Assembly: GCF_032191775.1 (NCBI RefSeq)
Contig: NZ_CP132507.1
Coordinates: 2,691,001-2,755,000, forward strand
Direction: 5' to 3'
DNA: 64,000 bases
Source of the DNA: Rhodoferax mekongensis
Lineage (GTDB): Bacteria > Pseudomonadota > Gammaproteobacteria > Burkholderiales > Burkholderiaceae_C
Numbering within the stretch: position 1 is the stretch's first letter; every line of letters starts with the position of its first letter. The translations under genes were made by a program, and so were the position numbers. This document shows, piece by piece, positions 1 through 64,000 of the stretch. The notes beneath the pieces were generated by a model that saw nothing but the letters and a program-made list of their open reading frames with translations, searched no databases and had not been told where the DNA came from.

Positions 1-396
1 CAGCGCGTCGGGCAGCAAGTTCACCTCGTCCACATACAGCACGCCGCCATGCGCCCGCGCCACCAGGCCGGGCGAGAGGCGCACCGCGCCGCTTTGCAAG
101 GCGTCTTCAATGCTGAGTGTGCCCACCAGCTGCTCCAGGCTGGCAGCCAGTGGCAGGGTGACAAACGGGGCCTGCGGCAGCAAGGCGGCCAAGGCGCGTG
201 CGGCGGTGGACTTGGCCGTGCCACGCGGCCCGCCAATGAGCACCCCGCCAATGCCGGGGTCTACCGCCACCAGCAGCAGGGCGCGCTGCAAGGCCTGCTG
301 GCCCACCAGCGCAGTGAAGGGGAAAGGCACTGGCTCGGGCGCGCTGGCGGATGCCGGGGTGTGCAATTGAGGATGAACTGCAGGATTGAGGGGCAT
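1..396 (-). CDS. AAA+ chelatase subunit, ChlI/BchI type (partial)
   Basis: N-terminal 132 residues of a magnesium-chelatase-like ATPase; the rest lies beyond the left edge. Seen: after a proline-rich lead, a Walker A loop [10 protein letters not shown] (about residues 54-63) and a Walker B strand [10 protein letters not shown] near residue 120, the arrangement of ChlI/BchI and of the AAA+ domain of ChlD. The ATG lies 2 bases past the cobN stop, so it is the next gene of the cobalamin operon. Inference: with CobN as the large subunit it supplies ATP-driven remodelling for cobalt insertion, the role of CobS/CobT in other bacteria. Whether a ChlD-type integrin domain is fused or separate cannot be seen here. 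Confidence 0.85.
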
Positions 397-398
397 GG

Positions 399-3300
399 TC
401 AGGATGCTTCCAGTTGGTTGTCGAGCGCCAGCACATGGTCCTGGATGCGTTCGCGGTGGTCGCCGGGCTCGGCCCACAGGCCGCGCTGCATGGCCTCCAA
501 CAGGCGCTCGCCGATGCTGCGCAGGGCGCCGGGGTTGTGTTGTTGTAAAAAGGCGCGGGTGTCGTCGTCATGCACATAGGCGTCGGCCACCAATGCGTAC
601 TGGTGGTCGGCCACCACGCCGGTGGTGGCGTCAAAGGCAAACAAAAAGTCCACAGTGGCGGCCATTTCAAACGCGCCCTTGTAGCCGTGGCGCTTGATGC
701 CGTTGATCCACTTGGGGTTGACGGCGCGTGAGCGCACCACGCGGGCGACTTCTTCGCCCAAGCTGCGGATGTGCGGTGCGCCGGGCACGCTGAAGTCGCC
801 GTGGTACAGCGCGGCCGTCTTGCCGCTCAGGTGCTCCACCGCGGCGGCCATGCCGCCCATGAACTGGTAGTAGTCGCCGGAGTCGAGGATGTCGTGCTCG
901 CGGTTGTCCTGGTTGTGCAGCACCGCTTCCAGGCCGGCCATGCGCTGGGCAAAGGCTTCGGTGGCGGCAGCACCGTCGCTGCTCTGGCCATAAGCGAAGG
1001 CACCGGCGCGAAGGTAAGCCTCGGCCAGCTCGGAACGCTCCGTCCAGTTGCCACTGGCAATGGAAGCCTGCAAGCCCGCGCCATAGCCACCGGGCCGGGG
1101 GCCGAACACGCGCCAGGTGGAGGCGCGCTCGGCGTCTGCATCGCTGTGGCCGGCGGCCTGGGCCTGCGCAGCCTCGGCCTGCACCCGCATGCGGATGGGG
1201 TTGACGTCGTCCGCCTCGTCCTCAGGCGAGATGGCAGCCACGGCGCGCACGGCGGTGTCGAACAAATCGATCACGTTGGGGAAGGCATCACGAAAGAAGC
1301 CGGACACGCGCAGCGTCACATCCACGCGCGGGCGGCCCAGCACGGTCATGGGCATGACTTCGATGTCGGTAACGCGGTTGCTACCCGCTGCCCACTTGGG
1401 CCGCACGCCCAAGAGCGAGAAGGCCTGGGCCACGTCTTCGCCGCCGGTGCGCATGGTGCTGGTGCCCCAGACCGACAGGCCCATGGCCGTGGGGTACGCG
1501 CCATGGTCTTGCAGGTGGCGCTCGACCACGCGGTCTGCGCCCTTGGCGCCCATGGCGTAGGCGGTTTGGGTGGGGATAGCGCGGGTGTCCACCGAATAAA
1601 AGTTGCGCCCGGTGGGCAGCACATCAGGCCGGCCACGCGAGGGGGCGCCACTGGGGCCCGGCGGGATGAAGCGGCCATCCAGCCCGCGCAGCAGCTGGGT
1701 TATCTCATTGGGGCCACAGGCGTCCAGCCGCGGGGCCAGCACCGTTTGCAGGCGCTGCAGCACCTGGGTGGTGTGGGGCCAAGATTCGGGAGCATCCACG
1801 GGGCCATCGGGCAGCGCACTGCCCGGCTCTGCCATGTCTTGCACCACGCGGGTGGCCAGCAGCTCCAAGCGCTCGCGGGTGTGGCCGGCATGGCGCCAGG
1901 GGTCAACGCTCAGGGCTTGCAGCACTTCGGGGCGTGGGCCGGTCCAGGGTGAGGCCCAGTCGGGGCTGAGGGCGTCGAAGTCCGTCAGACCCAAGTCTTG
2001 CGCCAAGGCTACCGTTAGGCTGGCTTGGGCGGCACCTGAGCCGCCGGGGTAGCGGGCCAGCGCCACCAGCGTGTCTACCCGCTGACGGCCGGTGGGCGAC
2101 TGGCCGAAGGTGTGCAGGCCATCGCGGATTTGCGATTCTTTGATTTCGCACAGGTAGGCGTCCAGACGGCGCAGCAGCGCTTCGCGCTCAGCATCATCTG
2201 CAGGCTTGGTAAAGCCCAGCTCGGTGTGCAAGCCATCGGCCAGCACCTGCTCCAGGATGCTGTTGCGCAGCAGCTTGGCGCGGCGCGGGTCGAGGGACAG
2301 GGCTTCGTAATACTCGTCCATGCGGCCTTCGAGCTGTTGCAGCGGCCCATAGGTCTCGGCCCGGGTCATGGCGGGCATGAGGTGGTCGATGATGACGGCC
2401 TGGGTGCGGCGCTTGGCTTGCGCGCCCTCTCCGGGGTCGTTGACGATGAAGGGGTACAGGTGCGGCAGCGGGCCCAGGATGGCGTCGGGCCAACAGGCCG
2501 CGCCCAGCGCCACGCTTTTGCCGGGCAGCCACTCCAGGTTGCCGTGCTTGCCCACGTGCACCACCGCGTCCACCGCGTAGGCGCGGCGCAGCCAGAAGTA
2601 AAAGGCCAGGTAGTTGTGCGTGGGCACCAGATCAGCGTCGTGGTAGGTGGCGACCAGGTCCAGATCGCGCCCACGGGCGGGCTGGTTGCCCACAAACACG
2701 TTGCCATAGCGTTGGCCCGAAATCATGAAGCGGCCATGGCGCACCAGCGGGTCCTGCTCCGGCAGGCCCCATAGCGCGTTGATGGCGGCTTGGCTCTCGG
2801 CGGGCAGCGCGTGGAAGTCTTGCAGGTAGTCGGCCATGGCCAGGCTCTGCCCCACAGGGCGGGCGTCGTTGGCGTCCAGGTTGTTGGTGATGCCGCGGGT
2901 CAGGTCGGCCATCAGGGCGTCGCTGTCAGCCGGCACTTCGCCGGTGACGTAGCCTGCGGCCTGCAAGGCTTGCAGGATGACCACCGTGGACGCGGGCGTG
3001 TCCAGCCCGACGCCATTGGCCAAGCGCGAGTCGTCGTTGGGATAGTTGGCCAGCACCAGCGCCACGCGCTTTTCACTACTCTTTTTATAGCGCAGCGCGC
3101 ACCATCTGCTGGCGAGAGCGGCCACATAGGCCATACGCTCGGGCTCGGGCTGGTAGCGCACTACATCAATCTCGGCGCGCTCACAGCGCCAGGCCAGGCC
3201 CTTGAAGCTGATGGGTCGGGTGCCGATGCGGCCATCCACCTCGGGCAGCACAATTTGCATGGCCAGGTCGCGCGGGGTGAGGCCGTGCGGGTCGTCTTGC

Positions 3301-4217
3301 CACTGTTCTTGCGAACAACCGGCGGTGATGAGCTGCAGCACCGGCGCATCGCCCGCGAGCAGCATGGGCCGCACCTCGGCGCCACCCTCTCCTTCCGCGT
3401 CCTTGCCGTCGATGGAGCCCACGGCAAAGCTGGTGGCGTTGAGCACCACGTCCACCCGGTGCTCTGCGGCCATGGTTTGCAGCAGCGCCATGCTCTCGGG
3501 GTTTTTGAGCGAGTCCAGCGCCAGCGCCAGGGTGTTGAGCCCCTCCCCTGCCAGCGCGGCCAGCATGGCATCAAACGCGGCGGTGTTGCCGGCTTGCAAA
3601 TGGGCTTTGTAAAACACCAGCAGGGCTGTGGGCGCGCCGTCGCGCCACGGGGCCACTTGGCTCAAGGGCTCGTAGCGCACCGCGCCGGGCAGCACCTGCG
3701 CTGGTGCAGGCCGTTCGCCCCGGCCAAAGGCGGCATGGGCGATCAGCTGGTAAAAGTTCTCGGCATTGGCGCGCCCGCCTTCGCGCAGGCAGCGCCAGAG
3801 GTGGGTGCAGTCGTCTTTGGCCGCAGTGCTGCGCAGCAAAAGCTGCGCGTCTTCCACGCACTCGCCCGACACCATGGCCAGCCACTGGCCACGCGCGGCG
3901 GCGGATTCGCATACCTGGTCGACGATGTAGGCCCAGTCGCTGGGGGCGCCCAGGTGTTCGATGACGATGGCCTTGGCATGGCGCAGCACATCGTCCATGT
4001 ACAGGTCGGTGGACGCAGGCTGGCGCAGCCACATCAGGTTGGCCAAGCGCACCGTCGGGAAATCGGCGGGCAGATTGCTGGCCACCTCGGCCAGGAGCGA
4101 CAAGGTGGTGTCCGCGACGGTGAGCACCACGATGTCTCCGGGCGTTTGCTCCACGCGCACGATGCCATTGCCATCGTCTTCGACATGGCCGCCGGGGCGG
4201 GTGGAAAGCAAATGCAT
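399..4217 (-). CDS. cobN: Cobaltochelatase large subunit CobN
   Basis: A 1272-residue protein of the CobN/BchH/ChlH family, the large subunit that holds hydrogenobyrinate a,c-diamide during ATP-dependent cobalt insertion in the aerobic cobalamin route. Family-like stretches include [24 protein letters not shown] and [12 protein letters not shown]; the length matches CobN. It follows the CobW-type gene by 26 bases and precedes the ChlI-type ATPase by 2, consistent with a cobalt-insertion module. BchH of bacteriochlorophyll synthesis is a paralogue, but the cobB/cobU/cobO context and the upstream cobalamin riboswitch favour cobalt. Confidence 0.95.
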
Positions 4218-4243
4218 GGTGAACTGCCTTGAATGCGCTGCTG

Positions 4244-5290
4244 TTATGCCAACGCAGCTTGCAGCTCAGCCTGCAGCGTGGCCGAGTCCAGGTGGTCGCC
4301 AATGAACACCAAACGTGTTGCACGGGTTTCATCAGCACGCCAGGCGCGGTCAAAGTAGCTGTCAAAACGCTGGCCCACGCCCTGCACCACCAGACGCATG
4401 GCCGCACCGGGCAGGGTCACAAAGCCTTTGACGCGGTAAATCTCGTGGCGCTGCACCAGCGCGGCGAGTGCCGGGATGAGCTTGGCGCGGTCGGCGACTT
4501 GCAGGGTGAGGGACAGGGAGTCGAACTCGTCGTGGTCGTGGTCTTCTTCCTCGTCGTGGTGGGTTTTGCGGGAGTCGATCACGTCTTCCACCGCGCGCTC
4601 CAGGCCCAGCAGCACGTCCATGGGCACCTCGCCGTGCGAGGCGCGCACCAGCTTCACGCCAGCGGGAGCTTCGGCGCGGATGGTGGCCTCGACCGATTCG
4701 AGGGCCGCAGCATCCATGCCCTCCACCTTGTGCACGATGACCAGGTCGGCCGTGGCCAGCTGGTCCTCAAACAGCTCGGCCAGCGGGGATTCGTGGTCCA
4801 GGTTGTCGTCGGCTCGGCGCAAAGCGTCCACGGCCACCGGGTCTTCGGCAAAGGTTCCGGCAGCGACTGCAGGCGCGTCCACCACGGTGATGACCGAGTC
4901 CACGGTAAAGGCGTTGCGCAGCGCGGGCCACTGGAAAGCTTGCACCAGTGGCTTGGGCAGGGCCAGGCCGGAGGTTTCGATGACAAGGTAGTCGATCTGG
5001 TCGCGGCGGGCGGCCAGTTGCTCCATCACCGGGGCGAACTCTTCTTGCACGGTGCAGCACAGGCAACCGTTGGCCAGCTCGAACAGCTGGCCGTTTTCTT
5101 CACCGTTTTCATCGCAGCCAATGCCGCAGCCGCGCAGCAGCTCGCCATCAATGCCCAGTTCGCCGAACTCGTTGACGATGACGGCAATGCGCCTGCCCTG
5201 CGCGTTGGTGAGCAACTTGCGCAAGAGCGTGGTTTTGCCGCTGCCAAGAAAGCCGGTGACGATGGTGGCGGGAATTTTGCGGGTTTGCAT
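4244..5290 (-). CDS. cobW: CobW-type metal chaperone GTPase
   Basis: A COG0523 G3E-family GTPase of about 348 residues. Seen: Walker A GFLGSGKTTLL near the N-terminus, the metal-binding GCLCC motif in NGCLCCTVQ, a LVIETSGLA switch region, an acidic histidine-rich stretch HHDEEEDHDHDEFD between the GTPase and C-terminal domains, and a CobW C-terminal domain. Such proteins deliver a metal to a client; beside cobN the likely metal is cobalt. I chose the ATG at 5290 because the protein then opens with MQTRKIPATIVTGFL, as usual in the family. A TTG 24 bases upstream is a possible alternative with no better ribosome site. Confidence 0.93.
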   Translation of the reverse strand: MQTRKIPATIVTGFLGSGKTTLLRKLLTNAQGRRIAVIVNEFGELGIDGELLRGCGIGCDENGEENGQLFELANGCLCCTVQEEFAPVMEQLAARRDQIDYLVIETSGLALPKPLVQAFQWPALRNAFTVDSVITVVDAPAVAAGTFAEDPVAVDALRRADDNLDHESPLAELFEDQLATADLVIVHKVEGMDAAALESVEATIRAEAPAGVKLVRASHGEVPMDVLLGLERAVEDVIDSRKTHHDEEEDHDHDEFDSLSLTLQVADRAKLIPALAALVQRHEIYRVKGFVTLPGAAMRLVVQGVGQRFDSYFDRAWRADETRATRLVFIGDHLDSATLQAELQAALA

Positions 5291-5335
5291 GGGGAGAAAT
5301 CTTTCAGTCAACAAAAAGGAAGTGGATGCCGGGGG

Positions 5336-6391
5336 CTAGGCCGCATCAGGCTGGTTCAACAGGGTGTACATGACAAACAGGGCGCCCACACTGGCGGTGA
5401 TGATGCCCACGGGCAGCTCCTGAGGCGCAAGGACTGTGCGGCTCACCACATCGCTGAGCAGCAAGAGCAGCGCCCCCATGAGCACCGAGAGCACCAGCAT
5501 GCCCCGGTGCAAGGCGCCCGCCGCAGCGCGCGCCAGGTGCGGCACCATGAGGCCCACAAAGCCAATGACACCGGAGACGGCGACAAAGCAGGCGGTGGCA
5601 AACGCACACACCACGAACAGCTGCACCCGCAAGCGCTGGGGGTCTATGCCAAGGCTGTGGGCGGTGTTTTCACCGGCCAGCATGGCGTCCAGAGCACCCC
5701 ATTGGCGCCAGCAAAACGCAGCCAGCACGACCAGGCCCGCCAGCGGAACCCAGAGGCTGTCCCAGCGCGCGGAGCCCAGACCGCCCATGGTCCAGAACAA
5801 CACCGACTGCGCGGCCCGCTGGTCACCCAGAAAGGTGAAGTAATAGGTGATGGCCGTGAACAAAAAGGACACGGACAGCCCCGCCAAAATCATGCGTTCG
5901 GGGGAATGGCTGCGAAAGCGACGCAACAAAAGCAAGACCACCAGCACCGAGGCCATGCCACCCACAAAGGCCGCGAGTGGCAGCGTCCATTGGCCCAACA
6001 CCTCGCCCGTAAAAGTGATCACCCCCACCGCACCCGCCGCCGAACCGGAGGACAAGCCGAACAGGTAGGGGTCAGAGAGGTCGTTGCGGGTGGCCGTTTG
6101 CAGCAGCGCACCCACTACCGCCAGGCCGCCGCCCACCATCATGGCCAGCAGCATGCGTGGCAGGCGCAGGTCCACCACGATGCGATCGACCATGCGGTAG
6201 CGGCTGTCGTCGGCACCCGTCAGCCACAAGCCCAGGCCGTGGCCCACATCGCTCCAGGAGACAGGGGTAGCACCGGACACCACCGACACCATGCCCACCA
6301 CGCCCATGAGGACCAGCAGCAAGGCCGCCCACACGGGGACAGACCCGCCACGCAAGCGGCGAAATGTGGAGGCAGGCAGTGCGAGGGACAT
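5336..6391 (-). CDS. btuC: FecCD/BtuC-type ABC permease
   Basis: Integral membrane permease of the iron-siderophore/cobalamin importer family, about 351 residues with roughly ten hydrophobic helices. Family marks are LPRMLLAMMVGGGLAVVGA near the N-terminus, the SGSAAGA loop and a C-terminal GFVGLMVPHLAR segment. It lies directly after the substrate-binding protein and near the ATPase, so the three form one importer. The cobalamin operon and riboswitch indicate a corrinoid substrate, although the sequence alone cannot exclude a ferric chelate. ATG 6391 is preferred over a TTG two codons upstream. Confidence 0.88.
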   Translation of the reverse strand: MSLALPASTFRRLRGGSVPVWAALLLVLMGVVGMVSVVSGATPVSWSDVGHGLGLWLTGADDSRYRMVDRIVVDLRLPRMLLAMMVGGGLAVVGALLQTATRNDLSDPYLFGLSSGSAAGAVGVITFTGEVLGQWTLPLAAFVGGMASVLVVLLLLRRFRSHSPERMILAGLSVSFLFTAITYYFTFLGDQRAAQSVLFWTMGGLGSARWDSLWVPLAGLVVLAAFCWRQWGALDAMLAGENTAHSLGIDPQRLRVQLFVVCAFATACFVAVSGVIGFVGLMVPHLARAAAGALHRGMLVLSVLMGALLLLLSDVVSRTVLAPQELPVGIITASVGALFVMYTLLNQPDAA

Positions 6392-6393
6392 GG

Positions 6394-7407
6394 TCAACGC
6401 GCTGCGGCCCTGGCCATTTTTTCAATGGCTGCAATGTTGGCGGGGCCGGGGGTCAGCTCTTCGTACCGGAGGGCCACGAAGCGTTTGTTCCTGACCGCGT
6501 CGGTGTGCTGCATGAGGGGGTGCTTTTGCAGGAACTGCAGGAGCTTGTCGGCTCCGCCATCGTTTTGGTAATCCAGCAGCACCAGAAACTCGGGGTTGCG
6601 CGCGGCCACGGCCTCCCACGCCACCGTGCCCCAGCTGGTTTCCACATCATCCATGATGTTGCGGCCGCCCACGGCTTCCATCATGGCGGTGGGGATGGCG
6701 TATTTGCCGGCCGTGAAAGGCTTGTCTTCGCCTGAATCAAACAGGAACATGCGCAAGGGCTCTTTGCCCGGGACTTTGGGCAGGATGGCCAGGCGCTGCT
6801 TCCAGGCGCTCACCTGGGCTTTGGCCGCGGACTCTTTGCCAAAGATGGTGCCCAGTTTGATGAAGTCGGTGTAGAGCAGGTCCATGCTGGCGCGGGGCCG
6901 GTTCTTGTCCACATGGATGCAGCTCTCGCTCAGCACCAGGGTAGGGATTTTGTATTTTTGCAGGGTGGCGGGCGTCACATCGCCCCCCACCTTCATGCCG
7001 TAGTTCCAGCCGGCAAAGAAGAAGTCGGGGTGGGCCGCCAGGATGTTTTCCAGGGTGGGCTGCTTGGGCGCAATCTCCTTGATGTTGCCCAAGGCGGCGC
7101 GAAACTCCGGGCTCATTTTGTACCAGCCCGTGATGCCGCTCACCGCGACCATGCTTTTCTGCAGGCCCAGTGCCAGCGCCATGTCGGTCATGTTGATGTC
7201 ATGCACCAGCGCGGCCTTGGGCGGGGCAGCAAAGGTCAGCTTCTCACCGCAGCTGTCCACGGTCACCGGAAAGGTCTGCGCAGCCAGCAGGCCAGACCAC
7301 AAGGCGGCGGCCGCCATTACGCATGACCGCGACGGGCGACGGCCAGCGCGCAAAGCAATGTTCTTCAAGGTATTTTTCATGAGGGCGGGGATTGTCAGGT
7401 TCATCAT
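6394..7407 (-). CDS. Periplasmic corrinoid/iron-chelate binding protein
   Basis: Periplasmic binding protein of the FepB/BtuF class, up to 337 residues. A basic N-region followed by the hydrophobic stretch AAAALWSGLLAAQ forms a signal peptide. The mature part has the two-lobed Fe3+/B12-binding signatures, including AAHPDFFFAGW and NPEFLVLLDYQ. It is encoded between its ATPase (7412) and permease (6391). Two starts are possible, ATG 7407 and ATG 7380; the latter gives a more compact signal peptide (MKNTLKN). Ligand assignment to cobalamin or cobinamide rests on context. Confidence 0.85.
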   Translation of the reverse strand: MMNLTIPALMKNTLKNIALRAGRRPSRSCVMAAAALWSGLLAAQTFPVTVDSCGEKLTFAAPPKAALVHDINMTDMALALGLQKSMVAVSGITGWYKMSPEFRAALGNIKEIAPKQPTLENILAAHPDFFFAGWNYGMKVGGDVTPATLQKYKIPTLVLSESCIHVDKNRPRASMDLLYTDFIKLGTIFGKESAAKAQVSAWKQRLAILPKVPGKEPLRMFLFDSGEDKPFTAGKYAIPTAMMEAVGGRNIMDDVETSWGTVAWEAVAARNPEFLVLLDYQNDGGADKLLQFLQKHPLMQHTDAVRNKRFVALRYEELTPGPANIAAIEKMARAAAR

Positions 7408-7411
7408 TCAT

Positions 7412-8272
7412 TCAACCGGAAACGGGCGAAGACAGGCCCGGGGGACTTGCGGGTACGCGCCCTTCCGGTTTTCCGGACTGGGGGGATTCAAACACGGCGA
7501 TCTCGTGCTCGCGGTGCGGCAGGGGCAGATAAAAAACGTCCATCTCAAAATGGCCGCGCACCAGCTCCTGGGTGAGCACTTCCGAGGGTACGCCCTGTGC
7601 CACCACCCGCCCCGCTCCGATGACCACCACCTGGTGGGCAAAGCGCTGGACCAGGCTGAGTTCATGCAGTGCTGCTACCACGGTGACGCCCAGTTCGGTC
7701 AGAAGGTCCAGCATGTCGGCCCGGGTGCGCAAGTCAAGATGGTTGGTGGGTTCGTCAAGCAGCAGGATGCGGGGCTCCTGGGCCAAGGCACGTGCAATCG
7801 CAGCCCGCTGCTGTTCGCCCCCCGACAGGGTGCGCATCTGCCGGTCTTGCGACGCGTGCAGGCGACACCGCTGCAAGGCGCTTTGCACCACCGCAGCGCC
7901 CTGCTCCCGGTGCATGTCTCCATGGGGCGTGCGGCCCAGGGCAACGTAGTCGCGGACACGCAACTGACCGTGCACCTGCTCATGCTGGTGCACCACAGCC
8001 AGTTGCCGGGCCCGCTGCGGGCCACTCAGACTGGCCAGGTTGTGCCCGCCCAGCAGGACTCGCCCGCCATGGGGCGCCAGGCGGCCCGCCATGACCTGCA
8101 GCAAGGTGGTTTTGCCAGACCCGTTGGGGCCGACCACTGCGACATGGGCACCAAAAGGCACGTGCAAATGCACCTCGCTGAGCACCGGCGCACCCGCGCG
8201 CCGCAGGGAAACACCCTGCAGCACCAGGTCGAACGGCGCGGGCGCCGGGTTGGGGCTCATCACATCGTGCAT
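7412..8272 (-). CDS. btuD: FecE/BtuD-type ABC ATPase
   Basis: ATP-binding subunit of the corrinoid importer, about 286 residues. Seen: Walker A GPNGSGKTTLL, signature LSGGEQQRAAIARAL, Walker B RILLLDEPTNHLD and the switch histidine in AALHELSL. The last 30 or so residues are a proline/glycine-rich tail that is not part of the ABC fold. Start may be ATG 8272 or ATG 8260. It sits between cobO and the binding protein in the riboswitch-controlled operon. Confidence 0.9.
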   Translation of the reverse strand: MHDVMSPNPAPAPFDLVLQGVSLRRAGAPVLSEVHLHVPFGAHVAVVGPNGSGKTTLLQVMAGRLAPHGGRVLLGGHNLASLSGPQRARQLAVVHQHEQVHGQLRVRDYVALGRTPHGDMHREQGAAVVQSALQRCRLHASQDRQMRTLSGGEQQRAAIARALAQEPRILLLDEPTNHLDLRTRADMLDLLTELGVTVVAALHELSLVQRFAHQVVVIGAGRVVAQGVPSEVLTQELVRGHFEMDVFYLPLPHREHEIAVFESPQSGKPEGRVPASPPGLSSPVSG

Positions 8273-8288
8273 GGGGGCCTTGGCGCCT

Positions 8289-8858
8289 TCAGTCTTCTAT
8301 GCCGCGCTGGGCGGGCACACCGGCTTTGAAGTGGTGCTTGATGAGCGTCATCTCGGTGACGGTGTCGGCCAGCTCGATCAGTTCCGCCGGGGCGTTGCGG
8401 CCGGTGAGCACCACATGCACGTGGGGCGGACGATTGCGCAGGCAGTCGAGGATGCTTTCCAGCGGAATCCAGCCGTAGCGCAGGGGGTACATGATTTCGT
8501 CCAGCACGACCATGAAATGTTCGCCCGCCATCACGGTGGCTTTGGCTTGCTCCCAGCCGGCCTGGGCCAACTCAGCGGAGTGGTCCAGGTCTTTGCTCTT
8601 CCAGGTGAAGCCGTCGCCCAAGCCCACGATGGGGATGCCCAGTTGCTCGAACAGCCGGTGCTCGCCAAAGCGGGCGGTAGGCACTTTCATGAACTGGTAG
8701 ACCTTGACCGCCTTGCCCCGGCCATGGGCGCGCAAGGCCAGCCCGAAGGCGGCTGTGCTCTTGCCTTTGCCGGTGCCGGTGTGCACCAGAATCAATCCAC
8801 GCCGCTCGCCCTGGGGGCGCGGGGTGTCACGGTCTACGGGTGGGGCTATCAGTTCCAC
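8289..8858 (-). CDS. cobO: Cob(I)yrinic acid a,c-diamide adenosyltransferase
   Basis: CobA/CobO/BtuR-type ATP:corrinoid adenosyltransferase of 189 residues, which transfers the 5'-deoxyadenosyl group of ATP to Co(I) corrinoids. Seen: P-loop HTGTGKGKSTAAFGLALRAHG at residues 26-46, the VYQFMK strand, a VVLDEIMYPLRYGW motif and VVLTGRNAP near the C-terminus, all typical of the family. Length matches. It acts on imported or newly made corrinoid before the CobU step. Confidence 0.96.
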   Translation of the reverse strand: MELIAPPVDRDTPRPQGERRGLILVHTGTGKGKSTAAFGLALRAHGRGKAVKVYQFMKVPTARFGEHRLFEQLGIPIVGLGDGFTWKSKDLDHSAELAQAGWEQAKATVMAGEHFMVVLDEIMYPLRYGWIPLESILDCLRNRPPHVHVVLTGRNAPAELIELADTVTEMTLIKHHFKAGVPAQRGIED

Positions 8859-8886
8859 AGTGAAGTTCCTTCAATTCAACCAACGC

Positions 8887-9564
8887 TCAGGCGGCGGAAT
8901 ACACGCGCTGGTTGACCAGCGGGTTGCCTTGCAGGCGGCGCAGAGCCTTGGCGGCAGCCAGTACGCCCACATCGACCATGGGCTCCAACAGCACCACTGT
9001 CATGTAGGCGGCGCCGAAGGTGGCGATCTGGCTCAGGTTTTCCATGCCCACGCCACGGCCGTAGATCGCCCAGAAGGCCACCCATGCCACGATGCCGCCT
9101 TGGTACGCGGCAGACAACTTGAAGGCTTGGCGGTAGCTCAGGTCCACATAGGCCACGTTGGCCGGCACGATGCGGCGGGCCAAAGCGGATGTGGCAAACA
9201 AGGGTACCAGCAGTGTGGTGACGTTCATGCCGTACTGGGGCAAGTCTTGTTGCGCGAAGAACAGGCTCTGGATCAGCAAGCCGCCCATCAGGCCGATGAC
9301 CGCAGGCGCCACGCCGAAGATCAGCATAAGGGTGGTACCCAGGATCAGGTGCACCTCGGACACCCCTACCGGATGGTGCGGGAACACTTCAAAGAAGCAG
9401 AACACCAAACCCACGCACAGCAGGGCGCGCGCGATCAGGGCCAAAGGACCGTCTTTCTTGACTGCATGGACCGCCAGCTTGGTTGCGTACAGGGCTGCCG
9501 TAGTGGCGGTGGCGTAGCTCAGCAGAATTTTGGTCGAGTCGACGAGACCGGGTTCAATATGCAT
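8887..9564 (-). CDS. CbiM-like cobalt transport permease (stand-alone)
   Basis: Membrane protein of 225 residues in the CbiM family of energy-coupling-factor cobalt transporters. The family's N-terminal metal-site pattern is present as MHIEPG, starting exactly at residue 1. HHPVGVSEVHLILGTT and PAVIGLMGGLLIQSLFFAQ match its conserved core. Five to six hydrophobic helices are visible. The start has a strong ribosome site AAGGAGAGAAGC. No CbiN, CbiQ or CbiO gene is adjacent, so it either works alone or with components elsewhere. It is embedded between cobU and cobO under the cobalamin riboswitch, so cobalt uptake is the best inference. Confidence 0.85.
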   Translation of the reverse strand: MHIEPGLVDSTKILLSYATATTAALYATKLAVHAVKKDGPLALIARALLCVGLVFCFFEVFPHHPVGVSEVHLILGTTLMLIFGVAPAVIGLMGGLLIQSLFFAQQDLPQYGMNVTTLLVPLFATSALARRIVPANVAYVDLSYRQAFKLSAAYQGGIVAWVAFWAIYGRGVGMENLSQIATFGAAYMTVVLLEPMVDVGVLAAAKALRRLQGNPLVNQRVYSAA

Positions 9565-9587
9565 GCTTCTCTCCTTGGTTAAAAAAT

Positions 9588-10169
9588 TTACGGGGACTTC
9601 AGGGTCAGCGGCAGACCGGCTGCCATGAGGGTGACGCGCTCGCAGGTAGCGGCCACCTGCTGGTTGAGCCGGCCCAAGGCGTCCACAAAGGCGCGCACCT
9701 CGCGTCCCATGGGAATCACGCCCAGGCCGATCTCGTTGCCCACCAGCACCACGGGGCCGGGAGCCTGCGAAATTGCTATCAAAAGAGAAGCTGCTCGCGC
9801 ACTATCCATGGGCGCTGGAGGGCTATTTGGTTCAAAATCAGCGGGCATGAGCTGGTTGGTGAGCCACAGCGTCAGGCAGTCCACTACCACCAGCGTGGCG
9901 GGTGTGCTGTGCTGCGCGATCGCTTCGGCCAGTGCCAGGGGCTCTTCCACCGTGCTCATGCCGGGCACGCGCTCGGCGCGCTCCTGCTGGTGGCGGGTGA
10001 TGCGCAGGCGCATCTCGTCGTCCCACGGTTGGGCGGTGGCGATCATGACGGCGCGGTGGTCTGCTGACTGCTGCACCCATTGCCGGGCGACCAGCTCGGC
10101 GCGGCGTGACTTGCCGCTTTTCTGGCCACCCAAAATGAGCTCGCTGCGGGCGATGGTGAATTCGGTCAT
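9588..10169 (-). CDS. cobU: Adenosylcobinamide kinase/guanylyltransferase
   Basis: CobU/CobP bifunctional enzyme of 193 residues: phosphorylates adenosylcobinamide and forms the GDP derivative for nucleotide-loop assembly. Seen: P-loop GGQKSGKS at residues 14-21, IATAQPWDDEM, VVVDCLTLWLTN (94-105) and VLVGNEIGLGVIPMGREVRAF. Residues 111-133 are extra to the usual core and are encoded by a copy of the dispersed repeat (9770-9838). The ATG overlaps the stop of the upstream BtuF-like gene (ATGA). Confidence 0.95.
   Translation of the reverse strand: MTEFTIARSELILGGQKSGKSRRAELVARQWVQQSADHRAVMIATAQPWDDEMRLRITRHQQERAERVPGMSTVEEPLALAEAIAQHSTPATLVVVDCLTLWLTNQLMPADFEPNSPPAPMDSARAASLLIAISQAPGPVVLVGNEIGLGVIPMGREVRAFVDALGRLNQQVAATCERVTLMAAGLPLTLKSP
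9770..9838 (+). repeat. Dispersed repeat copy A, inside cobU
   Basis: On the + strand it begins GCTATCAAAAGAGAAGCTGC, followed by TCGCGCACTATCCATGGGCG and CTGGAGGGCTATTT. This is the clearest copy of the family also present at 16769, 20401, 30469, 33967, 37088, 48586, 56040 and 60631. Here it is read antisense and in frame within cobU, giving the segment NSPPAPMDSARAASLLIAIS. Confidence 0.8.
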
Positions 10170-11020
10170 GCCGCAGCTCCACGGGTCAGAGCATCTGAAT
10201 CCATCCACGCCATGAAAATGCGGTGCATCTGCTGCACGCCATCCGTCAAAGCCGCGGGGCCGGGCTGCAGGATGTCTGCGGACTTGATTTCAAACAATTG
10301 CCCGTCCCGCACGGCGGGCACATGGGCCCAGCCTTCACGGGCGGCGACCTTCTCAGGGCGGAACTTCTTGCCGCACCAGGAGCCCAGCACGATGTCGGGC
10401 GCGCGTTGCACGATGGTGGCGCCATAGGCAATGATGCGCTGCTTGCCCATGGGCTCAGAGGCGAGTTCGGGAAAGCAGTCATCGCCCCCCGCAATCGTCA
10501 TCAATTCCGATACCCAGCGGATGCAGCTGATGTGGGGATCGTCCCACTCTTCAAAAAACACTCTGGGCCTGCGCGCACCGGCTGCGATGCGGGCAGCCAC
10601 GGTGGCTTGCATGGCTCGCAACTCCGCTTGCATCTGCGCAATGCGGCGGGCACCCTGCTCTGCCTCGCCCACCATGGCAGCGACTTGGTAGAGCATGGAA
10701 AAAATGTCGGCCACGCTGCGCTGGTTGAAGATGGTGACCTGCACGCCGCGCCGGACCAGATCGGCCGCGATGTCGGCTTGCAAGTCCGAGAAGCCGAACA
10801 CGCAGTCGGGCTGCAGCGCCATGATTTTGTCTGTCTTGGCGCTCAGGAAGGCGCTGACACGGGGCTTCTCGTCCCGCGCACGCCGGGGGCGCACGGTGTA
10901 ACCCGAGATGCCGACGATGCGGTGCTCCTGACCCAGCAGGTACAGCCACTCGGTGGTCTCTTCGGTCAGGCAAACGATGCGCTGCGGACCGGGGCTGAAA
11001 TGCAAGAGGTCGTGCGTCAT
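10166..11020 (-). CDS. BtuF-like cobalamin-binding protein without signal peptide
   Basis: About 284 residues of the periplasmic-binding-protein fold (TroA/BtuF superfamily). Seen: PQRIVCLTEETTEWLYLLG, RVSAFLSAKTDKIMALQPDCVFGFSD, the helical spine, and PDIVLGSWCGKKF. The start ATG 11020 overlaps the cobB stop (ATGA), and no hydrophobic signal segment precedes the first conserved strand, so a cytoplasmic location is inferred. It is the second such protein of the operon and probably not the partner of the BtuC/BtuD pair. Role unknown; corrinoid handling or sensing is possible. Confidence 0.8.
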   Translation of the reverse strand: MTHDLLHFSPGPQRIVCLTEETTEWLYLLGQEHRIVGISGYTVRPRRARDEKPRVSAFLSAKTDKIMALQPDCVFGFSDLQADIAADLVRRGVQVTIFNQRSVADIFSMLYQVAAMVGEAEQGARRIAQMQAELRAMQATVAARIAAGARRPRVFFEEWDDPHISCIRWVSELMTIAGGDDCFPELASEPMGKQRIIAYGATIVQRAPDIVLGSWCGKKFRPEKVAAREGWAHVPAVRDGQLFEIKSADILQPGPAALTDGVQQMHRIFMAWMDSDALTRGAAA

Positions 11021-12486
11021 GCGGCCGCCTCCTGTGCCGGGGTGAACAGCTCGACGACCGCCTCGGTGCAGGACGGAAACCAGGCGTGAAAGTAACTGGC
11101 CCGCACGGAGCCTTGCTGCCACAACGCCTCGCCCGCATCGGGCATGGGGTCGTGGTCAGGACGTGCGGTGCGCGCGACCGGCACCAGCGGGCTGGCGCTG
11201 GTGGAGTAATGGAAGGTGTGGCCGCGCAAGGTGCCCGCCTGTAATTTGAGCTGTTGGGGGCCCAGCGCCGACAGTCGTTTGTGCATGGTGACTTCGCCTG
11301 GCAGCAGGCCCCACAGGATGTGTTGTGTTCCATCTGTGGACGTGATCGTGTCGAACAAGACCATCATGCCGCCGCACTCGGCCCACACGGGTTTGCCGGC
11401 CTGCACATGATGGGCAAGACTGTCGCGCAAACGGATGTTGGCGGCCAGTGTGCTCGCGTGCAATTCGGGGTAGCCACCGGGGATCCACACCGCATCGCAG
11501 GGGGGTAAAGTGGCGTCTGCGAGTGGCGAGAAGAAAACCAAGTCGGCGCCCAATGCTTGCAGGCAATCGAGGTTGGCGGTGTAGATGAAACAGAAGGCGG
11601 TGTCTCTGGCCACTGCGATGGTTGTGCCTTTGAGGCTTTTCTGTTTGTTCGCGTGGTTCGCAGGGGCATGCGTGGTTGGACGAAGCGGCAAAGCGCTCTG
11701 CTCCGTGCCCCCCGCCCGCTGTGCGGGCTCCTCCCTGACCTGCGCAGAACGCTCTGCCGCTTCGCCCTGGCGGGCTGGCTCCGGCTCTGACCCTTGTTCT
11801 CGGAATTCCACTGACCACTGTTGCAGGTCTTGCAAGCTCATTTTTCCCAGCGGCGTATTGGCCAATGCGTCGGCAGCGGCATCGAGGCGGGCTTGGGCGT
11901 CAGCGACTTCACTCGCCACCGTCAGGCCCAGATGCCGCTCGGGCAGGGTCATGGCGGCGTTGCGCATCACGGCGCCCAGCCAAGGGCTGTCGCTGCGCAG
12001 GCTGCGTTGCAGCATGGCCGCATGGCGCTCAGTCGCTACGCGATTGGCCAGTGCGCCGGCCCAGCGCAGACCCGGACGGAAGGTTTGCAAACCGTACGCT
12101 ACCGCGCCGAAGGTGCCCGCCATGGAGCCGGCGTCCATCACGGCCATGACGGGCAGGCCAAAGTGCTGGGCCAGATCGGCAGCGCAGGGGTCGCCATCGA
12201 ACAGGCCCATGACGCCCTCCACCAGAATCAGGTCCGCCTCCTGCGCGGCCTGACTCAGGCGCTGGCGGCAATCGGCCTCACCGGTCATCCACAAATCGAG
12301 TTGGTAGACCGGCGCTCCGCTGGCGAGCTGGTGCCAGTAGGGGTCGAGAAAATCCGGCCCGCACTTGAACACGCGTACGCGCCGCCCCTGCCGCGCATGC
12401 AGGCGCGCCAACGCTGAGGTGACCGTGGTCTTCCCCTGTCCGGAGGAAGGGGCGGTGATCAAGAGTGCCGGGCAGGAACGTGACAT
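11017..12486 (-). CDS. cobB: Cobyrinate a,c-diamide synthase
   Basis: CobB/CbiA-type amidotransferase of 489 residues that amidates the a and c carboxylates of (hydrogeno)byrinate using glutamine and ATP. N-terminal dethiobiotin-synthetase-like domain with P-loop APSSGQGKTT (12-21) and GVMGLFDG. C-terminal GATase_3 domain with the nucleophile in AECGGMMVLFD (Cys371) and GHTFHYS. The interdomain linker (about 227-286) is unusually long and charged; residues 241-269 are encoded by a nested palindrome. It is the first gene after the riboswitch. ATG 12486 has only a weak ribosome site, and an in-frame stop upstream rules out longer starts. Confidence 0.95.
   Translation of the reverse strand: MSRSCPALLITAPSSGQGKTTVTSALARLHARQGRRVRVFKCGPDFLDPYWHQLASGAPVYQLDLWMTGEADCRQRLSQAAQEADLILVEGVMGLFDGDPCAADLAQHFGLPVMAVMDAGSMAGTFGAVAYGLQTFRPGLRWAGALANRVATERHAAMLQRSLRSDSPWLGAVMRNAAMTLPERHLGLTVASEVADAQARLDAAADALANTPLGKMSLQDLQQWSVEFREQGSEPEPARQGEAAERSAQVREEPAQRAGGTEQSALPLRPTTHAPANHANKQKSLKGTTIAVARDTAFCFIYTANLDCLQALGADLVFFSPLADATLPPCDAVWIPGGYPELHASTLAANIRLRDSLAHHVQAGKPVWAECGGMMVLFDTITSTDGTQHILWGLLPGEVTMHKRLSALGPQQLKLQAGTLRGHTFHYSTSASPLVPVARTARPDHDPMPDAGEALWQQGSVRASYFHAWFPSCTEAVVELFTPAQEAAA
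11681..11764. repeat. Nested palindromic element inside the cobB linker
   Basis: Two 21-bp arms, 11681-11701 and 11744-11764, are inverted repeats of each other with two mismatches: CGAAGCGGCAAAGCGCTCTG against CGAAGCGGCAGAGCGTTCTG, plus a shared final C. Inside them is a perfect hairpin GCCCGC-TGT-GCGGGC at 11714-11728. The 84 bp are a multiple of three and keep the cobB frame open. Confidence 0.8.
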
Positions 12487-12499
12487 TGCAGGCGCTGTC

Positions 12500-12517
12500 T
12501 CATGCCTTGTGTTGCAT
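12500..12517 (-). CDS. Possible 5-codon mini-ORF before cobB
   Basis: An ATG at 12517 reads MQHKA and stops 13 bases before the cobB start. It has a better ribosome site (GGGAG, 5 bases upstream) than cobB itself. That site abuts the 3' arm of the hairpin at 12524-12543. It may couple translation into cobB or be chance; no conservation data are available. Confidence 0.25.
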   Translation of the reverse strand: MQHKA

Positions 12518-12523
12518 CACTCT

Positions 12524-12578
12524 CCCTGGCTTCCCCGCCAGGGCATGAGCGTTACGGACATGCGCTGGGCGCATATCC
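12524..12578 (-). promoter_or_regulatory. Expression-platform hairpins downstream of the riboswitch
   Basis: Two perfect or near-perfect stem-loops lie between the aptamer and cobB in the RNA. The first is GGATATGCGC-CCA-GCGCATGTCC (12556-12578); the second is CCCTGGC-GGGGAA-GCCAGGG (12524-12543), whose 3' arm runs into GGGAGAG. Neither is followed by a run of U, so control of translation or Rho access is more likely than intrinsic termination. Confidence 0.5.
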
Positions 12579-12583
12579 ACCTT

Positions 12584-12792
12584 GTTGGCCGGTATCCGGG
12601 CTGGTGGAGGCAACCTTCATCGTCTTCCCAAGCGCGTGTTCAAAGCGTTCAGTGACCGGGATGAAAGCAGTGCCGGAACGACACGTCCACTTACCGTTGC
12701 GGGGGCAGCGCAGGTTAGGCGTCACCGCATGCGGCCACCCCCTCCTGCTTCCCGTTGAACTGCGGCATGCGAACCACACCGCGAGCACCAAC
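12584..12792 (-). ncRNA. Cobalamin riboswitch
   Basis: Adenosylcobalamin-type riboswitch in the leader of the cob operon. On the minus strand: GGGAAGCAGGAGGGGGTGG (12735-12753), the hallmark CTGCCCCCGCAACGGTAA (12691-12708), and a B12 box AGCCCGGATACCGGCC (12587-12602, family consensus AGCCAGGAGACCTGCC). A closing P1 helix can form between GTTGG (12788-12792) and CCAAC (12584-12588). Known function: represses downstream genes when cobalamin is plentiful. The sequence between it and cobB holds two hairpins. Confidence 0.93.
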
Positions 12793-12844
12793 ACGGCGCA
12801 TTTTACGCAGCTATTGCTTGCGCCACCCCTACAATGAAAGCCTT

Positions 12845-13069
12845 ATGTCGAATCAGACTCCCATCGACCAAATCGCCGAGCGTGTGGAACGCCTGCTGCT
12901 TCGTTACGAAGAACTGCAGCGTACCAACGCCCTGCTCACCAGCCAGGTGGAAACACTCACCCAAGAGCGTGATGCGCTGAAGTCCCGGCTCGGTGCTGCA
13001 CGCGCCCGGGTCGACGCGCTGCTGGAACGCATCCCTGACAACCTGGTGACCCACAAAGACCCGACATGA
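12845..13069 (+). CDS. ZapB-like small coiled-coil protein
   Basis: A 74-residue protein, almost entirely one coiled coil (IAERVERLLLRYEELQRTNA, SQVETLTQERDALKSRL) ending in a short polar tail. Such proteins stand just before zapA in many beta- and gammaproteobacteria and are annotated as ZapB-like division factors. Its stop overlaps the zapA start (ATGA). A TACAAT hexamer at 12830-12835 would place the transcript start only a few bases before the ATG, suggesting a leaderless or very short leader mRNA. Confidence 0.8.
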   Translation: MSNQTPIDQIAERVERLLLRYEELQRTNALLTSQVETLTQERDALKSRLGAARARVDALLERIPDNLVTHKDPT

Positions 13070-13410
13070 AACAGCTGGAAGTTCAAATCATGGGGCAAAG
13101 CTACCTGCTGGGTTGCCCCGACGGAGGTGATGCGCGTTTGCTGGAAGCGGTGGAGCGTGTGGACACCGCCATGTGCAAAATCCGCGACGCGGGCAAAGTG
13201 CGTGCACGCGACCGCATTGCGGTGCTGGCTGCCCTGAACCTTGCTTTCGACCTGTCTGACAGGGCTCCCGCTGCCGAAGCCACACCCGCGGCAATGCCAA
13301 CTGCCACCGCGCCCTCTGCACCGGGCATGGAAGGCGACAGCGCCTTGTTGTTGAGCTCTCTGCTGGAGCGTCTGGATGCTGCCTTGAGCGACGACGGGCG
13401 CCTTCTCTGA
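13066..13410 (+). CDS. zapA: Cell division protein ZapA
   Basis: ZapA, 114 residues, which stabilises FtsZ filaments at the division site. The N-terminal globular domain shows the family pattern KQLEVQIMGQSYLLGCPDG and a helix with VERVDTAM. RDRIAVLAALNLAFDL corresponds to the conserved helix before the C-terminal coiled region. It overlaps the ZapB-like gene by 4 bases and is followed by the 6S RNA gene, a common proteobacterial order. Confidence 0.92.
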   Translation: MKQLEVQIMGQSYLLGCPDGGDARLLEAVERVDTAMCKIRDAGKVRARDRIAVLAALNLAFDLSDRAPAAEATPAAMPTATAPSAPGMEGDSALLLSSLLERLDAALSDDGRLL

Positions 13411-13469
13411 GACGACGAAATTAGCCCTTCACCCGGCACGAACTCGGGGTTGACGCCTACAATAGAGGC

Positions 13470-13642
13470 GTCTGCGAACCCGCCGGGCTTTATATTTCCT
13501 TGAACCAATGCTCATTGAGCCAGGGCTTGGAATATTGCTCGACTAGCGTGATCATCTCGCGTCAGATGAACCCAAAGTTGACGCTGACCTCGCCCACCTG
13601 AACCCCGGTTCAGGATGCCGGTCCGGTGGATCTTCGCAGGCA
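13470..13642 (+). ncRNA. ssrS: 6S RNA
   Basis: Intergenic RNA right after zapA. The ends pair to close a rod: CTGCGAA (13472-13478) with TTCGCAG (13633-13639), followed inward by CCGCCGGGC against GCCGGTCCGGTGG with small bulges. A -10-like TACAAT at 13458-13463 gives a start near 13470; no good -35 was found. Position behind zapA, length of about 172 nt and rod shape match 6S RNA, which binds the sigma70 holoenzyme in stationary phase. Ends are approximate. Confidence 0.85.
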
Positions 13643-13666
13643 CCCTCCCCCACCTCAGGCGCTTGC

Positions 13667-14482
13667 ATGCCGTTCGAACTTCTCCTGATTCTTGAACTCG
13701 CCACACTGGGGTTGGCCACCGGTTTTGTTGCGGGCCTATTGGGTATTGGCGGCGGCATGCTGATAGGCCCGTTTCTCACCTGGATACTGACCTCCCGCGG
13801 CGTTCCGGCGGATATCGCGGTCAAGATGGCGATTGCCACGTCCATGGCAACCATCATGTTCACCAGCATTTCGAGCGTACGCGCCCACCATCAGCGCGGC
13901 GCCGTACGGTGGGACGTGGTGAAACGCTTGGCCCCCGGCATTGTGTTGGGCGGCGCGTTGGCCAGCTTGGGTGTTTTCGCCCTGCTCAAAGGGACCACAC
14001 TGGCACTGCTGTTTGCCTTGTTCATCGGTTACTCAGCCACCCAAATGTTTCTGGACAAGAAACCCAAACCGAACCGCCAGATGCCCGGCACTGCAGGCCA
14101 ATGGGCCGCGGGCAGCGTGTTCGGTTTCTTGTCCGGACTGGTGGGAGCCGGCGGTGGCTTTGTCAGCGTGCCCTTCATGGTGGCGCACAACATCCCCATC
14201 ATCAATGCAGTGGCGACCAGTGCGGCGCTGGGATTCCCGATTGCGCTGGCCAACACCAGCGGCTATGTGTTGGCCGGCCTGGCATTACCCGGCTTGCCCG
14301 CCTGGTCACTCGGCTATGTCTGGCTGCCGGGTTTGGCAGTGATTGCCGCATGCAGCGTATGGACCGCACCGCTGGGTGCACGCACGGCGCACAAGCTGCC
14401 GGTCGCCAAGCTCAAGCGGGTGTTCGCCTGTGTGTTGTACCTCTTGGCAGCCTACATGCTTTGGAAGGGCCTGAGCGCCTGA
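13667..14482 (+). CDS. TauE/SafE family sulfite exporter-like protein
   Basis: Membrane protein of 271 residues, about eight helices, in the TauE/SafE (DUF81) family. Both internal repeats show the family signature: FVAGLLGIGGGMLIGPFL near residue 20 and FLSGLVGAGGGFVSVPFMV near residue 158. These proteins move sulfite, sulfoacetate or related organosulfur anions; the substrate here cannot be read from sequence. It stands alone after 6S RNA and converges with the HD-GYP gene. Confidence 0.88.
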   Translation: MPFELLLILELATLGLATGFVAGLLGIGGGMLIGPFLTWILTSRGVPADIAVKMAIATSMATIMFTSISSVRAHHQRGAVRWDVVKRLAPGIVLGGALASLGVFALLKGTTLALLFALFIGYSATQMFLDKKPKPNRQMPGTAGQWAAGSVFGFLSGLVGAGGGFVSVPFMVAHNIPIINAVATSAALGFPIALANTSGYVLAGLALPGLPAWSLGYVWLPGLAVIAACSVWTAPLGARTAHKLPVAKLKRVFACVLYLLAAYMLWKGLSA

Positions 14483-14494
14483 GCGGCGCCCACT

Positions 14495-15796
14495 TCAAAC
14501 CGGTGTGGCGGGTGTTTCGGGTTCGTCGGCCTGCTCGAAAAAGTAGGCGATACGCTGCCTCGGAGCCAGATAGTCCAGCGCAGCGGGTGGCAAATTGGCA
14601 GGCTTCAAACTGCGGCGGATGCCCAGCTGCGGGGCTTTTTCCAGATCCAGAATCAGTGCCTCGTGCTTGGGCACCCCGGGCTCATGCAAGATCACGCGTG
14701 GCTTGAGCGGGCGGGACGAGTTCACAGACACCACAATGCCGTAGCGGTCGTCAATCAACTGCACCACTGAGCCCGGCGGGTACACGCCCATCATGCGGAT
14801 GAAGGCGCTCAGGGCAGCTGAATCGAAGCGGGCTTTGAACTGCGCAAAGATCAACGACAGGGCTTCGTGCGGCGTCAAGGCCGCGCCCGGGCGGCTGGGA
14901 TTGCACAAGTTGTCGTAGCGGTTGACCAGCGCGAGAATGCGGCCGGCATTCCCCATGGCGTCGCCCCGCAAGCGGGACGGGAAACCACTGCCGTCCACCA
15001 TTTCATGGTGTTGCAGCATGGCCAGCAGTGAGGGATTGCCCAGCTCCATCGCGCGACCTACTGAGATACCCTGCGCCACATGCTCCTGGTAGAGCCGGTA
15101 TTCGGCAGTGGAAAAATTGTCCTCCAGCCAACGCACACGATCTGGTAGCTTGACCTTGCCGATGTCGTGCAAATACGCGGCAAGGCCCAGATCCATGAGC
15201 TCGCCACGAGAGAGCCCCATGGCCTTGCCCAGCAACAAGGCAATGATGGTGACATTGACCGAATGCATGGAAGACTTGTCGCCCGCCGTCTCGGACAGTA
15301 GTCGGATAGACGCCTCCCCCTTGTCGAGCATGTCATCGACGTAGGTCGTCACCATTTCCCTGCAGGGCCCGGCAGCGTCCTTGGGATTGGACTGCACCAT
15401 GTCCAAAGTCTTGCGGTACAGCCGCACTGACTCCGCAAATCGCCGCTCGCATACGACCAGACTGCGCTCTTGGGCAGCCAGCATGGCGGCTCGCAGTTGA
15501 CGCTGCTCGCGCTCACGGGCAGCAGCCTCCTGGCGCTCCACTTCAGCGGCGGCGGCTTCACTGAGTGCGCCGGACGTTGCCCCCTGCTCTGCAAGCTCAG
15601 GCAACGCATCACTCTTGGAGGGCACATAGCGGACCTGGGGCTTGCCCAGCCCCCGAATCACATCAATCTGTTTCTGCGAACTGATCTTGAAACTACCGGT
15701 GGGAAATGGATGTGCCATCCAGCCCACATCCAATTCGATGTAGTGCCCTACGCGCAACAGCGCGACATCAATCCACACAGACTCTTCAGATTTCAT
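14495..15796 (-). CDS. HD-GYP domain cyclic-di-GMP phosphodiesterase
   Basis: A 433-residue protein with an N-terminal DUF3391-like domain (WIDVALLRVGHYIELDVGWM) and a central HD-GYP domain. Catalytic HD appears in AAYLHDIGKVKLPDRVRW; the second metal cluster in LQHHEMVDGSGFPSRL, where the usual Tyr of GYP is Phe. ILALVNRYDNL and SALSAFIRMMGVYPPGSVVQL complete the family pattern. HD-GYP proteins hydrolyse c-di-GMP and link it to motility or surface attachment. It is a single gene on the minus strand. Confidence 0.9.
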   Translation of the reverse strand: MKSEESVWIDVALLRVGHYIELDVGWMAHPFPTGSFKISSQKQIDVIRGLGKPQVRYVPSKSDALPELAEQGATSGALSEAAAAEVERQEAAAREREQRQLRAAMLAAQERSLVVCERRFAESVRLYRKTLDMVQSNPKDAAGPCREMVTTYVDDMLDKGEASIRLLSETAGDKSSMHSVNVTIIALLLGKAMGLSRGELMDLGLAAYLHDIGKVKLPDRVRWLEDNFSTAEYRLYQEHVAQGISVGRAMELGNPSLLAMLQHHEMVDGSGFPSRLRGDAMGNAGRILALVNRYDNLCNPSRPGAALTPHEALSLIFAQFKARFDSAALSAFIRMMGVYPPGSVVQLIDDRYGIVVSVNSSRPLKPRVILHEPGVPKHEALILDLEKAPQLGIRRSLKPANLPPAALDYLAPRQRIAYFFEQADEPETPATPV

Positions 15797-15958
15797 AGGC
15801 TCATTGTTCGCTTGCGCATCGTTCTCCCATCAATATTCGACATCAACACGTCGAACTTCAGCGCAAGTCCCTTCATTCCCGAATGAGCATACCCCAGCGT
15901 ATGGGGCTCCTTCGCCGGATCGGGGACATTTCTGCAAATCCGCCACAGGCAAAAGCAT

Positions 15959-15985
15959 AAAAAAAGCCCGCGAGCAGCGGGCTTT
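15959..15985 (-). terminator. Intrinsic terminator after phaB
   Basis: On the minus strand AAAGCCCGC-TGCT-CGCGGGCTTT is followed by more T residues, about 22 bases past the phaB stop. The stem also faces the HD-GYP promoter region. Confidence 0.85.
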
Positions 15986-16006
15986 GGACAGGCAGGCAAC
16001 CGGGTT

Positions 16007-16744
16007 TCAGCCCATGTGCAATCCGCCGTTCACCGAGAAGTCAGCCCCGGTGGCGTAACCGCCTTCTTCTGACGCCAGCCACGCGATGATGGACGCGATT
16101 TCAGATGGCTCACCCAAGCGCTTGACCGGCACCGTCGCCACGATTTTGGCCAGCACGTCCTCACGGATGGCCTTGACCATGTCGGTACCGATGTAGCCGG
16201 GGCTCACGGTATTGACGGTCACGCCCTTGGTGGCGAGTTCCTGGGCCAATGCCATGGAGAAGCCGTGCATGCCGGCCTTGGCAGCCGAGTAGTTGGTCTG
16301 GCCGGCCTGGCCTTTTTCACCGTTCACGCTGGAAATATTGATGATGCGGCCCCAGCCCTTTTCGACCATGTCAGGCACCACTTGCTTGGTGACGTTGAAC
16401 ATGGAGTCCAGGTTGGTGCTCATCACCGCTTGCCAGTCTTCGCGGCTCATCTTCAGGAACATGCGGTCGCGGGTGATACCGGCGTTGTTCACCAGCACGT
16501 CGATACTGCCGTGCTCGGCCTTGGTCTTGCTGAAGGCTTCGACGGTGGAATCCCAATCACCCACGTTGCCCACAGAGGCGTGGAAGGTGAAGCCCAGCTC
16601 TTTTTGTTCGGCAATCCACTTGGCGTGGTCGCGCGTGGGGCCGCAACCGGCGATGACCTTGAAGCCCTCTTTGTGCAAGCGTTGGCAGATGGCGGTTCCG
16701 ATGCCACCCATGCCGCCGGTGACGTACGCTACTTTTTGACTCAT
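16007..16744 (-). CDS. phaB: Acetoacetyl-CoA reductase
   Basis: SDR enzyme of 245 residues that reduces acetoacetyl-CoA with NADPH to (R)-3-hydroxybutyryl-CoA for PHB synthesis. Seen: cofactor loop TGGMGGIG near the N-terminus, NNAGITRD, catalytic Ser/Tyr/Lys in ISSVNGEKGQAGQTNYSAAK, and SPGYIGTDM. ATG 16744 has the ribosome site AGAGGAAACAAC; six upstream in-frame residues are unlikely to be translated. It is the last gene of a phaC-phaA-phaB operon. Confidence 0.96.
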   Translation of the reverse strand: MSQKVAYVTGGMGGIGTAICQRLHKEGFKVIAGCGPTRDHAKWIAEQKELGFTFHASVGNVGDWDSTVEAFSKTKAEHGSIDVLVNNAGITRDRMFLKMSREDWQAVMSTNLDSMFNVTKQVVPDMVEKGWGRIINISSVNGEKGQAGQTNYSAAKAGMHGFSMALAQELATKGVTVNTVSPGYIGTDMVKAIREDVLAKIVATVPVKRLGEPSEIASIIAWLASEEGGYATGADFSVNGGLHMG

Positions 16745-16768
16745 GTTGTTTCCTCTTCTCAAATCAGA

Positions 16769-16828
16769 TTGCTACAAAATCAGTAGCTGCCGGCGCACAT
16801 TCCACGGGCGCCAACAGCCAAAAACACT
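16769..16828 (+). repeat. Dispersed repeat copy B, between phaA and phaB
   Basis: TTGCTACAAAATCAGTAGCT then GCCGGCGCACATTCCACGGG and CGCCAACAGCC: the same order of blocks as copy A. It fills most of the 89-base phaA-phaB gap, antisense to the operon. Confidence 0.75.
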
Positions 16829-16833
16829 TCCAA

Positions 16834-18012
16834 TCAACGCTCGACTGCCAGGGCTACGCCCATGCCGCCGCCGATGCACAGGGACGCAACCCCCTTCTTG
16901 GCGCCACTGCGCTGCATTTCGTGCAGCAGGGTCACCAGGATACGGGCGCCGGACGCGCCGATGGGGTGGCCGATGGCGATGGCGCCACCATTGACGTTGA
17001 CCTTGGCAGGATCGATGTCCAGCAACTTGTTCACGGCACAGGCTTGTGCGGCGAAGGCTTCATTCAGCTCAAACAAATCGACGTCGGATGCCTTCCAGCC
17101 TGCGCGTGCCAACGCGCGCTGGGTGGCAGACACTGGGCCCAGGCCCATGAGGGCGGGGTCCAGACCGGTGGTGCCGAAGCTGGCGATGCGTGCCAAAGGC
17201 GTGAGACCCAGGGCTGCGGCCTTCTTCGCGGACATGACCATCACGCCTGCGGCTCCATCGTTGATGCCGGAGGCGTTACCAGCGGTCACGCTGCCCGCCT
17301 TGTCGAAGGCGGGGCGCAGGCCGGCCAAGGCTTCGGCGTTGGTCTTCTTGTTGATGAATTCGTCGGATTCAAACACGACCGGGTCACCCTTGCGCTGGGG
17401 GATGACCACCGGCACGATTTCAGCCTTGAACTTGCCGGCCTCTTGGGCTGCAGCTGCTTTTTGCTGGCTGCCCAGCGCGAGGGCGTCCTGCTGCTCACGG
17501 GTGATGCCCTGCGCCTTGGCCACGTTTTCGGCAGTGATGCCCATGTGGTACTGGTTGTACACATCCCACAGGCCGTCGGTGATCATGGTGTCGGCCATCT
17601 TCCACTCGCCCATGCGCTGGCCGTCACGGCTACCCAGCAACACATGGGGAGATGCGCTCATGTTTTCCTGACCGCCAGCGATCACGATGTCGCTGTCGCC
17701 CCAGGCCACTGCCTGTGCGGCCAACATCACGGCCTTCAGGCCGGAGCCGCAGACGGCATTGATGGTCAGTGCGGGAGTTTCCTTGGCCAAGCCCGCCTTC
17801 ATCACGGCCTGGCGCGCAGGGTTCTGGCCAGCGCCAGCGGCCAGCACCTGACCCAGGATGACTTCGCCCACGGCGTCTACAGGCAGCCCGCTGCGCTCGA
17901 GCAGGCTTTTAATCACAATGCTTCCCAGCTCGGTTGCGGGAGTCTTGGCCAAAGAGCCACCGAATTTTCCAACTGCAGTGCGGGCCGCAGCAACGATCAC
18001 GATATCTTCCAT
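16834..18012 (-). CDS. phaA: Acetyl-CoA acetyltransferase (beta-ketothiolase)
   Basis: Thiolase of 392 residues that condenses two acetyl-CoA to acetoacetyl-CoA. Seen: acylated cysteine in NAVCGSGLKAV (near residue 88), the NEAFAAQ motif, GGAIAIGHPIGASGAR and the C-terminal cysteine in GVASLCIGGGMGVAL. Length is typical of biosynthetic thiolases. It lies 30 bases after phaC. Confidence 0.96.
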   Translation of the reverse strand: MEDIVIVAAARTAVGKFGGSLAKTPATELGSIVIKSLLERSGLPVDAVGEVILGQVLAAGAGQNPARQAVMKAGLAKETPALTINAVCGSGLKAVMLAAQAVAWGDSDIVIAGGQENMSASPHVLLGSRDGQRMGEWKMADTMITDGLWDVYNQYHMGITAENVAKAQGITREQQDALALGSQQKAAAAQEAGKFKAEIVPVVIPQRKGDPVVFESDEFINKKTNAEALAGLRPAFDKAGSVTAGNASGINDGAAGVMVMSAKKAAALGLTPLARIASFGTTGLDPALMGLGPVSATQRALARAGWKASDVDLFELNEAFAAQACAVNKLLDIDPAKVNVNGGAIAIGHPIGASGARILVTLLHEMQRSGAKKGVASLCIGGGMGVALAVER

Positions 18013-18042
18013 CAGGTGTCTCCTTCTTAGTGAATCAAAAAC

Positions 18043-19767
18043 TCAGGCTTTCGCCTGTACATAGCGCCCTGGAGCCGCCTCTATGACTTTGTACTTCCCT
18101 TTGCCATAGCTCTTGGGTGCAGCAATTTGCTTGCCAGCGTGGCCCTTGAGCCACTGGGACCAGTCGGTCCACCAGCTGCCGGGATGTTCGACAGCACCCT
18201 CCAGCCACTGTGCGTGCGTCTTGGGCAACTTGCCATCAGCACGGATCCAGTGGCTGCGTTTGTTTTTCGATGGCGGGTTGATAACCCCCGCAATGTGCCC
18301 CGACGCGCCCTGCACAAAGCGCTTCTTGCCGGGTAGCAGCTGCGTGGAGGCATAGGCACCGCCAATGGGCACGATGTGGTCTTCCCGCGAGCCGTAGATG
18401 TAGACCGGAATGTCCAGCGCGCTCAAGTCCAGCTTCTCGCCACACACCGTGAGCTTGCCGGGCTTCTTGAGGTTGTTTTCCAGGTAGGTGTTGCGCAAGT
18501 ACCAGGCGTAATACGGGCCGGGCAAATTGGTGCTGTCGCTGTTCCAGTACAAGAGGTCAAAAGGCGGCGGGGTTTCGCCCTTGAGGTAGTTGCCCACCAC
18601 ATAGTTCCAGACCAGGTCGTTCGGGCGCAAGAAACTGAAGGTACTGGCCAAATCCTGCCCCTTCATCAGCCCGCCCTTGCCCAACTCGGCCTCGCGGTAC
18701 TTGACCATGCCTTCGTCGATAAACACGTCCAGAATGCCGGTGTCCGAAAAGTCGAGGAAGGTGGTGAGGAAGGTGGCACTATCCACCGGTTTCTCCCCGC
18801 GTGCCGCCAACACTCCCAGCGCAGTGCCCAACATGGTGCCGCCTACGCAGAAACCCAGCGCGTTGATGGTGGACGATCCGCTGATCTCTTGGGTGACGCC
18901 GATGGCCTTGATGACTGCGTGTTCGATGTAGTCGTCCCAGGTTTTGTGCGCGAGCGACTGGTCCGGGTTGCGCCAGCTCACCACGAAAGTGCGGTGGCCC
19001 AGCTCTACCGCGTAGCGAATCAAGGAATTATCCGGCTGCAGATCCAGGATGTAAAACTTGTTGATGCACGGTGGCACCAGCAGAAAGGGCTTCTCGTAAA
19101 CCTTGGCGGTCAACGGTTTGTATTCGATGAGTTGGAACAACTCATTCTCAAACACCACGGCGCCCTCGGTAGTGGCCACGTTCTTGCCGACCTCGAACAG
19201 GCTCTCGTCCGTCATGGACACATGGCCTTGCTGCAAGTCATGCACCAAATTCTTCACACCCAAGGCGATGCTCTCGCCTTTGGTTTCAATGGCTTTTTTC
19301 TGGGCTTCGGCGTTCAGGGCCAAAAAGTTGCTGGGGGAAGCAGCCGCCATCCATTGCTCGACCGCAAAGCGGATGCGGTTTTTGGTTTTGGCATCGGTTT
19401 CCACGGCTTCGGCCAACCCCATCATGGTGCGGGCATTCAGCAGGTAGGCGGCGGCGGCGTAAGCGGCTACCGGATTGTCATGCCAGGCAGGCGCTGCAAA
19501 GCGACGGTCCGCCAGCGCGGGCGGCTGGGTCATGCCTTGGGTGAACAGTTTCAGAGCCTCTTCGGTGTAGGACTTTTGCAAGGCCTCCAGACGCTCAGGC
19601 ACAAAACGAATCTCCGGCAATGCCTCCGGCATGGCCGGGAAGCCCGCCCCTGCGGCTCCGGCATCCAGCCCTTTGAAGGCTTCCAGGGCCTTGGAAAAGC
19701 TTTGGGTGAAAGCCTGTTGAAACTGCTCGGCCGCCTGGGCCATCAAGTCAGAAGGGGGTTGCGTCAC
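18043..19767 (-). CDS. phaC: Class I polyhydroxyalkanoate synthase
   Basis: PhaC of 574 residues, which polymerises (R)-3-hydroxyacyl-CoA on granules. The lipase-like box is GFCVGG with the nucleophile Cys307. The catalytic Asp is in YIYGSREDHIVP and the His in GASGHIAGVINPP. PPCINKFYILDL and VVSWRNPD are class I signatures. First gene of the phaCAB operon; no phaR or phasin gene is adjacent. Confidence 0.96.
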   Translation of the reverse strand: MTQPPSDLMAQAAEQFQQAFTQSFSKALEAFKGLDAGAAGAGFPAMPEALPEIRFVPERLEALQKSYTEEALKLFTQGMTQPPALADRRFAAPAWHDNPVAAYAAAAYLLNARTMMGLAEAVETDAKTKNRIRFAVEQWMAAASPSNFLALNAEAQKKAIETKGESIALGVKNLVHDLQQGHVSMTDESLFEVGKNVATTEGAVVFENELFQLIEYKPLTAKVYEKPFLLVPPCINKFYILDLQPDNSLIRYAVELGHRTFVVSWRNPDQSLAHKTWDDYIEHAVIKAIGVTQEISGSSTINALGFCVGGTMLGTALGVLAARGEKPVDSATFLTTFLDFSDTGILDVFIDEGMVKYREAELGKGGLMKGQDLASTFSFLRPNDLVWNYVVGNYLKGETPPPFDLLYWNSDSTNLPGPYYAWYLRNTYLENNLKKPGKLTVCGEKLDLSALDIPVYIYGSREDHIVPIGGAYASTQLLPGKKRFVQGASGHIAGVINPPSKNKRSHWIRADGKLPKTHAQWLEGAVEHPGSWWTDWSQWLKGHAGKQIAAPKSYGKGKYKVIEAAPGRYVQAKA

Positions 19768-19862
19768 GCCATCACCTTGAAATTTAGTGGGTCTAGTCTA
19801 ACTGCCAAGTATGGCAGGCTTAAGCTGCGATATCCTGACACCACTACCTCTCCGAAACCCTG

Positions 19863-20174
19863 ATGTACATCATTCCTATCGCCTGGATCTACGTTGCCCT
19901 GATGATGAGTGTGGCCGAGGCCACCAACACCACAGGAACTGTGCTGGGCGCCATCTTCACTTTTTTGCTGTACGGCGTGCTGCCGGTAGCGCTGATGATG
20001 TATTTCATGGGCACCCCGGGCCGCAAACGGGCTTTGAGGGCTCAAGAAATGGCCGAGCGCCAAGCTGCCATTGACGCGCATCAAGCGGCGGCACAGGCGA
20101 CAACGTCACTCGAGCCAGATGCAGGCGGCCAGCCGCCCGCTGACGCGGTCCCGCCGGTGGCTGAAAAACCGTGA
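19863..20174 (+). CDS. Small membrane protein of unknown function
   Basis: A 103-residue protein with two predicted transmembrane helices (MYIIPIAWIYVALMMSVAEA and TVLGAIFTFLLYGVLPVAL), then a basic amphipathic stretch GRKRALRAQEMAERQAA and an Ala/Pro-rich tail. Function unknown. It is divergent from phaC, and its last 69 bases overlap the 3' end of pgeF on the other strand. Confidence 0.75.
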   Translation: MYIIPIAWIYVALMMSVAEATNTTGTVLGAIFTFLLYGVLPVALMMYFMGTPGRKRALRAQEMAERQAAIDAHQAAAQATTSLEPDAGGQPPADAVPPVAEKP

Positions 20175-20894
20175 GGGGTTGCTGACGGTGCACCACGCCG
20201 TGCTGCCGTCATTGCCCCAAATGCTGTTGACACCCGCAAGCTGCAAGCGCTGACGCGCAAGCGCCGGCAAATCCGCCAGCCATTTGCCGGAAGACAAGGG
20301 GGTAAAGCAGGCTGTAGCAGCCGGCAAAGCCTCAACGAATGCGCCGCGCACGTCGTCGCCCACCTCAAACGCTTGCGGCCCTATACACGGGCCTAGCCAC
20401 GCTATGATTTCAGGAGCTACTTGCGCACTATCCACGGGCGCTGGAGCACTAAAACACTTCAAAGTCTCCTCCAGCACGCCCTGCCCGCCAACACCCGCCA
20501 AACCACGCCAGCCAGCGTGTGCGGCCGCCACCCAGCTGCCATCCGCTGCCGCGAACAGCACTGGCAGACAGTCGGCGACCATGATGGTGCAAACCGTACC
20601 CGGCTGTGTGGCGTAGCAGGCATCGGCTTCTGTCCCGTCAGGCGTACTGGCCTCGAGGTGCACGCAGCTGTTTCCGTGCACCTGATTCAAAAACACAGGT
20701 CTACCGCCTACGGCCTGCGCCAAGCGCTGCCGGTTAACCCCCACTGCGGCCGCATCGTCAGCCACATGCAGGCCCAGATTCAGACTGTCATACGGGGCAC
20801 TGGAGACTCCCCCTTGGCGAGTGGTACACAAGGCCCTAACCCGAAGGGGAGCCGGCCAGTCGGGGATGATCCAGTCCGCGTGCGTTGTAGCCAT
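20106..20894 (-). CDS. pgeF: Peptidoglycan editing factor PgeF (YfiH laccase-domain)
   Basis: Multicopper-oxidase-like YfiH family protein of about 262 residues. Metal-site motifs: NQVHGNSC, VADCLPVLFA and HAGWRGLAGGV-like HAGWRGLAGVGGQ, plus GPCIGPQAFEVGDDV. In E. coli the homologue removes mis-incorporated serine from peptidoglycan precursors. The ATG at 20894 follows the maiA stop by one base and has GGGAAG upstream. Residues 146-165 are encoded by a dispersed-repeat copy. Confidence 0.9.
   Translation of the reverse strand: MATTHADWIIPDWPAPLRVRALCTTRQGGVSSAPYDSLNLGLHVADDAAAVGVNRQRLAQAVGGRPVFLNQVHGNSCVHLEASTPDGTEADACYATQPGTVCTIMVADCLPVLFAAADGSWVAAAHAGWRGLAGVGGQGVLEETLKCFSAPAPVDSAQVAPEIIAWLGPCIGPQAFEVGDDVRGAFVEALPAATACFTPLSSGKWLADLPALARQRLQLAGVNSIWGNDGSTAWCTVSNPSRFFSHRRDRVSGRLAACIWLE
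20401..20459 (+). repeat. Dispersed repeat copy C, inside pgeF
   Basis: GCTATGATTTCAGGAGCTAC then TTGCGCACTATCCACGGGCG and CTGGAGCACT. Read antisense and in frame in pgeF, giving KCFSAPAPVDSAQVAPEIIA, similar to the peptide encoded in cobU by copy A. Confidence 0.78.
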
Positions 20895-20895
20895 A

Positions 20896-21564
20896 TCAGG
20901 ACTTCCCATCCGGGCAGGCGTCGGGACTTGCGCTTTGGAAGGCCTCCAATGCCATGCACGCATCAAACGCAGCCATGGTGCGGGGCAATCCGTCTAAGGA
21001 CACCGCAAATCGTTTGGCATTGAAGATCAGCGGTACCAGGCAACAGTCCGCCAATGTCGGTGACTCTCCAAAACAAAAGGTATGTGGCGCAGGCAAGCCG
21101 CGTTGCTGCTGCCAAGTGTCCAAGGCTGACACTTGTTGCTCAAACGCCTCCAGTCCGCTGCGGGTCCAGTGGTGGTACCACTGGTCTTTGGCAGCCTCTT
21201 CCAAATGCATGGGGCCCTTGAGGTATTTCAGTACCCGCAAGTTGTTCAAAGGGTGGATTTCACAGGCAATCGACTGGGCCAAAGCCCGCACCTTCGCGCG
21301 GCCCAATGCATCAGCAGGCAGCAGCGGGCGCTCAGGGTGTACTTCATCTAGATACTCCATGATGGCCATGGACTGCGTCAGCACCTCGCCAGCATCCTCC
21401 AATGCGGGCACCAAGCCATCGGGATGCAGCTCACGGTATTCGGGCTGCAATTGCTCGCCACGCACCAAGTGCACTGCCGCGTAGTCATATGGAAGGCCCT
21501 TGAGGGCCAGGGCAATGCGCACCCTGAAGGCGGCCGACGATCGAAAGTAGCTGAACAACTTCAT
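20896..21564 (-). CDS. maiA: Maleylacetoacetate isomerase
   Basis: Zeta-class glutathione S-transferase of 222 residues. The signature YFRSSAAFRVRIALALKGL carries the catalytic Ser of zeta GSTs, and the C-terminal domain has the IHPLNNLRVL motif of maleylacetoacetate isomerases (tyrosine or gentisate breakdown). A fumarylacetoacetate-hydrolase-family gene lies close by on the other strand (21942), which would be the next step in the pathway. Confidence 0.9.
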   Translation of the reverse strand: MKLFSYFRSSAAFRVRIALALKGLPYDYAAVHLVRGEQLQPEYRELHPDGLVPALEDAGEVLTQSMAIMEYLDEVHPERPLLPADALGRAKVRALAQSIACEIHPLNNLRVLKYLKGPMHLEEAAKDQWYHHWTRSGLEAFEQQVSALDTWQQQRGLPAPHTFCFGESPTLADCCLVPLIFNAKRFAVSLDGLPRTMAAFDACMALEAFQSASPDACPDGKS

Positions 21565-21624
21565 GCCACCGAGGATAAACCGATGCCGTTACCATTCGAC
21601 CATTCACCCCGATTTGGAGACACC

Positions 21625-21927
21625 ATGATTCTTGAGCTTGCCGACATCCGCATCCATCCCGGCCAGAATGCCGCCTTTGATGAAGCCATCGCGCGCGGCT
21701 TGCGTGACGTGATCTCCAAAGCCAAGGGTTGCCAGGGATTCAAGGTCAACAAAGGCATTGAGAGCCCCGAACGCTACATCCTGCAAATCTTCTGGGATAC
21801 CCTGGAGGACCACACGGTCGGCTTCCGGGAAGGTGAACTCTTCCCCCAATGGCGTGCCATCGTCGGCCCGTTCTTTGCCCAACCACCCGTGGTGGAGCAT
21901 TTTGATCTGGTGGTGAAGTCCGTTTAA
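21625..21927 (+). CDS. Antibiotic biosynthesis monooxygenase domain protein
   Basis: A 100-residue ABM/dimeric alpha-beta barrel protein: MILELADIRIHPGQNAAFDE start, FKVNKGIESPERYILQIFWDTLEDH core and a C-terminal strand HFDLVVKSV. ATG 21625 has GGAG 8 bases upstream. Such proteins are small oxygenases or stress proteins; substrate unknown. It is followed after 14 bases by an FAH-family gene. Confidence 0.78.
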   Translation: MILELADIRIHPGQNAAFDEAIARGLRDVISKAKGCQGFKVNKGIESPERYILQIFWDTLEDHTVGFREGELFPQWRAIVGPFFAQPPVVEHFDLVVKSV

Positions 21928-21941
21928 CGCTGGAGATTCCC

Positions 21942-22637
21942 ATGCGCTTTGTGTTCAACCCGCCAGCCGTCGCCAGCGTGGCAGTTGCCGGCCAGCCCGC
22001 CCGGTTTCCGGTGCACCGCATCTACTGTGTAGGCCGGAACTACGAAGACCATGCCAAAGAAATGGGCCACACAGGTCGTGAGCCCCCGTTCTTCTTCATG
22101 AAACCTGCTGATGCCGTGCTGGCTGCAGAAGCGGGCCAGACGGTGGACATGCCCTACCCCACACTCACCGCCAATCTGCACCACGAGGTGGAACTGGTGG
22201 TTGCCATAGGCACCGGCGGGAGCCACATTCTGGCCGCCGACGCACACCGCCACATTTACGGTTACGCCGTGGGCCTGGACATGACGCGCCGGGACCTGCA
22301 AAACGACATGAAGAAGCAAGGCCGCCCATGGTGCATCGGCAAAGGCTTTGAACACTCTGCGCCCCTAGGCCCCATCACCCCTGCGGCTCTGGTGCCGGAT
22401 GTAGAGGCCGCCACCATTGCATTGCAAATCAATGGCGCAGACCGCCAGCGCAGCACGGTGGCAAAGCTGATCTGGAACATTGCCGAAACCATTGAGCAAC
22501 TGTCTGCGGCTTGGGCGCTGCAACCCGGCGACCTGATTTACACCGGCACCCCCGAAGGCGTCAGCGCCGTGGTGCGTGGTGATGTACTGCATGCCACTGT
22601 GGACGGACTGGAATCCCTCACCGTGCGTATAGTCTGA
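21942..22637 (+). CDS. Fumarylacetoacetate hydrolase family protein
   Basis: FAH-fold enzyme of 231 residues. Metal-binding pattern: YCVGRNYEDHAKEMG, the KP box PFFFMKPADAV, HHEVELVVAIG with two acidic ligands, and GYAVGLDMTRRDLQ. C-terminal GDLIYTGTPEGVSAV closes the site. Size and motifs match YcgM-like acylpyruvate hydrolases and maleylpyruvate or fumarylpyruvate hydrolases; given nearby maiA, fumarylpyruvate is a plausible substrate, but this is inference. Confidence 0.88.
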   Translation: MRFVFNPPAVASVAVAGQPARFPVHRIYCVGRNYEDHAKEMGHTGREPPFFFMKPADAVLAAEAGQTVDMPYPTLTANLHHEVELVVAIGTGGSHILAADAHRHIYGYAVGLDMTRRDLQNDMKKQGRPWCIGKGFEHSAPLGPITPAALVPDVEAATIALQINGADRQRSTVAKLIWNIAETIEQLSAAWALQPGDLIYTGTPEGVSAVVRGDVLHATVDGLESLTVRIV

Positions 22638-22640
22638 CCC

Positions 22641-23186
22641 ATGCAACGCGCCCCCATCAAACATTGCAAAGAATGCGGCTCTGCCGTCGAGTACCGCGTG
22701 CCGGACGACGGCGACACCAAGCCCCGTGCTGTCTGCCCTGCCTGCCACACTATTCACTACGAAAACCCGCTGAATGTGGTCGGCACTGTGCCGCATTGGG
22801 GCGACAAGATTTTGCTGTGCAAGCGCAACATCGAGCCACGCTTCGGCAAATGGACCTTGCCTGCAGGCTTCATGGAGCTCAACGAGACTACAGCAGAGGG
22901 TGCAGCCCGCGAAACGGACGAAGAAGCAGGCGCCCAGTTTGAGCTGGAGGGCCTGTTCAGCCTGCTCAATGTGGCACGCGTAGGCCAAGTCCACATGTTC
23001 TACCGCGCCCGACTCACGAGTGACCAGTTCAACCCCGGTACCGAGACCATCGAGGCGCGCCTCTTCAGCGAGGAAGAAATCCCCTGGGACGAGATTGCGT
23101 TTCGCACCGTCAAGGAAACGTTGGAACACTATTTCGCCGACCGCCGCTCCGGGCACTACGGCATTCACACCATCGACATCGCGTGA
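22641..23186 (+). CDS. Nudix hydrolase with zinc ribbon
   Basis: A 181-residue Nudix protein with an N-terminal zinc ribbon (CKECGSAVEYR and CPACHTIHYENP) and a perfect Nudix box GFMELNETTAEGAARETDEE followed by AGA. The layout resembles NudC-related or ADP-ribose/NAD-type pyrophosphatases, but it lacks the larger NudC N-terminal domain. It is translationally coupled to the next gene (GTGA overlap). Confidence 0.9.
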   Translation: MQRAPIKHCKECGSAVEYRVPDDGDTKPRAVCPACHTIHYENPLNVVGTVPHWGDKILLCKRNIEPRFGKWTLPAGFMELNETTAEGAARETDEEAGAQFELEGLFSLLNVARVGQVHMFYRARLTSDQFNPGTETIEARLFSEEEIPWDEIAFRTVKETLEHYFADRRSGHYGIHTIDIA

Positions 23187-24616
23187 GCACGGCCATGCTG
23201 CCCAGCTATGTGGTGCTGGACCTGGAGACCACGGGTGGCAACGCAACCCAAGACCGGATTACCGAGATCGCTGCGGTACGCATCGACAACGGAGTCGAAA
23301 CCGCGCGCTGGTCTACCTTGGTGAACCCAGGGGTACGCATTCCCCCCTTTATCCAGAGCCTGACCGGCATTACCGACGCCATGGTGGAAGATGCGCCCAC
23401 CTTCGCCCAGGTTTCCAAGCAACTGCTGGAGTTGCTGGAAGGCGCCGTTTTTGTGGCTCACAACGTGCGGTTTGACCATGGCTTCGTCGCCAACGAACTG
23501 GCGCGATTGGATATATCGCTCAAAGTCAAAACGCTGTGCACCGTGCGCCTCTCGCGCCGGCTGTACCCCCAGCACAAAGGCCATGGGCTGGATGCCATCC
23601 TGCAGCGGCATGGTCTGCAAACACAAGCACGCCACAGGGCCATGGGTGACGTAGATGTGGTGCTGGCCTGGTTGGATGTGGCCGCGCGCGAACTGGGTGC
23701 CGAAGCCCTGCAACGTGAAGCCTTGGGACTGCTGCAAGGCAGTGCCGCCCTGCCCCCGCAACTCGAAACCCCGGTGTCGGATATTCCGGATACGCCGGGT
23801 GTGTACCTGTTTTACGGCGAAGGCAGCATTCCGCTTTATGTGGGCAAAAGCGTGACCTTGCGCACCCGTGTGATGTCGCACTTTCAGGCCTCCACCAAAG
23901 TGGCGCGCGAGATGCGCATCCTGCAGGAAATCCGCCGTATCGAGTGGCGCGAAACTGCAGGCGAGCTGGGTGCGCTGCTGCTGGAGTCCCGGCTGGTCAA
24001 AGAGCTGCAACCCATTCACAACCGCCTGCTGCGGCGTGAAAAGCAACTCACCTCCTGGAAGCTTCACGATGACCCGGCCGCACGGCCTTTGCTGCAATTG
24101 GTGCGGCTGGACGAGGTAAACGCGGCTGACATGGGGCAACTCTACGGCGCCTATCGCTCCAAGCGTCAAGCCATGGACGCCCTGCGTACTTTGTGCGAGA
24201 CGCACCAGCTCTGCCCCAACGCACTCGGGCTGGAATCCGGCAAAGGCGCCTGCTTCGCCAGCCAAATCGGGCGCTGCAAGGGCGTGTGCGCGGGCCGCGA
24301 AGTGCCGGCCTTGCACCGTGTTCGCTTGCAAATGGCATTGGCTGAGCATCGCCTGCAAGCCTGGCCCCACCCCGGCCGCATGGGCATCCGGGAACACAAC
24401 CCGCACACTGGTAGAACCGACATCCACGTTTTTGATCAGTGGTGCCATGTGGCTACGGTGCATGACGACGATGCCCTACAAGACGCCATCTCTGCCCGTC
24501 AGCCCTTGGCCTTTGATCTGGATACCTACCGATTGCTGCTCAAACGGCTGACTGGCACCGGACTGCGGTCCCGTGAAGTGCTGCACCTTGGTGCCCCCCA
24601 TGCCCACAGCGCCTAA
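23183..24616 (+). CDS. DEDDh exonuclease fused to UvrC-like GIY-YIG endonuclease
   Basis: Two-part nuclease of 477 residues. The N-terminal DnaQ-like exonuclease starts VVLDLETTGG with further DEDDh motifs in HNVRFDHGFV and HRAMGDVDVVL. The second part has a GIY-YIG domain, GVYLFYGEGSIPLYVGKSVTL, and a UvrC/Cho-like region. A cysteine group CPNAL...GACFASQIGRCKGVC resembles the cysteines that hold an iron-sulfur cluster in UvrC. Role: probably DNA repair, by analogy with Cho and DnaQ-UvrC fusions of other bacteria. Start is GTG 23183 or ATG 23195. Confidence 0.85.
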   Translation: MSTAMLPSYVVLDLETTGGNATQDRITEIAAVRIDNGVETARWSTLVNPGVRIPPFIQSLTGITDAMVEDAPTFAQVSKQLLELLEGAVFVAHNVRFDHGFVANELARLDISLKVKTLCTVRLSRRLYPQHKGHGLDAILQRHGLQTQARHRAMGDVDVVLAWLDVAARELGAEALQREALGLLQGSAALPPQLETPVSDIPDTPGVYLFYGEGSIPLYVGKSVTLRTRVMSHFQASTKVAREMRILQEIRRIEWRETAGELGALLLESRLVKELQPIHNRLLRREKQLTSWKLHDDPAARPLLQLVRLDEVNAADMGQLYGAYRSKRQAMDALRTLCETHQLCPNALGLESGKGACFASQIGRCKGVCAGREVPALHRVRLQMALAEHRLQAWPHPGRMGIREHNPHTGRTDIHVFDQWCHVATVHDDDALQDAISARQPLAFDLDTYRLLLKRLTGTGLRSREVLHLGAPHAHSA

Positions 24617-25175
24617 ACCCCTGCGCGTGCAATTGGCCAGCGCCTTGCTCGACATCGTGGTGGCCGTCCCCGAGAGCCAAGAAACCGTCCAAAAGAACGC
24701 TGACGTTCGCGCCCACGCCATTGCCCGCAAAGCGGCGCGGCAAGCCAGCATGATGGCAGCCACGCTCTCGCTGCCGCCGGGCTGGATGGGCTGGCTCACC
24801 GTGGTGCCGGAAATGGTGGGTGTCTGGAAGATCCAGGCGCAGATGGTGGCGGACATAGCCGCGCTCCACGGCAAGCAAAGCAGCTTGGGCAAGGACCAAA
24901 TGCTCTACTGCTTGTTCAAACACGTTTCAGCCCAGCTGTTCCGGGACTTCGCCGTGCGTGCCGGTGAACGGGCGGTGGTGCGATCCAGCACCATGAAAGC
25001 CTTGGAAGCTCTTGCACTGCAAATCAGTGGCAAGCTGCTGGGCTCTGCGCTGAAAAAAAGCGCCTCACGCTGGATTCCCCTGGCCGGTGCGGTGGGGGTC
25101 GGTGCGTATGCATACTACGACACGCTCCAGGTGGCCAAGAGCGCCCATCAGCTCTTTGCGGCTGATCCACAATAG
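24600..25175 (+). CDS. EcsC family protein
   Basis: A 191-residue protein that resembles the EcsC family: an amphipathic N-terminal half, the core LPPGWMGWLTVVPEMVGVWKIQAQMV, and a glycine-rich hydrophobic segment PLAGAVGVGAYAYY near the C-terminus. Function of stand-alone EcsC-like proteins is unknown. ATG 24600 lies inside the end of the upstream nuclease gene (17-base overlap), so the two are probably co-translated. Confidence 0.65.
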   Translation: MPTAPKPLRVQLASALLDIVVAVPESQETVQKNADVRAHAIARKAARQASMMAATLSLPPGWMGWLTVVPEMVGVWKIQAQMVADIAALHGKQSSLGKDQMLYCLFKHVSAQLFRDFAVRAGERAVVRSSTMKALEALALQISGKLLGSALKKSASRWIPLAGAVGVGAYAYYDTLQVAKSAHQLFAADPQ

Positions 25176-25209
25176 GTTTCTTTTTCGATTTCTGTTGATT
25201 GCCTCCTCC

Positions 25210-25782
25210 ATGGCCAAACTCTTTTTCCGCTACTCGGCCATGAACGCCGGCAAATCCACCTCCCTGCTTCAGATTGCCTACAACTACGAAGAACAGGGCC
25301 AACGGGTGCAGCTCTATACCGCACGCATTGACGACCGCAGTGGCGTAGGCAGCATCGCCTCCAGACTCGGCATTCAGCGTCAAGCTGACACGTTTGATGA
25401 ACACACGGACTTCGAAGCCCTGCTAAGCGCGCAAGCCAGCTTGGCTTGTGTGCTGATCGATGAAGCCCAGTTCCTGCAACCGGAACAGGTGCGCCAGCTG
25501 CACCGCATCGCGCATAGGGCCAACATCCCGGCGATTTGCTTTGGCCTGCGCTCAGACTTTCAGGGCAAGCCCTTCGCCGGGGCAGCCCATTTGCTGACGC
25601 TGGCCGATGACATTGAAGAGATCAAAACCATCTGCGCCTGCGGACGCAAGGCCACAATGAACGTTCGGGTTGACGACCAAGGCAAGCGCGTGCGCGAAGG
25701 GGCGCAGATAGAGATAGGGGGCAACGACCGCTACCAGCAGGCGTGTGCCCGGTGCTTTTATGAGGGTACCACCGACCATTGA
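25210..25782 (+). CDS. tdk: Thymidine kinase
   Basis: Type II thymidine kinase of 190 residues. Seen: P-loop FRYSAMNAGKST (near residue 8), the Walker B-like LIDEAQFL, the lasso region ICFGLRSDFQGKPF, and zinc ligands in CACGRKATMNVR and CARCFYE. Phosphorylates thymidine in the salvage pathway. ATG 25210 gives the standard N-terminus. Confidence 0.96.
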   Translation: MAKLFFRYSAMNAGKSTSLLQIAYNYEEQGQRVQLYTARIDDRSGVGSIASRLGIQRQADTFDEHTDFEALLSAQASLACVLIDEAQFLQPEQVRQLHRIAHRANIPAICFGLRSDFQGKPFAGAAHLLTLADDIEEIKTICACGRKATMNVRVDDQGKRVREGAQIEIGGNDRYQQACARCFYEGTTDH

Positions 25783-25818
25783 AACGAGAATAGGGCTCGT
25801 ATTTGCAGCCCAATGACA

Positions 25819-25850
25819 AAAGCCGCTAAGCATTTTTGCTTAGCGGCTTT
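25819..25850. terminator. Bidirectional intrinsic terminator
   Basis: A perfect 14-bp stem AAAGCCGCTAAGCA-TTTT-TGCTTAGCGGCTTT between convergent tdk and tRNA-Pro. T residues follow on the minus strand; both directions could be stopped. Confidence 0.88.
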
Positions 25851-25859
25851 ATCAACTTT

Positions 25860-25936
25860 TGGTCGGTGTGAAAGGATTCGAACCTTCGACCCCTTGCACC
25901 CCATGCAAGTGCGCTACCAGGCTGCGCCACACACCG
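25860..25936 (-). tRNA. tRNA-Pro (anticodon GGG)
   Basis: 77-nt cloverleaf on the minus strand: acceptor CGGTGTG pairs with CACACCG, D arm GCGCAGCCTGGTAGCGC, anticodon stem CTTGC/GCAAG with loop ATGGGGT (anticodon GGG), T arm GGGTCGAAGGTTCGAATCC-type with TTCGAAT, and an encoded CCA end. It lies 37 bases after the MerR gene at the end of the thrS operon. Confidence 0.97.
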
Positions 25937-25973
25937 ATCGAGCCTCAAATTATAACTCGATATTCGGGCCTCT

Positions 25974-26423
25974 TCAGGCTGGCGCCATAAGAAGTTCACG
26001 AATATCCATCAATTCTTTTTTGATGGCTTGCATCTCTATGCCTGCGATCTCATCTGGAGCGGATTCAGACGAATCTTCAAAATCATCAATATCGGCCTCA
26101 TCGAGCTCCAGTACCTCCATGCCATCCAGTTGAACTTCGCCGTTGCGCTTCTTATCGCGCTCGGCCTGAAGCAACTCCTGCATCTTGTTGCGGGCACCGC
26201 TGATGGTGAAACCTTGGTCATAAAGAAGATCACGGATTTTCCGGATCATCAGAACTTCATGGTGCTGGTAATAGCGTCGGTTGCCACGGCGCTTCATAGG
26301 CCGTAGCTGCGTAAACTCCTGCTCCCAATAACGTAGCACGTGCGGCTTGACGCCACACAAATCACCCACCTCACCGATGGTGAAATAACGTTTGGCGGGA
26401 ATGGGAGGAAGCGTTTTCTCCAT
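25974..26423 (-). CDS. MerR-family transcriptional regulator
   Basis: A 149-residue protein with an N-terminal MerR winged helix (RYFTIGEVGDLCGVKPHVLRYWEQEF) and RRGNRRYYQHHEVLMIRKIRDLL, followed by an acidic C-terminal tail (LDEADIDDFEDSSES). It lacks the cysteine-rich effector domain of metal-sensing MerR proteins. This regulator next to ihfA is common in proteobacteria; its target is unknown. ATG 26423 gives the usual MEKTLPPIP-type start. Confidence 0.88.
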   Translation of the reverse strand: MEKTLPPIPAKRYFTIGEVGDLCGVKPHVLRYWEQEFTQLRPMKRRGNRRYYQHHEVLMIRKIRDLLYDQGFTISGARNKMQELLQAERDKKRNGEVQLDGMEVLELDEADIDDFEDSSESAPDEIAGIEMQAIKKELMDIRELLMAPA

Positions 26424-26532
26424 TGAAATCAATGCTGTACGAGACAAAGCGTAGAGGTTACTCTAAGTTTTGTCCGTACGCAAAGATTCCTTTACGCAGT
26501 AACTACAAATAAATCAGCCGCCGTGCTTTAGT

Positions 26533-26862
26533 TCACGACTCGGTCTTGCCTTCGTCCTGAATTTGTTCTTTGAGCTTGTGGCTTGCATGAAAGGTCACCA
26601 CTCTGCGTGCCTGGATTGGAATGGCCTCGCCGGTGCGGGGATTGCGCCCGGGACGGGGCGCTTTGGTGCGGATCTGAAAGTTTCCGAATCCGGAAATTTT
26701 TACGTCCGTGCCATCGACCAGGCTACTCGCGATCAGGTCAAAGAAAGCGTCGATCATGTCTTTTGACTCGCGCTTGTTCAGTCCGATTTGCTCAAACAGC
26801 AAATCTGACAGTTGCGCCTTGGTCAATGCCGGGGTCTCCAGACTTTCCACAGAGAATTCCAT
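26533..26862 (-). CDS. ihfA: Integration host factor subunit alpha
   Basis: HU/IHF fold of 109 residues, the alpha partner of IHF, which bends DNA. Seen: LTKAQLSDLLFEQIGLNKRES, GFGNFQIRTKAPRPGRNPRT with the intercalating-arm proline, and IPIQARRVVTFHASHKLK. ATG 26862 has AAGGG upstream. An alternative ATG at 26889, overlapping the pheT stop as TAATG, would add 9 residues. Confidence 0.95.
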   Translation of the reverse strand: MEFSVESLETPALTKAQLSDLLFEQIGLNKRESKDMIDAFFDLIASSLVDGTDVKISGFGNFQIRTKAPRPGRNPRTGEAIPIQARRVVTFHASHKLKEQIQDEGKTES

Positions 26863-26888
26863 GACTGCGCCCTTCTGCGGTTCAAGCA

Positions 26889-29324
26889 TTACGCACGCTG
26901 ACGAGCGCCCACCGACGTCACCAACTGGTCTACCACGGCTTTCATGGCGGATTCAATTTGGTCTTCCGTCAGCGTAGCTTCGTCACTGTTCAGGGTCAGA
27001 CGCAATGCCAAGCTGCGGTCGGTACTACCGGCAGCGGCTTCAGCATCTTTGGTTACCTTGGGCCGGTATACGTCGAATAGCTGGACATCACGCAGCAAAC
27101 CTTGCGTTGGGGCAGCACGCACTGCTCTCACCAGGTCGGCATGGGTAACCTGGTCGCCCACTACCACGGCCACATCGCGCTGTACGGCTTGGAATTTGGC
27201 GACACTCTGGAAAACGGGCACTTGGCGTGCAAGTACGGCATCCAGTTCCAATTCAAACACGATGGGCGCGGTGGTCAGCTCATAGGACTGGCGCCACTTG
27301 GGGTGCAACTCGCCTACGAACCCGACGGAGCGACCGTTAAGTTTGATTTCTGCTGTGCGGCCTGGGTGCAATGCGGGGTGCTGCCCGGGTACAAACTCAG
27401 GCTTCAGGGGCGCGAACAAGGCCTCGACATCCCCCTTCACGTCAAAGAAGTCTACGCCCTGCTCTTTGCGGCCCCATTGCAATGCATCAGCACCGCCACT
27501 GGCCAAGCCGGATACGCGCATGGGCTGGTCAAAGCCTTCAACCGTGGAGTCGGTACTCTTGATTGAGGCATTGCGCAGGAACACACGCCCCAGCTCGAAG
27601 ACGCGAACGCGTGGCGCCTTGCGGGCCAGATTGAAGCGCAGCACTTGCAGCAAGGATCCGATCAGGGAGGAACGCATTACGCTCATCTGGCTGGCAATCG
27701 GATTCAACAACTTGATGGGGTTTGGATTACCGGCAAGCTCGTGCTCCCAGCGCTCTTCCACAAAACTGAAGTTGATGGTTTCCTGGTAACCCAGCGCGGC
27801 GAGTGAACGGCGCACTGCAAATGCACTGCGCTGATCTTCTTGGCGAATCTTGGCCGTGATGGGCGCTTGCGGCGGTGTATGCGGCAGGTTGTTGTAGCCC
27901 ACCATGCGGGCGACTTCTTCAATCAGGTCTTCTTCGATCTGCAGATCGAAGCGGAAGGACGGAGGGGTTATCGTGATCACACCCTCAGACTCCTGCACCG
28001 GCAAACTCAAGCGGCGCAGTGCATCCGCACACTGAGCTTGGGTCAGCGGCATACCGATGACCTTGACTGCACGCGCAACACGCAGAGAAACGGGTGCAGC
28101 CGCAGGAACATTGGCGACCAAATCATCTACAGGGCCACACTGGGTTTCGGGAGTGCCACAGATCTCGATGATCAGTTTCGTGATGCGCTCAATGTGTTCC
28201 ACCGTTTGCTGCGGATCCACGCCACGCTCGAAACGGTGACCGGCATCCGTCGAAAAGTTGAAACGGCGCGAACGGCCTGCGATGGACTTGGGCCACCAGA
28301 AGGCGGCTTCCACATAGATGTGGCGGGTATCGTCAGACACGGCGGTGGCATCACCGCCCATGATGCCGGCCAAGGATTCGACTTGCTGCGCATCGGCAAT
28401 GACACCCACTTTTTCGTCCAAAGTCACGGTATTGCCGTTGAGAAGCTTGAGTTGCTCGCCCTGCTTACCCCAGCGCACATCGAGTCCGCCATGGATTTTT
28501 TCGAGATCGAATATGTGGCTGGGGCGACCCAACTCGAACATCACGTAGTTCGAAATGTCTACCAAGGGGCTGACGCTGCGCTGGCCACAACGAGCCAGTC
28601 GGTCAACCATCCACTGAGGCGTTTTGGCTTTGGTATTGACGTTGCGGATGATGCGCCCGGAGAAACGGCCACACAGGTCTGGAGCGCTGATTTTGACAGC
28701 CACCTTGTCCTGGATCGAGACGGCGGCTGATGGGAACTCGGGCGCCATCAAAGGCGCGCCGGTCAAGGCGGACACTTCACGCGCTACTCCATACACGCTC
28801 AAGCAATGTGCCAAGTTGGGCGTCAGTTTGAGAGTGAACAGGGTGTCGTCCAGATCCAGATACTCACGGATGTTTTTGCCCAGAGGCGCGTCCAGGGGCA
28901 GCTCCATCAGACCGCCATGGTCTTCAGACAGCTTGAGCTCGCGTGCGGAGCACAACATGCCCTGGCTTTCCACACCGCGAAGCTTGCCGACCTTGATCAA
29001 GAATGGTTTGCCATCCTCGACCGGAGGTAACTCTGCACCCACCAAGGCGCATGGAATTCGGATACCCACGCGTGCATTGGGGGCGCCACAGACGATGTTG
29101 AGCAGCTCGGCTTGGCCCACATCGACCTTGCAGACGCGCAAGCGATCCGCATTGGGGTGTTGCTCGGCCTCCTTGATCTCACCCACCACGATGTGGGTAA
29201 AGGGAGGAGCGACAGGCTTCAGCTCTTCGACCTCCAGACCAGCCATGGTCAAGGTTTCGGCGAGTTGGTCGGTAGAGATGGCGGGGTTGCAGAAAGTGCG
29301 CAACCAGGATTCTGAGAATTGCAT
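26889..29324 (-). CDS. pheT: Phenylalanyl-tRNA synthetase beta subunit
   Basis: PheT of 811 residues. Order of domains: N-terminal SWLRTFC start, tRNA-binding OB domain (VVGEIKEAEQHPNADRLRVCKVD), B3/B4 editing region, B5 domain, synthetase-like core, and a C-terminal FDX-ACB anticodon domain (FQAVQRDVAVVVGDQV). Pairs with PheS 33 bases upstream to charge tRNA-Phe. Confidence 0.98.
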   Translation of the reverse strand: MQFSESWLRTFCNPAISTDQLAETLTMAGLEVEELKPVAPPFTHIVVGEIKEAEQHPNADRLRVCKVDVGQAELLNIVCGAPNARVGIRIPCALVGAELPPVEDGKPFLIKVGKLRGVESQGMLCSARELKLSEDHGGLMELPLDAPLGKNIREYLDLDDTLFTLKLTPNLAHCLSVYGVAREVSALTGAPLMAPEFPSAAVSIQDKVAVKISAPDLCGRFSGRIIRNVNTKAKTPQWMVDRLARCGQRSVSPLVDISNYVMFELGRPSHIFDLEKIHGGLDVRWGKQGEQLKLLNGNTVTLDEKVGVIADAQQVESLAGIMGGDATAVSDDTRHIYVEAAFWWPKSIAGRSRRFNFSTDAGHRFERGVDPQQTVEHIERITKLIIEICGTPETQCGPVDDLVANVPAAAPVSLRVARAVKVIGMPLTQAQCADALRRLSLPVQESEGVITITPPSFRFDLQIEEDLIEEVARMVGYNNLPHTPPQAPITAKIRQEDQRSAFAVRRSLAALGYQETINFSFVEERWEHELAGNPNPIKLLNPIASQMSVMRSSLIGSLLQVLRFNLARKAPRVRVFELGRVFLRNASIKSTDSTVEGFDQPMRVSGLASGGADALQWGRKEQGVDFFDVKGDVEALFAPLKPEFVPGQHPALHPGRTAEIKLNGRSVGFVGELHPKWRQSYELTTAPIVFELELDAVLARQVPVFQSVAKFQAVQRDVAVVVGDQVTHADLVRAVRAAPTQGLLRDVQLFDVYRPKVTKDAEAAAGSTDRSLALRLTLNSDEATLTEDQIESAMKAVVDQLVTSVGARQRA

Positions 29325-29357
29325 GTTCGGGACCGGCGTGGTTGTTGTTCTTGTGGA

Positions 29358-30428
29358 TTACTGGAATTGCGACAGGAAGCGGACATCACCGTCGAAGAAC
29401 AGGCGCAGGTCGTTCACGCCATAACGCAACATGGTCAAACGATCCGGCCCCATGCCAAAGGCAAAGCCGATGAACTTTTCAGGGTCCAGGCCCATATTGC
29501 GGATCACATTGGGGTGCACTTGACCGGAACCGGCGACTTCGAGCCAGCGGCCTGCAAGTGGGCCGGTTTGGAACTGAATGTCGATTTCGGCGCTGGGCTC
29601 GGTAAACGGGAAGAAGCTGGGGCGGAAACGCAAAACCAGATCATCCGACTCGAAAAAGGTCCGGCAGAAATCGGTAAAGACGAACTTCAGGTCCTTGAAA
29701 CTTACGTTTTCACCCACCCACAAGCCTTCGCACTGGTGGAACATGGGGGAATGGGTGGCATCGCTATCGACGCGGTACGTGCGCCCCGGGGCAATGACAC
29801 GGATCTCCGGCATTTCACCGGCATAGAGACCTTCCGAAGTGGCACCCGCGGCGGCGCGGTGCGCCTTGACGTGCTGCACCGCATAGCGGATTTGCATGGG
29901 GCTGGTATGGGTGCGCAGCAGGTTGGGCGCAGCCTCGGAGCCACCTTCCACATAGAAGGTGTCGTGCATGGAACGGGCAGGATGGTCTTCGGGCGTATTG
30001 AGGGCGGTGAAGTTGAACCAATCGGATTCGATTTCGGGGCCTTGGGCCACATCGAAGCCCATGGAGCCGAAAATGGCTTCAATGCGCTCCAGCGTCAAGG
30101 AAACCGGGTGCAAACCGCCCTGCCCCCGCTGGCGACCGGGCAATGTGACGTCCAGCGCTTCTGCCTGGAGCTGGGTTTGCAGTTCGGCATCGGCCAATGC
30201 TTGACGACGCTCGGTGAGCGCGCTCTCAATAGCCTGCTTGGCCAAGTTGATGGCGGCACCGCGGGATTTTTTCTCCTCCACGCTGAGGGCGGCCATGCCC
30301 TTCATCAGCTCGGTGATCTTGCCGGATTTGCCCAAGAAAAGGGCTTTGGCGTTCTCCAGATCAGCGGGCGTGGCAGCTTGCAAAAATGCAGCTTTGGCGG
30401 TGTCAACGATGTCGTTCAACTCGGTCAT
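29358..30428 (-). CDS. pheS: Phenylalanyl-tRNA synthetase alpha subunit
   Basis: PheS of 356 residues, the class II catalytic subunit. N-terminal coiled coil, then motif 1 region around [21 protein letters not shown], motif 2 in [21 protein letters not shown] and motif 3 in [22 protein letters not shown]. An intrinsic terminator lies just upstream, between it and rplT. Confidence 0.98.
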
Positions 30429-30457
30429 AAATAGGTACTTGACGATTCAAATCAATG

Positions 30458-30492
30458 AAAAAGGGCTAGTGCTTTTTCAAGCGCTAGCCCTT
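30458..30492 (-). terminator. Intrinsic terminator/attenuator between rplT and pheS
   Basis: In the transcript a stem of 13 pairs with one mismatch: AAGGGCTAGCGCTT-GAAA-AAGCACTAGCCCTT, then TTT. It ends 29 bases before the pheS ATG, leaving no room for a full promoter behind it. No Phe-rich leader peptide was found. Its 5' arm overlaps a dispersed-repeat copy. Confidence 0.8.
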
Positions 30493-30530
30493 GTTTCTGG
30501 TGCGCGGAGTGCTACTGAATCAATAGCACT
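30469..30530 (-). repeat. Dispersed repeat copy D, before pheS
   Basis: On the minus strand: GCTATTGATTCAGTAGCACT then CCGCGCACCAGAAACAAGGG and CTAGCGCTTG. A diverged copy whose end supplies the 5' arm of the pheS terminator stem. Confidence 0.6.
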
Positions 30531-30541
30531 CTGCTGCGGAC

Positions 30542-30901
30542 TCAAGCAGCCAGTTTGGCTTTCACTTGTTCCACAATGCGAGCAAAAGCAGCCATGTCGT
30601 GGATAGCGATATCGGACAGAACCTTACGGTCGATCTCGATGTTCGCTTTCTTAAGACCATTGGCAAACTGGCTGTATGTCAGACCGCATTGACGGGCTGC
30701 CGCGTTGATACGGGCAATCCACAACTGACGGAACACACGTTTCTTGGTACGACGGTCACGGTAGGCATATTGCCCAGCCTTCATTACCGCTTCTTTGGCG
30801 ATACGGAAGACATTACCGCGGCGACCGCGGAAACCCTTAGCAAGGGCCAGAACTTTTTTATGGCGGGCGCGAGCCGTTACACCACGTTTGACGCGAGGCA
30901 T
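30542..30901 (-). CDS. rplT: 50S ribosomal protein L20
   Basis: L20 of 119 residues, very basic, with the conserved start [17 protein letters not shown] and the [20 protein letters not shown] and [14 protein letters not shown] segments. It binds 23S rRNA early in 50S assembly and in many bacteria represses its own operon. It follows rpmI by 25 bases. Confidence 0.98.
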
Positions 30902-30926
30902 GTGATTACTCCTTGTACGTCGTTAA

Positions 30927-31130
30927 TTAAATACCACGACCGGGCAGCATCTGTGCCATGTGACCCATGTTGGTCTCATGAACAGCTGCGGAACCGCGCA
31001 AGTGGCGTTTATTTTTAGTGGTCTTCTTGGTCAAGATGTGACGTTTGAAGGCTTGACCGCGCTTAACGGTACCACCTGGACGGACGCGGAAGCGTTTCTT
31101 CGCCGCGCTCTTGGTCTTCATTTTGGGCAT
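30927..31130 (-). CDS. rpmI: 50S ribosomal protein L35
   Basis: L35 of 67 residues: [19 protein letters not shown] start and [21 protein letters not shown] 31130 is preceded by GGAG with 7-base spacing; upstream in-frame residues are not part of the protein. Confidence 0.98.
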
Positions 31131-31295
31131 GTTCATGCTCCTTTTCATTTGTGCTCGTGAGGCGTCTGGAAAACGACTTCCAGCCTTGTTGGCCCCGAGC
31201 CACTTGTGCAACACCCGTTGCCGGGTTTGCTTTTTGCAAGTCACTTTTCAGCGACTTGCCAACTCCGGGCAGGTGACCAGACCTGCCCCGAATAC
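31131..31295 (-). promoter_or_regulatory. infC-rpmI intercistronic leader
   Basis: 165 bases without a gene. The transcript can form several hairpins, among them GGGCAGGT...ACCTGCCC, GCAAGTCGC...GTGACTTGC and ACCCG-GCAA-CGGGT. In other proteobacteria this position holds the L20 autoregulatory site; whether these hairpins do so here is not established. Confidence 0.35.
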
Positions 31296-31886
31296 TTACG
31301 CTGCAGCTTCCGCCGCAGGCTTGGGAGAGCCGCCACCGGGTTTCTTACGGCCTGGCGCGATCATCATGATCATCTGGCGGCCTTCCAGCTTGGGAAACTG
31401 CTCAACGATGATGGTGTCACCCAACTCGTCGCGCATGCGCTGGAGCATGGCCAAACCAATTTCCTGGTGGGTGATTTCACGACCGCGGAAACGCAAAGTG
31501 ATTTTGCACTTGTCGCCATCCGCCAAGAAGCGACGGATGTTGCGCATCTTGATGTTGTAGTCGCCGTCATCAGTACCCGGACGGAACTTGATTTCCTTGA
31601 TCTCAATGACCGTCTGCTTGGCTTTCGCTTCCGCTGCCTTCTTTTGCTCTTGGTACTTGAACTTGCCGTAATCCATCAACCGGCACACAGGCGGGTTGGC
31701 AGTGGCAGCAATTTCAACCAAGTCAACGTCGAGGTCACCCGCCATGCGGAGGGCTTCCATCAGGCTGACGACACCCAAAGGTTCGTTGTCAGGGCCGGAG
31801 AGGCGAACCTCAGGGGCCATGATTTCACGGTTCAAACGGTGTTTACGTTCTTCGCGCTGGCGGCGGTCACGAAATTCAGTAGCGAT
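31296..31886 (-). CDS. infC: Translation initiation factor IF-3 (AUC start)
   Basis: IF-3 of 196 residues: N-domain with [22 protein letters not shown] and [24 protein letters not shown], linker, and C-domain with [17 protein letters not shown]. The first ATG in frame falls inside the conserved N-domain, so the true start is upstream. The only good candidate is ATC at 31884-31886, with AAGGA and 7-base spacing and an in-frame TGA two codons before it. It gives (M)[22 protein letters not shown] non-AUG start allows IF-3 to limit its own synthesis, as known for E. coli infC (AUU). Confidence 0.93.
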
Positions 31887-31974
31887 GGCTCAATCCTTCA
31901 CAATATCTGCTACACAAACTGTAGCGGTTGCCGCACAGCACGCGCCGTCAAACCAATATTTCCTTGGGGAGACC

Positions 31975-33909
31975 TCAGGATGATTTGTTGGCAATGTCCG
32001 CGGTAATGCGCTCAATGAACGACTCCAGGGGCATTGCACCGAGGTCTTGACCACCCCGGGCACGCACTGCGACAGCGCCTGCTGCCATCTCTTTGTCGCC
32101 AATGACAACCAGATAGGGCAGCTTCTGCATCGAATGCTCCCGTATTTTATAGGTTATTTTCTCGTTACGCAGGTCTAAATTGACCCTAAGCCCTTGATTT
32201 TGCAGCGTTTTGGCCACGCTTCGGGCGTAATCGGCCTGTGCGTCGGTGATATTGAGCACCGCTACCTGCACGGGAGCGAGCCAGGCGGGCAAGGCTCCAG
32301 CGCTCTCTTCAATCAGGATGCCGATGAAGCGCTCCAGGCTGCCGACGATCGCGCGGTGCAGCATGACGGGACGATGGCGGCTACCGTCTTCCCCGACAAA
32401 TTCTGCATCCAGACGCTCGGGCAAGTTGGGATCCACTTGGATCGTGCCACACTGCCACGGACGGCCCAAGGCGTCCTTGAGCGTGTATTCGATCTTGGGG
32501 CCGTAGAAAGCACCCTCGCCTGGCAAGTATTCGAAATCGCAGCCTGAAGCACGCAGACCCTCAGCCAAGGCATTTTCTGCACGGTCCCAACTCTCTTCGG
32601 TGCCGATACGCTTTTCGGGCCGGGTGGAGAGTTTGTAGATGATGTTGGTGAAGCCGAAGTCTTTGTAGACTTTCTGGAGCAAGGTTGTAAAGGCCTTCAC
32701 CTCCTCCTGAATCTGGTCTTCAGTACAAAAGATGTGACCATCGTCTTGCGTAAAGGCACGCACGCGCATGATGCCGTGCAGGCCGCCCGAGGGCTCGTTG
32801 CGGTGGCACTGACCGAATTCGCCGAAACGTAAAGGCAGATCGCGGTAACTCTTGATGCCCTGCTTGTAGATCAAGATATGGCCCGGGCAGTTCATGGGCT
32901 TCAGGGCGTAGTCGCGCTTTTCACTCTCGGTGGTGAACATGTTTTCGCGGTACTTGTCCCAGTGGCCGGTTTTCTCCCAGAGGCTCTTGTCAATAATTTG
33001 AGGGCCCTTGACCTCGAGGTAACCGTTGTCCTGGTACACCTTGCGCATGTACTGCTCGACGCCTTGCCAGAGTGTCCAGCCCTTGGGGTGCCAGAAGACT
33101 GTACCGGGGGAATGCTCGTCGATGTGGAACAGATCGAGTTCGCGACCCAGCTTGCGGTGGTCACGCTTTTCGGCCTCTTCGAGCATGGTCAAGTGCTGCT
33201 GCAATTCGTCCTTGGTGGCCCAAGCAGTGCCGTAAATGCGCTGCAGCATTTCATTGCGATGGTCTCCACGCCAGTAGGCACCCGCCACTTTCATGAGTTT
33301 GAAATGTTTGAGTTTGCCGGTGCTGGGCACGTGGGGGCCTCGGCACAGATCTTCAAACTTGCCTTCGCGGTACAGCGACACGTCTTCATTCGCAGGAATG
33401 CTGGCAATGATTTCGGCCTTGTATTGCTCGCCCAAACTCTTGAAGTACTCCACCGCCTCATCACGCGGCAACACGCGACGCACAACGGGCTCGTCCTTGT
33501 TGGCGAGTTCGGTCATCTTCTTTTCAATGGCGACCAGATCCTCTGGAGTGAACGGCCGCTTGTAGGAAAAGTCATAAAAGAAACCGTGCTCGATCACGGG
33601 CCCGATGGTCACTTGTGCATCGGGGAACAGCTCCTTGACGGCATAGGCCAACAAGTGGGCCGTGGAGTGGCGAATGACTTCCAAACCATCGGCATCTTTG
33701 GCGGTAATGATGGACAGCGCACTGTCGGCGGTCATCTGGAAACTGGTGTCCACCACTTTTGCAGCATCAGCAGACTCGCCTGCGGCTCGGACCTTGCCGG
33801 CCAAAGCTGCTTTGGCCAAGCCGGTGCCGATAGAGGCAGCCACTTCGGCCACGGTAACCGGGCCGGGGAATTCACGTTTGGAACCGTCAGGGAGTGTGAT
33901 GTGGATCAT
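31975..33909 (-). CDS. thrS: Threonyl-tRNA synthetase
   Basis: ThrRS of 644 residues: TGS domain ([14 protein letters not shown]), editing domain with [16 protein letters not shown], class II core with zinc ligand in [11 protein letters not shown], the TQDDGHIFC segment, and a C-terminal anticodon domain ([16 protein letters not shown]). First gene of the operon thrS-infC-rpmI-rplT-pheS-pheT-ihfA. Its leader carries a Thr-rich peptide and attenuator-like structures. Confidence 0.98.
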
Positions 33910-33941
33910 GGTGATGTCGAGGAAAGAGGGTCTTGAAAAGC

Positions 33942-34008
33942 AAAAAGCGCGGAGTGGTCCGCGCTTTACTATGAATTTGGTAGCTGACTGCGCACAAGGC
34001 GCGCGGAC
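33942..34008 (-). promoter_or_regulatory. Candidate thrS transcription attenuator
   Basis: The terminator (33942-33967) is AAAGCGCGGA-CCAC-TCCGCGCTTT plus TT, ending 33 bases before the thrS ATG. Upstream, GTCCGCGC (34001-34008) is an exact 8-base complement of GCGCGGAC (33957-33964), the 5' arm of that terminator, so it can form a competing antiterminator. A short stem AAGGC/GCCTT (34013-34017 with 33996-34000) could mask it. A Thr-rich leader peptide ends 7 bases upstream of the antiterminator strand. This is the layout of ribosome-mediated attenuation. Confidence 0.65.
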
Positions 34009-34021
34009 TACGGCCTTATTC
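33967..34021 (+). repeat. Dispersed repeat copy E, in the thrS leader
   Basis: ACTATGAATTTGGTAGCTGA then CTGCGCACAAGGCGCGCGGA and CTACGGCCTT. A diverged copy, antisense to thrS. It contributes the antiterminator strand of the candidate attenuator. Confidence 0.6.
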
Positions 34022-34057
34022 GCTGATGAATGTTGCCGGTGTAGTTCGCGGTGTCAT
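34016..34057 (-). CDS. Threonine-rich leader peptide of thrS
   Basis: A 13-residue reading frame, [13 protein letters not shown], with four Thr codons (ACA, ACT, ACA, ACA) among twelve residues after the start. An AAAGG ribosome site lies about 10 bases upstream. It sits 14 codons upstream of a competing hairpin pair before thrS. Low charged tRNA-Thr would stall the ribosome here. Confidence 0.65.
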
Positions 34058-34078
34058 AACCAAACTGCCTTTCTCGCT

Positions 34079-34107
34079 CTTATACAAAGTTGATAAGTGC
34101 ATTTTAA
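34079..34107 (-). promoter_or_regulatory. Candidate sigma70 promoter of thrS
   Basis: On the minus strand TTAAAA (34102-34107), 17 bases, TATAAG (34079-34084). A start near 34072 would place the leader peptide about 15 bases into the transcript. Confidence 0.5.
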
Positions 34108-34124
34108 CCGCAGTCTGCATGGAT

Positions 34125-34161
34125 GAAAAAAGGCCGAGCGCCTTGTGAGCGACCCGGCCTT
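34125..34161 (-). terminator. Intrinsic terminator after aceA
   Basis: AAGGCCG...CGGCCTT closed by an inner GCGC-containing stem and followed by TTTT on the minus strand, 19 bases beyond the aceA stop. Confidence 0.8.
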
Positions 34162-34179
34162 GACTCCACAGCGGTTGGC

Positions 34180-35511
34180 TTAGTGGAATTGCTCTTCTTC
34201 GGTAGAACCGGTCAGTGCCTTCACAGAGGAGGAACCGCCCTGGATCACGGTCGTCACATCGTCGAAGTAACCCGCGCCGACTTCCTGCTGGTGCGACACG
34301 AAGGTGTAACCCTTTTCGCGGGCTGCGAATTCGGGCTCCTGCACCATGTTGGTGTAGTGCTTCATGCCTTCACCTTGGGCGTATGCATGAGCGAACTGGA
34401 AGGTGTTGAACCAGTTGATGTGGATACCTGCCAAGGTGATGAACTGGTATTTGTAACCCAGCGCAGACAGGTCTTCCTGGAAGGATGCGATCTGGCTGTC
34501 ATTGAGGTTCTTCTTCCAGTTGAAGGAGGGTGAGCAGTTGTAGGACAGCAACTTGCCGGGGCAAGCAGCGTGCACCGCTTGGGCGAACTCACGGGCAAAG
34601 CCGATATCCGGCACGCCTGTTTCGCACCACACCAAGTCCGCATAAGGTGCGTATGCCACACCGCGGCTGATGGCTTGTTCCAGACCGTTCTTGACACGGT
34701 AGAAGCCTTCTTGTGTGCGCTCGCCAGTCAAGAAAGGCTTGTCGTTGGCGTCGTGGTCGGAAGTGATCAGGTTGGCAGCTTCTGCATCGGTACGGGCCAG
34801 CACGATGGTGGGCACGCCCATGACGTCAGCAGCAAAGCGCGCAGAGATCAGCTTTTCAACAGCTTCCTGGGTAGGGACGAGAACCTTGCCACCCATGTGG
34901 CCGCATTTCTTCACTGCAGCCAACTGGTCTTCAAAGTGAACGCCTGCAGCGCCGCTTTGAATCATGTTCTTCATCAGTTCAAATGCGTTCAGCACGCCAC
35001 CGAAGCCGGCTTCGGCATCAGCCACGATGGGCAGGAAGTAGTCGATGAATTCTTTATCGCCCGGGTTGATACCGCGGGACCACTGGATTTCGTCAGCACG
35101 CTTGAACGTGTTGTTGATGCGGCGAACCATGGTGGGCACCGAGTCGTAGGCATACAACGACTGGTCGGGGTACATGGTCTCAGAGGTGTTGCCGTCTGCA
35201 GCTACTTGCCATCCGGACAGGTACACCGCCTCCAAGCCAGCCTTGGCTTGCTGCATCGCTTGGCCCGCAGAGATCGCACCGAAAGCGTTGACGTAACCCT
35301 TCTTGGCGCCGCCGTTCACTTTTTCCCACAGCTTCTCAGCACCGCGCTGTGCCAGGGTGTACTCAGGCTGCAGGCTACCGCGCAGACGCACGACGTCGGC
35401 GGCGCTGTAACCACGCTTGACCAGCTTCCAACGGGGGTTGGTCGCCCAGTCTTTTTCCAAGGCTGCGATTTGTTGTTCGCGGCTCAATTGCTCTTTGATG
35501 GATTGCGGCAT
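34180..35511 (-). CDS. aceA: Isocitrate lyase
   Basis: Isocitrate lyase of about 443 residues, first enzyme of the glyoxylate bypass. The catalytic signature KKCGHMGGKV is present, with WEKVNGGAKKGYVNAFGA, FGGVLNAFELMKNMIQSG and NCSPSFNW. ATG 35511 (MPQSIKEQL) has AGGAG eight bases upstream. It is monocistronic, with a terminator behind and paired palindromes in its upstream region. No aceB is adjacent. Confidence 0.96.
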   Translation of the reverse strand: MPQSIKEQLSREQQIAALEKDWATNPRWKLVKRGYSAADVVRLRGSLQPEYTLAQRGAEKLWEKVNGGAKKGYVNAFGAISAGQAMQQAKAGLEAVYLSGWQVAADGNTSETMYPDQSLYAYDSVPTMVRRINNTFKRADEIQWSRGINPGDKEFIDYFLPIVADAEAGFGGVLNAFELMKNMIQSGAAGVHFEDQLAAVKKCGHMGGKVLVPTQEAVEKLISARFAADVMGVPTIVLARTDAEAANLITSDHDANDKPFLTGERTQEGFYRVKNGLEQAISRGVAYAPYADLVWCETGVPDIGFAREFAQAVHAACPGKLLSYNCSPSFNWKKNLNDSQIASFQEDLSALGYKYQFITLAGIHINWFNTFQFAHAYAQGEGMKHYTNMVQEPEFAAREKGYTFVSHQQEVGAGYFDDVTTVIQGGSSSVKALTGSTEEEQFH

Positions 35512-35574
35512 GAGAACACTCCTAGGTTGGTTGATTGATTCGGCCAATTTCGATTGCCGATGACTGTATTCTAA

Positions 35575-35622
35575 GTCTTATATAAGACACATGTTCAATC
35601 TTATGTCTTATATAAGACATAA
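35575..35622. promoter_or_regulatory. Twin palindromic operators upstream of aceA
   Basis: Two identical 14-bp palindromes GTCTTATATAAGAC at 35575-35588 and 35605-35618; the second is the core of a perfect 22-bp palindrome at 35601-35622. Centres are exactly 30 bp apart, close to three helical turns, so two dimers would bind the same face. The shape suits a GntR- or TetR-type repressor or activator; the protein is not identified. They lie 64-111 bases before the aceA start in the 247-base gap to the GlnT-like gene. Confidence 0.75.
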
Positions 35623-35758
35623 ATTTTCATCAATCAAATCAAGCACTTAGAGAGTTCATTTCTCAATGCAAAATCAATTAACTCCATACGATATAGCAGC
35701 CGCGTAATCCAGATCCGCTTAATTCACAATACGAAATGAAAAAGCGCCTAGTAAAAAA

Positions 35759-37087
35759 TCAATAGAACGCGGCGTAACGCTCCATCTCCCAGGCACTGAC
35801 CTGCTGGTGAAAAGCGTCCCACTCAGCACGCTTGATAGCCAGAAACTGGTCCACAAAAGCTTGCCCCATGGACGCAGTCAAATCACCATCCGCTGCCAAA
35901 GCGTCCAATGCCTCCTGCAAGCTCCGGGGCAGTTGAGCAGGCAAGGCCTCACCAGCGGCCGCTACCGCATAGAGGTCTTGCTCACAAGGCTGAGGTGGCA
36001 CCATGCCACGGTCTACGCCATCGAGGCCCGCGAGCAAGGTGCCGGCCAAAGCGGCGTACACGTTACATGACGGGTCTGGCAAACGCCATTCCATGCGACC
36101 TGCCACCGTGCGCACCACACAAGTCCGGTTGTTATCTCCGTAGGCCTTCCACACAGGCGACCACGTAGTACCAGACGCACTGGCACTGCTGGCTAAACGC
36201 TTGTAGCTGTTCACTGTGGGAGCGCAAATGGCAGCCAATGCATCCGCGTGCGCCAGTAGGCCAGCTGCAAATGCGTGCCCTACTCGGCTCAAACCCAAGC
36301 TACCGGACACATCAGAAAACACCGGCACACCTTCGGCATCCGTGATGCTCAAATGGAAATGCAGCCCGCTGCCGGGAGCTTGCGCCAGTGGCTTTGGCAT
36401 GCAGCTAAACACCATGCCGTGACGTTCGGCCACGGCGTGTGCTGCCAGTTTGAACAGCATGAAGCGATCTGCCGCAGCCAATGCATGGTCGAAGCGATAG
36501 TTGATCTCGTACTGACCGGTGGCATCTTCATGGTCCATCTGCTGCAACTCAAAGCCCAGACTGGTGAGCGTCTGGCGCATGTCGTCCAGGTAAGCCGCAT
36601 TGCGATGGATGGATTTCAAATCGTACGAAGGCTTATCCAGTCCATCCTGCACGTCCGCCACTTGCCAACAGCCGTCGCGTTTGTTGAGCAGAAAGTATTC
36701 CGGCTCGATACCCACCCACAAGGTCCAGCCCCGCTCTTTCAATTTCTGAATCGCCTTTTGAAGCAACTGGCGCGAGCAAGTTTCAAGGGGCTCCCCACCG
36801 GCAAATCCGTCACAGACGGCATGCGCCACGCCCGGCATAAAGGGCAGCGCCCGTATGGTTTCCGGCACCACACGCCCGTAATACTCACTGCGGGCCCCGT
36901 AGCGCGGCAGTCCCGTGCCCCAGATGCTGGGACCGGCAAATCCAGCGCCTACCTCCACCCATTCGCGCAAGTTTTCAACGGGGACCAGTTTGCCCTTGGC
37001 CACACCGTGGATATCGCTGAACTGCGGCAACAGCGAATGAATGCCTTGCGCTTTGAGCGCGGCTATGAGGGCGGGATAGTTGTGCAT
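35759..37087 (-). CDS. Glutamine synthetase family ligase (GlnT-like)
   Basis: A 442-residue glutamine-synthetase-fold enzyme. Seen: FSDIHGVAKGKLVP start, IEPEYFLLNKRDG, EDATGQYEINY, GSGLHFHLSI (ATP/metal site), CAPTVNSYKRL and VAGRMEWRLPDPSCN. It is shorter than classical GlnA and resembles GlnT or gamma-glutamyl-amide ligases. Its place beside the Pot transporter suggests that an amine is gamma-glutamylated, but the substrate is not proven. It is last in a possible potF-to-ligase unit; a dispersed repeat separates it from potI. Confidence 0.8.
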   Translation of the reverse strand: MHNYPALIAALKAQGIHSLLPQFSDIHGVAKGKLVPVENLREWVEVGAGFAGPSIWGTGLPRYGARSEYYGRVVPETIRALPFMPGVAHAVCDGFAGGEPLETCSRQLLQKAIQKLKERGWTLWVGIEPEYFLLNKRDGCWQVADVQDGLDKPSYDLKSIHRNAAYLDDMRQTLTSLGFELQQMDHEDATGQYEINYRFDHALAAADRFMLFKLAAHAVAERHGMVFSCMPKPLAQAPGSGLHFHLSITDAEGVPVFSDVSGSLGLSRVGHAFAAGLLAHADALAAICAPTVNSYKRLASSASASGTTWSPVWKAYGDNNRTCVVRTVAGRMEWRLPDPSCNVYAALAGTLLAGLDGVDRGMVPPQPCEQDLYAVAAAGEALPAQLPRSLQEALDALAADGDLTASMGQAFVDQFLAIKRAEWDAFHQQVSAWEMERYAAFY

Positions 37088-37142
37088 AAAAATAGCCTAT
37101 GGCGCACGCCGCACCTGCGCGACGAGCTATGAAATCAATAGC
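37088..37142 (-). repeat. Dispersed repeat copy F, before the GlnT-like gene
   Basis: On the minus strand GCTATTGATTTCATAGCTCG then TCGCGCAGGTGCGGCGTGCG and CCATAGGCTATTTT. Clear copy, directly abutting the ATG region of the GlnT-like gene. Confidence 0.75.
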
Positions 37143-37163
37143 AGAGCGAGCATTGCCGGACGT

Positions 37164-38024
37164 TCAGGCAGGTTGGATCGCAGTCGTACCCGCGCGGGTG
37201 GCGGCGGCAATCTCGCGTTCCCTCTTGCGTGTCTGGCGGGCAACCCACACGCTATAGCTGATGATCACAATGGTCACCGTCAAAATGAGCAACGTGGCAG
37301 CGGCATAGATGGTCGGATTGATACCCCGGCGCGCGTAGCCAAATATGACTTGCGGCAAGGTGTTCACGCCAGGGCCGGACAGAAACTCCGAGATCACCAC
37401 ATCGTCAAACGACAGCGTGAAACTCAAGAGAAACGCAGCCAGAATGCCCTGCGCAATGTTCGGCAAGGTAATCAGGAAGAACACCTCATGCGGGCGGGCG
37501 CCCAGGTCCATCGCGGCCTCCTCGATTGAGCGGTTCATCTCCAGAAGACGGGATTGCACAACGACCATACCGTAAGCCATGCCCAACAAGGTGTGCCCCA
37601 AGATGATGGTGAACATACCGCGCTCGGGCCAACCGAACACGTTTTGAGCCCCCACCATCAGCAGCAAAAGGGAGAGACCAATCACCACCTCTGGCATCAC
37701 CAAGGGTGCATTCACCATGCCGGAAAACGCAGTACGCCCGAGGAAGCGCCGGTAGCGCACCAGCACAAAGGCCGCAAAGGTGCCCAGCACGGCAGACAGC
37801 ACGCCTGTAACCAAGGCCACCTGAACTGACAACCAAAAGCCCTCCACGATTTTGGTGTCTTTGGTCAGTGCCTCATACCAACGGAAAGAAAATCCGGTGA
37901 AGTTGGCATCCTGACGGGTGCTGTTGAACGAGAACACCACCATAAACAGGAGTGGCATGTAGAGGAACGCATAGACCACGGCCATCCAGACCTTGCCGAA
38001 GTGCTTTTCAAACCAGGCTTTCAT
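37164..38024 (-). CDS. potI: Polyamine ABC permease PotI/PotC type
   Basis: Permease of 286 residues with about six helices. The EAA loop is EEAAMDLGARPHEVFFLITLPNI, and the FSFTLSFDDVVISEFLSGPG segment is characteristic of PotC/PotI. It forms the second half of the membrane channel for putrescine or spermidine. Eight bases separate it from potH. Confidence 0.92.
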   Translation of the reverse strand: MKAWFEKHFGKVWMAVVYAFLYMPLLFMVVFSFNSTRQDANFTGFSFRWYEALTKDTKIVEGFWLSVQVALVTGVLSAVLGTFAAFVLVRYRRFLGRTAFSGMVNAPLVMPEVVIGLSLLLLMVGAQNVFGWPERGMFTIILGHTLLGMAYGMVVVQSRLLEMNRSIEEAAMDLGARPHEVFFLITLPNIAQGILAAFLLSFTLSFDDVVISEFLSGPGVNTLPQVIFGYARRGINPTIYAAATLLILTVTIVIISYSVWVARQTRKREREIAAATRAGTTAIQPA

Positions 38025-38032
38025 GATTCACC

Positions 38033-38950
38033 TCAATGCTTGGCTTCAGCGGCATCGCCGGTGTAGCGGTAATACAGGGCCAAGGGCACCACAATCAATC
38101 CGATCATCACCACAGCCAAGGCGCTTGCCCGGGGCCAGTTGTTGCTGGTGAACATCTCGTCCCAGACAACGCGGCCGATCATGATGTTTTCGGGACCACC
38201 CAACAGGGAAGGAATGACAAATTCACCGACCGATGGAATAAACACCAGCATGAAACCCGCGACGATGCCCGCTTTGGACAGTGGCACCGTAATCAGCCAG
38301 AAGGCCTTGAATGGCGAAGTACCCAGGTCATAGGCCGCCTCCAGCAAGCGGAAGTCCATCTTCACCAGGTTGGCGTACAAGGGGAGAATCATGAAGGGCA
38401 AATACACATAGGTCATACCTACCAGCATGGACACATTGGTGTAGAGCATTTGTACGGGCTCGGAGGTGAGGCCGACAGCCATCATGAACTGATTGATCAC
38501 ACCCTGGTCCGCCAGAATGCCTTTCCATGCATAGACGCGCAGCAGAAACGACGTCCAGAACGGCAACATCACCATCATCAGCAATGCCGGCCGCACGCTA
38601 GGTTTGGACCTGGCAATGAAATAGGCGAAGGGATAGCCGATCAGCAGACACAAAACGGCCGTGCACAAGGCGTACCAGATGGAGCGCAAATAGGCTTCGA
38701 TATAGAGCGTCTGGAACAGCGGGCCGCCTTCACTAGTTCGGAAGATGGACCAGTAGTTTTCATACTTCAACTGCAACAAACCAGTGCTGGTATCCCATAT
38801 CGGCTTGAACGGGTTGATATCGTTGCCCATGTCTACAAAACTGATGTAGAGCAGGATCAAAAAAGGCAGCAGGAAAAAAATCAACAGCCATCCATAGGGC
38901 ACGCCTATCACAAAACGGCGACCCGGCATCGATAGATTTGAAGAGGCCAT
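38033..38950 (-). CDS. potH: Polyamine ABC permease PotH/PotB type
   Basis: Permease of 305 residues: LLIFFLLPFLILLYISF helix, TLYIEAYLRSIWYALCTAV, the MLPFWTSFLLRVYAWKGIL segment and the EAA loop LEAAYDLGTSPFKAFWLITVPL. Together with PotI it forms the polyamine channel. Nine bases after potG. Confidence 0.92.
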   Translation of the reverse strand: MASSNLSMPGRRFVIGVPYGWLLIFFLLPFLILLYISFVDMGNDINPFKPIWDTSTGLLQLKYENYWSIFRTSEGGPLFQTLYIEAYLRSIWYALCTAVLCLLIGYPFAYFIARSKPSVRPALLMMVMLPFWTSFLLRVYAWKGILADQGVINQFMMAVGLTSEPVQMLYTNVSMLVGMTYVYLPFMILPLYANLVKMDFRLLEAAYDLGTSPFKAFWLITVPLSKAGIVAGFMLVFIPSVGEFVIPSLLGGPENIMIGRVVWDEMFTSNNWPRASALAVVMIGLIVVPLALYYRYTGDAAEAKH

Positions 38951-38958
38951 GGCAGTCC

Positions 38959-40059
38959 TTAATCGCGCAGCACGATGCCGGAGCGGTCACCCCACCAGAA
39001 AAACACATTGTCTTCCCAGGTGATGTCACTCACATCCTGTCGGGAGGTGTTGGCCTCGGTGATCTTCACCTTGGTGCCATCGGTCGCCACCACGATGTAG
39101 GTGTTGTAAGAGCCGAAATAAGCTATCTCTTTGACTTTGCCCGTAAAAACATTCACCGCCGCTGCAGGTCGGGTCTTGCTGATTTCGATCTTCTCGGGGC
39201 GCACTGCAATACCGACCGGCATATTGAGCGTGCCACTCACGCCATGCCCTACCTGAATTTCGCCGATACCGGTGACCGCTGCACAACGGTCCACCTCGTC
39301 CACGCTGAGGCGGCCTTCGAAGATGTTCACATTGCCGATAAAGTCGGCCACGAACCGGTTCGCCGGGTGCTCGTACACCTCTTCGGGGCTGCCAACCTGC
39401 AACACGCGGCCCTTGCTCATGACCGCAATTCGGCTCGCCATCGTCATGGCTTCTTCCTGGTCGTGGGTCACCATGACACAGGTCACGCCGACCTTTTCAA
39501 TGATGTTCACCAGCTCGAACTGGGTTTGTTCACGCAGCTTTTTGTCCAAAGCACCCAGAGGTTCATCCAACAGCAGCAACTTGGGGCGCTTGGCCAGACT
39601 GCGGGCTAGCGCAACACGCTGTTGTTGCCCGCCTGACAATTGGTGGGGCTTGCGTTTGGCATAGGCGCCGAGCTGCACGAGATCCAGCATCTCACCAACA
39701 CGCTGCTTGATTTCGTCTTTGAGCAGGCCTTCCCGCTTCAGTCCGAATGCCACGTTTTCCCAAATGTCCAGATGAGGGAATAGCGCATAGCTCTGGAACA
39801 TCATGTTGATGGGTCGGTCATACGGCGCCAGCTTGGCGACGTCCTGGCCACCTAACAAAATACGACCGGAGGTCGGCGACTCAAAGCCTGCCAACATGCG
39901 CAGCAAAGTGGATTTGCCACAACCAGAGCTGCCCAGCAAGGCAAAGATCTCGCCCTGCCCGATCGACAGTGAAACCTCGTCCACGGCGACGGCCTCGTCA
40001 AACCGCTTGACCAGCTTTTCGGTTACCAGATATCCCATTTTGTCGGGTTGCACTGCCAT
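38959..40059 (-). CDS. potG: Polyamine ABC transporter ATPase PotG/PotA type
   Basis: ATPase of 366 residues: Walker [12 protein letters not shown], signature LSGGQQQRVALAR, Walker B KLLLLDEPLGALD, switch His in VMVTHDQEEAM, and a C-terminal TOBE domain (AVRPEKIEISKTRP). Energises import of putrescine or spermidine. Confidence 0.94.
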   Translation of the reverse strand: MAVQPDKMGYLVTEKLVKRFDEAVAVDEVSLSIGQGEIFALLGSSGCGKSTLLRMLAGFESPTSGRILLGGQDVAKLAPYDRPINMMFQSYALFPHLDIWENVAFGLKREGLLKDEIKQRVGEMLDLVQLGAYAKRKPHQLSGGQQQRVALARSLAKRPKLLLLDEPLGALDKKLREQTQFELVNIIEKVGVTCVMVTHDQEEAMTMASRIAVMSKGRVLQVGSPEEVYEHPANRFVADFIGNVNIFEGRLSVDEVDRCAAVTGIGEIQVGHGVSGTLNMPVGIAVRPEKIEISKTRPAAAVNVFTGKVKEIAYFGSYNTYIVVATDGTKVKITEANTSRQDVSDITWEDNVFFWWGDRSGIVLRD

Positions 40060-40089
40060 GTGATGACCTTTGATGATGTCTCTAGAAGC

Positions 40090-40126
40090 AAAAAGGGCTG
40101 TTCATACCGGCGTACAAACAGCCCTT
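40090..40126 (-). terminator. Hairpin with T-tract between potF and potG
   Basis: AAGGGCTGTT, a 14-base loop and AACAGCCCTT (10 bp), then TTT on the minus strand. It lies inside the pot operon after the binding-protein gene. It probably causes partial termination so that more PotF than transporter is made. Confidence 0.75.
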
Positions 40127-40147
40127 GGGAGCACTCAAATCAGGAAA

Positions 40148-41308
40148 TTACTTGCCTTTTTTGAATGCGTTGTAGGCATTGGCCATGGACTCGCGCGCTT
40201 CGTTGGTGAAGCTGCTGGGAGGAATCATCTTGCCGAAGTAGTCAGCATCCACAAAGATGCTCTTGTTGCTGGCGATTTCAGGTTTGATCTTGTCCACAGC
40301 GGCCTTGTTGCCGGTGTTGTAGTTCATTTCATTGGTCATCAGCGCTGCGTTGTCTGGGCGCAGATAGAAGTCGATGAACGCGTGCGCGTTGTTGGGGTGC
40401 TTGGCATCCTTGGTCAGACCAATGGAGTCAATAAAGATCAGAGCACCAGTGCTGGGCAGCAAGGCCTCGATCACGTCTTTGGAGCCGTTTTCTTTGGCAC
40501 GGCCGGCTGCAATGTTGATATCACCTGCCCAACCGATAGCCGCGCAGGCTTTGCCGCCAGCGATGTCATCGATCATGGTAGAGCTGAACAAACGGACATC
40601 CTTGCGAACCTTGGCCAACATCGCTGCGGCTTCCTTGTAGTCGTCGCTGCTGTTGGAGTAAGCGTCCTTGCCGATGTAGTGCAGAGCCACGGGCAGAATT
40701 TCAGTCGGGGAATCCAGGTAAGCGATGCCGCAAGACTTCAGCTTGGCGGTGTACTTGGGGTTGAACACCAGGTCCCAAGCGTTTTCGGGCATGGGCATGC
40801 CACCCAAAGCCTTCTCAACCTTGGTCTTGTTGATGCCTACGGTGGTGAAGCTCCAGGCCCATGGGACCAGATGCTTGTTTTCGGGGTCCGCCTTGGTCAT
40901 GGTGGCCATCAATGCTGGATCCAGATTCGCTAGATTCTTGATCTTGGCTTTGTCCAGAGGCTGCAGCAGGCCGCCTTCGATTTGCGGCTTGGCAAACACC
41001 GTACCGGGAACCACCAGGTCGTAACCGGTGTTGCCGGCAACCAGCTTGGCGTGCAGAGCCTCGTTGGTTTCAAACGTGTCGTAATTGACCTTGATGCCGG
41101 TTTCTTTCTCGAAGGCGGCGATCATGCCTTCGGGAATGTAGTCAGGCCAGTTGTAGATGTTCAGTACCTTCTCTTCGATATTGGCAGGTGCTGCAGGCGC
41201 GCTGGCGACTGCTGCCGGCGCAGCTGCGGCTGCAGGCGCCTCTTCTTTTTTGCCGCAAGCGGCCAAGACAAGCGCTGAGAGCGCAAACGTGCAAAGGTAC
41301 TTATTCAT
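40148..41308 (-). CDS. potF: Polyamine-binding lipoprotein PotF type
   Basis: Binding protein of about 386 residues. The signal ends with a lipobox, LVLAACGKK, followed by an Ala/Pro-rich spacer and the mature start NIYNWPDYIPEGMIAAFEKE of PotF/PotD proteins. GYDLVVPGTVFAKP and the aromatic-acidic binding residues fit polyamines. In E. coli PotF is soluble in the periplasm; here it appears membrane-anchored. ATG 41308 is preferred to an upstream in-frame start three codons earlier. Confidence 0.9.
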   Translation of the reverse strand: MNKYLCTFALSALVLAACGKKEEAPAAAAAPAAVASAPAAPANIEEKVLNIYNWPDYIPEGMIAAFEKETGIKVNYDTFETNEALHAKLVAGNTGYDLVVPGTVFAKPQIEGGLLQPLDKAKIKNLANLDPALMATMTKADPENKHLVPWAWSFTTVGINKTKVEKALGGMPMPENAWDLVFNPKYTAKLKSCGIAYLDSPTEILPVALHYIGKDAYSNSSDDYKEAAAMLAKVRKDVRLFSSTMIDDIAGGKACAAIGWAGDINIAAGRAKENGSKDVIEALLPSTGALIFIDSIGLTKDAKHPNNAHAFIDFYLRPDNAALMTNEMNYNTGNKAAVDKIKPEIASNKSIFVDADYFGKMIPPSSFTNEARESMANAYNAFKKGK

Positions 41309-41400
41309 GGTGAGCAAATCTCCGTAGAAATGGATTCGGGGGACTACGAACTACAAGCCTGACTCAAGCAATATTCAGACCAAAAAAGATTATAGAAGTG

Positions 41401-42795
41401 CTATAGCAGGCCCCGGGCCTTCAACTCGGTCTGAGTGAGGTCCAATGCCAGATAAATCAGGCGCATCATTTCGTCGATGTCAGCACGCGTCATGATCAAC
41501 GGAGGGGCAATGATCATCCGATCGCCGACTGCACGCATGATCAGCCCGTTTTGGAAGCAATGGCCGCGACAAATCATGCCGACGCCGTCATCGCCGTGAA
41601 AACGTGTCTTGCGGGCTTTGTCTTTCACCAACACCAAGCCCCCCACGAAACCACAGGTCTCCGCCACGCCGACCAGCGGGTGGTCGTTCAGCTCGGCATA
41701 GCGCTGGGCAAAGTACGCACCGATTTCGCCATGCACCTTTTGAGGGAGCTGCTCGCGCTCCATGATCTCGAGATTGGCCAAGCCCACCGCACATGCGACC
41801 GGGTGCCCGCTGTAGGTGTAGCCGTGGTTGAACTCACCGCCCTGCTCTATCAGCACCTTCGCCACGCGGTTCCCCACCATGACGCCGCCCAAGGGCATGT
41901 AGCCGCTGGTGATTGCCTTGGCAAAGGTCACAAGGTCGGGCTTGTAGCCGAACTTCTCATAGCCAAACCAGTGGCCCAGACGACCAAAGGCACAAATAAC
42001 TTCATCGCTGATCAACAAGATGCCGTACTTGTCAACGATGCGCTGGATTTCAGGCCAGTAGGTGGAAGGAGGGATGATCACGCCCCCCGCGCCCTGCACT
42101 GGTTCAGCAATAAATGCCGCAACCTTGTCTGGCCCGACTGCCAGGATTTTTTCCTCCAGCCAACCTGCAGCGCGGACACCGAATTCCTCGGCCGTCTCGC
42201 CCGGCAAACCATTCTCGAAATAGTAAGGTTGCTCAATATGGGTGATGTTGGGGATCGGCAGGTCGCCCTGTGCATGCATGCCACTCATGCCCCCCAGCGA
42301 GGCACCTGCCATGGTGCTGCCATGGTAGGCGTTATTCCGGCTGATGATGACCTTGCGTTGCGGCTGCCCGAGCAAGTCCCAGTAGCGGCGCACCATGCGC
42401 ACGTTGGAATCGTTGCTTTCGCTACCGCTGGAAGAATAGAACACATGCTGGAAGCTGCGGTCACCCACGTCAGGTGCAAGCGATGCCAATTTGGCAGCAA
42501 GTTGAACCGCCGGCACATTGGTAGTCTGGAAAAAGCTGTTGTAGTAAGGCAGCGTCATCATTTGCTGATGGGCGGCATCTGCCAGCTCTTTGCGGCCGTA
42601 GCCGGCGTTGACACACCATAAGCCGCTCATGCAATCCAGGATGCGATGGCCTTCGGAGTCCCAAACGTACACACCTTCCGCCCGGGTAATCACCCGCGCA
42701 CCACGGCCGTTAAGGTCCTTGAAATCAGTAAACGGGTGAAGGAAATGGGCGCTGTCCAAAGACTGGATCAGGGCGGTATCGACGACTGTGTTCAT
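41401..42795 (-). CDS. spuC: Class III aminotransferase (putrescine/polyamine type)
   Basis: PLP aminotransferase of 464 residues: GLWCVNAGYGRKELADAA, SSSGSESNDSNVRMVR, AYHGSTMAGASLGG, AEPVQGAGGVIIPP, ISDEVICAFGRLG with the PLP-contacting Asp, and the Schiff-base Lys in FAKAITSGYMPLGG. These patterns match SpuC/YgjG-like putrescine-pyruvate or omega-amino transaminases. Between potF and the PuuA-like gene. ATG 42795 chosen; ribosome site weak. Confidence 0.9.
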   Translation of the reverse strand: MNTVVDTALIQSLDSAHFLHPFTDFKDLNGRGARVITRAEGVYVWDSEGHRILDCMSGLWCVNAGYGRKELADAAHQQMMTLPYYNSFFQTTNVPAVQLAAKLASLAPDVGDRSFQHVFYSSSGSESNDSNVRMVRRYWDLLGQPQRKVIISRNNAYHGSTMAGASLGGMSGMHAQGDLPIPNITHIEQPYYFENGLPGETAEEFGVRAAGWLEEKILAVGPDKVAAFIAEPVQGAGGVIIPPSTYWPEIQRIVDKYGILLISDEVICAFGRLGHWFGYEKFGYKPDLVTFAKAITSGYMPLGGVMVGNRVAKVLIEQGGEFNHGYTYSGHPVACAVGLANLEIMEREQLPQKVHGEIGAYFAQRYAELNDHPLVGVAETCGFVGGLVLVKDKARKTRFHGDDGVGMICRGHCFQNGLIMRAVGDRMIIAPPLIMTRADIDEMMRLIYLALDLTQTELKARGLL

Positions 42796-42823
42796 GGCAG
42801 GCTCGTGAATAAGCAAAACAAAT

Positions 42824-44191
42824 TTAGACGTGAAGCAAGAGGTGCTCACGTTCCCACGGAGAGATGACTTTCATGAACTCATCAAACTCCAGCTCCTTGA
42901 TTTCGGAGTAGACCGTAATGAACTCTTTGCCCAGCACCTCGTGTAGATCGGACTCCTTGCGCAGCCAGTCCAGCGCTTCGCCCAGGCTACGTGGCAAGGC
43001 ATAGGGGGACAGGTACGCATCACCCCGCATTTCGGGCTTGGGTTTGATCTTGTTTTTGAGCCCCAGGTATCCGCAAGCCAGCGTCATGGCCATGGCCACG
43101 TAAGGGTTGGCATCAGCACCGATCACCCGGTTTTCCACACGGCGGGCCGCGGGTGACGAAATGGGTGAACGGATACCCACCGTGCGGTTGTCATAACCCC
43201 ACTCGATGTTGATAGGCGCCGCCGTATTGCGGGAAAGACGGCGGTAGCTGTTGACGTAGGGCGCTACCAGCACCATGGCTGCAGGAATGTAGCGCTGCAA
43301 GCCGCCGATGTAATGCATGAATGCTTCGGACGGCGTGCCGTCCTCATTGCTGAACACGTTCTTGCCGGAGGCAATGTCCACCAGGCTTTGGTGTACGTGC
43401 ATGGCACTGCCGGGCTCGCCGGCAATCGGCTTGGCCATGAACGTGGCATACATGTCGTGCCGCATGGCTGCTTCACGGACGGTCCGCTTGAAGAAGAAAA
43501 CTTCATCCGCCAGGCCCAGGGGCTTGTTATGGAAGAAGTTGATTTCCATCTGCCCTGCCCCCACTTCGTGGATCAAGGTGTCGACGTTCAGCTCCATCTT
43601 GTCGGAATACTCGTAGATCTCTTCAAACAAGGGATCGAACTCGTTCACAGCATCAATGCTGTAGGCCTGACGGGAGGTTTCAGCGCGGCCGCTGCGCCCT
43701 ACCGGAGCCCTTAGCAAGGTGTTGGGATCGGTGTTGCGCGCTGTCAGGTAGAACTCCAGCTCAGGCGCCACGATGGGCTGCAGCCCTTCGGCCTCGTACA
43801 GGTCGCACACGCGGCGCAGTACGCTTCGGGGGGCGAAGGGCACCAGCTTACCTTCATGGTCAAAGCAATCGTGAATCACTTGGGCTGTGGGATCAGCCGC
43901 CCACGGAACGATACGCACGGACGAGGGGTCCGGCCGCAATTGCATGTCTTTGTCGGTGGGGTCGATCACGTCATAGTAAGGGCCGCTTTCGGGGAACTCG
44001 CCCGTCACGCCCATGGCCACAATGGCTTGGGGCAAACGCATGCCACGGTCTTCTGTGAACTTGGCACGGGGCAAAATTTTTCCGCGAGCAACACCCGTCA
44101 AGTCAGGCACCAGACATTCGACTTCGGTGACACGCCGCTCGTTGAGCCATTGCTCCAGATCGTTGAAATTCATCGTTTTGTTTTCAGTCAT
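42824..44191 (-). CDS. puuA: Gamma-glutamylputrescine synthetase-like ligase
   Basis: Glutamine-synthetase-fold ligase of 455 residues close in pattern to PuuA: CLVPDLTGVARGKILPRAKF, PELEFYLTARNTDPN, VGAGQMEINFFHNKP, GSAMHVHQSLVD, PYVNSYRRLSRNTAAP and the adenylate/metal site around RVENRVIGADANPYVA. Known for PuuA: ATP-dependent joining of glutamate to putrescine. ATG 44191 has AGGAG with 9-base spacing. Divergent from the MocR gene. Confidence 0.9.
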   Translation of the reverse strand: MTENKTMNFNDLEQWLNERRVTEVECLVPDLTGVARGKILPRAKFTEDRGMRLPQAIVAMGVTGEFPESGPYYDVIDPTDKDMQLRPDPSSVRIVPWAADPTAQVIHDCFDHEGKLVPFAPRSVLRRVCDLYEAEGLQPIVAPELEFYLTARNTDPNTLLRAPVGRSGRAETSRQAYSIDAVNEFDPLFEEIYEYSDKMELNVDTLIHEVGAGQMEINFFHNKPLGLADEVFFFKRTVREAAMRHDMYATFMAKPIAGEPGSAMHVHQSLVDIASGKNVFSNEDGTPSEAFMHYIGGLQRYIPAAMVLVAPYVNSYRRLSRNTAAPINIEWGYDNRTVGIRSPISSPAARRVENRVIGADANPYVAMAMTLACGYLGLKNKIKPKPEMRGDAYLSPYALPRSLGEALDWLRKESDLHEVLGKEFITVYSEIKELEFDEFMKVISPWEREHLLLHV

Positions 44192-44255
44192 TTTTCATCT
44201 CCTTGAAACGTTGCCGGCCTTGAAAGTCCTTGGCACAACGCTTGCAACAAATTCA

Positions 44256-44322
44256 TTCTGGTGCAGAATTGGCTTCAAACCGGAGCCATTTAAACGGCCT
44301 CCATGGTGCCACTTTAACCGGA
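44256..44322. promoter_or_regulatory. Candidate operators in the puuA-mocR intergenic region
   Basis: The gap between divergent puuA and the MocR gene holds an inverted repeat TTCTG-GTG-CAGAA (44256-44268) and a direct repeat AACCGGA (44278-44284 and 44316-44322) with a related TTTAAACGG between. MocR regulators often bind direct repeats in such gaps; this is a candidate only. Confidence 0.4.
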
Positions 44323-44332
44323 CAAAGCCGAA

Positions 44333-45793
44333 TTGCTGTCAGAACTTATCCTGAGTGAAATGCACCAGCTGGCCGACAAAGGCATGCCGCTGCACCGCCA
44401 GCTTTACGAGGCCATGAGGCGCGCCATCCTCGAAGGCAAGCTCCATGCCGGCGACAAGCTTCCTTCCAGCCGGGAACTCACCCAAGATCTGGACCTCTCC
44501 CGGAACACCGTGGTGGCCGCCGTCAACCAGTTGGTGACGGAGGGCTATCTGGTCAGCCGTGTAGGCAGCGGCACCTACGTCAATGACCAAACGCGACCCA
44601 TCACACGACTTCGACCGGCACGTGCACACACTCACACCGGACTGTCTAACCGGGGTGTGGCTGTATCCACCCAGTTCACATCAGCGCAATTGGAGGTCCA
44701 ACCTTTCACCCCCGGCGTTGCGGATTTCAGTGCCTTCCCGGTCTCCCTGTGGCAGCGCCTCCAGAACAAACACTGGCGCATGACCTACCCGGACATGCTG
44801 GACTACTCCTATGGCGGGGGCCACACCCCCTTGCGCCGTGCAGTCGCGGATTACCTTCGGGTCTCACGCAGTGTTCCAGTGGAAGTAGAACAAGTCATCA
44901 TCACTAACGGTACCCAACAATCGCTGGACCTGTGCGCGCACATGTTGGCAGACTATGGCGATACTGTCTGGATGGAAGACCCTGCGTACTGGGGCGCTGT
45001 CAAGGCATTCACGGCAGCAGGCTTGAAGCTCCACGCTGTGGCGGTGGACCCCCAGGGCATGGCGCCTTCCGCCGTCGATGAAAAGCACCCGCCAAGGCTG
45101 ATTTACACAACCCCTTCTCACCAATATCCCACGGGGGCTGTCATGTCCCTGGCAAGGCGTCAGCAGCTGTTGGCGCTGGGGCAACAGCACAACGCGTGGA
45201 TTCTGGAGGATGACTACGACAGCGAATTCCGTTTCAGCGGCCCCCCCTTGTCGTCACTGGCAGGGTTGGATACGGACAGCAGGGTTTTGTACCTCGGGTC
45301 ATTTTCCAAGGTGCTGTATCCGGGCTTGAAGCTGGGCTACCTCGTCGTCCCCAAGAGTCTGGCTGCTGCATTCAAACAAGCGCACTATGACCTGAACCGG
45401 CCGGGACAACTTCCCTTGCAAGCGGCCCTGGCGGAGTTCATCGAGCTGGGGCACTTCGCCGCGGCACTGCGCAAAGCCCGCCAGAGCTACGCCCAGCGGC
45501 GCAAATGCCTGCTGGATGCGTTGCAACCGGTATTGGGCGACCGCGCAAGCATCAGTGGTGCTGAGCAAGGTCTGCATCTTTGCCTGCAACTGCCCACAGA
45601 AGTGGACGATGAAGCCCTGGCGCGGCGCATCGGTCAGGCGGGGATGGTGGTGCGACCGCTATCTGCTTATTGCCTGCAACGCCAAGACGCCAAGGGGCTG
45701 GTCATCGGCTACGGCTACGCCACGCTGGGTGACATCGCCCATTGGGGGCCAGTATTGGCTCGGCTGGTCTCGAACGCTATAGAAGGTCTTTGA
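44333..45793 (+). CDS. MocR-type (GntR/aminotransferase) regulator
   Basis: A 486-residue fusion: N-terminal GntR winged helix (PLHRQLYEAMRRAILEGKL, LPSSRELTQDLDLSRNTVVAAV) and a fold type I aminotransferase-like domain with ITNGTQQSLDL, YTTPSHQYPTG, LEDDYDSEFRF and the PLP lysine in LGSFSKVLYPGLKLGY. Such proteins sense PLP or amines; next to puuA it probably controls polyamine catabolism. Start uncertain: TTG 44333 or ATG 44360, neither with a clear ribosome site; an in-frame TAA at 44315 limits the 5' end. The 3' end overlaps puuB by 17 bases. Confidence 0.88.
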   Translation: MLSELILSEMHQLADKGMPLHRQLYEAMRRAILEGKLHAGDKLPSSRELTQDLDLSRNTVVAAVNQLVTEGYLVSRVGSGTYVNDQTRPITRLRPARAHTHTGLSNRGVAVSTQFTSAQLEVQPFTPGVADFSAFPVSLWQRLQNKHWRMTYPDMLDYSYGGGHTPLRRAVADYLRVSRSVPVEVEQVIITNGTQQSLDLCAHMLADYGDTVWMEDPAYWGAVKAFTAAGLKLHAVAVDPQGMAPSAVDEKHPPRLIYTTPSHQYPTGAVMSLARRQQLLALGQQHNAWILEDDYDSEFRFSGPPLSSLAGLDTDSRVLYLGSFSKVLYPGLKLGYLVVPKSLAAAFKQAHYDLNRPGQLPLQAALAEFIELGHFAAALRKARQSYAQRRKCLLDALQPVLGDRASISGAEQGLHLCLQLPTEVDDEALARRIGQAGMVVRPLSAYCLQRQDAKGLVIGYGYATLGDIAHWGPVLARLVSNAIEGL

Positions 45794-47081
45794 GCTGGTG
45801 ATACGCCATGCCCAGCACCAAGCTGGGCATGCGCAGCAAACGCCCGCCGGGGAAGCGACGGTGCTGGATGCGGGCAAACATATCCAGGCGTTTTGCCTGA
45901 CCGTCGATTGCTTGTGCCACCAAGCGGCCCGCCAAACCCGTGAGCGCGACCCCATGGCCACTGAAGCCCTGCAGGTAATAGATGTTGGAGTCTAGCCGAC
46001 CGAAATCCGGTGCTCTGCTCATGCTGATGTCGACGAAACCGCCCCACACATAGTCCACAGCAACGTCTTTCAGCTCCGGAAAAGCAGCCGCCATGCGCTT
46101 GGACATTTTTTGTTTGAGATGGGCTGGGGTAGCTGTGGAATAGCTAACACCACCACCGAACAGCATGCGATGGTCTGCACTGAAACGAAAGTAGTCGACC
46201 GCAAAATTGTTGTCGCAGACAGCAGCATTACCGGGCAGCAAGGCCCGAGCGGCAGATTCCCCCAAGGGCTCTGTGCCGATGATGTACGTGCCGACGGGCA
46301 TGATGCGTGCACTGATCTCCGGAGCCACCTCGGGGCCGATTTCCGGCAGGGCACAGTTACCGGCCAGCACCGCAAATTGGGCACTTACAGAACCGCTTGC
46401 AGTCGACGCCCGAACCGTGGATCCTCTCTGAAGCCCGGTCACTGCTGAGTATTCAAAAACCTGAACGCCTGCGGCCAGAGCAGCACGTGCCAAGCCCAAA
46501 CCGTATTTCAGGGGATGCAGATGTCCTGACTGCCCTTCCCACGTTGCTGCGCAGTATCGTGGGCTGCGAATGTGCTGCTCAAGTGCATCGCCGGTCAGCC
46601 ACTCGGTCGCGAATCCGTAGTCGCGCTCCAGCGTCACCGCATCTTCCCGTAGAGCCTTGGCTTTGCGCGGGCTGTCGGCCACTGTCAGGTAGCCTTTGAC
46701 CACATCGCATTCAATGCCGTGCTGGGCTACGCGCTCTTGCAACAATGCAACCGCCTCCAGCGACATGTCCCAGACCTGCCTCGCCACCGATGCGCCGGCC
46801 TGCTCCTCGTAGGGCCTCTGTCCGCTGGCCAGCCCGACGATGAACTGTCCGCCATTGCGACCCGAAGCGCCACTGCAAATGCGGTCGGCCTCCAGCAAGG
46901 CCACCGTATAGCCCGCAGCCCGCAAGTCCAAGGCAGTACACAAGCCCGCAAAACCGCCCCCGACCACGACCACATCTACGGTCACGTCACCCTGCAAGGG
47001 CGCACAGGGCTGCGGACGCCGCACACTGGCCTCGTAGTAGCTATGGCGGTTGAGCTGGGTGTCGGACTGAAGCAAGGACAT
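45777..47081 (-). CDS. puuB: FAD-dependent gamma-glutamylputrescine oxidase-like
   Basis: DAO-family oxidase of about 434 residues: Rossmann motif VVVVGGGFAGLCTALDLRAAGY, the GASGRNGGQ flavin signature, and C-terminal YLQGFSGHGVALTGLAGRLVA. Matches PuuB/YgaF-like oxidases that deaminate gamma-glutamyl amines. ATG 47081; an upstream GTG would overlap the agmatinase stop. The gene follows speB closely. Confidence 0.88.
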   Translation of the reverse strand: MSLLQSDTQLNRHSYYEASVRRPQPCAPLQGDVTVDVVVVGGGFAGLCTALDLRAAGYTVALLEADRICSGASGRNGGQFIVGLASGQRPYEEQAGASVARQVWDMSLEAVALLQERVAQHGIECDVVKGYLTVADSPRKAKALREDAVTLERDYGFATEWLTGDALEQHIRSPRYCAATWEGQSGHLHPLKYGLGLARAALAAGVQVFEYSAVTGLQRGSTVRASTASGSVSAQFAVLAGNCALPEIGPEVAPEISARIMPVGTYIIGTEPLGESAARALLPGNAAVCDNNFAVDYFRFSADHRMLFGGGVSYSTATPAHLKQKMSKRMAAAFPELKDVAVDYVWGGFVDISMSRAPDFGRLDSNIYYLQGFSGHGVALTGLAGRLVAQAIDGQAKRLDMFARIQHRRFPGGRLLRMPSLVLGMAYHQLKDLL

Positions 47082-47092
47082 GGTGCGCGGCC

Positions 47093-48016
47093 TCACGCCT
47101 TCGCGGTTTTGGCGATCTGACCACTCAAATAGGTCCAGACAAAAGTGGCAGCTGCATTGCTGGTGAGTTCGGCGTGGTCATAGGCGGGTGCAACCTCCAC
47201 ACAGTCCATGCCGACGAAATGCAGTGGGGCCAGTTCTTCGAGCAGAGTCAGCACCTGGGAACTGGTCATTCCGCCCGGCTCTGGAGTGCCGGTCCCGGGC
47301 GCAAAGGCAGGGTCCAGGCAATCGATATCCAAAGTCAGATAACAAGGGGTATCGCCCAAGCGCTCCCGGATCTGGGTGATCACACCCGCTAAGCCTGCAC
47401 CATCCCGCCCCCTCAAATCCCGAGCAGTGAATATCAGACCGCCTTGATCTTTCACATATTCGCGGGCAGCGCGCTCACCGCTGGAGCGCAGTCCGATTTG
47501 AACTGTTTTCTCAGGAACGACCAGTCCTTCCTGAATGGCTTCATACGTCCATGTGCCGTGGCCCGAGGGTTCACCAAAATGGTCTTCCCATGTGTCGCAA
47601 TGTGCATCGAAATGAATCAATGCCACCTGGCCATGCCGGCGATTGAGGGCACGCAGCAAAGGCAATGTCACCGAATGGTCGCCCCCGAGAAAAACGCAAT
47701 GGTGCTTGTCCATCAATAGCGCCGCTTGTGTCTCGATAGCCTCACGCACCACCGTCAGTGGAGAGGCGTTCGGCAGCGCCATATCACCGGCATCACCCAG
47801 ATGAGCCAATGGAGACACCTCAAACACGGGGTGCAGTCCGTCACACAGCATCAATGAGGCGCGACGGATCTCCTGGGGACCGAAGCGGGCGCCCGGCCGG
47901 TTGGTAACCGCACCATCAAATGGAATGCCCGCCAGGGCATAGGCCTGTCCGGCGAGCGCCTGACTGGCGAGAAAACGGTTGCTGTTGCTGGCGTAAGCGA
48001 ATTGGCCGATACCCAT
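47093..48016 (-). CDS. speB: Agmatinase
   Basis: Ureohydrolase of 307 residues that converts agmatine to putrescine and urea. Manganese ligands: GGDHSVTLPLL, FDAHCDTWED and DIDCLDPAFAPGTGTPEPGG. AGIPFDGAVTNRPGARFGPQ is the usual N-terminal block. ATG 48016 gives MGIGQFAY. It feeds putrescine to the adjacent PuuB/PuuA steps. Confidence 0.93.
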   Translation of the reverse strand: MGIGQFAYASNSNRFLASQALAGQAYALAGIPFDGAVTNRPGARFGPQEIRRASLMLCDGLHPVFEVSPLAHLGDAGDMALPNASPLTVVREAIETQAALLMDKHHCVFLGGDHSVTLPLLRALNRRHGQVALIHFDAHCDTWEDHFGEPSGHGTWTYEAIQEGLVVPEKTVQIGLRSSGERAAREYVKDQGGLIFTARDLRGRDGAGLAGVITQIRERLGDTPCYLTLDIDCLDPAFAPGTGTPEPGGMTSSQVLTLLEELAPLHFVGMDCVEVAPAYDHAELTSNAAATFVWTYLSGQIAKTAKA

Positions 48017-48154
48017 GGTCGTTGTCCAGGAAAGAGTTATTTGATCGAAGAGCGAAGTTAACTGATCGCCTCTTGCGGACTGGTGCCACTTCGCACGCGC
48101 TGATTGGTGTAGGCTCCCGCACTTTGCGGCATCCGCCGCTCGATATAACGCCCC

Positions 48155-49102
48155 ATGCATTCCAACAACGCCCGCCCCCGCTTGTTTTCCTACGCCCTTC
48201 TGGCCATGAGCATGGCTCTGGTGGGTAGCTATGTGGCACTGTCCAAGCCCTTGGTGCTGGTGCTGCCGGTGTTTTTGTTGGCGTGGTTGCGGTTCGGCAT
48301 CGGAGGCTTGGCCACCCTGCATTGGCTCAAGCGCCCGGCCGATGAGTTGCCCATGTCACCCGCCACCCGAAAATATCTCTTTCTGGAATCTTTTTTCGGC
48401 AATTTCCTTTTCTCCATCTGCATGCTTTTCGGTGTCAGCATGACCACGGCAGTCTCTGCAGGCGTGATCATGGCGGCCATTCCGGCGGTGGTGGCGCTGA
48501 TGAGCTGGGTGTTTCTGAAGGAAAAAATCAACAGCCGCACCTGGGCTGCAGTCGTATGCAGTGCGTTGGGCATCGGTTTGCTTGCGCTATCAAAAAATGA
48601 GCTGCACGCGCATACTCCATCGGCGCCAGAGGCCAATTCAACCTTTCATAACCCTTTGCTCGGGAACGCGCTGGTCTTTGCTGCTGTGTTGTGTGAAGCT
48701 GCGTACGCCGTGATCGCCAAGAAGCTGACGGGCGCCCTCAGCCCCCGACGGATTACCGCCTTGATCAACTTGTGGGGCTTTGCGCTGATGACCCCCTTCG
48801 GCCTCTACATCGCGTGGTCGTTCAACTTCTCTGCTGTATCGCCGGGGTCGTGGCTCTTGCTGGTGTTTTACGCGTTGGCCGCCAGCGTGTGGACGGTATG
48901 GCTTTGGATGAGCGGACTCAAAAACGTGCCCGCATCACGGGCCGGTGTTTTCACCGTGATGTTGCCGATCTCTGCCGCCGTTGTCGGCGTGGTGGTCTTG
49001 GGAGAGCCATTGGGCGGCTTGCAGCTTCTTGCTTTCGGCATTGCGCTGCTCAGCGTGGTGCTGGCGACCCTGCCTGGCAAAGACAGCACAGGCTCACATT
49101 AA
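48155..49102 (+). CDS. EamA/DMT family transporter
   Basis: Ten-helix exporter-type protein of 315 residues with two EamA repeats, for example SYALLAMSMALVGSYVALSK and AVLCEAAYAVIAKKLTGALS, and VMLPISAAVVGVVVLGEPLG near the end. Substrate unknown. Residues 144-161 between the halves are encoded by a dispersed-repeat copy. The last 9 bases overlap rraA on the other strand. Confidence 0.88.
   Translation: MHSNNARPRLFSYALLAMSMALVGSYVALSKPLVLVLPVFLLAWLRFGIGGLATLHWLKRPADELPMSPATRKYLFLESFFGNFLFSICMLFGVSMTTAVSAGVIMAAIPAVVALMSWVFLKEKINSRTWAAVVCSALGIGLLALSKNELHAHTPSAPEANSTFHNPLLGNALVFAAVLCEAAYAVIAKKLTGALSPRRITALINLWGFALMTPFGLYIAWSFNFSAVSPGSWLLLVFYALAASVWTVWLWMSGLKNVPASRAGVFTVMLPISAAVVGVVVLGEPLGGLQLLAFGIALLSVVLATLPGKDSTGSH
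48586..48638 (+). repeat. Dispersed repeat copy G, inside the EamA gene
   Basis: GCTATCAAAAAATGAGCTGC then ACGCGCATACTCCATCGGCG and CCAGAGGCCAATT. Read sense and in frame, encoding ALSKNELHAHTPSAPEANS in the loop between the two halves of the transporter. Confidence 0.78.
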
Positions 49103-49627
49103 TGGCTTGCTGCTGACCACCACTCCGTCGCAGTCCGCATAGAGCCACTCACCGGGGCGCACCCACACGCCCTGAATACGCACAGGCAGCTGCACCAGTC
49201 CCTGCTGACGTTTTTCTGTGGGCAATGGCATGGGGGCCAAGGCACGGATACCCACCTGTTGTTGCTCCAGCTCGGCCAGATCCCGCACACAACCGTCAAT
49301 CAACACACCGGCCCAACCATTGCGGGCTGCCGCTGCGGCCAGATTGCCCCCCAATAACGCGCGGCGCAGAGAAGCACCACCGTCCACGACCAGAACCTGC
49401 GCAACCCGGCCGGTGGGCGTATCGATCCAGCCCTGCGAGTCCACCGCCTGCTTGACGAAGGTGTTGTCCTCAAAACATTGAACCGTATAGACCGGCCCCA
49501 TGAAGCTTTTCAATCCGCCGAAGTCCTTGAAGACGGGCGGAAGGACACGGAAATCGCCACTCTGATCGTTCTTGTGAACATCGCAAAAATCACAGGTCGA
49601 AAATGGTGCATGGGCCGGGGTAGACAC
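49094..49627 (-). CDS. rraA: RraA family protein
   Basis: A 177-residue RraA-fold protein: TCDFCDVHKN start, VFKDFGGLKSFMGPVYTVQCFEDN, VDGGASLRRALLGGNLAAAAARNGWAG and IDGCVRDLAEL. The family includes the RNase E inhibitor RraA and class II 4-hydroxy-4-methyl-2-oxoglutarate aldolases; the GNLAA and GxVRD motifs are shared by both, so the role here is not settled. Confidence 0.88.
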   Translation of the reverse strand: MSTPAHAPFSTCDFCDVHKNDQSGDFRVLPPVFKDFGGLKSFMGPVYTVQCFEDNTFVKQAVDSQGWIDTPTGRVAQVLVVDGGASLRRALLGGNLAAAAARNGWAGVLIDGCVRDLAELEQQQVGIRALAPMPLPTEKRQQGLVQLPVRIQGVWVRPGEWLYADCDGVVVSSKPLM

Positions 49628-49804
49628 GTGGGGACTCCTTGGTGTGTGGTTTCAGGCAATTCTCCAATGAAAAAAACAACATTCCCCTAGGAAAATTGAC
49701 GTAGCGCCCTTGGATTCACGCTTTTTTGCCATTAGCATGTGCTCTACCAGTGAAGAAGCTGTTTTTTGCTGGCGGTAAATCAACTTCTAAAAGGACAATC
49801 AATC

Positions 49805-50248
49805 ATGGCAACTGCGAAAAAAGCACCGGCAAAGAAAGCCGCTGCTCCAGCAAAGAAGGCTGCTCCCGCTACCAAAGCTGCAGCTCCCGCAAAGAAAGTA
49901 GCCGCTAAGGCAGCCCCCGCCAAGAAGGCCGCGGCTCCAGCCAAGAAAGCTGCAGCCCCTGCGAAGAAAGTAGCTGCGAAGAAGGCTCCTGCCAAGAAGC
50001 GCACCGTGAACGCTGCATTCATGAAGGCTTTGACACCTAGCGCCGCATTGGCTGCTGTGGTGGGTGCAGCTGCTCTGCCACGCACTGAAGTCGTGAGCAA
50101 GCTGTGGGCATACATCAAGAAGAATGGCCTGCAAGACGCAGTCAACAAGCGCAACATCAACGCGGATGCCAAGCTCAAGGAAATCTTCGGCAAGGCCCAA
50201 GTGACCATGTTTGAATTGGCTGGCCTGATCGGCAAGCACCTGAAGTAA
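49805..50248 (+). CDS. Histone H1-like protein with SWIB/MDM2 domain
   Basis: A 147-residue protein. Residues 1-75 are low-complexity Ala/Lys/Pro repeats of the type APAKKAA, like the tails of bacterial H1-like proteins; the rest is a SWIB/MDM2-like domain (LPRTEVVSKLWAYIKKNGLQ, INADAKLKEIFGKAQVTMFEL). Inference: DNA compaction or nucleoid binding, as for chlamydial SWIB proteins. ATG 49805 follows AAGGA. A strong terminator lies 22 bases after the stop. Confidence 0.9.
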   Translation: MATAKKAPAKKAAAPAKKAAPATKAAAPAKKVAAKAAPAKKAAAPAKKAAAPAKKVAAKKAPAKKRTVNAAFMKALTPSAALAAVVGAAALPRTEVVSKLWAYIKKNGLQDAVNKRNINADAKLKEIFGKAQVTMFELAGLIGKHLK

Positions 50249-50270
50249 GACGCGCAAGCGCACATCCCCA

Positions 50271-50299
50271 AAGAGGCCGGAGTGACCCGGCCTTTTTTT
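50271..50299 (+). terminator. Intrinsic terminator after the SWIB gene
   Basis: AGGCCGG-AGTGAC-CCGGCCT followed by seven T residues. Confidence 0.9.
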
Positions 50300-50418
50300 G
50301 TTTCTATCCATTTGTCACATGGGTGACTGGTGCCAATCCCCATAAGGGAAAGTCGCTAGTCGTTATTGGTGCAGACAACGAATCTGCGCCCTACTGCGTG
50401 CCTAGAATCCACCCCCTC

Positions 50419-51429
50419 ATGCTGCGATTCATCTTCACACGACTGAGCCTGATCATTCCGACATTCTTCGGCATGACACTGCTCGCATTCTTCCTGATCC
50501 GGTTGGTCCCCGGCGATCCCATCGAAACCCTGGCCGGCGAACGCGGCATTGACGCTGCACGCCATGCAGTGCTCCTCAAGGAGTACGGTCTGGACCAGCC
50601 AGTCATGGTGCAGTACGGCATCTACATTGCCAAAGTACTCAAAGGCGACTTGGGCAAATCCATCATCACCCAGGAACCCGTCCTGAGTGAATTCGCCACC
50701 CTGTTCCCTGCCACCATCGAGTTGGCAGTGTGCGCCATCATTTTTGCCTTGTTGATCGGCATACCCGCCGGCATCATTGCGGCTGTCAAACGCAATTCGT
50801 TCCTGGACCATGGCGTGATGGGCGTATCGCTCACGGGCTATTCCATGCCGATTTTCTGGTGGGGCTTGCTGCTGATTCTTCTGTTTTCCGTGCAGCTGGA
50901 TCTGACGCCGGTGTCCGGCCGGATCGCGGTGCAGCACTTCATTGAACCGGTCACCGGCTTTCTGCTCATTGATACCTTGTTGGCCGGCGAGACTGCCGCC
51001 TTCTGGTCCGCAGCCTCTCACCTGATATTGCCCACCATCGTTTTGGGCACCAACCCGCTGGCTGTGATCGCGCGCATGACACGCTCGGCCATGCTGGAGG
51101 TGATGGGGGAAGACTACATCCGCACCGCAAGAGCCAAAGGCCTGACCGGGCTGCGGGTGGTCGCAGTCCATGCGCTGCGCAATGCCATGATTCCCGTGAT
51201 TACGGTGATCGGACTTCAGGTGGGCGTGTTGTTCACCGGGGCCATCCTGACCGAAACCATCTTCTCGTGGCCGGGTGTGGGGAAGTGGCTGATCGAAGCC
51301 ATCAGCCGGCGTGACTACCCGGTCCTGCAAGGCGGCATGCTGCTGTTGGGCCTGATGGTCATGACGGTCAACCTGTTGGTGGATATCACCTACGGCATCA
51401 TCAACCCACGCATCCGCCACCAGAAATAA
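50419..51429 (+). CDS. dppB: Dipeptide ABC permease DppB
   Basis: Permease of 336 residues: MLRFIFTRLSLIIPTFFGMT start, the FFLIRLVPGDPIE block, EAA loop EDYIRTARAKGLTGLRVVAVHALRNA, and FSWPGVGKWLIEAISRRDYPVLQGG of DppB/OppB proteins. ATG 50419 has no obvious ribosome site; TAGAAT at 50403-50408 might be a -10 giving a very short leader. The stop overlaps dppC (TAATG). Confidence 0.94.
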   Translation: MLRFIFTRLSLIIPTFFGMTLLAFFLIRLVPGDPIETLAGERGIDAARHAVLLKEYGLDQPVMVQYGIYIAKVLKGDLGKSIITQEPVLSEFATLFPATIELAVCAIIFALLIGIPAGIIAAVKRNSFLDHGVMGVSLTGYSMPIFWWGLLLILLFSVQLDLTPVSGRIAVQHFIEPVTGFLLIDTLLAGETAAFWSAASHLILPTIVLGTNPLAVIARMTRSAMLEVMGEDYIRTARAKGLTGLRVVAVHALRNAMIPVITVIGLQVGVLFTGAILTETIFSWPGVGKWLIEAISRRDYPVLQGGMLLLGLMVMTVNLLVDITYGIINPRIRHQK

Positions 51430-52328
51430 TGAGCACTTCCACGATGAACGCTGCGGTGGCGTCACAACCGACGCATCCCTTCCAGGAATTCTGGCGCTAT
51501 TTCAAAGGCAACAAGGGCGCACTGGCCGGCTTGGCCATTGTGGTCATGGTGTTACTCATGGCCTTGTTGGCGCCCTGGATTGCACCTTACCCGCCCGATC
51601 TCACCAACAACGCGGCATTTTTAAAGCCCCCCGCCTGGCAGGAAGGCGGCTCACGCGCCTACTTGTTGGGAACCGATGCCATCGGCCGCGACATTCTGTC
51701 GCGCCTCATGCACGGCGCACGTCTCTCGCTGGTCATCGGCATTGCCGTGGTGACCTTGTCGGTCGTGGTCGGCACCGTGTTGGGACTGGTCGCAGGGTAT
51801 TTCAAAGGCATTCTGGAAATCGCCATCATGCGGATGATGGACATCATCCTCACGCTGCCCAGCCTTCTGCTGGCTATCGTGATTGTGGCCATCCTCGGCC
51901 CGGGCTTGGTGAACGCCATGTTGGCCGTAGCCATTGTGGTGCTGCCGCACTATGTGCGCATTACCCGCGCGGCCGTGATTGCCGAGACCTCGCGCGACTA
52001 TGTGACTGCTGCCCGGATGACAGGAGCCGGTCATATCCGGCTGATGTTCAGCGAGGTGCTACCCAACTGCACCGCGCCGCTCATCGTGCAAGCGTCTCTG
52101 GGTATCTCCACCGCCATTCTGGATGCCGCCGCACTGGGCTTTCTGGGCCTGGGCGCACAACCTCCCTCACCCGAGTGGGGAACCATGCTGGCCGATGCGC
52201 GTGAATTCGTGCTGCGCGCCTGGTGGGTAGTGACCTTCCCCGGTCTGGCGATTCTGATCACGGTTTTGGCGTTCAACCTGTTGGGCGATGGACTGCGCGA
52301 CGCGCTGGACCCCAAACTCAAACGCTAA
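51429..52328 (+). CDS. dppC: Dipeptide ABC permease DppC
   Basis: Permease of 299 residues: N-terminal cytoplasmic FQEFWRYFKGNKGALAGLAI, LLGTDAIGRDILSRLMHGARLSL, and EAA loop SRDYVTAARMTGAGHIRLMFSEVLPN. Forms the channel with DppB. Confidence 0.95.
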   Translation: MSTSTMNAAVASQPTHPFQEFWRYFKGNKGALAGLAIVVMVLLMALLAPWIAPYPPDLTNNAAFLKPPAWQEGGSRAYLLGTDAIGRDILSRLMHGARLSLVIGIAVVTLSVVVGTVLGLVAGYFKGILEIAIMRMMDIILTLPSLLLAIVIVAILGPGLVNAMLAVAIVVLPHYVRITRAAVIAETSRDYVTAARMTGAGHIRLMFSEVLPNCTAPLIVQASLGISTAILDAAALGFLGLGAQPPSPEWGTMLADAREFVLRAWWVVTFPGLAILITVLAFNLLGDGLRDALDPKLKR

Positions 52329-52346
52329 GCCCAAGAGAAAAACAAT

Positions 52347-53324
52347 ATGGCATTGCTAGAAATTGAAAACCTCTCCGTAGAGTTCCCGTCGCACAACGGC
52401 GTGATGCATGCGGTGCAGGACGTGAGCCTCTCACTCGAGGCCGGTGAAGTACTGGGTGTGGTCGGCGAGTCCGGCTCCGGCAAAAGCGTCACCATGATGG
52501 CGCTCATGGGCTTGGTGGCTTTTCCCGGCCGCGTGCAAGCCAAGAAGCTGCGCTTCGATGGGCATGACCTGCTGGGCCTGAGCGACCGCGAACGCCGGCG
52601 CTTCACCGGCAAAGACATGTCCATGATTTTTCAGGACCCCACCACCAGCCTGAACCCCTGCTTCACCGTGGGCTTCCAGCTGGCTGAAACCCTGAAACTG
52701 CATCTGGGCCTGGATAAAAAAGCCGCGCACAAGCGCTCCATCGAGCTGCTGGAGCAAGTCGGCATTCCAGCCCCCGAAAGCCGCCTCAAGGTGTACCCGC
52801 ACCAGCTCTCCGGTGGCATGAGCCAGCGCGTGATGATTGCCATGGCGATTGCCTGCAACCCCAAGCTGTTGATTGCCGATGAACCCACCACCGCCTTGGA
52901 TGTAACCATTCAGGCGCAGATTCTGGACCTGCTCAAGAGCCTGCAAAAAGACCGTGGCATGGCCTTGGTGCTGATCACCCACAACATGGGGGTGGTGTCC
53001 GACATGGCCCAACGAGTAGCCGTGATGTACGCGGGTCAGGTCATGGAGCAACGGCAGGCAGACGCCCTGTTTGCCGCGCCCGCCCACCCCTATACCGAGG
53101 CATTGCTCTCTGCCATGCCCGAACGCAGCATGCACCAGAGCCGCTTGAACACGATTCCCGGCATGGTGCCGGGTCTGTACGACCGTCCGGATGGTTGCCT
53201 GTTCGCACCACGCTGCAGCCATGCGCGCCAGGGTGCATGCGACCAGCGCCCTGCACTCACCCCCTGGAGCGGTGGCAGTGTGCGCTGCCACTTTGCGCTG
53301 GGCGCACAGGAGGTCGCAGCATGA
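52347..53324 (+). CDS. dppD: Dipeptide ABC ATPase DppD
   Basis: ATPase of 325 residues: Walker [13 protein letters not shown]-loop [12 protein letters not shown], signature [14 protein letters not shown], Walker [15 protein letters not shown]-terminal cysteine group [19 protein letters not shown]...RCHFA matches the oligopeptide/dipeptide transporter C-terminal domain, reported to bind Fe-S in this family. Confidence 0.95.
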
Positions 53325-54322
53325 GCACCCCAAACACATTGACACCGGTTGTCGAAGCCCGTGGTCTGCGGCAGGTCTACACCATCCGCCGCGGCTTCCT
53401 GCGTGCACCCGATCATCTGCAAGCGGTGGCGGGCGTGTCCTTCCAGGTCATGCCCGGACGGACACTGGCGGTGGTGGGAGAGTCCGGGTGTGGCAAGTCC
53501 ACCCTGGCCCGCATGGTTTCCCTCATCGAATCGCCCACCGAAGGCACCTTGCAACTCGGAGGCGTGGACGCCACCAGCGCAGATAGCAGCGCCAAAGCGG
53601 CCTTGCGCAAAAAAGTGCAGCTGGTGTTTCAAAACCCCTACGGATCGTTGAACCCGCGCAAGCGTATCGGTCAGATACTGGAAGCCCCACTGGAAATCAA
53701 CACGGACCTGAATGCTGCGCAGCGGCAGGAAAAAGCCCGCGCCATGCTGGCCAAAGTGGGTCTGCGCCCCGAGCACTACGACCGCTATCCGCACATGTTT
53801 TCCGGCGGGCAGCGCCAACGCATAGCGATTGCCCGCGCCTTGATGCTGGACCCGGCCCTGGTGGTGGCAGATGAACCCGTGTCTGCCCTGGATGTGTCGA
53901 TTCAAGCCCAGGTGCTGAACCTGCTGGCAGACCTGCAGGAGGAGCTGGGTCTGGCCTATCTCTTCATCTCGCACGACCTGGGCGTGGTCCGTCATATCGC
54001 CCACGACGTGATGGTGATGTACCTCGGGCAAGTGGTGGAGCAAGGCGACAAAACCACGATTTTCGAACAACCCCTGCACCCCTACACGCGCGCACTCATG
54101 GCCTCCACCCCCGGCATGCACGCACCGGGTGGCAAGAGCCAGCGCATCGTTCTGAAGGGCGAGCTGCCGTCCCCCCTGAATCCACCCAAGGGCTGCGTGT
54201 TTTCCACGCGCTGCCCCCACGCTACCGAGCGTTGTCACGCTGAGCGACCTGTCCTGCAGCCCTTGGCTGGCAGGCAAGTTGCTTGTCATGAGGCTTCTGC
54301 ATTTAGCCAACCCGCTGCATAG
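53321..54322 (+). CDS. dppF: Dipeptide ABC ATPase DppF
   Basis: ATPase of 333 residues: Walker [31 protein letters not shown], signature [15 protein letters not shown], Walker [13 protein letters not shown], and C-terminal [19 protein letters not shown] cysteine motif. ATGA overlap with dppD. Confidence 0.95.
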
Positions 54323-54352
54323 GCAGCATCAACCCCCAGAGGAGTATCTCCA

Positions 54353-55981
54353 ATGACCCTGACCCTGAAGAAAGCCACGGCTGCACGACGCACCAAAAGT
54401 GCATTGTTGTGTGCTCTGGCCCTGCCCGCTGCTCTGGCACTTTCGCCGGTAGCCGCCAAGACCCTGGTGTACTGCTCGGAAGGCAGCCCTGAGAACTTCT
54501 ACCCCGGTGTGAACACCACCGGCACGTCCTTCGACGTGACTGAACAGATTTACGACAACCTGGTGCACTTCGAGCGTGGCGGCACAAAGGTGGAACCTTC
54601 TCTGGCGGAAAGCTGGACCATTTCCAAAGACGGCCTGGAGTACACCTTCAAGCTGCGCAAGGGCGTGAAGTTCCAGTCCAACAAAAACTTCAAGCCAAGC
54701 CGCGATTTCAACGCGGATGACGTGTTGTTCATGTTCGAGCGCCAGTGGAAAGAAAATGACCCGTACTTCCGTGTCACCAGCCCCAACCATGCTTACTTCG
54801 GCGACATGGGCATGCCCAAGCTGCTCAAGTCCGTGGACAAGGTGGACGAGTACACCGTCAAGATCACCCTGAATCAACCTGAAGCACCTTTCCTGGCCAA
54901 CTTGGCCATGCAGTTCGCCGGTATCCAGTCCAAGGAATACGCGATTGCCATGCTCAAGGCCGGCACACCTGAGAAGATTGACCAGGACCCTTTGGGCACC
55001 GGCCCCTACCAAGTGGTTCAGTACCAGAAGGATTCCATCATCCGCTTCAAGGCCAACCCCCAGTACTGGGCCGGTAAAGCCAAGATCGATGACCTGATCT
55101 TCTCCATCACCCCGGACGCCTCCGTGCGCTGGGCCAAGCTGCAAAAGGGTGAGTGCCATGTCATGCCCTACCCCAACCCTGCTGACCTTGACGCTATCCG
55201 CAAGGACCCCAACGTCACCGTGATGGAACAGCCCGGCCTGAACATCGGCTACCTGGCCTACAACACCACCAAGAAGCCTTTTGACGACGTGCGCGTGCGC
55301 AAGGCGCTGAACATGGCTATCGACAAGAAAGCCATCGTGTCCGCCGTGTACCTGAGCACTGGTGTTGCCGCTGTGAACCCGATTCCTCCAGGCCAGTGGT
55401 CTTACAACAAGGCCCTGAAAGACGACCTGTACAACCCTGAGCAGGCCAAGAAATTGTTGGCAGCCGCCGGCTACCCCAACGGCTTTACCACCGATCTGTG
55501 GGCCATGCCCGTGCAGCGTCCCTACAACCCCAATGCCAAGCGCATTGCGGAGTTGATGCAAGCCGACCTGGCCAAGGTAGGTGTGACTGCTGAAATCAAG
55601 AGCTTCGAGTGGGGTGAGTACCGCAAGCGCATGCAAGCCGGTGAACACCAGATGGGCATGCTGGGTTGGACCGGTGACAACGGAGACCCGGACAACTTCC
55701 TGAACACCTTGTTGGGTTGCAGCTCTGCCAAGAGCAATGGCTCCAATGTGGCCAAGTTCTGCTACCAGCCGTTTGAAGACCTGGTGCAGAAGGCCAAGGT
55801 CGTGTCCAACCCTGCAGAGCGCACCAAGCTGTACGAAAAGGCCCAGGTGATCTTCAAGGAGCAGGCTCCCTGGTTCACCATTGCCCACGCAGTGCAGTTG
55901 AAGCCCGTGCGCAAAGAAGTGGTCGACTTCAAGCTGAGCCCCTTCGGCCGCCACACCTTCTACGGCGTGGACATGAAGTAA
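54353..55981 (+). CDS. dppA: Dipeptide-binding protein DppA
   Basis: Periplasmic binding protein of 542 residues with a signal peptide (LLCALALPAALALSPVAAKT). TLVYCSEGSPENFYPG and LGTGPYQVVQYQKDS are SBP family 5 blocks; NPNAKRIAELMQADLAKVGV and LGWTGDNGDPDNFLNTLLGC match DppA closely, and the two cysteines in LLGCSS...KFCYQ agree with its disulfide. It is last in the dppBCDFA order, unlike E. coli where dppA is first. A ribosome site GGAG precedes the ATG. Confidence 0.95.
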   Translation: MTLTLKKATAARRTKSALLCALALPAALALSPVAAKTLVYCSEGSPENFYPGVNTTGTSFDVTEQIYDNLVHFERGGTKVEPSLAESWTISKDGLEYTFKLRKGVKFQSNKNFKPSRDFNADDVLFMFERQWKENDPYFRVTSPNHAYFGDMGMPKLLKSVDKVDEYTVKITLNQPEAPFLANLAMQFAGIQSKEYAIAMLKAGTPEKIDQDPLGTGPYQVVQYQKDSIIRFKANPQYWAGKAKIDDLIFSITPDASVRWAKLQKGECHVMPYPNPADLDAIRKDPNVTVMEQPGLNIGYLAYNTTKKPFDDVRVRKALNMAIDKKAIVSAVYLSTGVAAVNPIPPGQWSYNKALKDDLYNPEQAKKLLAAAGYPNGFTTDLWAMPVQRPYNPNAKRIAELMQADLAKVGVTAEIKSFEWGEYRKRMQAGEHQMGMLGWTGDNGDPDNFLNTLLGCSSAKSNGSNVAKFCYQPFEDLVQKAKVVSNPAERTKLYEKAQVIFKEQAPWFTIAHAVQLKPVRKEVVDFKLSPFGRHTFYGVDMK

Positions 55982-56002
55982 GCCTGCAGTCGCAGCCGTG
56001 AC

Positions 56003-56032
56003 AAAGGGCCGGTATTTACCGGCCCTTTTTTT
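56003..56032 (+). terminator. Intrinsic terminator after dppA
   Basis: AAAGGGCCGGTA-TT-TACCGGCCCTTT with further T residues; perfect 12-bp stem. Confidence 0.92.
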
Positions 56033-56039
56033 ATGTCAA

Positions 56040-56088
56040 ATCAAATGATAGCGCCCGTCAAATATGCGCGAGCAGCTATCAATATCAG
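56040..56088 (-). repeat. Dispersed repeat copy H, after dppA
   Basis: On the minus strand GATATTGATAGCTGCTCGCG then CATATTTGACGGGCGCTATC. It fills the gap between the dppA terminator and the FAD enzyme gene. Confidence 0.75.
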
Positions 56089-56104
56089 AGCAACACAAAC
56101 TCCG

Positions 56105-58252
56105 TCAAACAGGCCCTTGGGAGGCGGGGAAGCCCACAATATCCGTCAAGGCCGGATAGCCGCTCACGGCGAACGACGCCAGCCGCCCGCCCATGACCGC
56201 ACCCTCGACACTGCCAACGTTCAGCCCCGTATAAATCCAATCCCCTGCAATCGACAGGTTCGCAAACCCGGTACCCCAAGCCTTCAGGCGTGCTGCGGTG
56301 CTGCCGGGTGGCGAGGTCACGTAGCTCTCGGTGGGATCGATATTGGCGCGCCAGAACTGCTGGTTGAAGCGCTGCACCCCCTCGGCGGGCCGGGCGGGGT
56401 CGGTGCGCAGCACGCTGAAATCCAGGCCCATGGGGTCGCCGGGTGGACTGATGACATTGGTGGTTGCCTTGGGCAGCAAAGGTCCCATGCTGGCCTGTAA
56501 ATACTGCACACACTGGGCTTGCACACGCGCATAGGCACGGGCCGGGTAAGCCGTGTCCTCAAAGGGCGGAGGCGCTTCGTACTCGGCCATCGCCCCGCTG
56601 AAGTACCACAGAGATTGGGGTGCCGAATCGGCTGGCCAATCCTCCCACTTCAGCAGGTGCGTGAAGTCCACCTGCCCATCCAGGGGGTTCAGGTAGGTGG
56701 CACCTATCACGGTATCCGTCGGGTTCTTGAACTCAATATCCCAACCCATGTCGGTGGTACTGCGGTTCATCCAAAGCTGCATGGTCTGGGTCTGGACGGT
56801 CGTGACCTTCTCCACCATGTGCTTCCAAGCCGGATTCGCCTCCAACAGCTCTTTGCACAAGTACGGTACCGCACCGATGGAGATGGCGAACACCAGATGG
56901 TCGAAATCGCGCCCTGCCCGGAGCTCGCGTTGCGCTACAGGCTTCCAGCCGTTCCAGTAAGACTCCAGATCGACCTTGCCCGCGCGCAGGGCTTCACCTT
57001 CTTCCAATTGCTCAAACTTGGGATGGCCCGGCCAGGCTGGCAAGCCCTTGACGTCGATCAGCGGGTCATAACCGCGCTCCGGGTTCTTCAGCCGGGCCTG
57101 AACGCCAAAGCGTACCGACTCCACTGCATCGCGCTGCGCATTGAGGTGCACGCCCTCTACTTTGTGAAAGAACTCGAACTTCACACCGCGCTTTTTCAGT
57201 ACCTCGTACAGCGGTGCAATCACGGTCTCGCCCGTACCTGCTTCAAACAACCAGGCAAATGCCCCCGCGTAGGCAAAACTGCGCAGAGTCCAGTGCAAGT
57301 AACAGCCAGCGCCCATCAGGGCGGTGCGTGCCGTGTCGCCCTTGGGGTATTGGTACGACAGGTTGACCGTGTTCAGCGCCATCGGGCTGGAAGCCACCAT
57401 GACGGACGCGCCATGGCGGATCAGCCAGTCGCTGAAGTTTTCGTCGTCCAGCTGGTCAAATCCTTTCGTGGCCACTTCGTCCTTGATGCAACCACGCAAA
57501 ATGGCCAGCAGGAACTCGGCAACGATCAGCAGGCGCCGCAATTCGGTATTGCCTTCCGCCAGGCGCTCGGCCGCGTTGCGCACCCAGTCCCAAGCGGCGT
57601 CCAAGGCCTTCCAGAGCACAGAATCGGCGCCATGCAGCACTACAGACTCCGATTGCAGGACCGCGACCGCCGCCTTCACCAAGCCGCGCCCCACAGCCCA
57701 CTCTGCGGATTGCACCAGACTCAAAGCGGAGTGACTGCTGGCGTGGTGGTCCAACAAAGCATCCAGCACATCGGCCGTGGCTGCCACCCAATGCTCCACT
57801 TTTTGCAGCTTGGCCAGTGATGCAAGATCGCCGGGAATCAAATCATTGCGGGGGGAGGTAAACGGCCAGCGGGACATCTTGCCGTCGATGTACTCCCACA
57901 TGAGCACAAAACTCTCGGGCTTAAAGGCCTCCTCAAACGTGGCCAGCGGCTGCCCGGGCTGGCGCCCCAGCGCTTCGTAACAGCGTCGCATCACGGGAAG
58001 CGCGTTGTAGTAGCTACCCAGAAAGCCGTGGATGCCATGTTCCTCAATGCGCATGTGCTCACCACGTGCCGTCGCGCATTTGCCGCCCAGGCGCCACCCC
58101 ATCTGGTAGATGGTGATATCCAGGGATTGCTGCCAGTCCGGCTGACTGGTCAGCTCAAACGCGGTGGTGAGGGCGGAAATACCGCCCCCCAGAATGGCAA
58201 CCTTTTTGCAGGTGGCAGGCGCGCCGCCCCGGGCTTCAAGCACATCGGACAT
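56105..58252 (-). CDS. Large FAD-dependent amine oxidase/desaturase-like enzyme
   Basis: A 715-residue flavoprotein. N-terminal Rossmann motif KKVAILGGGISALTTAFELT, the QMGWRLGGKCAT flavin loop, IEEHGIHGFLGSYYNALPVM, and C-terminal IAGDWIYTGLNVGSVEGAVM typical of phytoene-desaturase/amine-oxidase flavoproteins. It is about 200 residues longer than carotenoid desaturases, with a helical insertion around residues 150-270. Substrate unknown; no carotenoid genes nearby. It is just downstream of the CadC-type regulator gene. Confidence 0.8.
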   Translation of the reverse strand: MSDVLEARGGAPATCKKVAILGGGISALTTAFELTSQPDWQQSLDITIYQMGWRLGGKCATARGEHMRIEEHGIHGFLGSYYNALPVMRRCYEALGRQPGQPLATFEEAFKPESFVLMWEYIDGKMSRWPFTSPRNDLIPGDLASLAKLQKVEHWVAATADVLDALLDHHASSHSALSLVQSAEWAVGRGLVKAAVAVLQSESVVLHGADSVLWKALDAAWDWVRNAAERLAEGNTELRRLLIVAEFLLAILRGCIKDEVATKGFDQLDDENFSDWLIRHGASVMVASSPMALNTVNLSYQYPKGDTARTALMGAGCYLHWTLRSFAYAGAFAWLFEAGTGETVIAPLYEVLKKRGVKFEFFHKVEGVHLNAQRDAVESVRFGVQARLKNPERGYDPLIDVKGLPAWPGHPKFEQLEEGEALRAGKVDLESYWNGWKPVAQRELRAGRDFDHLVFAISIGAVPYLCKELLEANPAWKHMVEKVTTVQTQTMQLWMNRSTTDMGWDIEFKNPTDTVIGATYLNPLDGQVDFTHLLKWEDWPADSAPQSLWYFSGAMAEYEAPPPFEDTAYPARAYARVQAQCVQYLQASMGPLLPKATTNVISPPGDPMGLDFSVLRTDPARPAEGVQRFNQQFWRANIDPTESYVTSPPGSTAARLKAWGTGFANLSIAGDWIYTGLNVGSVEGAVMGGRLASFAVSGYPALTDIVGFPASQGPV

Positions 58253-58305
58253 GACAGACTTTCAAGGTAAGTGTGACCGCACCATGCGGCCACCGACCGC
58301 GAAGT

Positions 58306-59886
58306 TTATGCCTGCCAGCCAGCCGCTTTGAGAGCGTCCAAAAACTTGTTCCGATGCTGCTCATGGACGAACGGATGGCCGAACATGATGGCCTGCATGT
58401 TGTAGCCCCGACCGCTCATGGCTTGTTGCAGGCTGGCTTGTGCGGCCTCCATGTCGCCGGCCGCCGACAGGCATGCCGCGAGCAACAGGTGATTGAAGTA
58501 CCAGTCCGCCCGCTTGGCAGTTGCCTCACGGGCATAACGAACAGCATCCGCATGGCGACCGTCAATGAAACAACCGATCGCACGGCTACGGATCCAGAGA
58601 CTCAGGTGCGGGTCATGCGGACTGGCGTCCACCGCCTGCAGGATGAACTCTTCCGCTTCTTCCGTGCGGCCCGAAAACACCAGCAAGCGCCCCAGCTCTC
58701 CGGCCGCGGCCGCAGCCTGGGGGTACAGGCCGAGGGCGCACTCCAGCTCTGCAATGGCCGCTTGCATCTGTCCGGCACAGGACAACGCCGTGCCCAGGGT
58801 GAAGTGGGCAAAGGCATCACGCTCATCGTTGCGCACGGCCACCAGGGCCAACCGGTTGGCCTCGGCAACGGCGGCCCGTGGGTCTTCCGCCCATGCGCCC
58901 CACAGTTTGGCCATGTGGGTGAAAGACATCAGGGACAAACTGGCCGAGTCGCCTGGTTTGATCTCCAAGGCGCGAGTCAAGAGTGACTGCGCTTGCAGCA
59001 CATGCTCGGGCGTGGTGCGCCAGAAGTGCCAACGCGCCCGCATCAGCAGATCCCAGTGCTCCATATTCTGTTGCGGCACCTCGCTGGCTACCCGCTCTTC
59101 ACTGTGCAGGTAGACCGGCTCTATCGCACTCACGATCTGGCCGGATATCTCTGCCTGTACTGCAAACATGTCACTCAAGGGTCGATCAAAGCGGTCAGCC
59201 CAGAGGGTCTCACCTGTGGATGTGTCGACCAGCTCGGCCGTCATGCGCAGCATGGTTCCGGCACGCCGCACGCTACCCAGTACCAGATAGCGGGCCCTGA
59301 GCGCCGACCCAACCGCCTGATTGCTCTCTTTGGTGTTCCGGTAGGCAAATGACGAGTTTCGGGACACCACCAACAACCATGGGGATTTGGTCAGGTGACT
59401 GATGATGTCTTCAGCCAGACCGTCCGAGAAATACTCCTGCTCCGGGTCTGCATTCAGGTTCACAAAAGGCAACACTGCAATGGTGCGCCGGTAGGCCTGT
59501 TGGTCGGACGCACGCCCTTTGCCTTTGGATGCTTGGACAGCCTCTGCGACCGGAGCAGTGGCCAGCAGGCGCACAGTGAACCGGTAACCCCGCCCGGGAA
59601 CTGTAGCAATGGCATCCGCTCCCAGTATGCGGCGCAGACTGGAGACGTGCACCTGCAGGTTGTTTTCCTCCACCACCAGACCAGGCCACACCAAATCAAA
59701 GAGCTTTTTCTTGGTGACCAACTCACCCGCGTGGTCTACGAGCACACACAAAACATCGAAAGCCCGGGCACCCACCATGACCGTCTGGCCGTTGGACAGC
59801 AAACGACGCTCATGCCTCTGCAAAACGAAGTTACCAAATGCACTGATTCCAGAATCAAATCCGGCGGAAATAGTGTTTACAGACAA
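58306..59886 (-). CDS. CadC-type winged-helix regulator with TPR domain
   Basis: A 526-residue protein: OmpR/CadC-type winged helix (VGARAFDVLCVLVDHAGELVTKK, NLQVHVSSLRRILGA, TVPGRGYRF), a TolB-like segment (RTIAVLPFVNLNADPEQEYFSDGLAEDIISHL), and C-terminal tetratricopeptide-like repeats. There is no transmembrane helix between DNA-binding and TPR parts, so it is cytoplasmic, like related adenylate-cyclase-associated regulators. Start uncertain: TTG 59886 lacks a ribosome site; an AAAGGAG about 60 bases upstream precedes an in-frame ATT. Confidence 0.85.
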   Translation of the reverse strand: MSVNTISAGFDSGISAFGNFVLQRHERRLLSNGQTVMVGARAFDVLCVLVDHAGELVTKKKLFDLVWPGLVVEENNLQVHVSSLRRILGADAIATVPGRGYRFTVRLLATAPVAEAVQASKGKGRASDQQAYRRTIAVLPFVNLNADPEQEYFSDGLAEDIISHLTKSPWLLVVSRNSSFAYRNTKESNQAVGSALRARYLVLGSVRRAGTMLRMTAELVDTSTGETLWADRFDRPLSDMFAVQAEISGQIVSAIEPVYLHSEERVASEVPQQNMEHWDLLMRARWHFWRTTPEHVLQAQSLLTRALEIKPGDSASLSLMSFTHMAKLWGAWAEDPRAAVAEANRLALVAVRNDERDAFAHFTLGTALSCAGQMQAAIAELECALGLYPQAAAAAGELGRLLVFSGRTEEAEEFILQAVDASPHDPHLSLWIRSRAIGCFIDGRHADAVRYAREATAKRADWYFNHLLLAACLSAAGDMEAAQASLQQAMSGRGYNMQAIMFGHPFVHEQHRNKFLDALKAAGWQA

Positions 59887-60022
59887 AGGTGCGCTTTCTG
59901 CTTTTTTAGGTAGTACGCAACAAGTTGCGCCAACGAATTCAGGAATTTTAAGGACTCCTTTAAGACTTTTGGGGAGGAGGTCTTCAAACTAAGTCCCAGT
60001 CGTTGTTACAAAACCATACATC

Positions 60023-60628
60023 ATGTCTACACCCCTCCATCCCGCCGACACCAACACCAGCCTTTGGAAGCAAACCACCGTCCTGCGTAATGCGCAAGGC
60101 CAGGAAGAAGCCATCAGTGTCGGCCCTGACGGAAATGTCTGGAGCTTCATTGCCGACAGCGGCGACAGCCGCTTTGACGCCTCCGGTCAGCGCCTGGAAA
60201 ACCTCGGTATGCCTGCCGACTTCGTCACGGTCGGCCGCAATGCCGAGGGTGCCTTGATCGTGATCGCAGCCAAAGGCCTGCACCTCCAGTACCGCACCGA
60301 AACGCCACTGTCAGCGCTGGACATGGCCGACGGACTGACCCGCCGCTGGACGCCTGCAAAACCCGTCCAACTGCCCGTGATTGCTGGCGCAGTGGGCGTA
60401 CGCCGCTTGTACACCCAGAACGACTTCAGCGGCATGCGCATTGCCCTGATCGTGGATACCGAAACCGCCGAACATGGCTCCAGCTACGTCATGGCTTGCT
60501 CCCAATGGACAGAGAACGGCCCGGGCCCTTTCATCCTGCTGCCACCACTGGGTGCCAAAAAAGCCGCGCCAGCTCCATCCGCCCCGTCGTCGGGCACGCG
60601 CATGTTCCGGACAGCTCAAGCAGTCTGA
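60023..60628 (+). CDS. Protein of unknown function, possible tectonin-like repeats
   Basis: A 201-residue protein with no signal peptide or membrane segment. It contains EAISVGPDGNVWSFIAD and FVTVGRNAEGALIVIAAKG, two segments that resemble tectonin beta-propeller repeats, then a C-terminal half ending in an Ala/Pro/Ser-rich tail (KKAAPAPSAPSSG). No clear family. It is divergent from the CadC-type regulator, which may control it. No good ribosome site precedes the ATG. Confidence 0.7.
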   Translation: MSTPLHPADTNTSLWKQTTVLRNAQGQEEAISVGPDGNVWSFIADSGDSRFDASGQRLENLGMPADFVTVGRNAEGALIVIAAKGLHLQYRTETPLSALDMADGLTRRWTPAKPVQLPVIAGAVGVRRLYTQNDFSGMRIALIVDTETAEHGSSYVMACSQWTENGPGPFILLPPLGAKKAAPAPSAPSSGTRMFRTAQAV

Positions 60629-60630
60629 AA

Positions 60631-60680
60631 GTGCGCTGGCGCCCGTCAGATGTGCGCCAGCAGCTCCTGATTTTGTAGCA
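60631..60680 (-). repeat. Dispersed repeat copy I
   Basis: On the minus strand TGCTACAAAATCAGGAGCTG then CTGGCGCACATCTGACGGGC and GCCAGCGCAC. Between the unknown protein (60628) and the glyoxalase-fold gene (60691), which converge. Confidence 0.75.
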
Positions 60681-60690
60681 AAAAGCACCC

Positions 60691-61092
60691 TCAAGCCTGA
60701 TACAGCTCCAGGGGCAGGCCATCCGGATCGGCAAAGAACGTGAAAGCCTTGCCGGTGTACTCGTCCACCCGGACAGGCTCCACCGCCACCCCCTGTGCCT
60801 CTAGCGCAAGCTTGGCTTCCTCCACATCGGCCACAGCGAAACACAAATGCCGCAAGCCACAGGCTTCCGGGCGGGAGGGTCGTACCGGCGGCTGCGGAAA
60901 GGAAAACAACTCCAGTTGCGTGCCATCCGGCAACGCCAGGTCCAGCTTCCAGGAGTCCCGCGCCGCACGGTAGTTTTCTGCCAGCACTTTCAGGCCCAGC
61001 AACTCCACATAGAAATGTTTGGAGCGCGCATAGTCCGAGGCGATGATGGCCACGTGATGAACGGCCCGTAGTTTCAGGGTAGCCGGGTTCAT
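60691..61092 (-). CDS. Glyoxalase/VOC superfamily protein
   Basis: A 133-residue VOC metalloprotein: LRAVHHVAIIASDYARSKHFYVELLGL first half, GLRHLCFAVADVEEAKLALE second half, and FTFFADPDGLPLELYQA end. It resembles the YaeR/SMU1112c group; substrate unknown. Its ATG overlaps the stop of the ThDP enzyme (ATGA), so both are co-translated. Confidence 0.85.
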   Translation of the reverse strand: MNPATLKLRAVHHVAIIASDYARSKHFYVELLGLKVLAENYRAARDSWKLDLALPDGTQLELFSFPQPPVRPSRPEACGLRHLCFAVADVEEAKLALEAQGVAVEPVRVDEYTGKAFTFFADPDGLPLELYQA

Positions 61093-62879
61093 CGCTTCAG
61101 GGCAGCTTGGGTCATGGCGTTCAGGGTGCCGCGGGTGCTGATCAGCTCGGGCTCCAGCACCACCTCTATCACGGTGCCGTTGGGCCGGGCTAGCGCCGCC
61201 AGCAACTCGGCCTCAAAGTCAGCGCTCTTTCGGATAGTCACGCCCGCATAGCCGTAAGCACGCGCCAAAGCAGCAAAGTCGGGGTTGGCGAGTGCCGTGC
61301 CAGCCACGTGTTGCGGGTATTCGCGCTCCTGGTGCATGCGGATGGTGCCGTACATGCCGTTGTTGAGCAACAGGATGATGCTCTTGGCGCCGTACTGCAC
61401 GGCAGTGGCCAGCTCCTGCCCGTTCATCAAAAAATCGCCATCTCCCGCGATGGTGAACGCCACCCGGCCCGCGCCGGCTTGACCTGCGGCTCCTTGGCTG
61501 ACGATAGCAGCGGCAATGCCCGCCGGCACGCCATAGCCCATGGCGCCGTTGGTCGGTGCCAGTTGCGTCTTGAAGCCCGCCGCCAGACCGGTGTAGCGGA
61601 AAAAGCGATGCAGCCAGCTTGCAAAGTTGCCAGCGCCGTTAGTGAGCACTGCGTCTTTAGGCAAGTGCTTTTGCAAAGTCGCGATTACCGAGGGCATGTC
61701 CACCAGACCGCGCTCGTTGTCAACCGGCAAATCTTTGATCACGCTGGGCACCAGATTGGCCCTGTAATCCTCGTTGCAGCCTTGCGTCCAGGCTTCCCAC
61801 GGCACATTCACCGGAGCGGTCAGTACCTCCAGCGAGCGGGCGGCGGCGCGCATGCTGGCGTGGATGGCGAGGTCGGCCTGGTACACGCGGTTGAGCTCTT
61901 CGGCGCTGGCGTGGATGTGCACCAGCGTTTGCGCCGTTTTGGGGGCTTGCAGCAGGGTGTAGCCGCCGGTGGTCATTTCACCCAGGCGCGGGCCGATAGC
62001 GATGATCAGGTCGCTCTCGCGGATGCGCTTGGCCAATGCGGGATTGATGCCTATGCCCACATCGCCCGCGTACTGCGGGTGGTGGTTGTCAAACGTGTCC
62101 TGAAAGCGGAAGGCATTGCCCACCGGCAGGCGCCAGTTTTCGGCAAAACGTTGCAGGGCCTGGGCGGCTTGCGGCGTCCAGCCGCCACCACCGGCGATAA
62201 CAAAGGGACGCTCTGCTTTGAGGAGCAGCTGGCGCAGGTCCCGCAGGGCGCCGGGGTCACTCCACGCCTCTACCGGCTCCACGCGGGCCAGTGGCTGGGG
62301 CAATTGGCCGTTGGCTCCCGGCACCAGTGTCTGGGTCAACATGTCTTCCGGCAACACCAACACCACGGGGCCGGGGCGGCCATTCATGGCCGTGGCAAAT
62401 GCGCGTGCCACGTATTCAGGAATGCGGGCAGCGTCGTCAATCCGCTCTACCCGCTTGGCCATGCCCAGCGCGCTGGGGCCGAACATGACACGGTAGTCCA
62501 TTTCCTGAAAGGCCTCGCGGTCGCGCTGGTCGCTGGCCACATCGCCCACAAACAGCACCATGGGCGTGGAGTCTTGAAATGCGGTGTGTACCCCAATGCT
62601 GGCGTTCGTGGCGCCCGGCCCCCGGGTCACAAAGCAAATGCCGGGGCGCCCGGTGAGCTTGCCGTGGGCTTCGGCCATGAAGGCAGCACCGCCTTCCTGC
62701 CGGTTCACGATGAAGCGGATGTGCTCGCTATAGCGGTGAAACCCGTCCAGCACCGCGAGATAGCTCTCGCCGGGTACGCCAAATGCATGGGTCACGCCTT
62801 GGGCAATCAGGCACTGCACAAGCAGGTGGCCGGCGAGTTCAGGGGAAGGCAAATCAGGGAGGGAAGGAGGTGTTTGCAT
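61089..62879 (-). CDS. ThDP-dependent enzyme, acetolactate-synthase-like
   Basis: About 596 residues of the ThDP decarboxylase family. Glu of the cofactor site in VNRQEGGAAFMAEAHGKLTG, TRGPGATNASIGVHTAFQDS, a central domain, and the ThDP motif GDGDFLMNGQELATA...LLLNNGMYG. No acetolactate synthase small subunit lies nearby, and the Gly-Gly after the catalytic Glu differs from IlvB, so it may be a benzoylformate- or sulfoacetaldehyde-type decarboxylase. ATG 62879 chosen; two others upstream are possible. Confidence 0.85.
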   Translation of the reverse strand: MQTPPSLPDLPSPELAGHLLVQCLIAQGVTHAFGVPGESYLAVLDGFHRYSEHIRFIVNRQEGGAAFMAEAHGKLTGRPGICFVTRGPGATNASIGVHTAFQDSTPMVLFVGDVASDQRDREAFQEMDYRVMFGPSALGMAKRVERIDDAARIPEYVARAFATAMNGRPGPVVLVLPEDMLTQTLVPGANGQLPQPLARVEPVEAWSDPGALRDLRQLLLKAERPFVIAGGGGWTPQAAQALQRFAENWRLPVGNAFRFQDTFDNHHPQYAGDVGIGINPALAKRIRESDLIIAIGPRLGEMTTGGYTLLQAPKTAQTLVHIHASAEELNRVYQADLAIHASMRAAARSLEVLTAPVNVPWEAWTQGCNEDYRANLVPSVIKDLPVDNERGLVDMPSVIATLQKHLPKDAVLTNGAGNFASWLHRFFRYTGLAAGFKTQLAPTNGAMGYGVPAGIAAAIVSQGAAGQAGAGRVAFTIAGDGDFLMNGQELATAVQYGAKSIILLLNNGMYGTIRMHQEREYPQHVAGTALANPDFAALARAYGYAGVTIRKSADFEAELLAALARPNGTVIEVVLEPELISTRGTLNAMTQAALKR

Positions 62880-62948
62880 GCCCGCCATTGTGCCGCGCCA
62901 AGGCATGCGCTTCCCTCATGCGCTACGTCGGCTTCCGCATACCAACTT

Positions 62949-64000
62949 TCATGCCATTTCGGCCAGCGCCAGCCCACCTTCCAGATGCCACACCTGGGTG
63001 TGGCCGCGCTCCCGCAGCAAGGCTGCGGCCTGCCTGCTGCGTGCGCCACTGCGGCAGAACATCACCAAAGGCCCCAGGGCCTGAGACATCTCTGCAGGCA
63101 TGGCCTGGCGCAGGGTTTCGAGCGGCATGTTGAGCGTGGCAGTTTTCGCCGACAGCGATGCGGGCAGCAAATGGCGACCGGCCTCATGTTCTGCCACATC
63201 ACGCACATCGACCAGCCGGGCATCCGGGTACAACTGCAAAAAGGCCGACAGCGCCTCGCAAGACAGCGCGCCGTCTTCACCGGCTTCGTCGGTCAGGCTG
63301 TGGCCAACGGGAGAGTTCATCTGCGCGACCTCTTGCGCTGGCATGGCGCGCAATACCTGACCACAGCGGGCGATGCGGGCGCAGGCTTCCTCAATGAAAG
63401 CGTCATCCACGATCGCGCCTATGGACAAGCGCACCGCGCCCAGGGTCTGCCACTCAGTCAAGCCCATGGCCTGCAACACATAGCTGGGCTCGGCCTTGGC
63501 CGCGCTGCAGGCGCTGCCCGCGCTGATGCGCATGCCCGCAGCATCAAACACGTTGAGCAGGGTTTTGCTGGACAGGCCCGGAACGGAAAAGTTGAGTGTG
63601 GTGGGCAAGCTGCCCTCGAAGGGCATGTTGAACACCACGTCCGGAAAAGCGGCTTGCAACGCACCCGCCAGGCGGGCCCGGTCGCGGGCCAGTTGTTCGT
63701 GAGAGCGGAAGACCCCTTCCCCGCCCTGCTCCAGCACTTCCAGCACAGCACCCAGCGCGGCAATGCCGGGCATGTTTTCAGTGCCGGCGCGGCTGCCGCC
63801 TTCCTGGCCGCCACCGGCCATGAGCGCTGTGTAAGGGCTGCCAGCGCGCACATACAGCATACCTATGCCCTTGGGCGCATACAGCTTGTGGCCGGAGAAC
63901 GGCGCGTAGTCAATGCGGGTGGCCGCCAGGTTCAAATCAAGCTTGCCCAGTGCCTGCACACAGTCCACCAGCCACAGCGCACGCGACGCGCTGCTTAGCA
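62949..64000 (-). CDS. Cysteine desulfurase fused to a rhodanese domain (partial)
   Basis: C-terminal 350 residues of a NifS/IscS-like protein; its start lies beyond the right edge. The PLP lysine is in FSGHKLYAPKGIGMLYVR, GSRAGTENMPGIAALG follows, and the active-site cysteine is in ISAGSACSAAKAEPSYVLQAMG. After about residue 240 a rhodanese domain follows (LVDVRDVAEHEAGRHLLPA) with its cysteine in VMFCRSGARSRQAAALL. The fusion would pass persulfide sulfur directly from one domain to the other. It is not part of an isc cluster in the visible part. Confidence 0.92.
   Translation of the reverse strand, partial: LSSASRALWLVDCVQALGKLDLNLAATRIDYAPFSGHKLYAPKGIGMLYVRAGSPYTALMAGGGQEGGSRAGTENMPGIAALGAVLEVLEQGGEGVFRSHEQLARDRARLAGALQAAFPDVVFNMPFEGSLPTTLNFSVPGLSSKTLLNVFDAAGMRISAGSACSAAKAEPSYVLQAMGLTEWQTLGAVRLSIGAIVDDAFIEEACARIARCGQVLRAMPAQEVAQMNSPVGHSLTDEAGEDGALSCEALSAFLQLYPDARLVDVRDVAEHEAGRHLLPASLSAKTATLNMPLETLRQAMPAEMSQALGPLVMFCRSGARSRQAAALLRERGHTQVWHLEGGLALAEMA

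Follow-up and report, generated by a model that had tools for sequence, protein, structure and literature searches.

A candidate ribosome-mediated attenuator with a threonine-rich leader peptide upstream of thrS in Burkholderiales

Known controls of thrS and how this locus compares

In E. coli, the trp, thr, his and phe operons carry leader-peptide attenuators, and the pheM-pheST attenuator lies in the gene string thrS-infC-rpmI-rplT-pheS-pheT. For threonyl-tRNA synthetase, the other known controls are the T-box and the E. coli thrS translational operator, at which ThrRS represses translation via tRNA-like hairpins and which has no terminator or Thr ORF. Lopatovskaya and others (2010) reportedly surveyed attenuation of amino-acid and aminoacyl-tRNA operons, and Vitreschak and others (2004) is reportedly a further survey. 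The passages covered in the literature gave no description of this leader in Burkholderiales; an earlier prediction for thrS may stand in these two surveys. In the available part of one report, attenuation is named for trpS, leuS and pheST and none was found for threonine in Actinobacteria (PMC1262725), and thrS is not mentioned in the main text of another, as far as it was available (PMC2965389). For Streptomyces lividans, the available text describes thrL, MKRVRPFLETTPGFVPAR, before thrS and proposes attenuation (PMC8079986).

We analyzed a 64,000-nucleotide stretch of the Rhodoferax mekongensis genome (the window; positions 2,691,001 to 2,755,000 of the 3.89 Mb contig NZ_CP132507.1) in which thrS is preceded by a Thr-rich leader that, with a probability of roughly 0.87, is a ribosome-mediated transcription attenuator controlling thrS by the supply of charged threonine tRNA. 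Like the E. coli trp, thr, his and phe attenuators, the locus has a short ORF rich in cognate codons, three exclusive segments, an intrinsic terminator and a stop codon adjoining segment 2; unlike them, it would control thrS and no biosynthetic operon, and the start of its ORF is almost invariant in nucleotides. With pheM-pheST it shares an attenuated tRNA-synthetase gene and the gene string; however, the Thr attenuator heads the string here, and inspection by eye of the region before pheS (30540-30430) showed no Phe-rich ORF. The E. coli thrS operator has the gene in common with this locus, where a Thr ORF and a terminator are features. The S. lividans leader, as described in the available text, is alike in its Thr codons before thrS and its proposed attenuation, and differs in its leaderless transcript, the lack of a clear terminator, its two Thr codons and an unrelated peptide (PMC8079986). 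A preliminary description, made from the letters of the window, had presented attenuation of thrS as a solution separate from the operator and the T-box; our analysis supports such a solution, but it had already been proposed in Streptomyces, as the available part of that report states (PMC8079986). The proposed mechanism is classical attenuation, for which S. lividans is the one earlier proposal at thrS that we found in this partly available literature.

Layout of the aceA-thrS interval

All elements of the preliminary description were found on the minus strand, in the aceA-thrS intergenic interval (Table 1). A ribosome site and an ORF with four Thr codons had been claimed, and both are present: the ORF reads ATG ACA CCG CGA ACT ACA CCG GCA ACA TTC ATC AGC GAA TAA, so that 4 of its 13 codons are for the cognate amino acid, and GAAAGG lies ten bases 5' of it. 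The claim of a segment complementary to the 5' arm of a terminator also held, as GTCCGCGC (34008-34001) matches exactly, as reverse complement, GCGCGGAC, which covers the 5' arm and the first loop bases; so did that of a strong terminator close to thrS, the end of the T-run lying 33 bases before the thrS ATG. Downstream of thrS and in the same direction are infC, rpmI, rplT, pheS and pheT (identified by ORFs and, for all except pheT, by Pfam). In ThrS, the nearest relative with a name is Rhodoferax sp. TH121 (93%). The window leader folds with a z of -2.9, and this value together with conservation across many genera places the arrangement beyond chance.

Table 1. Features of the thrS leader region, in positions of the window
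Feature	Position	Strand	Basis
aceA (isocitrate lyase)	ends 34180	-	Pfam
Terminator-like hairpin after aceA	34144-34130	-	sequence scan
Predicted sigma-70 promoter of thrS: TTTTCA 34129-34124, 17 bases, TAAAAT 34106-34101	34101..34129	-	consensus scan and relatives
Shine-Dalgarno-like GAAAGG of leader ORF	34068..34073	-	sequence; columns (nearly) invariant in two alignments
Leader ORF, Thr at codons 2, 5, 6 and 9	34016..34057	-	sequence, relatives
Segment 1, CGCGAACTAC, within leader ORF	34041..34050	-	pairs with segment 2 in MFE fold
Segment 2, GTAGTCCGCGC	34001..34011	-	partner of segment 1 (via 34011-34002) or segment 3 (via 34008-34001)
Segment 3, GCGCGGAC, 5' arm and loop of terminator	33957..33964	-	2:3 pairing in relatives
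Interspersed repeat copy (GCTACCAAATTCATAG), between segments 2 and 3	33969..33984	-	genome copy count
Intrinsic terminator: stem 33967-33944, 10 pairs, loop CCAC; T-run 33946-33942	33942..33967	-	scan, fold
thrS, regulated gene in the proposed model	31975..33909, ATG at 33909	-	Pfam, ORFs

The window leader matches no Rfam family at the gathering score, and at E up to 10 the interval 33900-34160 gave four weak unrelated matches and no T-box or threonine operon leader. The thrS of Firmicutes is T-box controlled, and we considered whether this leader could likewise be a tRNA-sensing T-box, or another known Rfam leader; this was rejected because there is no match to the Rfam covariance models, and its probability is close to nil, as the scan of the whole window at the gathering score found just two elements, a cobalamin riboswitch and a tRNA, neither of them at this locus. 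The riboswitch lies at 12570-12807 on the minus strand (74.6 bits). The interspersed repeat at 33969-33984 is dispensable for the attenuator model. This near-palindromic repeat, GCTAYNAAATTNATAGYA, occurs 57 times in the genome (G000) when one mismatch is allowed, and the reversed control 0 times; 0.01 copies are expected by chance in the window. By eye, similar copies were also noticed in the leaders of some relatives and in two regions without the leader (L094, L107).

For the promoter, the preliminary description had proposed the hexamers TTAAAA and TATAAG, 17 bases apart. They are present in the sequence but not conserved: TATAAG in its GCGAG context occurs in only 3 of 70 leaders, and we dropped these hexamers as the thrS promoter. 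A transcript from TATAAG would start inside the ribosome site. In contrast, TANAAT is found within 90 bases 5' of the ORF in 52 of the 70 leaders, as compared to 6% in mononucleotide shuffles, and in 31 of those 52 it lies 48-51 bases before the ATG; the window copy is TAAAAT, with TTTTCA 17 bases further upstream. Because TANAAT is conserved, and TATAAG is not and would place the start inside the ribosome site, the leader is very likely transcribed from TAAAAT, with a predicted start near 34094, and the hexamers proposed earlier are probably wrong. A transcription start downstream of the leader ORF had been named as an observation that would speak against attenuation; the conserved predicted -10 box instead lies upstream of the ORF.

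Judging from gene order, control may extend to infC, rpmI and rplT, as had been supposed. We sought a sigma-70-like promoter at 30300-32100 and found none, which fits co-transcription. In the relative Cupriavidus metallidurans, infC and rpmI have listed start sites of their own, according to the available part of the report (PMC9045368). Two hairpins occupy the rplT-pheS interval (30540-30430, minus strand), GAGTGCTA...TAGCACTC and a terminator-like one at 30492-30461, and their arms could pair with each other in an alternative way. The apparent start codon of infC (about 31889, minus strand) is ATC, the first in-frame ATG lying later, inside the conserved N-terminal domain; E. coli infC starts at AUU.

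Conservation and distribution of the leader

To count leaders we used 108 upstream regions, taken from 110 thrS loci (L001, L004-L112) of which two are cut inside the gene; a few duplicates of one genome are among the loci (L026/L086, L012/L095). The MTPRT start (an 18-mer that spans the beginning of the ORF, up to three mismatches being allowed) is present in 74 of the 108 regions and exact in 68. The distribution of mismatch counts has two peaks: of the 34 remaining regions, 23 have eight mismatches. In the 74 MTPRT leaders, codon 2 is ACA in 73, codon 3 is CCG in 74, codon 4 is CGA in 71 and codon 5 is ACT or ACG in 73. The near-invariant third positions of codons 2-4 indicate that an RNA-level constraint exists. 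One of the 74 leaders (L029) is decaying, with ATA for the start codon and Thr5 changed to Ile, and keeps the terminator-like hairpin.

Thr codons were counted in 77 leaders that differ by at least 15%, drawn from the 108-region set and from other families; since these were picked by start motif, their first codons are fixed by choice and codons 7 onward are free of this selection. At codons 7 onward, we found 91 Thr in 632 codons in frame as compared to 7/555 and 14/555 in the other frames (14.4% vs. 1.9%, or 21/1110; base composition predicts 6%). The peptide beyond the start varies freely while the Thr codons are kept, as in MTPRTTTTTTSTSTEV (a Leptothrix) and MTPRTTTTTPTRV (a Roseateles). 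Conservation of the Thr codons in relatives, a check that the preliminary description had put forward, is therefore seen in frame.

The 34 regions without MTPRT include one from the same genus as the window (L087). Four of them (L055, L058, L063 and L082) have another Thr leader, and in 25 of them, L082 included, a hairpin and then a T-run lie near thrS, indicating that a hairpin can stand there without this leader. These 25 relatives, like the almost invariant third codon positions, would suit an unregulated terminator or 5' stabilising hairpin, with the short ORF a side effect of some conserved RNA or initiation sequence. We consider this improbable, as the in-frame Thr excess lies past the invariant block, Thr runs persist in families that lack the block and the sequence that separates ORF and terminator shows more complementarity to both of its neighbours than shuffles do (see below).

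To follow the leader more widely, we searched with a covariance model built from 32 leaders, which are partly among the genomes searched. At E <= 1e-10 it gave one match each in 119 of 150 genomes of the family, and all 119 matches lie 12-94 nt before thrS on the same strand. In the order, 24 of 250 genomes have a match at this threshold, all 24 just upstream of thrS when compared by eye. Weak matches (E 1e-10 to 0.01) were left uncounted and include sites far from thrS and antisense terminator matches. The 18-mer occurs within one mismatch in 27 of the 250 genomes of the order; exact copies and copies that differ only at the first base (CGTT...) are all before thrS, and five other near-matches are not, so that 25 genomes remain. 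In 274 genomes of the class, the exact 17-mer gave three matches, all in the window's own family, and none in the 271 genomes labelled as the same class only. On a ThrS tree (quick method), the presence and absence of MTPRT needs 14 changes, at least 7 of which are forced by well-supported branches; some fall on Ralstonia and Bordetella, whose Thr leader is a different one, and the others lie inside Comamonadaceae and kin, including L087, which argues that the leader was probably lost several times. The element is not universal in the order.

For leaders without the MTPRT start, we added 80 upstream regions. Other families of the order supplied 70 of these, and 69 of those 70 together with three Ralstonia loci and one Bordetella locus make up 73 loci without MTPRT. 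An in-frame CGA-AC[TG] (R-T) core is present in 30 of the 73, from 13 named families and the Ralstonia and Bordetella loci. After this core, Thr makes up 56 of 249 codons in frame (22.5%) as compared to 7/219 and 10/219 in the other frames (3-5%). In the same 73 loci, the reversed-motif control gave 4 ORFs with 0/58 Thr; controls with CGGAC[TG] and CGCAC[TG] gave 2 ORFs each, with 1/36 and 3/23 Thr. With other Arg-Thr codon pairs there were 5 ORFs and 9/44 Thr, indicating that the excess of Thr does not depend on the CGA codon. Examples from other families are MFRTRTTTQSC, MSFRTTTTGSLNLA, MPRTRTTTGVFSRRG and MFLPLARTTTRNFRPMSR, and the Ralstonia peptide is MIQAPRTTTASERQ. At least one of the 30 loci is probably a chance match, namely L197, in which only one base separates the end of the ORF from thrS. 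The remaining 43 loci have no ORF with the R-T core, and five of these (L147, L148, L164, L181 and L182) have MTPLT- or MRPPTT-like ORFs. A general scan for Thr ORFs that took the lowest-energy hairpin as terminator was too blunt (160/188 had a hairpin; 71/160 at 5/100), and it was replaced by the motif-anchored scan because several loci gave the aceA terminator and ORFs inside aceA.

Taken together, these comparative data (74/108 MTPRT starts, 119/150 model matches and the in-frame Thr) support the ribosome-mediated attenuation of thrS that had been suggested from the window sequence.

Two observations concern the surroundings of thrS. In many families of the order, a tRNA-Val (GAC) gene immediately precedes thrS or its leader. 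A scan found it in all 24 loci examined (among them L147, L154, L155, L162, L168, L171, L203, L212, L080 and L136), these loci having been preselected as ones where a tRNA had already been seen by eye. In six leaderless, Limnohabitans-like loci (L008, L009, L010, L011, L014 and L053), we saw by eye an inverted repeat with differing arms that flanks the conserved (C)GTAAAAT between aceA and thrS, and a bare terminator-like hairpin after it; the inverted repeat is perhaps an aceA terminator that overlaps the thrS -10 box.

Exclusive pairings and predicted response to ribosome position

As in a leader-peptide attenuator, the 1:2, 2:3 and 3:4 pairings are mutually exclusive. In an alignment of 32 leaders (two misaligned rows of 34 were left out), 83% of the 1:2 cells are paired as compared to 15-44% with one strand slid, and 92% of the 2:3 cells over seven pairs as compared to 20-57% (88% over eight pairs). 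For 3:4, the intrinsic terminator before the structural gene, 92% of the cells are paired as compared to 31-63%. Column shuffles already give 80.3% paired for 1:2 (observed 83.1%) and 90.3% for 2:3 (observed 92.4%), and two pairs in each of these helices change on both sides within the close family; covariation is weak because the cores are nearly invariant there. The preliminary description had looked to relatives for covarying 2:3 and 3:4 stems: the alternative pairing is present in them, and recurs with different sequence in other families, whereas the covariation is weak.

We also compared the complementarity of the stretch between ORF and terminator, summed over leaders, with dinucleotide shuffles. 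For 60 MTPRT leaders (those of the 77 with an available thrS upstream region and a terminator), z was -8.3 for 1:2 and -10.7 for 2:3. Leaders of other types, 28 in number because the search string missed one of 29 named ORFs, gave -6.3 and -4.3; since the leaders are related, these z-scores overstate independence. In 58 of the 60 MTPRT leaders, the two pairings compete for 4 or more bases of a single stretch. Taken singly, leaders beat the shuffles at 5/100 in 16/71 cases for 1:2 and 23/71 for 2:3, and the script found no terminator in 7 of 78 leaders.

To relate these pairings to the ribosome, we masked its footprint and computed the equilibrium fold of the truncated RNA, which is not a kinetic simulation. 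In the window leader, the probability that segment 3 pairs upstream is 0.02 with no ribosome, 0.67 with Thr2 in the A site, 0.64 with Thr5, 0.51 with Thr6 and 0.00 at the stop codon. Across 60 leaders the means are 0.22, 0.55, 0.47, 0.40 and 0.20, respectively, and the Thr5 value exceeds the stop value in 53 of the 60. In this model, both for the window and for the mean of the 60, a ribosome at a cognate codon frees the antiterminator and one at the stop codon does not. The antiterminator forms without a ribosome in 12 of the 60 leaders and at the stop in 9, and 10 of the 60 stay below 0.25 at every ribosome position tried, showing no switching in the model. When the intervening stretch was shuffled in the 60 leaders, the contrasts fell: Thr2 minus none is 0.331 in real leaders vs. 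0.088 (sd 0.027), Thr5 minus none is 0.245 vs. 0.091 (sd 0.020) and Thr5 minus stop is 0.267 vs. 0.161 (sd 0.036). The shuffled means are 0.43 with no ribosome, 0.52 at Thr2, 0.52 at Thr5 and 0.36 at the stop, so that pairing of segment 3 under a stalled ribosome is about equal in shuffled and real leaders (0.52 and 0.52 vs. 0.55 and 0.47). In the model, the contrast of the real leaders comes mainly from their low no-ribosome value (0.22 vs. 0.43); segment 3 is kept free without a stalled ribosome, which matches the role of segment 1.

The first 17 bases are conserved beyond what classical attenuation calls for, and this is the only feature of the leader of which that can be said. This 17-nt block, conserved more than the model requires, and the GGT or CGT before the leader start, which resemble Thr anticodons, could point to ThrRS or another protein that binds the leader, perhaps at GTTATGACACCGCGAAC, and controls termination or translation as an E. 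coli-like operator; however, the block is missing in families where the Thr run persists and where, taken as a group, the pairing does too, and no stem with an anticodon-like loop was seen by eye at the block in the fold, and we regard such binding as very unlikely. There is some small chance that the GTTATGACACCGCGAAC block acts as a second signal in addition to stem 1 and the Thr codons, such as a pause that codon context or the nascent chain causes at MTP-R(CGA)-T, or a bound factor.

In the attenuator that we infer, transcription would begin near 34094 and a ribosome would start on the Thr-rich ORF. When charged threonine tRNA is short, the ribosome would stall at codon 2, 5 or 6 and cover segment 1, so that segments 2 and 3 would form the antiterminator and RNA polymerase would continue into thrS and perhaps into infC, rpmI and rplT. 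When charged threonine tRNA is ample, the ribosome would reach the stop codon and cover the start of segment 2; once the ribosome is released, or if the ORF is not translated, segment 1 would pair with segment 2. In each of these cases segment 3 would be free, the terminator would form and transcription would end before thrS. The cell would thus very probably make more threonyl-tRNA synthetase when charged threonine tRNA runs short.

If true, this attenuator adds a further way of controlling threonyl-tRNA synthetase to those already known, and one that is widespread in an order with many environmental species; a second signal at GTTATGACACCGCGAAC, if it were real, would give the thrS attenuator of the order a sensing step that is absent from classical attenuators. 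Close relatives with and without the leader are natural pairs in which the worth of tRNA-synthetase attenuation to the cell may be judged.
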